From positions 1-30,231 of the IMG/VR virus record IMGVR_UViG_3300046822_000067: a stretch of DNA of 30,231 nucleotides, one strand, 5' to 3'. Under the pieces are notes generated by a model. That model saw only the letters and a program-made list of their open reading frames with translations, was not told where the DNA came from and did not search any database. Origin of the DNA: a virus. The first letter of the stretch is position 1. Every line of letters begins with the position of its first letter. A program made the position numbers and the translations under genes. Below are positions 1 to 30,231 of this stretch, piece after piece.

Positions 1-2
1 AC

Positions 3-1118
3 TACGGCAGCCGCGTCGCGGCGTCGTGGCGACCCGACCTCGGCGAGCTCGACGAATCGGAGCTGGTGACCGACCTCCACAATGCGCAGCGCGAACGCGA
101 CCGTGCGATGAGCGCGCAGGCGGTGTCCGCCGACGAGCACCGGAGGCTCGAAGACGAGGCCGAGCTCTATCAGGCCCGCCAGGATGCGCTGGGGCGCGCG
201 TTGTCGCGGATCGACGAATACACCGCCGTCTTTCAAAAGGCGCAGCAGGCGCGCGCCGCGCTGCCCCCCGCTGGCAAGCTGGACACGTTCCCGTGTCCTC
301 ACTGCGGCGAGCTGATCGTCATCAACAAGGTGTCGCTGGTCGAGACCCGCTATGAGAAGCCCGACGCGGCGGCGCTCGACAGCGCCGAGCTAGGGAAGCG
401 GCTGATGGCGATCGCCGAGGCAGACGGCAAGCTCAGCCACGCGAACGCCGACCTTCAGGAAGCGCGCCGGCAAGCGACCCTCGCAGAACAAGCCGTGAGC
501 GACTCGGAGCACGCCCGCGAACGAATCGCTAACTGGCCGCGCGCCACCGAGGCCGGCACAGACATCGCGACCGCCGAGGCGCAGCTCCAGCGGACCGAGA
601 AGCGGCTCGTCGAATACCGCAGCAAGGTCGAGGCCGACCGGCTGCATCGGCTGGTCGAGGGCAACGAGCTGGTGATCTCGCTGCTCGCCGCCGATGGTCT
701 GCGGGCGAAGAAGCTGGCTCGGGTGATCGACGTGTTCGACGCCCAGCTCGGCAATCTCTGCCGCTCGGCTGGCTGGCAAGCGGTCCGGATCGACGACGCC
801 GGGAACATCGGTTACGGGGCTCGCCAATACAGCCTGTTGTCGACCTCGGAGCAATACCGCGTGCGCGCCGTTCTGGCGGTCGCGATGGCGCAGATCGACG
901 GCTCGGACCTCATCATTCTCGACGGCGCCGACATCCTCGACGCGCCGAGCCGTGGGCAGTTGTTCGCGCTGCTCGCCGAGGTCGAGATTCCCGCACTTGT
1001 GACGATGACCGTCGCGCGCCGCGAACAGCTTCCCGACCTCGCCGCCGCTGAACTCGGGGCGTCATTCTGGCTGGCCGGCGGCGTCCTCGAACCGCTCGGC
1101 GAAAGGGTCGCGGCATAA
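3..1118 (+). CDS. SMC/Rad50-like ATPase, C-terminal part (5' end outside window)
   Basis: The reading frame is open from the first bases, so the true start and the Walker A motif lie to the left. What remains is a long charged alpha-helical region interrupted near 294-308 by a CPHC motif that resembles the zinc hook of Rad50/SbcC proteins. Near the end come a signature-like STSEQYR stretch (about 840-860) and a hydrophobic LIILDGADILD segment that fits a Walker B/D-loop. This order (coiled coil, hook, coiled coil, signature, Walker B) is that of ABC-type DNA repair or recombination ATPases. In a phage it most likely acts in recombination or replication. The gene ends 48 bases before the excisionase-like gene. 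The family call is good; the exact role is inferred. Confidence 0.75.
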   Translation, partial: YGSRVAASWRPDLGELDESELVTDLHNAQRERDRAMSAQAVSADEHRRLEDEAELYQARQDALGRALSRIDEYTAVFQKAQQARAALPPAGKLDTFPCPHCGELIVINKVSLVETRYEKPDAAALDSAELGKRLMAIAEADGKLSHANADLQEARRQATLAEQAVSDSEHARERIANWPRATEAGTDIATAEAQLQRTEKRLVEYRSKVEADRLHRLVEGNELVISLLAADGLRAKKLARVIDVFDAQLGNLCRSAGWQAVRIDDAGNIGYGARQYSLLSTSEQYRVRAVLAVAMAQIDGSDLIILDGADILDAPSRGQLFALLAEVEIPALVTMTVARREQLPDLAAAELGASFWLAGGVLEPLGERVAA

Positions 1119-1134
1119 CCGCTGGGTGATCGTG

Positions 1135-1161
1135 TTGACTTAGGTTTAATTTTACGGATAC
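1135..1161 (+). promoter_or_regulatory. Candidate sigma70-type promoter for the xis-int pair
   Basis: The 48-base gap between the ATPase gene and the HTH gene is AT-richer than its surroundings. It contains TTGACT (1135-1140) and, 15 bases on, GGATAC (1156-1161). The -35 box is good and the -10 box is weak. The position just upstream of the integration genes makes it plausible. Confidence 0.3.
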
Positions 1162-1166
1162 GTCCA

Positions 1167-1577
1167 ATGGCACACATTACCGTTCCGGAAATCGCGGCCC
1201 GCATGGGCGTCTCTGCCGCCACCGCAAAACGACGCATTGCCGAATGGATGCTCGGGACCGGTTCCGCGCCGATGCGGCCGGGCCGCGCCTACGTGCTGAC
1301 GGAGCAAGAATTTTCGCAAGTCATGGAGTTTACGCGATGTCGCTCAACCTCATTGCTCCCGGCAAGCGTAAGGGAAATCGCACCTGGATATTCCGAGGGC
1401 GAGTCGCCGGAAGGCTCCGCGAGATTACAACCGAGTTCGGCCCCGGTACGCCGGCGCGGGTCTTACGCCAAGCTGCGGAGCAAGCTGAACGAGAGCTTTG
1501 GGCCGAGTACGAGGCCAGTCGTATCCCTCGATCTGGAGAAAACACGACGTTCCGCCAAGCGGCTGTGCAGTACCTGA
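1167..1577 (+). CDS. Excisionase-like helix-turn-helix protein overlapping integrase
   Basis: The 136-residue protein has an N-terminal winged HTH of excisionase/MerR type at about residues 4-55: a helix with EIAARMGVS, a recognition helix with AATAKRRIAEW, then a basic wing and a second short helix. Residues from about 57 onward are Ser/Arg/Pro-rich. They are encoded by DNA that is also the first 241 bases of the integrase gene in another frame. Such tails are, to my knowledge, seen in small HTH proteins just upstream of phage integrases in proteobacteria, so the overlap may be genuine. The likely role is directionality factor or regulator of the integrase. No strong ribosome binding site precedes the ATG. 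Confidence 0.65.
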   Translation: MAHITVPEIAARMGVSAATAKRRIAEWMLGTGSAPMRPGRAYVLTEQEFSQVMEFTRCRSTSLLPASVREIAPGYSEGESPEGSARLQPSSAPVRRRGSYAKLRSKLNESFGPSTRPVVSLDLEKTRRSAKRLCST

Positions 1578-2350
1578 ACCTGAAAGACCCGCAGGCGCAG
1601 AACCTGCCGCTTCAGCGAAAAATCGAGAAGCTCGTGGCGCAGCTCGGCGAGAGGACGCTGGCCAGCATCGGCGCGCAGGACGTGATCAACCTCGCCAACC
1701 AACTCTATTCGCACACGACGCTGAGCAGCCGCAATGACGCGGTGATCATCCCGGCGGCGGCGGTCCTCCACTACGCCGCCAAGAACGGCTGGTGTCAGTG
1801 GATCAAGATTTCGCAATTCGCCAGGAAGAAGCCCGAGACGCGGTCGGTGTCGGATGCAGTCGCTGAGACGCTGATCAACTCGCAGCCGATGGGCAGTTAC
1901 GAGCGGCTGTTCCTGTTGTGGATTTTCCGTCAGGGGAACCGCGTCACCGAGGTACTCGGTGTCCGCTGGGAGAAGATCGACCTGCCGCGCCGGACTGTCG
2001 AGCTATGGGTCCAGAAGCGGCGGGAGTGGCGCAACAAGCCGCTGCACGACGAGGTGTTCGAGGCGCTGGCCGCGATCCCGCTGGCCGAGCGCGACGAGTA
2101 CCTCCTCCCGTGGCGCAAGCGCAATGAAATCTACAAATGGCTCATCCCCTACGCGAAGCGGCTGGGCGTCCGGTTCACCCCGCACATGGCGCGGCACACC
2201 GTCGGCCGATGGCTGAATGCCGAGGGTAACGGGCTGCGGACCATCATGGAGGTGATGGACCATCTCGACCCCCGGTCGAGCGTCCGTTACCAATCCGTCG
2301 ACGAGGCCACCGTGCGCCACGCGCTCGCGGGCCTGGGGAGGAAGCGATGA
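1337..2350 (+). CDS. int: Phage tyrosine integrase
   Basis: A 337-residue site-specific recombinase when started at the ATG at 1337; the frame stays open upstream to 1244, but the protein begins to look like an integrase only here. The N-terminal part (1-60) has a basic beta-strand pattern like arm-type DNA-binding domains. Residues about 68-155 form a SAM-like core-binding domain. The catalytic domain shows Arg202 in GNRVTEVLGVRW, a basic beta-hairpin near Lys234, His283 and Arg286 in PHMARHT, His309 in VMDHLDP and the nucleophile Tyr318 in SVRYQS. All expected catalytic residues are present, so it should be active. It follows and overlaps the xis-like gene and is translationally coupled to the next gene by ATGA. 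Confidence 0.93.
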   Translation: MSLNLIAPGKRKGNRTWIFRGRVAGRLREITTEFGPGTPARVLRQAAEQAERELWAEYEASRIPRSGENTTFRQAAVQYLNLKDPQAQNLPLQRKIEKLVAQLGERTLASIGAQDVINLANQLYSHTTLSSRNDAVIIPAAAVLHYAAKNGWCQWIKISQFARKKPETRSVSDAVAETLINSQPMGSYERLFLLWIFRQGNRVTEVLGVRWEKIDLPRRTVELWVQKRREWRNKPLHDEVFEALAAIPLAERDEYLLPWRKRNEIYKWLIPYAKRLGVRFTPHMARHTVGRWLNAEGNGLRTIMEVMDHLDPRSSVRYQSVDEATVRHALAGLGRKR

Positions 2351-2598
2351 CCGCAACAAGTTGGGTAGAAGAGATCGTCACCAAAGCAGCGGAAGAATGG
2401 TTCGCGAAACGCGAGGCCAACATCGCCGCGGCTAAGGCCGGTGAGCCTATTCCGCACCCGGACGTCCCATCGGGGCCGAGCCTCTATCGCGAACTGAGCG
2501 GCTACGGCTTGAAAATCGAGACTAAGAAACGATCCGCATCAAACTGTGGGGAAGCTGTGGGGAGACTTCGCCGAAAGTCGGGGAAATCAAATGCTTAA
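2347..2598 (+). CDS. Small hypothetical protein coupled to integrase
   Basis: An 83-residue protein whose ATG overlaps the integrase TGA (ATGA), preceded by a GGAGG-like site about 2337-2341. The first half is a charged helix (EEIVTKAAEEWFAKREANI). The end is basic, and its last 20 residues are encoded by the first block of 11-bp iterons, which in this frame gives NCGEAVGR. I do not recognise a family. Its position suggests a partner of the integrase or merely a passenger. The close coupling and good ribosome binding site make it likely to be expressed. Confidence 0.55.
   Translation: MTATSWVEEIVTKAAEEWFAKREANIAAAKAGEPIPHPDVPSGPSLYRELSGYGLKIETKKRSASNCGEAVGRLRRKSGKSNA
2541..2584. repeat. 11-bp iteron block A
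   Basis: Two adjacent copies of an ARCTGTGGGGA unit start at 2542 and 2553, and a diverged third (AAAGTCGGGGA) starts at 2574. The spacing is about one helical turn. Positions 2541-2565 match 22 of 25 bases in block B at 2773-2797. Lying just downstream of the integrase gene, they could be arm-type integrase sites or binding sites for another phage DNA-binding protein. Confidence 0.55.
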
Positions 2599-2772
2599 CG
2601 GGCGCCGGAACTTATTTGTTGAAATTGTCGATACCCGCGCAGGACACTGGCGGCAACCCCCGGAAACGGCAGAAACTATTAGATCGGTCAATCACTTAAT
2701 GCCATCCATCGCATCGCTCAGAGCAGAACAAAACGGCCCCGAAAAGCGTGAACGTGAGCGGAACTCTTTCAA
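2599..2772. other. Intergenic stretch between iteron blocks
   Basis: About 175 bases without a gene I would call. A plus-strand frame runs through it from 2546, but its product up to 2803 looks random, so I start the next gene at 2804. The stretch lies between the two iteron blocks downstream of int, so it is a reasonable place for an attP core. I found no tRNA-like sequence in it. Confidence 0.35.
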
Positions 2773-2797
2773 AAACTGTGGGAAAAGTGTGGGGAGA
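2773..2797. repeat. 11-bp iteron block B
   Basis: AACTGTGGGAA at 2774 is followed directly by AAGTGTGGGGA at 2785. Together they match block A with three mismatches in 25 bases. The last GGGGAG of the block also serves as part of the purine-rich ribosome binding region of the gene at 2804, so protein binding here and expression of that gene could be linked. Confidence 0.55.
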
Positions 2798-2803
2798 AAA
2801 GGC

Positions 2804-3103
2804 ATGGCTCTGAAAATCGTCAAACGCCACGGCAACATTCTACAAATGCGTGGCACCGTGCAGCTGCCCAATGGACAAAAAAAGCGCATCGAGCGCACCA
2901 CGCGAACCGAGGACATTGAGATCGCGCTAATCCGAATGCGCGACTACGAGCGCGAGCTATTTGGACTGATGCCGAGCGTCGACACATTGCGCATGGCGCT
3001 GGAAATGATCGTCCTATTGGCGGAAAGCGGCCGCGCTCATGAGTTGCCGCGGATTTTGAGCGTCGCGGAAAAGGCGTTGGCCCTTTTACCGAAAGCGCCA
3101 TGA
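2804..3103 (+). CDS. Small protein with integrase arm-binding-like N-terminus
   Basis: The 99-residue protein starts at the ATG after a GGGGAG/AAGG purine tract. Residues 1-40 (MALKIVKRHGN, then basic strands with GTVQLPNGQKKR) resemble the N-terminal three-stranded arm-DNA-binding domain of phage tyrosine integrases, typically KRHGxWYxRGTV. Unlike an integrase, the protein then ends in two hydrophobic helices (TLRMALEMIVLLAES and a Leu/Ala-rich tail) and has no catalytic domain. It could be a decayed integrase fused to unrelated sequence, or a small DNA-binding protein recognising the iterons beside it. The last codon CCA and the TGA form the start of repeat cassette copy 1. Confidence 0.55.
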   Translation: MALKIVKRHGNILQMRGTVQLPNGQKKRIERTTRTEDIEIALIRMRDYERELFGLMPSVDTLRMALEMIVLLAESGRAHELPRILSVAEKALALLPKAP

Positions 3104-3152
3104 CCGCCGCCCGGCAAAGCCCCGGCGCCGCTTGCCACAGCAGGAGTGCCAC
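3098..3152 (+). repeat. Intergenic cassette, copy 1
   Basis: First of three near-identical linkers. It begins with the terminal Pro codon and stop of the preceding gene (CCATGA), continues through a GC-rich core (CCGCCGCCCGGCAA and CCGGCGCCGCTTGCCACAGC) and ends with CAGGAGTGCC. That end supplies the Shine-Dalgarno site (CAGGAG, 3141-3146) for the MazG-like gene nine bases downstream. Confidence 0.75.
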
Positions 3153-3155
3153 ATC

Positions 3156-3479
3156 ATGAGTTGGAAGCCACTTTGGACCATCCACACCTCGCTGGTTGAG
3201 GGCACCTTCAAGCCGGGTTCGGAAGAAGATCGTCACTTCCTCGCACTTGCCATGTGCGGCGAGGCTGGAGAGGTCGCCAATCTCATCAAAAAGCAATGGC
3301 GCGGCGACAACATTCCTGACTTTCAGGACAAACTAGAGGAGGAGATTGGCGACGTATTTGCCTATCTCACGCTGCTAAGCATTGCCTATGGCTTGAGATC
3401 ACCGTCACGTATTCTCGACGAAGTGATCCTGCCGAAGATCAAGGCGCGCTGGCCGGAGCATTTCAAGGAGCTGCCATGA
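3156..3479 (+). CDS. MazG-like nucleotide pyrophosphohydrolase
   Basis: A 107-residue all-alpha NTP pyrophosphohydrolase domain. The metal-binding pattern of the MazG family is present: Glu36 and Glu39 in GEAGEVANLIKK, then Glu63 and Asp66 in EEEIGDVFAYLTLL. Members hydrolyse (d)NTPs to monophosphate and pyrophosphate. The ATG at 3156 was chosen because CAGGAG lies nine bases upstream and the frame before it encodes only the repeat cassette. The length suits a single MazG domain. In phages such enzymes are thought to tune the nucleotide pool or alarmone levels. Here it sits two genes before an orotate phosphoribosyltransferase, pointing to a nucleotide metabolism pair. The stop is part of cassette copy 2. 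Confidence 0.85.
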   Translation: MSWKPLWTIHTSLVEGTFKPGSEEDRHFLALAMCGEAGEVANLIKKQWRGDNIPDFQDKLEEEIGDVFAYLTLLSIAYGLRSPSRILDEVILPKIKARWPEHFKELP

Positions 3480-3517
3480 CCGCCGCCCGGCAACCCCCCG
3501 GCGCAGCTTGCCACAGC
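3474..3517 (+). repeat. Intergenic cassette, copy 2 (3'-truncated)
   Basis: It starts with CCATGA, the last codon and stop of the MazG-like gene. It matches the other copies through the GC-rich core to GCCACAGC and then departs, losing the ribosome-binding end. What follows is non-coding AT-rich DNA, not a gene, consistent with loss of whatever was once downstream. Confidence 0.7.
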
Positions 3518-3579
3518 CGCCCATTGTTCCTGCGACAAATTGGGTCATCGTGCTTAACGACCTTTAATAATTTATCTTT

Positions 3580-3607
3580 TTGTCACGCGCGAAGAGTCGC
3601 ATAATTT
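3580..3607 (+). promoter_or_regulatory. Candidate promoter in AT-rich intergenic region
   Basis: The gap 3518-3675 is strikingly AT-rich for this genome and holds no convincing gene. TTGTCA (3580-3585) and TAATTT (3602-3607) are 16 bases apart. GAGTC (3594-3598) and GACTC (3609-3613) form a small inverted repeat across the -10 region that could be an operator. This would drive the orotate phosphoribosyltransferase and the genes after it. Confidence 0.35.
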
Positions 3608-3675
3608 TGACTCGCTCACGCAAGGGTTTTCAGCATTTAATAATTAGTTTTTAATTGCCAGTAATTCGGAGCGTT

Positions 3676-3810
3676 ATGGCCGATATACCGCAGAAACGCG
3701 GGCCAGGACGCCCAAAGGGGTCGGGGAAACATGAGGGGGGACACCAGCATGCTGGCGACTCGGACGATTCCGGAGAGTTCAATCGTCTCGAAGAAACGCA
3801 GACTGCTTGA
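3676..3810 (+). CDS. 44-residue AT-hook-like micro-protein
   Basis: The ORF opens with MADIPQKRGPGRPKGSGK, a clear AT-hook core (GRPKGSG flanked by basic residues) that binds the minor groove of AT-rich DNA. The rest is polar (Gly/His/Asp/Glu-rich) and ends at 3810, overlapping the start of the phosphoribosyltransferase in another frame. Such N-termini occur on phage DNA-packaging and nucleoid-type proteins, so this may be a fragment of a longer ancestral gene or a genuine small DNA binder. The AT-rich DNA just upstream is an obvious possible target. I see no strong ribosome binding site (only CGGAG, 3667-3671). Confidence 0.35.
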   Translation: MADIPQKRGPGRPKGSGKHEGGHQHAGDSDDSGEFNRLEETQTA

Positions 3811-4321
3811 AATTATTAAAAAGCAGTCATTGCTGCGAGAGAAAGAGTGGCTGCTCGCCTCGGGGGCGCGAAGCAACTACTATTTTGACATGAAACAAAC
3901 AACTTTCGATCCGGAAGGAATATCTCTTACCGCAGAGATTCTATTCGACCGCATCCGTGACCTACGCTTTGACTATATTGGTGGTTTGGAGACTGGCGCA
4001 ATTCCGATTGTGGCCGCAGTTAGCGCATGCAGTTGGCCGGAACGGCCTATTAAGAGCTTCTTTGTGCGCGACGAGGCCAAAAATCACGGCACAAAGAAGC
4101 TGATCGATGGCTTCATGGAAGATGGGGCGACCGTCATCATTATCGATGACGTAACCACCAAAGGCGACTCATCAATGAAGGCTGTCCGCGCTGTCCACGC
4201 GCGAGGGTGCAAGGTTCTGAAGGTTATCGCAATCGTGGATCGGCTAGAGGGTGCCGCCGAGAACTACGCTCGGCAGGAAATTCCCTTTGAGGCGATTTTC
4301 GACACGCGAGATTTCGATTGA
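3749..4321 (+). CDS. pyrE: Orotate phosphoribosyltransferase-like protein
   Basis: A 190-residue type I phosphoribosyltransferase from the ATG at 3749. The ATG at 3731 is also in frame, but AGGGGGG at 3734-3740 suits 3749. Seen in order: a SGARSNYYFDMK substrate region (38-49), GGLETGAIPIVAA (78-90), the catalytic loop FFVRDEAKNHG (104-114) and the PRPP-binding motif VIIIDDVTTKGDSSMKA (129-145, Asp133-Asp134). This set is typical of enzymes that join orotate to PRPP to make OMP in pyrimidine synthesis. The protein appears complete. It is an unusual auxiliary metabolic gene in a phage and sits near a MazG-like gene. Its stop overlaps a TTG that may start the next small ORF. Confidence 0.85.
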   Translation: MLATRTIPESSIVSKKRRLLEIIKKQSLLREKEWLLASGARSNYYFDMKQTTFDPEGISLTAEILFDRIRDLRFDYIGGLETGAIPIVAAVSACSWPERPIKSFFVRDEAKNHGTKKLIDGFMEDGATVIIIDDVTTKGDSSMKAVRAVHARGCKVLKVIAIVDRLEGAAENYARQEIPFEAIFDTRDFD

Positions 4322-4458
4322 ACGAAGCTCCTGTTGATATAGCAGGAGCGCGCCTTAAGTCCTGCCTTGTCAGGCAAATTGATCGTCTCCGCGAATATGC
4401 ATGCGAAACCGCCGACGAGATCGCCGCGCGCATCCGCGCCCGCGAGACCGAGCCATGA
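4318..4458 (+). CDS. 46-residue hypothetical protein coupled to pyrE
   Basis: The ORF begins at a TTG overlapping the TGA of the phosphoribosyltransferase gene (TTGA) and encodes a mainly helical polar peptide with RLREYACETADEIAARIRAR. The main support is its end: the last codon and stop are CCATGA, the start of cassette copy 3, exactly as in the two other genes that precede cassette copies. No family is recognised. A 7-bp stem-loop lies in its first codons. Confidence 0.45.
   Translation: MNEAPVDIAGARLKSCLVRQIDRLREYACETADEIAARIRARETEP
4327..4349 (+). promoter_or_regulatory. Stem-loop after the pyrE stop
   Basis: GCTCCTG (4327-4333) and CAGGAGC (4343-4349) form a perfect 7-bp stem with a 9-base AT-rich loop, six bases after the phosphoribosyltransferase stop. 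No U-run follows, so it is not a classical terminator. It may stabilise the message or modulate translation of the small ORF that contains it. Confidence 0.35.
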
Positions 4459-4507
4459 CCGCCGCCCGGCAACCCCCCGGCGCCGCTCGCAGCAGCGGGG
4501 GTGCCGC
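4453..4507 (+). repeat. Intergenic cassette, copy 3
   Basis: It starts with CCATGA (last Pro codon and stop of the 46-residue ORF), has the same GC-rich core and ends in GCAGCGGGGGTGCCGC directly before the ATG at 4508. As in copy 1, the 3' end gives the downstream gene its purine-rich ribosome binding region. Confidence 0.75.
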
Positions 4508-4699
4508 ATGACCGAGTGCGTCATCCTCTATCGGGTACATGCCCACGCGGGTGAAGCCCCGGTGATGTTTATCCATAACGACGATATCCAAATGGCGGTC
4601 TTTCCGCACATGGACGCCGCCGTGGACTACTGCCTCAACAACGAGTTCTTGAACAGCGAGCAAGTCAACTACCAGATCGTCGAACTGGACGAGCTATGA
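4508..4699 (+). CDS. 63-residue hypothetical protein
   Basis: This small acidic protein begins MTECVILYRVHAHAGEAP and ends in a cluster of Asp/Glu (IVELDEL). The alternation of hydrophobic strands and helices, with AVFPHMDAAVDYCLNN in the middle, suggests a compact alpha/beta fold, but I do not recognise a family. The start is fixed by cassette copy 3, whose GCGGGGGTG lies just upstream; the longer frame from 4367 is cassette and out-of-frame sequence. It is the last gene before a structured gap. Confidence 0.6.
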   Translation: MTECVILYRVHAHAGEAPVMFIHNDDIQMAVFPHMDAAVDYCLNNEFLNSEQVNYQIVELDEL

Positions 4700-4847
4700 C
4701 GGCCCGACGAACGGATAGTATTTCCGTCAGTCTGAAAGTCGGGAGACCGCGCTAACTATCAAGTTTTTGGCCGGGTCTATCAAGCGGGCGCCGCCGCCAG
4801 CCGCTAACTGTCAGGGAGCGCGGCTAGGGTAGCTCCCGAACCCCCGG
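4700..4847. other. Non-coding region with short direct repeats
   Basis: No gene is seen. CGCTAACTRTCA occurs near 4749 and 4802 and CTATCAAG near 4757 and 4777, and GGGAGC/GCTCCC (4814-4819, 4832-4837) can pair. The arrangement suggests regulator binding sites or a structured 5' leader for the downstream membrane protein gene. Confidence 0.35.
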
Positions 4848-4899
4848 TCTCCTTGCACGGGCTGCCGCGCGCTTACCCGCAAGGCGTTGTGCAAGGAGA
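4848..4899 (+). promoter_or_regulatory. Hairpin that can sequester the ribosome binding site of the 4906 gene
   Basis: TCTCCTTGCAC (4848-4858) is perfectly complementary to GTGCAAGGAGA (4889-4899), an 11-bp stem with a 30-base loop. The downstream arm contains the AAGGAG Shine-Dalgarno site (4893-4898) that lies seven bases before the TTG start. When folded, the site is buried, so translation of the next gene should depend on opening of this stem. Confidence 0.55.
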
Positions 4900-4905
4900 G
4901 GCACC

Positions 4906-5430
4906 TTGGAATATTTAATGCTCGCCCTTTTGTTGGGCTTGCTACCTGCTTTTATCGCGCAGAGCAAAGGCCGGTTTTTTGTGGGCTGGTGGCTCTTTGG
5001 CGCTTTGTTACTGATCGTCGCCTTGCCGTGTAGCGTTTTGATCGGCCCCAGAAGGACTATGGCCGAATGCCGAGCTTGCAGCCGCGCGGTCTCGCGGCAG
5101 GCCCAGGCGTGTCCGGGTTGCGGGCATCCACAACCCATTGCGGCGTCTTCCTCTATGCCAGCACGGCGATCGACGGGGCCAAGCGTTGCCGCCTTCGTAG
5201 GGTGCTCGTTGTTCATCGTGGTGATTGCTATTGGTGTGGTCGGAACCATGGCGAACCGAAGCCGCCCTATTCCGGCTATGGTCGAACGGGAACCCGAGAA
5301 AGCCAAAGCCGAGCCGCAGGCCGCACCCGAAAAACCAAGGGCAATCGAGGCGAAAACGCGACAGCCCGCAATACAAGTCTGCGGCCCCGACCGCTGGCAA
5401 AAGGACCACTGGGAGCCGTCGTGCAAGTGA
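4906..5430 (+). CDS. Zinc-ribbon membrane protein
   Basis: The 174-residue protein starts at TTG behind AAGGAG. Residues 2-20 and 25-47 are two hydrophobic segments, residues 55-72 hold a zinc ribbon (Cys55-x2-Cys58, Cys69-x2-Cys72, in CRACSR and CPGCGHP), and residues 95-115 form a third membrane segment. A charged Pro/Glu/Lys tail ends with CGPDRWQKDHWEPSCK. The N-terminal pair resembles small bacterial and phage membrane proteins sometimes annotated as superinfection immunity or zinc-ribbon proteins. The gene lies at the outer end of the accessory block, a usual place for lysogenic conversion genes. Its stop abuts the stop of the converging late operon. The function is inferred. Confidence 0.65.
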   Translation: MEYLMLALLLGLLPAFIAQSKGRFFVGWWLFGALLLIVALPCSVLIGPRRTMAECRACSRAVSRQAQACPGCGHPQPIAASSSMPARRSTGPSVAAFVGCSLFIVVIAIGVVGTMANRSRPIPAMVEREPEKAKAEPQAAPEKPRAIEAKTRQPAIQVCGPDRWQKDHWEPSCK

Positions 5431-6039
5431 TCATCGCCTGACCAGCTTGCCGGCGACCTCGCGCGCGGCGACCAGCGCCACCTCTTCCGCATTACGGTCC
5501 GGCGAATCCAGCCAGGTCAAATATATAACCCCGACAAAAGCCTCCGGGCTCGGCGGCACGGGGACGGCGCAAGCGCGCTTCATCCCCCTCTCGGCAAGCC
5601 GGTGCACCACGGGCGAGGGCGCGGCGACCGTGATGTCGGCGCAAGCCGGGTGTCCGTTGATCACATCGACGAGCACTTGCAGATCGGTCGCCCGCACGAT
5701 CACCGGCAACCGCCGAGGCTCGGGGATCACCGGGCGCTCGCCGTCCTTACGCCGCGCCGCAATAAACCGCTGGCTGTTGGCGCTGAGGTCAACCGCCCAA
5801 ACCTGCACGAGGTCCGCGCCCGTCTCCTCGACGAGCCGATCGAGCGCAACGGGGACCGCGTCGGTGTTGAGCGTCGAGGCATCCGGCGTCATCCAACTTT
5901 CGATGATCTCCTGCCGCTGCTCGTAGATCGCCCAGCCAGCACCGCCGACGACGAACAGCACGACGATGGCGACGACCCGCCACGGACGGTCGACATAGGC
6001 CAGGATCTGGCGGATCAGGCCGTCAGCGCTCTCAGGCAT
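5431..6039 (-). CDS. Single-pass membrane protein, distal gene of late operon
   Basis: A 202-residue protein with a short cytoplasmic N-terminus, one membrane helix at about 21-41 (VVAIVVLFVVGGAGWAIY) and a soluble alpha/beta C-terminal part. The soluble part has the look of a GAF-type fold (for example ADLVQVWAVDLSANSQRF), but no ligand motif is clear. It is the last gene of the minus-strand operon, six bases after the tail fibre-like gene. The position would suit a lysis-accessory or virion-associated membrane protein; neither can be shown from sequence. Confidence 0.6.
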   Translation of the reverse strand: MPESADGLIRQILAYVDRPWRVVAIVVLFVVGGAGWAIYEQRQEIIESWMTPDASTLNTDAVPVALDRLVEETGADLVQVWAVDLSANSQRFIAARRKDGERPVIPEPRRLPVIVRATDLQVLVDVINGHPACADITVAAPSPVVHRLAERGMKRACAVPVPPSPEAFVGVIYLTWLDSPDRNAEEVALVAAREVAGKLVRR

Positions 6040-6045
6040 TCGCCG

Positions 6046-6783
6046 TCAGCGCGCCCGCCGCGCGAATAGCTTGCCGACCCCGGTCAGCGCGACGCCGCTT
6101 TGCGCTATGAGATACACACTGATCGGCGCGTTGATGAGGATGACGCATGGCGAAATAGCCATGATGGTGTCACCAAGACCGGCGTCGGTGATCGATGAGT
6201 AAGACGAGGAGCCGTTAGGCCCGGTCGGCAGCGTCGCGCTGACCGTGTTGATCGCCCCGTGGAGGTAGCCGTTAGCACTGCCCAGCCCCCACAACTCGCC
6301 CGACACGTCCCAATCACCCGCCGTCAGGGTGAGCGTGCAGATATTGGTCACCGTCCCCGCCGCGAGAGCTACGGCGCCGCTGATCGCCGTGATCACCTCG
6401 CCGACCTGCCCCGCAGCCGCACTGTCGTTGGTCGCTGTGCCGGGGAGATGCCCGGCCGCAAATGCCGCGCCGTTGACCGTTGGGCTGCCGGTGAGAGCCG
6501 GCGAGGCAAGCGGCGCGTAAGCCTGGTTCGCAGCGGCGGTGACCTGCCCCTTGGCGTTGACCGTCAACCCCTGAAACGTGCCGACATTGCTGTTGACCGT
6601 GGGCAGGGTCGTCGGGATCGCCGCCGTGCCGCTCCCGGTGATGTCGCCCGACAGCGTGATCGTCTGGTTGGGCGCAGTTTGCAGCGCAGTGATCTCTGCC
6701 GCCGCCGTGGCGAAATTATCCCGGACGCTCTGGGTGGTCGGACTGCCGGCAACCGGCTTGGTGGCGTCGATCGCGGATGCCAT
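6046..6783 (-). CDS. Tail fibre-like protein
   Basis: This 245-residue protein is rich in Thr, Ala, Gly and Ser. Its N-terminus (MASAIDATKPVAGSPTTQSV) and middle (ITLSGDITGSGTAAIPTTLP, then YAPLASPALTGSPTVNG) are phrases common in phage tail fibre and side-tail fibre proteins, where they form trimeric beta-rich shafts. An AGGAG site lies nine bases before the ATG. It is distal in the tail operon, after other fibre-like genes, where adhesion proteins are expected. The C-terminal domain from about residue 135 (TLTLTAGDWDVSGELWG) looks like a receptor- or host-surface-binding head. Confidence 0.75.
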   Translation of the reverse strand: MASAIDATKPVAGSPTTQSVRDNFATAAAEITALQTAPNQTITLSGDITGSGTAAIPTTLPTVNSNVGTFQGLTVNAKGQVTAAANQAYAPLASPALTGSPTVNGAAFAAGHLPGTATNDSAAAGQVGEVITAISGAVALAAGTVTNICTLTLTAGDWDVSGELWGLGSANGYLHGAINTVSATLPTGPNGSSSYSSITDAGLGDTIMAISPCVILINAPISVYLIAQSGVALTGVGKLFARRAR

Positions 6784-6795
6784 CGGATCGCTCTC

Positions 6796-7479
6796 CTATG
6801 TGATGATCGAGATCTCGGTCTGCCTCGGCCGCGTGCTGGGCGCCGTAATGACCGCACTGGCCCTGCCGCTGCTCGTCCCGCGGATGGCGCCCTGCATAAC
6901 CGGATGGGTCGATGCCGTCACGAGCTGCACCTTCGCCTGCGCGGTGATCCGCCCTGCCAGCGCTATCGTGCTCGGGAACCGCAACGATGCCCTGGAAGTA
7001 GCGCCGATCTGCCCGGTGAGCGTGATGCGCAGGCCGGGCACTGCCGCCCTTGCCTGGCTGGTCGCGGTGAGCGTGGCGCCGAGGGTTACTTGTGGAACCC
7101 CCGGAAGCGGCCGCGCGAGGATGCCGATTCCCGGAACGTGATAGGCGATCGAGACGGTTCGGTCCCACGGACTTGAGCCCGAGTCCCAAATGCTCGCGCC
7201 GGCATCCCATAGCGAGCCAACCCGTGGCGGAGACGCGACCGTCGAGCCAGCGCCTGGCCGGGATGCGCTGACGACATAGGCCAGCGACAAAGGCGGTGGA
7301 AGCGTAACGCTTAGCGCGGCCGCGGCTTGAGACGAAGCGCGGAGCGAGGCGCCGAGACTGATAGGCGTCACCGGCGTCGTGGAGACGCCAACGCCGACGA
7401 TGTGAAATGTGCCGGTGTGTGATGTGGCTACCGCAGAGCCAGCGCCCGCCCTGGAACCGGATAGGACGCCCGTCGCCAT
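6796..7479 (-). CDS. Repetitive beta-rich tail-associated protein
   Basis: The 227-residue protein is built from imperfect repeats of short strands separated by Thr/Ser/Ala-Arg turns (LGASLRASSQAAA, LGATLTATSQARA, LTGQIGATSRASL, LAGRITAQAKVQL), about 30-40 residues apart. The repeat style suggests a beta-solenoid or elongated fibre. A central segment with SLWDAGASIWDSGSSPWD breaks the pattern. I know no named family. Its place between two tail genes and its ATG right after the upstream TGA support a structural accessory of the tail tip or fibre. Confidence 0.6.
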   Translation of the reverse strand: MATGVLSGSRAGAGSAVATSHTGTFHIVGVGVSTTPVTPISLGASLRASSQAAAALSVTLPPPLSLAYVVSASRPGAGSTVASPPRVGSLWDAGASIWDSGSSPWDRTVSIAYHVPGIGILARPLPGVPQVTLGATLTATSQARAAVPGLRITLTGQIGATSRASLRFPSTIALAGRITAQAKVQLVTASTHPVMQGAIRGTSSGRASAVITAPSTRPRQTEISIIT

Positions 7480-7480
7480 A

Positions 7481-9022
7481 TCAGGCGATCGTGATTAGCG
7501 GATTTAGGTAGACCGTGGTCGAGGCCCGGCCGAGCCGCACCTGACCGCGGACACGGCCGGCGACCTGCGGGGTAAAGGTGACGACGAGTTTCTGCTTCTG
7601 CGGCGTCGCCGGCGAGCTGTTCCACGTCGCGGTCGAGGTCGTCACGGCGGCGTTGGTGGTCAGCGCGTTGGTTGGCAAGGTATTCACAAAGCTGGCGACC
7701 GACGACCCCGACGTGCCCTGGTATTCGATCAGGAGCGAGATGTCGTCGTTGTTGAGCGTCAGGCTGGAGATGATCTCCACGGTCGCGGTCTTGCTCGACC
7801 CGACCACCGTGTTCTCTACGTCCATCCAGAAGCCGAGAAGCGGGTTAACGTATTTGTCGATGTTCGTGTTGCTGACCAGCTTGTGCGCGAAAACACCGAC
7901 ATCGTCGGTCGCCCCGCCGCTCAAGGTGATCGTGCGCTCGGTCGTAAGCGCGCCGGCCGGTTGGTAGCTTTCATTGATGATGTTGGTGCCGTCGTAGCAA
8001 TTGATTAGCTCAACCACATCGCGCGTGTTCACGACGCCGGTCGTGCTGTACCGTGTGACGCCGCTGGCAATCCGGCAACTGTCGAATAAAAATTTCATGC
8101 CGGGAAGTGCGGCCCCAGGACCGACAAGCGTTGTGGTCGACGCGCTAAGATCGACACCTCGAATGGTTCCGTTCATCGGCTGAGTTGATCCAAGCGTGAA
8201 CAAATTTGTCGGTACTGTGCTGCCAGCAGCAATCGCGCTCGGCGTGTTCAACCATGTGAAATCAACATTTCCCCCGCCGCTGATGGTTATAGCCTGGTTG
8301 ATGTGCGTAAATCTGACAGTGGTATTATTCAAAACTACGCTGCAACTGGCTGTCGCCTGTATCCTGGCGGCACTTGCTGCTGCGTTATTGATATAAAACT
8401 GACACGTATCAAAGTAATGCGTTTTATTACTGGTGGTGCCGGTGCTAAACCCTATGCCGCCGGAAGTGCCCGTGCTTATGAAGTTCAATCCGTAATGATA
8501 GATCGGGAATAAAGCGTCTAAACTAAGGGTCGTCACGCCGCTGACTGTACAGGTGGCGCCGGGTGTCAGGTCAGCAGCGGCAGGTGGCACACTCCCGGCG
8601 CGATTGACGCTGAGCACCTGGCCGGATGTGTAGCTCGACCCGGTTGTGGCCCCATAAGTTGTATTCGCCGTCTGCGTCTCGGCATGGTCGCTCGACACAA
8701 ACATGCGGTCGCCGGCGGCGAAGCGGTTGGTGCCCACCGCGCCCAGCAGCGTCGGCAAGTCGCCCGCCGCCGCGCCCCAGCCATAGGTGCTCTGGCCGGT
8801 CACGTTCGCGAAGGTCGCCCCGCCGGTGGCGATGGTGCTGTTGTTGGCAGTCGGCCAGGTCGGCTCGGTGCTGCTGGTGCCCGCTGTCGTGCAGCGGAAT
8901 ACCCATTGCGCTTTAAGCGCTGGCACGGTCGGCTTGACCAGGTCGCCAATGCTGTAGGCGTGGCTCGCCACGAACGCCGTGATCGCCGCGTAAGCTGCGC
9001 TGCTCGCATACCAATCAGGCAA
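7481..9022 (-). CDS. Large tail fibre/spike-like protein
   Basis: A 513-residue protein from a TTG preceded by a perfect AAGGAGG that overlaps the upstream stop. The N-terminal 70 residues (YSIGDLVKP, then QWVFRCTTAGTSSTEPTWP) form a domain common at the start of phage fibre and structural proteins, resembling small carbohydrate-binding modules. The middle (about 150-400) has repeating short strands rich in Asn, Thr, Ser and Gly, as in beta-helix spikes. The C-terminus (QKLVVTFTPQVAGRVRGQVRLGR) is a jelly-roll-like end. The product is probably an adhesion device. DNA for about residues 170-310 is visibly AT-richer than the ends of the gene. Confidence 0.7.
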   Translation of the reverse strand: MPDWYASSAAYAAITAFVASHAYSIGDLVKPTVPALKAQWVFRCTTAGTSSTEPTWPTANNSTIATGGATFANVTGQSTYGWGAAAGDLPTLLGAVGTNRFAAGDRMFVSSDHAETQTANTTYGATTGSSYTSGQVLSVNRAGSVPPAAADLTPGATCTVSGVTTLSLDALFPIYHYGLNFISTGTSGGIGFSTGTTSNKTHYFDTCQFYINNAAASAARIQATASCSVVLNNTTVRFTHINQAITISGGGNVDFTWLNTPSAIAAGSTVPTNLFTLGSTQPMNGTIRGVDLSASTTTLVGPGAALPGMKFLFDSCRIASGVTRYSTTGVVNTRDVVELINCYDGTNIINESYQPAGALTTERTITLSGGATDDVGVFAHKLVSNTNIDKYVNPLLGFWMDVENTVVGSSKTATVEIISSLTLNNDDISLLIEYQGTSGSSVASFVNTLPTNALTTNAAVTTSTATWNSSPATPQKQKLVVTFTPQVAGRVRGQVRLGRASTTVYLNPLITIA

Positions 9023-9032
9023 AACGGCCTCC

Positions 9033-9692
9033 TTACGACGACCGGATAATCAGCGACCCCGCCGGGAATGCGGCCGATGAGCCGTTCGTGATCGACTGCG
9101 GCAGGATTTTGCGCACCATTCCGCCGCCGCTGGCCGAGGTATTGACCGCGACCGAGGCGTTGCTGACGGTGAAGGTATCGGTGGCTGCCGTGGTCACCGC
9201 GAGCACGCCGGTGAAGTTGCTGGCGGAGAATGTCGGGTTGGTGCCGCCGTACTCGATCGACCATTCGACCAGGTCGGCGACCGAATAGCCGTGCGCCTTG
9301 GCGGTGATGACCGCCGGCGAGGCGGCGTTGACGGTCGCCGGCAGCCAGTTGTAGGCACCGAAGAAATCCCAGGCGAGAAGGTTGCCGGTGCTGGCGGCGT
9401 CATAAAGACCGAAGCCGATGATGCTGCCCCAGTCGGCGGTGGCGGTGGGAAAGGTCAGCGTGTTCGCGTTGCTGATCTGCGACGGTGCCGACCCGGAGGC
9501 CGCAGCCCAGTCGGCCGCCGCGGTTGCTACCCGCGCATAAGCACCGACCGTAGGTTCGCTGAACCCAGTGCCGGCGTCGGTCCCAACGGTCAGGAACAGC
9601 CCGACGTAGCACGTCGGCAGCGTGTAAAGCGCGGTCTTGCCGACGATGTGGTTGAGAATGCCTTGCGACGTGCGATCGGTGAACCCGCTCAT
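9033..9692 (-). CDS. Phage tail fibre protein
   Basis: A 219-residue protein starting at the ATG that overlaps the previous stop (ATGA). The N-terminus (GILNHIVGKTA, then LPTCYVGLFLT) and the segment with FPTATADWGSIIGFGLYDA are characteristic of a widespread family of phage tail fibre proteins. The part around 100-190 (HGYSVADLVEW ... FTVSNASVAVNTS) repeats strand-turn units. The function is virion attachment or tail-tip decoration. The longer upstream frame is shadow of the preceding gene. Confidence 0.75.
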   Translation of the reverse strand: MSGFTDRTSQGILNHIVGKTALYTLPTCYVGLFLTVGTDAGTGFSEPTVGAYARVATAAADWAAASGSAPSQISNANTLTFPTATADWGSIIGFGLYDAASTGNLLAWDFFGAYNWLPATVNAASPAVITAKAHGYSVADLVEWSIEYGGTNPTFSASNFTGVLAVTTAATDTFTVSNASVAVNTSASGGGMVRKILPQSITNGSSAAFPAGSLIIRSS

Positions 9693-10663
9693 GTCTCTTG
9701 TCCTACAAGGGTCAAATGGAGGTCGGCGAAGGTCGAGTCGGGAGAGGCGGGGCCGCGTATGCGCAGGACGTCGCCCTGCGCGAAGCTGATCGCCGCCTGG
9801 ACGGACATCGAGCCGGTGACCGAGCCCGCGGCGAAGGTGATTGTCGCCACGCTGGCGAATGTCGTCGGAGCGCCCGCGACAGCCTGCGCGAGCGTGATCA
9901 CGGTCGATGCCGTGGCCGCGACCGCTGCGCCCGCCTCGCTGGTGTGGCCGAGCCAAGCGCCGAGGTTCGCCGGCAGCGTGACGCCCTTGCTGAACTTATG
10001 AAACAGCAGATTCTGTGACGCGGTCATCGTCCCCGGCACGTAAGCGCCGATGACGTATTTCGGGCGGTGGTTCTCAAACTTTCCCGAGCTGGTGCTGTAG
10101 CTGAGCGTGTCGAACGGCTGCGGCGAACTGATCGCGATGAGGCCAACCGCGAGCGCGATGTTTTCCCATCGGGCGTCGGCCGCGACCCAGTGCAGGAAGT
10201 CCTGGTCTTGCAGATCGGTCAGCAGCACATCAGGCAGCGAACCCAGGCTGGCATCTGCCGAGCCGAACAACCACAGAAACGCTGGCAACCCGTCGATCAG
10301 CAGGTTCGGGTCGAATGTCGCGCCGCTGGTATGCCCGATCTGCACCATATAGATGCCGACGTTCGTCACCTTGACGACGTCGAGCGCGGCGTAGATCGTC
10401 GCCGGTAACCACTCGTCGCGCCAGCGGAAGGTCAGCACCGGCAACGTGAACGGACCCATGACCGTCCCGTCCATCAGAGTGATGGTCATCTGGGTGCCGG
10501 AGACCGTGATCGCCGCGATGCCGTTCGGAACCGCAGGATCGTTTTGCAGATCAAAGATCGCCTGCGCCAGCGCCCAGAAGTTGCTGTCGACCTCGCCGGG
10601 CGCCAGGTTGGCGCCCTTGCCGGCGCCCCAGGGGCCGAGGGTTCTGAAGACGATCGGGTCCAT
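9689..10663 (-). CDS. Phage tail protein with carbohydrate-binding-like segment
   Basis: This 324-residue protein is encoded between the proline-rich tail protein and the fibre gene. The N-terminus (FRTLGPWGAGKGANLAPGEV) and the segment at about 80-125 (WRDEWLPATIYAALDVVKV, followed by a conserved-looking GHTSG) resemble tail proteins that carry a small chitin/carbohydrate-binding fold. The C-terminal 100 residues are a beta-rich Ala/Thr domain. The start ATG is six bases after the upstream TAG. It is likely a tail tip or fibre-linking protein; the fold assignment is inferred. Confidence 0.65.
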   Translation of the reverse strand: MDPIVFRTLGPWGAGKGANLAPGEVDSNFWALAQAIFDLQNDPAVPNGIAAITVSGTQMTITLMDGTVMGPFTLPVLTFRWRDEWLPATIYAALDVVKVTNVGIYMVQIGHTSGATFDPNLLIDGLPAFLWLFGSADASLGSLPDVLLTDLQDQDFLHWVAADARWENIALAVGLIAISSPQPFDTLSYSTSSGKFENHRPKYVIGAYVPGTMTASQNLLFHKFSKGVTLPANLGAWLGHTSEAGAAVAATASTVITLAQAVAGAPTTFASVATITFAAGSVTGSMSVQAAISFAQGDVLRIRGPASPDSTFADLHLTLVGQET

Positions 10664-10669
10664 GCTGGC

Positions 10670-11977
10670 CTATCCCAAAGGCGGTCGCGGTGGCGGCGGT
10701 GATTGCGCGCCGTGCAGACTGGGGTCCGGCGAATAGCTGACGATCGATCCGGTCGGCTTGAGCTGCTCGGCAGGCACCGCCGTCGGTTTGCCGATCTCGT
10801 TGAGCTTTATCACCTTTCCGGTGTTCTTGCCGGTGATCCAGTTGCCGCTGCCGTGCAGGAGGATCTCGGGCGACTTGCCCAACAGATCATCCGGCCCGGG
10901 CGGCGGTGGCGGCGGCACCGGGATCGGTGGCGGCGGTGGCGGCGGGATCACCCGCTTTCCAGGCGGCGCGGGTGCACCGGCCTTGGTGATGAAGGCGCGC
11001 CGGTTCGTCTCCTCGCCGGTGTCCAAGGTGACGCCGGTGAAGAATTGCAGCTCGGCCATCTCAACCGGGTAGATGAAGTCCTTGTAGAGCGTCGAGGCCG
11101 GAACGCCGAGCTCGGCCTCTTTGGCGGGCACCGGCACCGGCTGATAGGTGCCGCTGGCGGCCGGAATATAGATGTTCTCATAGAGTGATGGCGCCGAGGT
11201 GCCGCCGGAAACAGTATAGATGTTCGCGGTCAGGATCGCATTGTCGCCGAGGCCGTCGCCGACATCCCGATAAGGTTGCAGATTGCTGGCGCCGCGGTAA
11301 TCGACATCGTCGATCGCGTACCACAATTGCGCGGCGCTGGTGGCGTTGGGCTGGCCGACAGCCACTGGCCCGGTGAGATCAAACGACAGCAGCAAATGGT
11401 GCCAGTGGTTTGACGCGAGCAAGGGTTGCGTCAGCACCTGGAAGTCTTCCGGCTGGGCGTTGTAGATATAGGAAGTGTCGACGATTGTCGCCCTGCTATA
11501 GACGCTCGCTCCCGCTTCTTGCACCCAGCCGCTGCCCGGTGCGGTCGATGGCGGCGAATCGACAATGTTGTAGAAGTCCACCTGACTGCGGTTGATCCTC
11601 GCGTAAGCCAAAGGCGCGTGATCCGCCATCTGGATGTTGAAGACGAGTTGCACTGTGGCGTCGTTGCAGGAAAGGCCGATATAAGACGGATCAACCGGGT
11701 CCGACCCGGTGTCCTCATAGGTCGGGGTGTCGTAAACCGGCGGCGCGGTGCCGGGCACGGTGAAATGATAGACGGCGACATCCTGGCGCACCGGCTCATA
11801 GTTGATCTTAACCTGCGGCTTTCCCCAGGTGATCAGCGGGATCACGCCAGGAAAGATGAACGGCTCATCCTCATTGGGCACCACCGCATCGATCGACGCT
11901 TGCGGCACGCGAAACCACAGCGAGATTACCGCCTTCAAAAAGTCATCGATGCCGTTGTCCAATTGCAGGTAGCTCAT
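10670..11977 (-). CDS. Large tail protein with polyproline hinge
   Basis: A 435-residue protein. The ATG at 11977 overlaps the preceding stop (ATGA). Residues 1-330 look like beta-sandwich folds, including a stretch (NHWHHLLLSFDLTGPVAVG) typical of LamG/concanavalin-like carbohydrate-binding domains. A proline tract (two runs of P around 350-375) forms a stiff hinge. The final 60 residues are polar and end in PPPPRPPLG. It probably contributes to host recognition at the tail tip. The domain call is inference from pattern. Confidence 0.65.
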   Translation of the reverse strand: MSYLQLDNGIDDFLKAVISLWFRVPQASIDAVVPNEDEPFIFPGVIPLITWGKPQVKINYEPVRQDVAVYHFTVPGTAPPVYDTPTYEDTGSDPVDPSYIGLSCNDATVQLVFNIQMADHAPLAYARINRSQVDFYNIVDSPPSTAPGSGWVQEAGASVYSRATIVDTSYIYNAQPEDFQVLTQPLLASNHWHHLLLSFDLTGPVAVGQPNATSAAQLWYAIDDVDYRGASNLQPYRDVGDGLGDNAILTANIYTVSGGTSAPSLYENIYIPAASGTYQPVPVPAKEAELGVPASTLYKDFIYPVEMAELQFFTGVTLDTGEETNRRAFITKAGAPAPPGKRVIPPPPPPPIPVPPPPPPGPDDLLGKSPEILLHGSGNWITGKNTGKVIKLNEIGKPTAVPAEQLKPTGSIVSYSPDPSLHGAQSPPPPRPPLG

Positions 11978-12165
11978 CCGCCCGGCAGCGGCAGTGATGA
12001 CGGCGGCGGCTTTGGCTTCGGCGGCCCGTCCTTGGCGCCGAAGTGCACCGCAAGGCCGCCCCAATGAATATCGACGATCTGCTCCACCGGCGACTCGATG
12101 TAATCCGGCGGGTCGCCGCGAAATGAGGATGGCTTGGGGAGACCGGGCGTCCAGGTTATTGTCAC
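11974..12165 (-). CDS. 63-residue proline-rich small tail protein
   Basis: The GTG start at 12165 overlaps the stop of the previous gene (GTGA), and the stop overlaps the next ATG (ATGA), so translational coupling on both sides fixes its limits better than the longer frame to 12195. The sequence begins VTITWTPGLPKPSSF, has a short strand-rich centre (IVDIHWGGLAVHFGAK) and ends in PKPKPPPSSLPLPGG. No family is recognised. It may be a tail connector or a small chaperone. Confidence 0.6.
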   Translation of the reverse strand: MTITWTPGLPKPSSFRGDPPDYIESPVEQIVDIHWGGLAVHFGAKDGPPKPKPPPSSLPLPGG

Positions 12166-12620
12166 GGCGGCGTAACCCCGTGCGTGAACGTCCACGATGC
12201 CTTGCAGTGCTGGTCGGTCGAATCGAAGGGCGCAAAAAGTGCGTTCATTTCTTCGTCGAACACGGTTAGCGACGCTGCCACATAGGAGATTTGATCAAAA
12301 TCGTCGGGCAGGCATTGCGTCGTGTCTTTTTTCTGGAGGGTCATCTGCTGCGGTCGCGCTATGTCCACGTAACTTGTGCTGTTCGGGTCGCCGTCCTGAT
12401 AAATTCGGATCGCCTGGACAAGGCGTGACTGTTCCTTTAGCGCCTCGGTGCAACAGGCAACGCTGACATTAGCAATTTCAGGTAACGGCATCTGAGCCGT
12501 CGAACCCCAGGTCAGGGTTGCCCGCTGCGCGCTGATGGCCGGCGTCGATGGGATGATCGTTGTGCCGTTCGCGTTCGGCGACTGATAGGGGCGGACGATG
12601 TATTCAAAACCGTCAGGCAT
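12162..12620 (-). CDS. Hypothetical tail protein
   Basis: A 152-residue protein with a good GGGAG site nine bases before its ATG, which overlaps the end of the hub gene by eight bases. It is mixed alpha/beta with two adjacent cysteines (VACCTEALKE) and an Asp/Phe-rich C-terminal half (DDFDQISYVAASLTVFDEEM). I do not recognise the family. It sits directly after the large hub-like protein, so a role at the tail tip is probable. Confidence 0.6.
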   Translation of the reverse strand: MPDGFEYIVRPYQSPNANGTTIIPSTPAISAQRATLTWGSTAQMPLPEIANVSVACCTEALKEQSRLVQAIRIYQDGDPNSTSYVDIARPQQMTLQKKDTTQCLPDDFDQISYVAASLTVFDEEMNALFAPFDSTDQHCKASWTFTHGVTPP

Positions 12621-15414
12621 GGGTCAATTCTCCCGGAGTAGGGGCGGACAGGTCGATCGTCTTTGGCAACACCAGCGGCGTCACCGCGGGAAAGAAGGCC
12701 GTTGAAAATTCAGAACCCTGGACCGGCTTCAGGTCGAGCGTAACGGTGGTCTTCATGGTCTCCATGAGTTTGAGCGGGTTGCCGTTCGTCGGTGTGGTCG
12801 ATTGCGAGTAAGCCAACAGCGCCGGCAATTGCTCGGTAAAAAGGTTGGTGACGACGCATTCGTTCACCGCCTGCGCTGCGACCGGGCGCGTGAGATCCAG
12901 GCCGTCATCGATGACGGCGAAGTCGTCGAGCGTCTGATAGGCGAGGTCTGCCGTTTCACTCAGCGTGATCTGCGCCCCGGTCACCGTCTGGTAACCGGGG
13001 TCGACATAGGCATCTTCGACATATGAGTTTACCCCGGCTTGTGGCGCGATCGGATCGCCGGTGCCGATGGCGCAGCCGATGGTGAACTCCCCGAGCATGA
13101 TGCCGCCGGTCGCGCAACTGAGCTTGTAGCTTTTGACCTTGCCGAGAGCACCGCCGCCCGGGAGGCGACGATCGCTGATCTGGACGTTGTGCCGCAGCGT
13201 GATCGGCAGAGCCTGCCGCCAGGGGACAGCGAAGGTGATATCGACGGCCCGCGCCCTGGCACGCATCTTTGCCCTGGCCGCGAGCAGCAGGTACTCGAAC
13301 GAGACGTTGCCCCTGGCGGTCTGGAAATACGAGCGATAGCCGACGTTGCCGATCGGTATGCTGCCGTCGGGATCGACGGCCTTATCGATAAAGTCGGAAC
13401 TGAGGCTGATGGTTTCGTGGTCGCTCTCGGCGGAATCGGATAGCTCGCGCTGAACCCCCGCGGTTACTACCGCCGTCAAGACTTCCGTGCGTTTGCGATT
13501 TGCCCTGTACTCAAGCACCATCCGAATCTTGTAGACGTTCATCGGAAAACGCGCGACGAAGGTGCTGGTCGGCTGGAGAAATATATTGACGTTGCTTTGT
13601 TCTGTCGTGCTCCCCGCCTGGCTCGCTGGCGGCGTCTGTGCTTCGTACGTGACGTTGTAGCTGACCTGGCCGTCCATGACGGCGTCGATGATGTAGCACA
13701 GCGGGATGCCGTCACCGTCGAGCAGCGTGCTTAGCGACCAGCCGCCGCCGATGCTTGTTCCCGGCTTTGGCCAATCCGATTTGAGACCATTGCCGGAGAG
13801 CGTCTGAATGAGACCGCCGCCGCCGGTTCCCCAATAGGTAACGGGAAAGACCCATTTGTAATATGAGCCCTGGTCCTTAAACGCATCGAGGATCGGCTGA
13901 GTGATGTCGATCCTGCCTTCGGCCTGCTGCGCCCAGGTCACCGTGCCGGTCACCATCGTCGAGACTAGAGGCGGCTGGCCATAGGACAGACTGAAATTGT
14001 TATATAAAGAGATGTCCTCACCGACATCGATGATGCCGTCCTCGCCGTCGAGAATATCGCTGATCGACACCCCGAGGCTCACGCGGTCGATGTGCCACAG
14101 CGCGGAATAGGCCTCTAGCACCGTGTCGGGATTGGGCGGCCGTGCGATCCAGACGGGATCGTAATAGGGCGGCACTTGCAGCGAGGTTGCCCACGACTGT
14201 TTTTGGGCGTTGAAGTCGTCCGGGCGGGCAAGGAACTGAAGCTCGACGATCTCGCCGGCCTGCAGCTTTGGCACCCCGATTAGGCGCCCGTTAAACAGCG
14301 GGACGAGATCCGGCGTATTTCCGGCGGGGTTCCACGCCTGGTCATAGCTCAGCCAGCACCAGAGATACCTGCCCAGCGCCAAAAGGCCGACGGCGGGATT
14401 TTTGAGCTGAACTGTCAGCGTCGCGAAGCTGCCCTCGTCTTGGCTGATGTCAAAGCTGATGATCTCTTCGTCGAAACGGTTATGGACAGCCGGATCAAAG
14501 GGCGCGGTCGGCGTGCGCGGCCCGGTGATGGTCAGAATTGAATTGATCTCCGACGCGGTGGCGTTCAGGTCGAGTTCGATCGAGCTGCCGCTGCTGGGTG
14601 CGACAAACGTCGCGCCGACAGCGATGCCATTGCCGGTGATGTTATAGACGAGGCCCGGCGTCAGGCTCATCAACGCGCTGGACGGGATTGCGGTGATGCT
14701 CTTCGGATCTTCGGCGGGAAAGCCGCTGATCACCATCGGGAATTCGCCCGAGGTCGTGGCTCTCACCGGTTGAGGCGCGATGCTGTACGTCGTAAACGTT
14801 TCGAGCAGGTGTGGCGGCAAATCGCCGATGCGCGTGCTTGTGTGCGGGGTCGCGGCGATGATGTACATCGTGCCGTGCCCGCTGCCGTCATAGTTGAGAT
14901 AGGCGCTGCCGATCAGCGTTATCCCGCCGCCGGTGGTGTGTGATGTGCCATCGGTGGTGCCGATCGGAACGTTGGTCTCGCCGACGCCCGTTCCCTGAAT
15001 GCCGTAGATCCCGGCCGGCAAATCGCCGGCATCCAACGCCACTATGCTGCTGCCGTGGCTCACGGTGCCGAGCACGGTCCCGATCGGCACGGCTTTGGTC
15101 GTTGTGAAATCCCCCGACCTCTCTCCCGATGTCGGCGCTGAGGTCAGATTGAGCGAATTCGGCAGGCCGCTCAGGGTGGTGGCGTTGTCGTAAATAAAAT
15201 AGGCGTCGAGGCCCGGCCCGGTGATGTGATAGCCGGCGTCCTGCTGGAGGTTGTCGGTACTGGCGACATTGATGACCTGAGCGATGCCGGGGTTGGTGTC
15301 GCCGACAATCGTCGCCAGCTCGAACAAGACACCGTGCGTCGTGCCGTTGGTGACGAGGGTGAGCTGCTCCTCGATCGCGCCGCCGGTCCAGGCAAAATAG
15401 ATCGGGCCCGGCAA
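12613..15414 (-). CDS. Tail hub / tip protein with repeated N-terminal modules
   Basis: A 933-residue protein from a TTG behind GGAGG. Residues 315-340 (DEEIISFDISQDEG, then ATLTVQLKNP) are the kind of hub-domain start found in central tail-tip proteins of siphophages. Residues 340-930 continue as the hub and baseplate-like core. Before it lie three related modules with a Y-x-I-x-G-x-G signature (YHITGPGLDAYF near 62, IYGIQGTGVGE near 136, VYNITGNGIAVGATF near 257), an unusual N-terminal extension. It follows a short tail gene after the tape measure, as expected of distal tail proteins. I see no peptidase motif. Confidence 0.7.
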   Translation of the reverse strand: MPGPIYFAWTGGAIEEQLTLVTNGTTHGVLFELATIVGDTNPGIAQVINVASTDNLQQDAGYHITGPGLDAYFIYDNATTLSGLPNSLNLTSAPTSGERSGDFTTTKAVPIGTVLGTVSHGSSIVALDAGDLPAGIYGIQGTGVGETNVPIGTTDGTSHTTGGGITLIGSAYLNYDGSGHGTMYIIAATPHTSTRIGDLPPHLLETFTTYSIAPQPVRATTSGEFPMVISGFPAEDPKSITAIPSSALMSLTPGLVYNITGNGIAVGATFVAPSSGSSIELDLNATASEINSILTITGPRTPTAPFDPAVHNRFDEEIISFDISQDEGSFATLTVQLKNPAVGLLALGRYLWCWLSYDQAWNPAGNTPDLVPLFNGRLIGVPKLQAGEIVELQFLARPDDFNAQKQSWATSLQVPPYYDPVWIARPPNPDTVLEAYSALWHIDRVSLGVSISDILDGEDGIIDVGEDISLYNNFSLSYGQPPLVSTMVTGTVTWAQQAEGRIDITQPILDAFKDQGSYYKWVFPVTYWGTGGGGLIQTLSGNGLKSDWPKPGTSIGGGWSLSTLLDGDGIPLCYIIDAVMDGQVSYNVTYEAQTPPASQAGSTTEQSNVNIFLQPTSTFVARFPMNVYKIRMVLEYRANRKRTEVLTAVVTAGVQRELSDSAESDHETISLSSDFIDKAVDPDGSIPIGNVGYRSYFQTARGNVSFEYLLLAARAKMRARARAVDITFAVPWRQALPITLRHNVQISDRRLPGGGALGKVKSYKLSCATGGIMLGEFTIGCAIGTGDPIAPQAGVNSYVEDAYVDPGYQTVTGAQITLSETADLAYQTLDDFAVIDDGLDLTRPVAAQAVNECVVTNLFTEQLPALLAYSQSTTPTNGNPLKLMETMKTTVTLDLKPVQGSEFSTAFFPAVTPLVLPKTIDLSAPTPGELTHA

Positions 15415-15882
15415 CTAGACTTCCTCCAGCGTGAGCGACCAGGTGACCTGGGCATCCCACTCCGCGCGCTCGATCTGCAAGTCGACGACCAGCATGGTGA
15501 ATTGCGGACAGTAATAGGTGAAGTCGTCCTCGGTGCGGACGCTGCCGGGAACGGCTGGGCGCCCTGCAAAACCCGTGGTGGTCAGATAGGCCAGCTCGAC
15601 GTGCGAGGCGACGTTGACCATCATGCCGACCCACAAGCCGTCAAGCGCGGGCGGCGCCTGGTCGCTTCCGCTGACATCGAGCTGGTACTTGCGCATCTGC
15701 GGCGCGGAAATGTCGATCAGGCTGCCATTGACGGTGCGTGCCAGCTTGTCGCTACCGGTCGCCATCGGGATCGGCCGCAGCGTGCCATGTAGCCCGCGCG
15801 CCGACCACGGGTTGATGCCCGGGGCCGCGGCCGACAAGTCGAAGCGGATGTCGAGCGCGGTGATGAAATAGGGCGCCGGCAT
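15415..15882 (-). CDS. Distal tail-like protein
   Basis: A 155-residue protein starting at the ATG one base after the tape measure stop (TAA-A-ATG). Beta-rich with conserved-looking turns (YFITALDIRFDLSA, DDFTYYCPQFTMLVVDLQI, WDAQVTWSLTLEEV). It has the size and position (between tape measure and hub) of distal tail or minor tail proteins, but no motif proves the family. Upstream in-frame sequence is shadow of the tape measure gene. Confidence 0.6.
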   Translation of the reverse strand: MPAPYFITALDIRFDLSAAAPGINPWSARGLHGTLRPIPMATGSDKLARTVNGSLIDISAPQMRKYQLDVSGSDQAPPALDGLWVGMMVNVASHVELAYLTTTGFAGRPAVPGSVRTEDDFTYYCPQFTMLVVDLQIERAEWDAQVTWSLTLEEV

Positions 15883-15883
15883 T

Positions 15884-17683
15884 TTAGCCGCCAGGCCGCG
15901 CCGCGAACCACGACGGCTTGACGCCGGCCGAGCGGATCTGCTGCGAGTGCGCTGCGCTGACCAGCGCATCGACGACGCTGCCGCTGCCCGACAACGGGAA
16001 CGAGCCCGAACCGATGTGCAGATGCACTGCGCGGCCGCCCGCGGCAGACGGCACCAAGCCGCCCGAAGCGAAGGCCATCGACGGCACGAGGCCGCCATCG
16101 GCGAAGCCGTTCAGCCGCCGAAGGAAGCCGAGCCCGACTTGGCGTACCCTGGCGGCATTCACCACGAACTCGCCGGCCGAAAGCCGTGCGAGGATGCTGT
16201 CGCTGGTGCCGGTGCCGGGGCCGCGCACATAGCCGCCGGACGCCATGCCGCCCGCCGGCGCGAGAGGGATCACCTGCCCTTCCTGCGATCCGCCACCTGG
16301 CGCGAGCGGGATCACCTGTCCCTCTTGCGACCCGGCTTTCACTGAATTTATCGAATCGATAGCGGCGGCCGCTTTTTTCAGATCATCAATCCAGCCTTGC
16401 GTGTTCTCGCGAATAGTCTTGATTGTCTCGCTGGTCGTACTAAGTGCGGTATTTATCGTTTCCATGTCCCTGGCAGCCCCCGTCATCGGGCCGATGCCAG
16501 ATTCGGTCTCAAGCCGTTCCTTCGACTCGCCGAGTTGTTCTGCCCCGGCGCCGAATCTTCTCGCCGTTGGAAGCAGCCCCTCGCGGAGACGCGGGTCGCG
16601 GAGAGCCTCTTGTTGGATACGGAACAAGTCCTCCTCGCTCGATCCGGCCGCGCTAAGCCCGCGCAGTGTTGCTACTGGCTCAAGTCCCTGTCCGCGGACG
16701 ATTTCCCGCGCCAGCAACGGCGAAAATTGGTTGATGTTCAGCAAAGCCTTCCTGGCGGCGGTGAAGAATTCTCCAACGGTCCTGAACTGGTTGGGGTCGA
16801 CAAGGCCGGCGAAGCCCTTTGACGGATCGATGCCAAGCCCCTGCCCGCCGCGCATAACCGCGACGCCTTGCTGGAAAGCGCCAACCCCGGGCCCAACACC
16901 TTTCGGCGCCGGCGGCTCGTAATCGCTGAGCCCTGGCGTGGTTGACTGCGTTGCGCGGCTGCCAGGCCCATACCCAGCGGCGCCCGCGGCGCCCGCCGGA
17001 CCTCGAAATGTCTGGACGCCGTACATTAGGGAGCCGAGGTCGCCGGCTTTGATTTTGGCCTTATCGAAGGACTCTCCGACGGAGAGGAGCACCTTTTGCA
17101 GTTCAGTACCGCCGACATCCGCCCGCGCAAAAACATGCTCGAGTGCGATGATCTGTTGGCCGGCGAAACCGCTGGACTTCGAAAGATCGTCAAGCGCGGT
17201 GACGTTGGTATAGGTCGCGCTTGCGAGTTTTCTGGCCGCAGCGAGGACGCCCGCACCAATCGCAACCGGAACGGCGATCTTGGGGAATTCCTTGAACATC
17301 TTGGCGACGCCAAAGCCGCTAAGTTCGAGCGACCCCAGCTCTTTCGATATTTTGCTGATCTCGCGGACGTTGACCCGGCTCGCCTCGCCGGCTTCTTTGT
17401 GAGCGCCGGCGAGCGCGTGCAGCCCACGCGCGGCCCCTGCGGCGGCCAGCCCGTGACCGACCAGTGCCCGGTTTTGCTGGGTAACGGCTCGGCTGGTCTG
17501 GATGATCTCGCGTTGCAGCGTGTTGTAAGCGGAGGAAAGCGCGGTCACGCGGGTCTTGTCGCCGGCCTCGCCGGCCTTCTTCAGTTCGGCGGTGGTTTTT
17601 TTAAGTTCGGCCTGGAGCAGCGTCAGTTCCGCGCGAGCTTTGTCCGTTTTGGCGATGATGTCGAAGTCGAGATTGTTAGGCAC
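15884..17683 (-). CDS. Tape measure protein
   Basis: A 599-residue protein from GTG. Residues 15-75 are coiled coil (LTLLQAELKKTTAELKKAGE), residues about 135-160 are hydrophobic, and the middle is Gly/Ala-rich and low in complexity. Residues about 480-560 carry the ASGGYVRGPGTGTSDSILAR and LSAGEFVVNAARV motifs common near the C-termini of phage tape measures. It is the longest tail gene apart from the hub and directly follows the tail assembly chaperone genes. It sets tail length and is ejected with the DNA. At about 600 residues it suggests a fairly short tail (roughly 90 nm by the usual 1.5 angstrom per residue rule). Confidence 0.88.
   Translation of the reverse strand: MPNNLDFDIIAKTDKARAELTLLQAELKKTTAELKKAGEAGDKTRVTALSSAYNTLQREIIQTSRAVTQQNRALVGHGLAAAGAARGLHALAGAHKEAGEASRVNVREISKISKELGSLELSGFGVAKMFKEFPKIAVPVAIGAGVLAAARKLASATYTNVTALDDLSKSSGFAGQQIIALEHVFARADVGGTELQKVLLSVGESFDKAKIKAGDLGSLMYGVQTFRGPAGAAGAAGYGPGSRATQSTTPGLSDYEPPAPKGVGPGVGAFQQGVAVMRGGQGLGIDPSKGFAGLVDPNQFRTVGEFFTAARKALLNINQFSPLLAREIVRGQGLEPVATLRGLSAAGSSEEDLFRIQQEALRDPRLREGLLPTARRFGAGAEQLGESKERLETESGIGPMTGAARDMETINTALSTTSETIKTIRENTQGWIDDLKKAAAAIDSINSVKAGSQEGQVIPLAPGGGSQEGQVIPLAPAGGMASGGYVRGPGTGTSDSILARLSAGEFVVNAARVRQVGLGFLRRLNGFADGGLVPSMAFASGGLVPSAAGGRAVHLHIGSGSFPLSGSGSVVDALVSAAHSQQIRSAGVKPSWFAARPGG
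16257..16340 (-). repeat. 42-bp tandem duplication in the tape measure gene
   Basis: Two adjacent 42-bp units (16257-16298 and 16299-16340) encode two copies of GSQEGQVIPLAPGG with only small differences. The unit is a multiple of three, so the frame is kept and the protein is lengthened by 14 residues in a flexible region before the C-terminal domain. Confidence 0.7.
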
Positions 17684-17686
17684 GGG

Positions 17687-17932
17687 TCAGCCCTCGTCCC
17701 ACTTGCGGAGTTGCTTCTCGATCGCTTTGCCGTCCCACTGCGAGCCCATCGCCGCGATCATCAGCCGCTCGCTCATCTCGGCCCGGTGGCGGGCATACCC
17801 CAGCTGCGCGAAAGCGTCGGCCTGCCGCGGCGTGTAGCTCCAAACGGCATCGGGCGGATGCTGCCATGCGATCAACTGCTCGATGGTAAAGGCAAGGTCC
17901 GACCCGACGCGCCGGCGTCTGAACCGTTGCCG
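17687..17932 (-). CDS. Tail assembly chaperone, T-like part reached by -1 frameshift
   Basis: This frame lies -1 relative to the preceding chaperone gene and is open without a stop from the slippery site at 17932-17938 down to the TGA at 17687. The product of the shift would be a 200-residue fusion (119 + 81 residues). Just downstream of the slip it reads DLAFTIEQLIAWQHPPDAVW, which looks like real protein. An independent start is possible at TTG 17875 (62 residues, TTGA overlap), but no Shine-Dalgarno site precedes it. By analogy with lambda G/GT, the fusion would recruit the tail tube subunit to the tape measure, whose gene follows four bases later. Confidence 0.6.
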   Translation of the reverse strand, partial: RQRFRRRRVGSDLAFTIEQLIAWQHPPDAVWSYTPRQADAFAQLGYARHRAEMSERLMIAAMGSQWDGKAIEKQLRKWDEG

Positions 17933-18288
17933 CCCCCCTCGGCTAAAGGGTCCGCGGCACTCTGCGGGAAGGTCAGGCGCACAACCGCCAGTGCGATGCG
18001 GATGATGTCAGCCGAGGGGAAGCCGGCGACGTGATCTTCCACTGCGCGATCGTTGCAATGACCGAGCGATGCGGCAATCAACGCGCTGATCGCCAACGGG
18101 TCATCAACGACTGATCCGATACCCCCATCGAGCATCTTAGCGAAAGCCGGGAAGCGCTCCGAAAGCGCCGCCAGATCGCGCAAGGAAACGCCCTTAAACT
18201 CGACTTCCTGCGGCCCGTGGTTGGCGGTGTCGATCGTCAGGCTCTGAACTGGAGGCTTCGGAGACAGATCGAGAAAGCTAACCGGCAT
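17872..18288 (-). CDS. Tail assembly chaperone, G-like protein
   Basis: A 138-residue mainly helical protein (SLRDLAALSERFPAFAKML, SADIIRIALAVVRLTF) between the tail tube and tape measure genes, the universal place for siphophage tail chaperones. Its last 20 residues are low in complexity (GGGNGSDAGASG, ending LPLPSSS), as expected when the functional extension is made by frameshifting. The start overlaps the tail tube stop (TAATG). Confidence 0.75.
   Translation of the reverse strand: MPVSFLDLSPKPPVQSLTIDTANHGPQEVEFKGVSLRDLAALSERFPAFAKMLDGGIGSVVDDPLAISALIAASLGHCNDRAVEDHVAGFPSADIIRIALAVVRLTFPQSAADPLAEGGGNGSDAGASGRTLPLPSSS
17932..17938 (-). promoter_or_regulatory. -1 programmed frameshift heptamer
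   Basis: On the minus strand the heptamer GGGGGGC sits in the register G-GGG-GGC (codons GAG GGG GGC), fitting the X-XXY-YYZ rule. A one-base backward slip leads directly into the open T-like frame. The downstream GC-rich sequence could hold a stimulatory structure. Confidence 0.55.
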
Positions 18289-18827
18289 TACGGAACCGTG
18301 GGCACGCCGAGGAAGACGAGCAATAAATTATCGTACGTGAACTCGTCGAGAATGACGTTGAGGCTCGCGGCCTTCTCGTGGATGATTTCGAGATCCTTCA
18401 CCCTGACGCCGTGCCGTGAGGAATAGTGCGGCAAGGTCGTCACCGCCGGCACGAACTCGAAGGTTGGGGCATTGCCGACATCGCGGTAGGTGCCGCCGGT
18501 ATCCGACGCAAGCTGAATTTCGACGACACCCTTGCCGAGGTAGTACATGTCTGTCAGCGGCGACACGAGTGTCGTGTCGGGGTGGGTCACGGTGCCAAAG
18601 ATGCCGGTCTCGTCGGCCAGCACCTCGCCGGTCAAGTGTAACTGGCCCCATTCATCCTGAATGAGACCGACCGGGTTCCCCGGTCTGAACATTACATTGG
18701 TCAGTTCCATCTCGATCTGCGGGCCGATCGCGTTGGCGCCGGTAAACTTCACCTTGGCGAGGATCTGGTCGGCGCCGAAGACGTTGAACGTGCCGGGCGT
18801 CGCGACGCGGGGTGAGGCTCCTTGCAT
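18288..18827 (-). CDS. Major tail tube protein
   Basis: A 179-residue beta-rich protein with an AGGAG site nine bases before the ATG. It contains strand-loop patterns of tail tube subunits (DQILAKVKFTGANAIGP, LTNVMFRPGNPVG, VKDLEIIHEKAASLNVIL). The order tail completion genes, this gene, two chaperone frames and tape measure is the standard siphophage order and gives most of the identification. It polymerises into hexameric rings to form the tail tube. Confidence 0.82.
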   Translation of the reverse strand: MQGASPRVATPGTFNVFGADQILAKVKFTGANAIGPQIEMELTNVMFRPGNPVGLIQDEWGQLHLTGEVLADETGIFGTVTHPDTTLVSPLTDMYYLGKGVVEIQLASDTGGTYRDVGNAPTFEFVPAVTTLPHYSSRHGVRVKDLEIIHEKAASLNVILDEFTYDNLLLVFLGVPTVP

Positions 18828-18845
18828 CGTAGGTTCTCCTCTAAT

Positions 18846-19307
18846 TCATTTGTTGGCGTCGGCGATGGTGTCGGCAATGGCCGCCTGCAATTCGGCGCTC
18901 GCCTTCGGGCGCATTACCTCGGCCGCGTTGCGCAGGAACCGCTGTTCGGCGATGTTGGTGCGTCGGCGATAGGCCGCGACCGGGGTGCCGCCGCGGCGGT
19001 AGCCCTTTACCGGGATACTCTTGTGCGAGCCGTATTCGAGGGCGGCGGCGGCGACGTTGTGGCCGCGGCCTCCGGGACCAAGGATGCGCACCCGGCCGCG
19101 AACCCAGTTCTCGTGCTCGTCGACAAAGCGCTTCGTCTCCGCTTGCAGCCGCCCGGTGCGGTGCGGCTCGCCGGCGCGCACTTTGGCTTGTGCCTCGGCC
19201 ATGACGGGCTCAAGCCGGCGCACAATGTTGGCTTGGAGCTTTGCCGGGAACTGGTCGAGCATCAGCTTGACCTTGGTATCGTCGAACTTGATCTTGAAAT
19301 CGATCAT
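18846..19307 (-). CDS. HK97 gp10-like tail completion protein
   Basis: A 153-residue basic protein whose ATG overlaps the previous stop (ATGA). Residues 1-60 begin MIDFKIKFDDTKVKLMLDQF and continue with AEAQAKVRAGEPHRTGRLQ, where the P-x-R/K-T-G-x-L element is typical of the HK97 gp10/tail-completion family. A later segment reads AAALEYGSHKSIP, matching the family's E-Y-G element. It joins the head-tail connector to the tail. Confidence 0.75.
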   Translation of the reverse strand: MIDFKIKFDDTKVKLMLDQFPAKLQANIVRRLEPVMAEAQAKVRAGEPHRTGRLQAETKRFVDEHENWVRGRVRILGPGGRGHNVAAAALEYGSHKSIPVKGYRRGGTPVAAYRRRTNIAEQRFLRNAAEVMRPKASAELQAAIADTIADANK

Positions 19308-19762
19308 TGCAGCTCGTCCAAGTTGAAGGTGTAGGTGAATGTGAGGTTGAGGTCGATGCGGAACTCTCGCCCCTCGGCGTCGGGCGGCGGCACCACGCAG
19401 CCGGTATAGCGGATGCCGCCGTTGCTGGTGACGCTGGCTTGCAGCGCCGCGTCGTTGAGGATGCCCGACAGCACCCGGTTGCGGTAAAGCGTCAGCAGCG
19501 TGCCGCCCTCGGCGCCGGTGTTGCCGCGCAGGGCGATGATGATCTGCGGCACGAGTTGCATAATCTGCCGCTTGGTCACGGTCGGCGCCCGGTAGTCGGT
19601 CAGCGCTGCCGTGACGATCTGTTCCGAGCCGTCGAGCACGATCACCGCGGGCCGCAGCATCTCGGAAACGTCGAGCGTGTTGCGGCCGACCGCGTTGATG
19701 CCCTCGACCTCGCCGCACACCGCCACCAGCCGCGACAGGATCGCCTCGCGTTGGTCGGTCAT
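19304..19762 (-). CDS. Tail terminator-like protein
   Basis: A 152-residue protein (MTDQREAILSRLVAVC at the start, IDLNLTFTYTFNLDELQ at the end). It is alpha/beta, and the pattern of an N-terminal helix followed by strands around VIVLDGSE and LVPQIIIALRG resembles tail terminator proteins of siphophages. Its location between head closure and gp10-like genes fits. The start was chosen by overlap with the 58-residue membrane protein gene; the frame upstream is shadow. Confidence 0.65.
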   Translation of the reverse strand: MTDQREAILSRLVAVCGEVEGINAVGRNTLDVSEMLRPAVIVLDGSEQIVTAALTDYRAPTVTKRQIMQLVPQIIIALRGNTGAEGGTLLTLYRNRVLSGILNDAALQASVTSNGGIRYTGCVVPPPDAEGREFRIDLNLTFTYTFNLDELQ

Positions 19763-19935
19763 CGCACCAACAGGAACCCGCCGCTGAACACCGCCAGGCC
19801 GAGGCAGACGAACAGGATGATCTGGACGAGGTGTCCCGACCATGCCGGCGTGCGGTCGCCCCACGCGCCCCACGGCGGCCCGAGCACCGCCCAGATGATC
19901 AAGAGCACCCAGAACAGGATTTGCACGACCAGCAT
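19759..19935 (-). CDS. 58-residue two-helix membrane protein
   Basis: A previously easy-to-miss ORF. Residues 2-19 (LVVQILFWVLLIIWAVLG) and 37-56 (VQIILFVCLGLAVFSGG) are two membrane helices joined by a Trp/Pro/Gly-rich loop (PPWGAWGDRTPAWSG). It begins a few bases after the head-closure gene and its stop overlaps the start of the terminator-like gene (ATGA), so it fills an otherwise unexplained gap with correct coupling. A small membrane protein inside the connector cluster is unusual. A pinholin, an injection component or an inserted accessory gene are possible; none is proven. Confidence 0.65.
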   Translation of the reverse strand: MLVVQILFWVLLIIWAVLGPPWGAWGDRTPAWSGHLVQIILFVCLGLAVFSGGFLLVR

Positions 19936-19939
19936 GGCG

Positions 19940-20284
19940 CTATCCTCGACAGAGCAGGTTCACGCGGACGAGCTGGCCGCCGTAGTAGAGCGGCGCGATC
20001 TGCTCGGCGTTGCTGGGATTGCTGCCGATCAGGATGCGGTCGTCGCGGTTGGGAATGCCGAAAGCGCCGATCCCGGTCGGGCTCAAAACGACCTGGATGT
20101 CCTGCACCTCGCCGGCGTCCAGATCCTGCGGCCCAAACGGGCGCACCTTGGCGGCACAGGTCACCTCTTCGCTGATGGTAATGGCGCCGCTCGACGCGTC
20201 GATCGCGGTGCGCTGGAGCGTCACCATCTGGCCGTAGCGGGCAAGCGCAGCGTCGAGGCTGGCGATCATCTCCTGCGGACTCAT
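19940..20284 (-). CDS. Head closure / head-tail joining protein
   Basis: A 114-residue protein from the ATG at 20284, which overlaps the connector stop (ATGA). It starts with a helix (SPQEMIASLDAALARYGQ) and continues as a beta-barrel (MVTLQRTAIDASSG, VKVRPFGPQDL-type strands), the layout of head closure proteins such as SPP1 gp16 or HK97 gp7 relatives. It seals the portal-connector complex after DNA packaging. Confidence 0.7.
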   Translation of the reverse strand: MSPQEMIASLDAALARYGQMVTLQRTAIDASSGAITISEEVTCAAKVRPFGPQDLDAGEVQDIQVVLSPTGIGAFGIPNRDDRILIGSNPSNAEQIAPLYYGGQLVRVNLLCRG

Positions 20285-20937
20285 ACAAACCACCGGCGAT
20301 AGGGCGTCAGCCAGTCGCGCACGCCAAGCGGGACAGCGGTCGCGCCGCCGGCCGACGGGTCCGCATAGGTCTGGCTGATGACATCGGGGATCGTCTCGCT
20401 CCGCAAGGTCGGGTCACGGATGTCGGTGAACCATTGCTGCGAGAGGTATTGGAGGGCCGCGCCTTGCACGTCTGCCGGGATCACGTCGTAGCCGGCATCG
20501 TAGTCCAGCACGATCAGGTTGCTGGTCCACGGGTACATCATCGCCGAGGCGTCGAGCCGATAGAGCGAGCCCGTCTCCGTGTCGACCTCCCACTGCGCCG
20601 GATCGACCACGGTCCCTTGCTCGGTGACCGTCAGCACCGGCACGCCACCATCATCGAGCGGGATCGGCCATTGCCGCGTCAGCAGCGGGTCGCCGGGATT
20701 GAGCCAGTTGCAGACGTAGCGGTTCTGATCTCGATAGGTCTGCCGGGCAAAAGTGCGGCCGCAGTAGTTGTCGATCGCCGCCGATATCTGATCGATGTAC
20801 TGCTGGACGAGGGCGTCCTTGGAGGTATCCGCCGGGTCGATGCCGAGCGCGACCTTGGCCTGGTCGAGGCTTACCAGCGCGAGGCTCGTCGCCGGCACGA
20901 TCACGCGGCTGAGCTGGTAGCGCGGATTGGTCGGCAT
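20281..20937 (-). CDS. Head-tail connector (gp6-like)
   Basis: A 218-residue protein. The N-terminal part (VIVPATSLALVSLDQAKVAL, then helices with YIDQISAAIDNYCGRTF) is the signature of gp6-type connectors, where a short helical bundle docks on the portal. Later residues (ADVQGAALQYLSQQWF) form the last helix. It is longer than the typical gp6 of about 100 residues because of a beta-rich insertion around 80-150. Its start overlaps the collagen-like gene's stop (TGATG). Confidence 0.8.
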   Translation of the reverse strand: MPTNPRYQLSRVIVPATSLALVSLDQAKVALGIDPADTSKDALVQQYIDQISAAIDNYCGRTFARQTYRDQNRYVCNWLNPGDPLLTRQWPIPLDDGGVPVLTVTEQGTVVDPAQWEVDTETGSLYRLDASAMMYPWTSNLIVLDYDAGYDVIPADVQGAALQYLSQQWFTDIRDPTLRSETIPDVISQTYADPSAGGATAVPLGVRDWLTPYRRWFV

Positions 20938-21827
20938 CACACCCGCTCGGCATGATAGAGCTCGAACACTTCGCGCAGATCGAGCGCTGGCCCGAGGCTG
21001 CCGTCGCTCATGATCGGCACCGCCTGATAGCCCTTCATCGCCCAATCGATGATTGATGGGCCCGACGGTCCGGCCGGGCCGCGGTCGCCGCGCTCGCCGC
21101 GGTCGCCAGACTTGCCGCGGCTGCCGGCCTGCCCCGCCAATTGCCACCCATCGCCCGGCAGCGGGCCCGGGTTATCCCGCTTCGCCCGCCATTCCGAACC
21201 GTTGAACGTGACGAGGTCGAGCTTCCGATACGCACCTTTCGGGTCAAAAAGTCCGCAAACCTCGCCGACGTAGGGAACCTCGCCGCAGGCCGCGACGACA
21301 ATCCAATCATCGTGCGGCGGCTCCTCGGCGGTATCCCGAGCTGCGCACCAGGTCGAGCCGCGGTGTGTGACCAGCGCGCACTCGTAGTGGATGCCCTTCG
21401 CCCACGCATTCGGTGGCATGAACTTGCCCGGCGGACCCGCTTCGCCGGGTGGTCCGGCGGTCCCGACGGGCCCGGTTTCGCCGATCGGCCCACACTCCCC
21501 TCGGTCGCCAACCTCTCCGGGCGCGCCAGGCGGCCCAGGAATGCCCTGGACGCCCGGCGGCCCTTCGATAGCCTCCCCCGCTTCTCCCCTCTCCCCGCGC
21601 TCACCAGCGGGCCCTGGCGGCCCGTCCTGCAACTCGGCGAGCTTTGCCGCGACGGCGCGATCGAGGCGCAGCTCGGTTTCGGCGCGGCTGGCCCGCAGTG
21701 CGGACATCTCTTCCCGAACCTCGGCGAGCATGGCGCCGACCGATAGCTTCAGGTCGCGCTCGATGCGCGCAGCGAAGTCGCCGAGCTCGTCGGCGAGCGC
21801 CTCAAGCGGCGAGATTGTGGTCGTCAT
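20937..21827 (-). CDS. Collagen-like protein with carbohydrate-binding-like repeats
   Basis: A 296-residue protein from the ATG at 21827, overlapping the portal gene by 26 bases. Residues 5-67 form a predicted coiled coil ([20 protein letters not shown]). Residues 69-135 are Gly-X-Y collagen repeats ([17 protein letters not shown]), and a second shorter collagen stretch is at 232-258. Between them are two related Trp-rich modules ([19 protein letters not shown] near 142-160 and [14 protein letters not shown] near 200-213) that resemble small chitin-binding folds. A trimeric fibre with binding modules is likely. It lies between portal and connector genes, where fibres are not expected, so it may decorate the head or collar. 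Confidence 0.75.
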
Positions 21828-23238
21828 TGGCTGCTGCGCGGCGTCGGAACCGAGCGGCGAGGGCCTTGGATTGATCGACGGCATCGCCACTCCCATCGTC
21901 GGCGGAACCGTCCGCCGGTGGCGCGGCGGGCGGCGCGTTGGGTGCGGGTGTCGCCGGCGGCGCCTTGGCCCACGCGCTGAGCGGGACGACCTGCTGCTGG
22001 ACGCGAGGCTCGTCGCCAAACGGCATCGCCGGCAGGTCTTCTTTCGCGCGTGCCTCGTTGGGCGAGAAGATGCCGCCCTGAACGCCTTGGGCCAAAGCCG
22101 CGATGCGATCCTTGAAGTTCGCCCGCAACAGCGCTTCGAGGTCGAGCTCGAGGTAATCGTCCGGCCAGCCGGCGAGCGCGAAGAGCCGCCCGAAGGCGTC
22201 TTCGATGTGATTGGCGGCGAAGCCGAGGCCAGTCGAGACCCAGAACGCCATCAGGCTTTCGGTCGACGCCTGCGGGCCCTGGCTGTTCATCAAGCTCAAC
22301 AGCGGCAGCGGTACGCGGTACGCGGTGGCGATGCGCTGGTCGGAGATTTGCAGCATCTCGGCAAGCTGCGCGTCGCGGCTGTTCATCACGGCCGGCGCCC
22401 ACTTTAGCCCGTCCGTCAGGATCGGCGTACCGCCGACGTTGACGCCTTGCGTCTGCTCGTTCCACGACGCGCGGAGCTGCCGCACCGCCTCGGGGTTTGC
22501 GTGAAAGCTCGCGTCGGTTTGCAGGACGCCGCTCGGCCGCCCCTGGTTGCTGGCGTAGGCCAGTGCCTGCGCCATCATCGCCCCCGAGACCCCGAGTTCG
22601 AGCAGTGCCGATTCCAGCGGCGGGATGCCGCGCAGCGGGTAGCGCTGGTCGGGAAGGCGGACATGCAAGACATCGCGCGCCGGCACGCTTTCGAGGAAGA
22701 CCGGGTTGTCGGCGAATAAGCGCTCGACGACATGGTTGCCGGCGAGCGTATAAAAAACCTCGCCGTTCTGGGCGACGCGCGGCCAGCAATGCCGCGGGTT
22801 CATCAGATGAATTTCGGTGATTTCAAAGCGTGCATTGCGCAGCGCCAGCCCGAAGGCCGCGCCCTCGCCATAGAGGCAATCGGTCAAGTAGAGAAAAAAA
22901 TCCGAGGGCGACTGATAGGTGTTAGGGCGCCGCAGGACGCGCGACAGCGCCGAGGTCTTGACCCGCTCGCGGCCGCCCTTGCCGTCGCTCTGCCAATGCG
23001 CGGGCGGGCACATCGCGATCGTTTGGGAATAGGCCGACCGGCAGGCGTAGACCACCGCGGAGCCGCCATAGGGCAGCGGGTTATGCCCGGATTGCCACCA
23101 GTTCGTCGGCCAAGTGGCGGGAATAAAGCCGCCACCGAGCGGCAGCCGCCAGCCGCCGCCGATGGTTTCCTTGAGGCGCGGCCGGAAGATGCGGCTCGCC
23201 GCGCTTCGTACCCGCTCCAGGGCCGTGGATTGCGCCAC
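21802..23238 (-). CDS. Phage portal protein (HK97 family)
   Basis: A 478-residue protein from GTG. It has hallmarks of HK97-type portals: an N-terminal [14 protein letters not shown] wing helix, [14 protein letters not shown], a [20 protein letters not shown] core, [19 protein letters not shown], and late helices with [15 protein letters not shown]. The C-terminal 60 residues are Ala/Pro-rich and disordered. It forms the dodecameric channel for packaging and ejection. It lies after the capsid and Ig-domain genes, not before them. Confidence 0.9.
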
Positions 23239-23244
23239 CGAGCG

Positions 23245-23805
23245 TTACCGCCGGGCCGCCCCGCGACTCGCTCCGTTGACCGCGACGGCGTTCGACGGTG
23301 GCGCCGTTGTTGAGCCGGCGGCATTGGTCGCCGTTACGACGCAAGTGATGCTGTGGCCCACATCGCTCTCGGCCACCGTGTAGGTATCTCCGGTGCCGCC
23401 CACCGCCGCGGTGTTGCTCTTCCACGCGTAGGCGTAGCTGGTCGGCTCGCCGTTCCAGTTGCCCTTAGTGCAAGTCAGCGTTTCGCCCACGGTGCCATTC
23501 CCCTGGAGATGCGGCACGTCGCGATTGGTCGGAGCGCCCGCGGCCGGTGCACCGCCGCCAGGACGTACCGGCTGATGACTAGCCGCCGGCTGCGCCTTCT
23601 CGACCATCGCCTGCTGGACCGCCAGCGACGGCATCTCCGGATTGTCAGGGTTTACCTTTTCGTCGGGGTGCATCAGCCCGAGCCGGAGCAGGTCGTTTTC
23701 CTCCTGCGTTGGCGTCGGCTGGCTTTGGCTCGTCACTTTCAGCGTCTGCTCGGTCAGCTCTGCGCGAACCTTCTGGTCGGCGCGGTACTGGTCTTCGGTC
23801 GTCAT
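23245..23805 (-). CDS. Ig-like domain protein, probable capsid decoration
   Basis: A 186-residue protein with an AGGAG site eight or nine bases before the ATG. Residues 1-75 are polar and helical, 76-96 are a Pro/Ala linker, and 100-177 form an Ig-like fold (VGETLTCTKGNWNG, SYAYAWKSN, DTYTVAESDVGHSITCVVTA) with Cys112 and Cys155 placed for a disulphide. Ig-like domains on tailed-phage virions are thought to aid weak binding to cell surfaces. Its position directly after the capsid gene suggests display on the head. Confidence 0.75.
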   Translation of the reverse strand: MTTEDQYRADQKVRAELTEQTLKVTSQSQPTPTQEENDLLRLGLMHPDEKVNPDNPEMPSLAVQQAMVEKAQPAASHQPVRPGGGAPAAGAPTNRDVPHLQGNGTVGETLTCTKGNWNGEPTSYAYAWKSNTAAVGGTGDTYTVAESDVGHSITCVVTATNAAGSTTAPPSNAVAVNGASRGAARR

Positions 23806-23830
23806 CAGCGTGCTCCTGTTTGGTGACGAT

Positions 23831-23854
23831 CCGGCGCAGCAACCACTGCGCCGG
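23831..23854 (-). promoter_or_regulatory. Stem-loop after the capsid gene
   Basis: CCGGCGCAG and CTGCGCCGG form a perfect 9-bp stem around a 6-base loop, in the 72-base gap between the capsid and Ig-domain genes. No U-run follows on the minus strand. A partial terminator or mRNA-stabilising hairpin that keeps capsid levels above downstream genes is plausible. Confidence 0.5.
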
Positions 23855-23877
23855 AATGCGCCATGTGTACCGTCGTG

Positions 23878-25830
23878 CTACCAAGTGACGCTCGAAAGCC
23901 ACGCGACCACGCCGGTCCGGCGCATCGCCCAGTTCATCGGTAGGATCATCCGCAGCGCGAGGCTGTCGGTTTGGAACAAGCTGCGGACGGGCGCCGCGAC
24001 GGTCGGCGGGCTGCCGGCGGTGCCGATCTGCAACGGGGTCGTATCCTCAAAGTGCAGCGTGGCCTGGTCCGACACGTCAAATCGGGGATCATCCCCAGTC
24101 ACCGACATAAAATCGTCGGCATTGAGGATGATCACGGTGCCCAGCGGCACCGTATTCGACGTGATGACCGGATAGCCTTGCAGCATTCCGCTATCGATTT
24201 CCGCTTTGAACGGGAAGAACCCACCGGAATTGATCGTCAGCGAGATCGAGATCGCCTGCTGCGGGTTCATGATCCAGACCGGCACCCGCAACGCATTGGC
24301 CGCCGACAGGACGCCGACCAGTTGCTTGATGTCGCCGAGAAGGGCGGCAAAGCCGCCACCGGCCGTCGCCGTCAGGCCAGAGACGCCATTGCGCAACCCG
24401 GCGGGCCGGATCGCCGAAGACGCAACGTTGTCGATTAACGTCGTGTCGACCGCGACTTCGGTGTCTTCGCTAATCAGCTTGCGGAGTAGCCCCTCGATTT
24501 GCGGCGTCGAGTGCTCGGCCAGTTCCCGCGTGTAGGAACAGATGATCGCCATTTTCTTGAGGCCGATGGTGACCGGCAGGAATGCCGCTTGGCGAACCGG
24601 GATCGGAGCCCCTTCGCCGACGAACGATCCGGCCACGGTCGGCGTCGCCGATCGGGTCGGCATCGACAGCGTCGCATATCGCCCGAGGGTCGCGCGGAAG
24701 CCCTTCGCCGCCAGCGGACGATAGATGCCTTCCGGCATCAGGATATCGAAGAACTCGCCGTATTGGATCTGCGCGAGTTCGGCGGCCCATCCTGTCGTCG
24801 TCGTCGTGGCGGGAGCGGTGGCGGCGCGCTTGTACCAATCATGCACGGTCTTGGTGACCTCGAAGTCGCCACGATCCCCGTAGTGCTCGGCGAGGATCTG
24901 GTCTTCGGGCTTCTTCGTGATGTGCGCCAGCGCCCGTACCACGCAATGGCGGATGAACAGATAGCCGGGCTCTTCCTGCTTTTTCGGCATTGCCCAGGTC
25001 TTCGGCCCCGCCGCCGGGAGTGTCGAGCCGGGCGGCAGCACGGTCGTGCGCGAGGCCGGGACGGTGATCGCCTCGCTCTCACTGCCGAGCGCCCGCTCGG
25101 CCCTGCTATAGATCGAGATCTGGTCCTTGATCTCCTCGATGCGTTGGGTGAGATCTGCCGTCTGGGTCAGATCCTCGGTTCCCACCAATTGATCCTGTAG
25201 GCCGACGAGCTCGGCCTGAGCTGTTTGGATTCGATCGCTGAGTTGGTTCATGGCTTGAGGCTTTCGCGGGACTTGTGAGGCGGACACGCCATGAAAGCCG
25301 CGTCGGCGCAGCTCTTGATCGCCATCGGCAGGCACGCCGAAGATCAATCGCTGTCCTTGCGGAGAGATACCGAGCGCCTTCGCCAAAGCGAGGGCGTTAG
25401 GGTTTGCCGGGACGCTTACGAGCGAGCACTCGACGAGCTCCTGTTCGCTGAAGCGGAGCCCGCCGACCTTTGAGCCTTCGATCGGCTCATACTTGCCGGG
25501 CGTCGGATGAAAACCGACCGAGACGGCGCGCAGGACACCGGCGTCGACCGCGGCGTGAACCTCGCGCATCCGGTCGGAAACCGGGTCCATCAACTGCAAC
25601 CGGCCGATCAACTGGTTGCCGCGGACGCCGACCTCGCTCCACTTGCCGATCGGGAAGCTGGGGTTGTGCCCGAACAGCGCGATCGGGTTTTTGCGGAAGT
25701 TGTCGAGCAGCCAGCCGTCCACCTCGATGATGTCGCCCATCCGGTCGACGCTGTCGTCGGACATGATAAATTCGAGCGGGTCGCCATTCGGCGGCGGCGC
25801 CGCTTTCACTTTCAAGCGCCGGTCGGTCAT
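23878..25830 (-). CDS. Fused prohead protease and major capsid protein
   Basis: A 650-residue polyprotein from ATG 25830 (GTG 25833 is possible). Residues 1-165 are an HK97-type prohead protease: His55 in LFGHNPSFPIGKW, Ser104 in LRAVSVGFHPTPG and the VECSLVSVPANPNAL strand. Residues 194-245 are a coiled coil (LSDRIQTAQAELVGLQDQLV) like the scaffolding delta domain. From about 285 onward is an HK97-fold capsid protein (QIQYGEFFDILMPEGIYRPL, PTVAGSFVGEGAPIPVRQAA, ALRVPVWIMNPQQAISISL). In most relatives these are separate genes. The protease presumably cuts itself free; an internal Met194 has no ribosome binding site, which argues against a separate start. Confidence 0.88.
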   Translation of the reverse strand: MTDRRLKVKAAPPPNGDPLEFIMSDDSVDRMGDIIEVDGWLLDNFRKNPIALFGHNPSFPIGKWSEVGVRGNQLIGRLQLMDPVSDRMREVHAAVDAGVLRAVSVGFHPTPGKYEPIEGSKVGGLRFSEQELVECSLVSVPANPNALALAKALGISPQGQRLIFGVPADGDQELRRRGFHGVSASQVPRKPQAMNQLSDRIQTAQAELVGLQDQLVGTEDLTQTADLTQRIEEIKDQISIYSRAERALGSESEAITVPASRTTVLPPGSTLPAAGPKTWAMPKKQEEPGYLFIRHCVVRALAHITKKPEDQILAEHYGDRGDFEVTKTVHDWYKRAATAPATTTTTGWAAELAQIQYGEFFDILMPEGIYRPLAAKGFRATLGRYATLSMPTRSATPTVAGSFVGEGAPIPVRQAAFLPVTIGLKKMAIICSYTRELAEHSTPQIEGLLRKLISEDTEVAVDTTLIDNVASSAIRPAGLRNGVSGLTATAGGGFAALLGDIKQLVGVLSAANALRVPVWIMNPQQAISISLTINSGGFFPFKAEIDSGMLQGYPVITSNTVPLGTVIILNADDFMSVTGDDPRFDVSDQATLHFEDTTPLQIGTAGSPPTVAAPVRSLFQTDSLALRMILPMNWAMRRTGVVAWLSSVTW

Positions 25831-25846
25831 CACAGCACCTATGAGT

Positions 25847-28180
25847 TCAGGCGATCAGCGTCGCGATGTTGACGGGCGGCACTTCGATCATCGCCAGCCG
25901 CATGGTCATGATCAGCGCGACCGGCCCGTCGATCTTGTTCTCGGGCCGCTCCTTGCGCGGGAAGACCTGGTCCTTGCCGTCGAGCCGCGCGGTGACGTTG
26001 CTCATCATCCAGGTCATCGGGTCGTTGGCGTCGCAATTGTGCTTGAGCCGGCCGGCATCGATCAGCGCTGCGACCTGCTTCATCGGCTCGGTGAAATTGG
26101 CCGCGGTCTGCTGGAACTCCGAGACGTTGGCGCCCTTCGCCATCAGCCGGGTCATCAGCATGGTCGCCTGCGCCGGGTCGAAGGTGATCTCCTCGACGGT
26201 GTACTTCCGCCTGATGTCGTCGATGTCCTCCTCGATCCGCCCGAAGTCGATCATGTTGCCTTGCGTCAGGATCAGCTTTGGCGGGTCGGCCAGCGCCCAG
26301 CCGCGGTAGTGGTCCTTGCCCGGCTCCTCGACCACATCCTCGGGGAGGTAGTATCGCCCGAAGGTCGCGAAGGAACCGTCGCCGAGGTCGAACAGGATCT
26401 GCATCGCAGCGATGTCCTGCTTCGACGCCAGGTCTAGCGCGATCTTGCAGCGCTGCCCCTCGAAGTCTTCGAGCCGCAGCTCGGCATGGCAGCCGGCCCA
26501 GCTCTGCATGTTGAAATAGGCGGCCCTCGCGTTCACCCATAAGTTCAAATGCTTGGTCTTGAACCGGCCCTGCTCGCGCGTGTTGCGCACCGCTTCCCGC
26601 TGGCGGGCGAGGAGGAACTCGGCCGACACCGAGACATCGAGGTTCGGGTTCGCCTTGGCGATCGCTTCGGGCGCCGTCCAGTCGTCTTCTGGAATTAGCT
26701 GGCGCAAACTCCCATCATTAAGGAGTTCGCAACGGCGGACCGCGCAGGTAGTCGAGTGCGCGTTGTAAACTTTCCTCAGTATCGCCGAAAAGGCCGATTG
26801 CCGAATTGCATTGTCGGCAGAGCAATCCCCGAATAGTTCCTGTGCCGTGGCAGTGATCGACGCATAGAGATTTTGGCACGCTACCGCAGATGGCGCATTT
26901 GCCATCCTGTTGTTCGCACCACTCTCGATATTCCTCTGCTGAAACTCCGTAATCGACGAACCGCCGGTGAGAGATGATCCAATGTCTCGCTTCTGGTTTG
27001 GCTCGCCACCGTTGCCCCGCAGCTCGCTTTCGGTCGGGATTTTTTCGATCCCATTCGAGCCGCTTGGCGATTGAGCGGGCCTTCCGCTCCGGATCTTCGT
27101 CGAGTAAGGCTTGCTCGTAACAGGTTCGGCATAGTCCGCGCGCAAGCGCACCCCTGTCGGGATGTCGCTGGCATTTTTTGAGCGCGTTCTCTTGCCGCCA
27201 GCGGTTATAGCAAGGTCGGCACATACCTCGCCCCACAGCCGGCTTATCTGGGTGGGCGTCACACATCCGCCGCGGTCGCATATGTGATCCAGTCGCGCTA
27301 ACGCATCTTCCGGATGGAGTGTAAGAGAATAGGGTTGCGTGTCGACCGTGTACTCGATGAAGAACTTCTCGTCGTCCTCGATGACGCCTTCGAGGATCTT
27401 GCGGCACGTCAGGATCTTGTCGAAGCACGGCCCCGCCAGGTTGTCGCCGGCGGTCGAGATCACCCACATCAGCGGCTGCTCGCGCGCGCCTTGGCCGGTC
27501 AACATCGTGTCGTATTGATCGGCGCTGTCGTGCTCGTGGTACTCGTCGATGATCGCGCAGCTCGGCATCGCGCCGTCGCCCGGCTTGCCGATCATCGGCT
27601 CGAAGCGCGACCCGTTGCCGACGATGTTGATGTTCGACGAGTTGACCGCAATCCCGAAATGCTGGCGCAGGTCCGGTCGCCCTTCCGCCATCTGCCGCGC
27701 CGGCCGGAACACCTCCCACGCCTGTTTCTCGGTCCCGGCGCCCGAGTAGATTTCCGCCCCGTGCTCGCCATCGGCGCAGAGCATGTACAGCCCGACGCCG
27801 GCCGACAGGATGCTCTTGCCGTTCTTCCGCGGGACGATGGTCACCACCTCACGGAAGCGCCGCTTGCTATCTGATTTCCGCAGCCAGCCGTAAGCGTTGA
27901 CGAGCACAAAGCACTGCCAGCCTTCGAGCCGGATGGTCTCGCGCCGCGCCGCCCAGGCGCCCTTGGTGTGCGGCAGACGCTCGATGAACCGGCACACCCG
28001 CTCGGCCGTCAGCGGCTCGAAGCGGTACGGCCCGGCGGACTCGCCATCGCGGTCGCGGACCCACCGATCAACCGCGAGCCGTTCCCATTGGCACGCCGGC
28101 CGACGACCCGAGCGAACATCGGCGGCATAGGCCTCGGCGAGAGCAACATGGGGGTGCTCCATCGCCCGGCCGCGCGCCAT
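25847..28180 (-). CDS. Terminase large subunit, interrupted by an in-frame insertion
   Basis: The 777-residue frame is about 200 longer than related terminases. The N-terminal ATPase has a deviant Walker A (VPRKNGKS, residues 116-123) and Walker B (CAIIDEYHEH, Asp212-Glu213), then a coupling region (MWVISTAGDNLAGP). The C-terminal RuvC-like nuclease has IALDLASKQDIAAM, EITFDPAQATMLM and a late DGPVALIM, each with an acidic residue. The sequence that should run YTVD...PEDDWTAPEA is split after about residue 290 and resumes at 497. The 207 codons between are not terminase-like, and another frame encodes an HNH nuclease there. Both halves share one frame with no stop, so the interruption leaves a continuous ORF. 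The start overlaps the small terminase stop (TGATG). Confidence 0.85.
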   Translation of the reverse strand: MARGRAMEHPHVALAEAYAADVRSGRRPACQWERLAVDRWVRDRDGESAGPYRFEPLTAERVCRFIERLPHTKGAWAARRETIRLEGWQCFVLVNAYGWLRKSDSKRRFREVVTIVPRKNGKSILSAGVGLYMLCADGEHGAEIYSGAGTEKQAWEVFRPARQMAEGRPDLRQHFGIAVNSSNINIVGNGSRFEPMIGKPGDGAMPSCAIIDEYHEHDSADQYDTMLTGQGAREQPLMWVISTAGDNLAGPCFDKILTCRKILEGVIEDDEKFFIEYTVDTQPYSLTLHPEDALARLDHICDRGGCVTPTQISRLWGEVCADLAITAGGKRTRSKNASDIPTGVRLRADYAEPVTSKPYSTKIRSGRPAQSPSGSNGIEKIPTESELRGNGGEPNQKRDIGSSLTGGSSITEFQQRNIESGANNRMANAPSAVACQNLYASITATAQELFGDCSADNAIRQSAFSAILRKVYNAHSTTCAVRRCELLNDGSLRQLIPEDDWTAPEAIAKANPNLDVSVSAEFLLARQREAVRNTREQGRFKTKHLNLWVNARAAYFNMQSWAGCHAELRLEDFEGQRCKIALDLASKQDIAAMQILFDLGDGSFATFGRYYLPEDVVEEPGKDHYRGWALADPPKLILTQGNMIDFGRIEEDIDDIRRKYTVEEITFDPAQATMLMTRLMAKGANVSEFQQTAANFTEPMKQVAALIDAGRLKHNCDANDPMTWMMSNVTARLDGKDQVFPRKERPENKIDGPVALIMTMRLAMIEVPPVNIATLIA
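26693..27313 (-). mobile_element. Insertion in terL carrying an endonuclease VII-type gene
   Basis: About 621 bp (207 codons, a multiple of three) break the terminase between a LHPED and a LIPED sequence, which suggests a short similarity at both ends. The insert is AT-richer than its surroundings and is almost filled by the HNH gene (564 bases). That leaves too little room for a normal group I intron core, and no intein motifs are visible in the terminase frame (no HN-Cys/Ser end). Limits are estimated to within a few codons. Confidence 0.7.
26718..27281 (-). CDS. Endonuclease VII-type HNH homing endonuclease inside terL
   Basis: A 187-residue nuclease in the -1 frame relative to the terminase. 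It starts with two zinc-finger-like repeats (MCDAHPDKPAVGRGMCRPCY, Cys7/His10/Cys21/Cys24, and KCQRHPDRGALARGLCRTCY, Cys37/His40/Cys51/Cys54) and a charged helix. The catalytic domain matches recombination endonuclease VII: CAIC (129-132), VDHCHGTG (Asp142-His143-Cys144-His145) and RGLLCRQCNSAIG (Cys155, Cys158), then the GDTEESLQRALDYL helix. The start could also be ATG 27266. The host-gene interruption and the nuclease class point to homing, with terL as target. No clear ribosome binding site is visible. Confidence 0.85.
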   Translation of the reverse strand: MRPRRMCDAHPDKPAVGRGMCRPCYNRWRQENALKKCQRHPDRGALARGLCRTCYEQALLDEDPERKARSIAKRLEWDRKNPDRKRAAGQRWRAKPEARHWIISHRRFVDYGVSAEEYREWCEQQDGKCAICGSVPKSLCVDHCHGTGTIRGLLCRQCNSAIGLFGDTEESLQRALDYLRGPPLRTP

Positions 28181-28653
28181 CAGCCAAACTCGGAAAAGAT
28201 GTTGGTCTTATCGCCGCCCGGTGCGCTGCTCAACCGGCTCCGCGCGGATGGCGTCATCCCAAATTCACCGGCATAACGCACCATTTCCGTCATCGCGTGG
28301 CTGGCAGTCCGAACCATCGCGTTCGGGACGCCTCCGCCTTTGGTTGGCTTGATCAACCCATGAGTCAGCGGATCGGCTTTCGCCATCTCAGCAATCGCCC
28401 GCTCGGCGATTACCCAGCGCCCATAGGATTGGCAGTAAGCGGCCAGCGCAGCGCGATCGAGGCGTGTCAACAGCCCGAGACTATGCAGTTCCGTGGCAAC
28501 GCGGTTCCATTCGCGCTTTGCCTCGGGATAAAGCACCGCCGGCGGGCTCGGCAGCTTCCGCGCCGGCTGTGGCTCGTTCTGGTTGAGCGGACGCTTGCCG
28601 GGATTGCCGGTCACGAGCTTCAGGTGGGTCGGCTTAGGCTTTCGACCTCGCAT
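28180..28653 (-). CDS. Terminase small subunit, P27 family
   Basis: A 157-residue protein from the ATG at 28653, with GGAG/AAGG upstream. The start RGRKPKPTHLKLVTGNPGKR is the hallmark of P27-type small terminases, followed by helices (YPEAKREWNRVATEL, LDRAALAAYCQSYGRWV) typical of the family. It recognises the packaging site and delivers it to the large subunit. It lies directly before terL and next to the candidate cos region and an HNH gene, the standard order for phages that package through cos with an HNH partner. Confidence 0.88.
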   Translation of the reverse strand: MRGRKPKPTHLKLVTGNPGKRPLNQNEPQPARKLPSPPAVLYPEAKREWNRVATELHSLGLLTRLDRAALAAYCQSYGRWVIAERAIAEMAKADPLTHGLIKPTKGGGVPNAMVRTASHAMTEMVRYAGEFGMTPSARSRLSSAPGGDKTNIFSEFG

Positions 28654-28689
28654 CCGGCCTTTCTCCAAAAATTAACACGATTTTCGCGG

Positions 28690-28760
28690 TGATAAAAAAA
28701 CGATCATGGCGCGGTAGCTGGCCGGGCCCCTCCAGGTTTTGGGTCCTCCCCCCCCCGCCG
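28690..28760. other. GC-rich candidate cos region
   Basis: This is the 110-base gap between the HNH and small terminase genes. It contains a GGCCGGGCCCCTCCAGG segment, GGGTCCTCC, and a run of nine C residues (28748-28756). Repeated CTCC units flank a TTTTGGG step. In HK97-like phages with an HNH gene next to the small terminase, the cos site lies in this interval. The nick site is not identifiable by eye. Confidence 0.4.
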
Positions 28761-28763
28761 ACG

Positions 28764-29096
28764 TTACTTCGCGGCGGCCAAGGAACTCCGCCGCGCGTCT
28801 GAGCCTTCTCTTGACGCCTTCGATCGCTGATGTTGATCGCAGCAACCGCAGAGGTTGGCTCTGCTATCGGTGCCGCCTTGATACTTCGGCTTGACATGGT
28901 CAACCGTGGTTGACCTGGTGCGCCTACCCTCCGCGAGGCAGTACCGACAGAAGGGTTCGTCAGCCAGCACCCGAGCACGGATGGCGAACCACTCCTTGCC
29001 ATAGCCACGGGACGCTGCGCTCTCCTTGCCGCGTGGGTGGTGCCAAGGCGATGGCTTGCTATGCGGCGATCGGTGGATGGATGGTCGGGTCGGCAT
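28764..29096 (-). CDS. HNH endonuclease of the packaging module
   Basis: A 110-residue protein with a basic N-terminus and a compact HNH fold: Cys50-x2-Cys53 (CRYC), Asp66-His67 (VDHVKPKYQGGTD), Asn81 and the Cys83/Cys86/His89 cluster (NLCGCCDQH). The SAASRGYGKEW start is typical of phage HNH proteins encoded beside terminases, where they assist specific DNA cleavage by the terminase. Unlike the nuclease in terL, it is free-standing in the operon. The ATG follows the stop of the acidic gene by two bases. Confidence 0.88.
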   Translation of the reverse strand: MPTRPSIHRSPHSKPSPWHHPRGKESAASRGYGKEWFAIRARVLADEPFCRYCLAEGRRTRSTTVDHVKPKYQGGTDSRANLCGCCDQHQRSKASREGSDARRSSLAAAK

Positions 29097-29098
29097 GG

Positions 29099-29230
29099 CT
29101 ACGCGGCTTCGGTATCGCCCTCGTCGTCGTGGTCGCCGTCGCCAGGCTCGTCGTGGTTCGGCTCTTCGTGCGGATGCGGTGTTTCGCCGGGTTCTTGCGG
29201 GGCCGGATCGGGTGTATCGAGATCGATCAT
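29099..29230 (-). CDS. 43-residue highly acidic protein
   Basis: A small ORF with an excellent CAAGGAG six bases before its ATG and a TAG two bases before the HNH start. The protein is MIDLDTPDPAPQEPGE followed by a His/Glu/Asp-rich tail ending in DEGDTEA-type residues; it has almost no hydrophobic residues and is likely disordered. It resembles DNA-mimic or phage head-associated acidic peptides only in charge. It is the first gene after the terminator-like hairpin, so it may be the first gene of the late transcript. Confidence 0.6.
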   Translation of the reverse strand: MIDLDTPDPAPQEPGETPHPHEEPNHDEPGDGDHDDEGDTEAA

Positions 29231-29251
29231 CTTCGGCTCCTTGGCTCCACG

Positions 29252-29284
29252 CAAAAACCCCGCCGGGGGATTCGACGGGGTTTA
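29252..29284 (-). terminator. Terminator-like hairpin upstream of the late operon
   Basis: On the minus strand AAACCCCG pairs with CGGGGTTT (8 bp) around a 13-base loop, and two further T residues follow. It lies between the upstream early genes and the acidic ORF. A terminator here would block entry into the packaging genes unless antitermination occurs. The stem reads on the plus strand too, but without a good U-run. Confidence 0.55.
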
Positions 29285-29313
29285 TGGCAAAACCAGATAT
29301 GGGTTGTGTCAGC

Positions 29314-29339
29314 GGGTTCGAGGCACAAACCTCGAACCT
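29314..29339. promoter_or_regulatory. 9-bp inverted repeat in the leader
   Basis: GGTTCGAGG and CCTCGAACC form a perfect 9-bp stem with a 6-base loop (CACAAA on the plus strand). No T-run follows. It could be an operator for a dimeric regulator or an RNA structure in the late leader, lying between the candidate promoter and the terminator-like hairpin. Confidence 0.5.
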
Positions 29340-29350
29340 GAAACAATTGC

Positions 29351-29377
29351 AATCATTGATGCGGCAGGGTTTGTCAA
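29351..29377 (-). promoter_or_regulatory. Candidate late promoter with consensus -35
   Basis: The minus strand has a perfect TTGACA (29377-29372). No good -10 lies at the ideal 17-base spacing; TGCAAT follows after 20 bases. The combination with the inverted repeat and hairpin downstream suggests a regulated late promoter, but the -10 is weak. Confidence 0.35.
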
Positions 29378-29380
29378 GCG

Positions 29381-29869
29381 TTATTTGCCGAAATGCCCGG
29401 CGAGCACGCTGAGCGTGGCCAGCAACGTGCCTTTAGCCACCTCGCGCCGAATCCCTTGGCGCAACGCCCATTGATTGACCGAGAGCTCGACGCCGAGAAC
29501 GAACCAGGCGCAGCAGCCGCTGATCGATCCTTGGCCGCCGAGCGCATTGAGGGCGACGTAGACCTGGTGCTTAGCGCGTTCGCTGACATGGCCGCCGCTG
29601 GATTGCGGACGCTGCGGTTGGGTCATGTCGGCGGCGCGCAGCGGGTCGAGATGCGCGAGATTGAAGAGCCGGCCGAACTCATCGCCGGCAGCACGTTCGC
29701 GGTGACTGATATCGCCCTGCCGTTCGAGACGGCCGAGCAGCCCCTCGGTCCGGTATGGCAGGCCGATGTTGCCGGCGGCGTCGGCGACGGTCTGCTGGTC
29801 GCGCGTCACCCGATTGTGCTGCGCGCGTTCTGGCGTCGGCCCGTCCACCAGGCTTGCGAGATGTTTCAC
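29381..29869 (-). CDS. Protein with DUF6456-like C-terminal domain
   Basis: A 162-residue protein from the GTG at 29869, which overlaps the previous stop (GTGA); an ATG at 29908 is possible with a longer overlap. The C-terminal half (VSERAKHQVYVALNALGGQGS, then CAWFVLGVELSVNQWALRQG and TLLATLSVLAGHFG) closely resembles a domain widespread in alphaproteobacterial phages and host regulators, often called DUF6456, following an HTH in some members. Here the N-terminal part is basic and polar. Its place just upstream of the late leader makes a regulatory role tempting, but that is inference. Confidence 0.7.
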   Translation of the reverse strand: MKHLASLVDGPTPERAQHNRVTRDQQTVADAAGNIGLPYRTEGLLGRLERQGDISHRERAAGDEFGRLFNLAHLDPLRAADMTQPQRPQSSGGHVSERAKHQVYVALNALGGQGSISGCCAWFVLGVELSVNQWALRQGIRREVAKGTLLATLSVLAGHFGK

Positions 29870-30129
29870 GTGGGAACGGCGGCCGCCACTGGCTTCGGCG
29901 GTTCCCATCTCGGCGGCAGCTCGCCGCGCGCCTTCAGCGTCAGGTAGGTGGCGAAGAGCTGCTTCAGCGAGGCGTTCACCAGGGCGACGCCGTTCGGCAG
30001 CACGTCGAGCCGCAGCACATATTCGAGGTTGCGGATCGGCGACATCGGCAGCTCGTCCCAGTACAGCATCGGTGTCGATCGACCCATGCTGCGGGCGACG
30101 ACGAAGAAGCAGGCGCGCTCGACGATCAT
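29866..30129 (-). CDS. 87-residue hypothetical protein
   Basis: The protein starts MIVERACFFVVARSMGRSTP, is mixed alpha/beta with a helix (ALVNASLKQLFATYLTLKAR) and ends in a Pro/Ala tail (PPKPVAAAVPT). Its ATG at 30129 overlaps the stop of the partial upstream frame (ATGA), which is why I prefer it to a TTG at 30141. No family is recognised. It belongs to the early/regulatory block upstream of the late leader. Confidence 0.6.
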   Translation of the reverse strand: MIVERACFFVVARSMGRSTPMLYWDELPMSPIRNLEYVLRLDVLPNGVALVNASLKQLFATYLTLKARGELPPRWEPPKPVAAAVPT

Positions 30130-30230
30130 CGTGTCATCCAATTGGCATCCGATACGACGCCAACGGCGACGGCATCTAGTTGTCGTTGCTTGGGCGCGGA
30201 CGCATCACTAGCCAAACCCACCAAAAACGC
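30126..30230 (-). CDS. C-terminal end of a gene extending past the window
   Basis: Only 34 residues are visible (AFLVGLASDASAPK to DANWMTR). The frame is open to the window edge and its TGA overlaps the next ATG by the same ATGA pattern used through this operon, which is the main evidence that it is a gene. The function is unknown. Confidence 0.45.
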   Translation of the reverse strand, partial: AFLVGLASDASAPKQRQLDAVAVGVVSDANWMTR

Positions 30231-30231
30231 G

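Follow-up and report, generated by a model that had tools for sequence, protein, structure and literature searches.

An endonuclease VII-type HNH gene inserted in a phage terminase large subunit gene whose reading frame stays open

Can the large subunit of a phage terminase work with a long insertion inside it, or must the insertion be removed first? The terL gene encodes the packaging motor and is essential in tailed phages. In the stretch of DNA analysed here (an IMG/VR virus record of 30,231 bp, hereafter the window) this gene encloses an HNH nuclease gene in a shifted frame. The splice-less, frame-preserving insertion described before is found in a dispensable methylase, and little is lost there if the host gene stops working. 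Since terL is needed for packaging, the present locus offers a sharp test: either the host protein works with the insert, or the insert is removed.

The terminase gene and its insert

The following features are discussed.

25847 to 28180, minus strand: terL, HK97-type large terminase (phrog_9), a single open frame of 777 aa
27341 to 28180, minus strand: 5' part of terL, ATPase core (codons 1-280), with Walker A PRKNGKS and Walker B IIDEYHEHD, predicted mostly at pLDDT>90
26693 to 27340, minus strand: insert of 648 bp or 216 codons (terL residues 281-496), stop-free in the terL frame
26718 to 27281, minus strand: endonuclease VII/HNH gene in the -1 frame, 187 aa from the ATG at 27281 or 182 aa from the ATG at 27266
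26702 to 26730, minus strand: strong hairpin at the insert's 3' edge, about -15.7 kcal/mol, whose loop contains the stop codons of the HNH gene
26660 to 26693, minus strand: candidate co-conversion tract, ~34 nt adjoining the insert on its 3' side
25847 to 26692, minus strand: 3' part of terL, lid subdomain and RNase H-like nuclease (codons 497-777), with the invariant acidic residues D583, D589, D668 and D751

The terL gene was assigned to the HK97-type large terminases by its matches to PF03354, PF20441 and phrog_9, its invariant residues and the structural match of its product to 6z6d. Domain matches cover residues 88-254 (TerL_ATPase) and 507-763 (TerL_nuclease), and the invariant catalytic residues of both the ATPase and the nuclease are all present. 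With the insert excluded, pairwise comparison with relatives gave dN/dS values of 0.06-0.11, the same range as for uninserted pairs; both parts of terL are intact and under strong purifying selection. The terS, capsid/protease, portal and head-tail adaptor genes lie near terL. At the opposite end of the window, an int-alpA RNA (RF02996, 38.6 bits) was found at 4817-4884 on the plus strand.

In the AlphaFold2 model of TerL, residues 4-280 and 500-765 mostly score pLDDT>90 and the inserted residues mostly <50, a low score that comes partly from the absence of homologues in the alignment; the residues encoded by the insert are predicted to be disordered. The best structure match of the model is HK97 TerL (6z6d; Z=30.2, rmsd 9.8, 464 residues). 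Isolated ATPase-domain structures match it on to about residue 550, which places the insert between the ATPase core and the lid and not exactly at the border between ATPase and nuclease.

The edges of the insert were set by gapless DNA alignment with relatives that have an empty site (L002-L006, L007-L011 and L015). The 648-bp segment is missing from all of them and the flanks join at the identical point in each, at the sequence GTCGA[T/C]CC or GTGGA[T/C]CC. Placement is ambiguous by 1 nt, 26694-27341 being equivalent to 26693-27340. A preliminary description of this DNA had put the insert at 26693-27313, about 621 bp; its edge at 26693 is exact and the other falls 27 nt short, and the statement that the length is a multiple of three holds for the true length established by this alignment. 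A possible repeat of the target site in the 5' end of the insert (HPEDA against PEDDW) was unconvincing (shuffle P 0.02-0.1).

All the other terL relatives examined, more than 150 in total, lack the insert, including viral contigs up to 96% identical to the window. It was absent from each of about 100 homologues with measurable spacing in viral and genome contigs, and in a second scan, which overlaps little with that set, 80 of 80 loci align straight through the insertion site. None of the relatives examined carries the 216 residues as ordinary terL sequence. Further carriers were found neither in viral contigs (terL and HNH scans), genome contigs (terL scan) and phage records, nor in 385 genomes from the class of G001, for which an Aurantimonas record was used as centre. 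With the window as the only carrier found, the mobility of the insert is putative.

Some trace of homing may be preserved next to the insert. At 3 of the 4 informative sites in the ~34 nt on its 3' side the window has alleles of the L007/L009 clade, while over the whole of terL 81 of 93 sites agree with the L005/L011 clade. This stretch is the sole run of two or more L007/L009-type sites among the 93 (permutation P=0.002, post hoc), and offers weak evidence of co-conversion during homing.

That an endonuclease VII-type HNH gene lies in the -1 frame of a terL gene that stays open had already been proposed, and is borne out by the 777-aa frame and by a match to PF02945 (E=2.3e-22; 79.1 bits against a curated cut-off of 23.6). 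The HNH protein also matches phrog_2914 (E=2.7e-41). It has two N-terminal zinc-type Cys/His motifs, CDAHPDKPAVGRGMCRPC and CQRHPDRGALARGLCRTC, and an intact core DHCH...RGLLCxxCN, which is common to other phage endonuclease VII proteins; comparison with these proteins showed its catalytic and zinc residues to be conserved. The gene ends in TAA-TGA at 26720, and the ribosome-binding sites ahead of both candidate start codons are weak. About 60-75 nt of the insert precede it and about 25 nt follow it. In terL phase, TCA-AAA-AAT at 27173-27181 (minus strand) is a possible -1 slippery sequence into the HNH frame. IMG/VR yielded no close relative of this HNH, and the 385 genomes mentioned above hold only weak relatives.

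The open terL frame and the role of chance

The terL frame reads positions 2-3-1 of the HNH codons and has no stop across the 648 bp. The preliminary description had expected about eight stops, which is too many: about two are expected given the HNH protein, and about four from GC-matched free-standing genes. When synonymous codons of the HNH gene were permuted, the terL frame was expected to hold 1.8-2.0 stops, with P(0)=0.045-0.07; resampling of codons from phage or insert usage gave P(0) of 0.10-0.15, and shuffling of codon order gave 0.016. In the GC-matched free-standing HNH relatives the density of such stops is 2.1 per 100 codons, or about 4.4 in 207 codons. The third frame had been reported open for 97 codons and offered as part of the explanation; over the full insert, however, it is interrupted by 7 stops (6.6-6.7 expected within the HNH part). 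An open frame together with a length divisible by three (a chance of 1/3) has a joint chance of roughly 0.02-0.05. The openness of the frame is a modest departure from chance, and the joint figure is suggestive, not overwhelming. About 90 loci with HNH relatives were compared, and only the window and three loci where the HNH is nested in an intein have both a host frame without stops and a long host ORF on each side.

Of the codons with T at the second position, the share that end in a purine (NTR/NTN) is 0.40 in the window HNH, against 0.39 in GC-matched free-standing genes and about 0.30 in intein-nested ones. Since the window HNH does not carry the codon signature of the intein-nested genes, long-term dual coding finds no support in it, and because its NTR/NTN value is like that of free-standing genes the insertion is probably young.

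A recent insertion could have inactivated terL, leaving a phage that is defective or transient and dependent on other copies, its open frame being a matter of luck. Such a course of events would agree with the single occurrence, with the lack of codon-level adaptation, with the probability of 0.05-0.15 of an open frame given the HNH protein, and with a bulky insert that adjoins the lid subdomain. However, purifying selection on terL is ordinary and the active sites are intact in both parts, the fitting length and the open frame would coincide only at the joint chance of about 0.02-0.05, and the remaining packaging and head module is present. The absence of decay counts for little here, because a very recent insertion would show none yet. 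On this evidence we consider inactivation unlikely.

Splicing signatures and the proposed reading

In group I introns the 5' exon ends in U, the intron ends in G and there is a conserved core, and group II introns have a GTGYG 5' end and core domains. In the insert region no Rfam model of either group matched, whether at the gathering score or, with lax filters, at E<=5, and the Rfam searches revealed no structured intron core. The ends of the insert break the group I rule, since its last base is T and that of the 5' exon is A or C, and the insert begins with (C)ACGC, not with the GTGYG of group II. To the preliminary description the insert seemed too short for a group I core plus an ORF, and only about 85-100 nt lie outside the HNH ORF. 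Its failure to see intein motifs was borne out: in the terL-frame translation no intein model matched for P0001 (NCBIfam and Pfam) or P0002 (Pfam), and neither splicing motifs nor a Hint fold were found, while the same libraries matched the controls L158 and L083.

Introns are known to split other phage terL and virion genes (PMC10448857, PMC3706429), and the RNA of the insert folds somewhat more stably than shuffled versions of it (z=-3.2, from 20 shuffles only). Both points would suit an unrecognised minimal intron that removes the insert from the RNA and yields a normal 561-residue TerL. Against this intron stand the missing Rfam match, even under the lax search, the short sequence outside the HNH ORF, ends that fit neither intron group, and the open host frame, which an intron does not need; we regard it as improbable. 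A gene in pieces would be another outcome, in which each part of TerL is translated as a polypeptide of its own and the two then assemble, as NrdA reportedly does in Aeromonas phage Aeh1, where mobE splits the host gene into two separate proteins. Phage genes split by insertion of homing endonucleases are known and the insertion does lie at a subdomain boundary, but no stop in the terL frame closes the upstream part and the sequence of the downstream part offers no good start with a ribosome-binding site, which makes separate polypeptides very improbable. An assembly artefact or chimeric contig, which a single metagenomic record might bring to mind, is hardly credible for a complete gene with a clean in-frame insertion, an otherwise gapless terL and matching neighbours on both sides.

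The preliminary description had left a tolerated insertion, splicing by a minimal element and inactivation of terL side by side. We favour the first, and the other two are less favoured possibilities, because there is no splicing signature, the stop-free frame has a fitting length, terL retains its selection and its residues, and a precedent exists (PMC11855218). Our reading, held with moderate confidence, is that a homing-type HNH insertion is read through in frame by terL and that the terminase is most likely made with the insert inside. The clean insertion, the two open frames, the HNH motifs, the purifying selection on terL and the absent splicing signature are observed; the read-through product and its activity, the internal start of the HNH gene and homing are steps that we infer.

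In such a scheme, a homing gene of the endonuclease VII family would have inserted cleanly in the loop of terL that joins the ATPase core to the lid/nuclease part. It could persist without a splicing element, since the length is a multiple of three and the terL frame of the HNH coding sequence happens to be, or was kept, stop-free. Ribosomes that start at terL would then make a 777-residue terminase with a disordered insertion of 216 residues, and initiation in the -1 frame inside the insert would give the HNH nuclease. The nuclease may cut the empty site of related phages, and the element would spread when the break is repaired from the occupied copy.

Comparison with known systems

HNH relatives were also found nested in the -1 frame of other open terL frames, where the host frame encodes a mini-intein. 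The TerL mini-inteins with a hidden HNH are the following.

L083, 2315-4759
L158, 939-3377
L167, 555-2930
L171-L250

A scan with HNH proteins of the L083, L158 and L167 type gave at least 564 relatives. In 80 of the 80 loci examined an open terL contains the HNH in its -1 frame; the terL frame has 0 stops and the third frame 9-26, and intein end motifs are present at one or both ends. This dual-coding TerL intein family appears to be widespread and is seemingly a larger class than the case of the window. Isolated mycobacteriophages, Phlyer, Athena and Chandler among them, have an annotated or known TerL intein with an unannotated HNH; in Phlyer (L282, NC_012027.1) the HNH match at 2501-2890 lies in the -1 frame inside the annotated intein at 2217-2978, and the Chandler terminase has an HNH match as well. 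The TerL intein of Chandler (gp6; TerL6-f) splices in a reporter, according to passages of PMC5050341 in which no mention of a hidden HNH was found; it may be reported elsewhere. On the contig shared by L167 and L198, an intein with a hidden HNH lacks the N-terminal splicing block and follows a partial terL repeat, being either a decaying intein or a rearrangement. In DotProduct (L281, NC_042336.1) a LAGLIDADG-like protein at 889-1341 lies in a shifted frame of the open methylase gp64 frame (PF00961, E=0.002, below the cut-off), and is possibly a hidden homing gene of another family.

What the TerL inteins share with the window is an open terL that contains an endonuclease VII-type HNH in the same -1 frame. 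They differ in that their terL frame holds a recognisable self-removing intein and in that the terL family and the site are different, whereas the insert of the window has no splicing domain. Together, they suggest that endonuclease VII genes are easily overprinted, the -1-related host frame being poor in stops. A stop in that frame needs a T at the second codon position followed by a purine, and endonuclease VII proteins appear to hold few such codons.

Free-standing endonuclease VII/HNH genes, such as Gordonia phage Miskis gp39 and that of Klebsiella phage kpssk3, encode proteins of the same family with the same motifs. Unlike the gene in the window they are placed between other genes, and in nearly all of them the corresponding alternate frame contains stops. 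The mobE gene in nrdA is likewise a homing endonuclease gene placed directly in a conserved phage gene with no intron, but the Aeh1 host gene is said to be split in two, while the terL frame of the window runs through. Genes in pieces have been reviewed (PMC2988022).

The closest likeness is to the ShiLan domain, a stop-free insertion of 202 aa in a mycobacteriophage DNA methylase with an out-of-frame HNH (Arsenault, Gosselin and Gogarten 2025, PMC11855218; earlier description in PMC9957025). It shows neither an intron nor an intein signature and is patchily distributed; its authors concluded that the protein probably keeps the insertion, and noted that the methylase is non-essential (PMC11855218). 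Both systems have an insertion of about 200 codons, a host frame with no stops and an HNH in a shifted frame, with the same offset as far as the coordinates in PMC11855218 tell. Moreover, both show no intron or intein signature, an in-frame product predicted to be disordered, and relatives with an empty site. The window HNH belongs to the endonuclease VII family. Between its stop and the 3' edge there are about 25 nt, whereas the stop of the ShiLan HNH lies in the last 4 nt. For the ShiLan domain a patchy distribution is described, and for the insert of the window one carrier was found.

We give only slight credence to the idea that hidden-HNH insertions such as these two are removed by some unrecognised minimal mechanism at the RNA or protein level that can do without any known intron or intein core, which in the window would restore an essential motor protein. 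As far as sequence and prediction go, the insert matches the ShiLan domain in every feature open to comparison, and is an insertion of the same kind in terL. The host gene sets the two apart, that of ShiLan being a dispensable methylase and that of the window being essential for packaging. In the literature searched, where the prior case concerns one non-essential gene, this is the first such insertion found in an essential gene.
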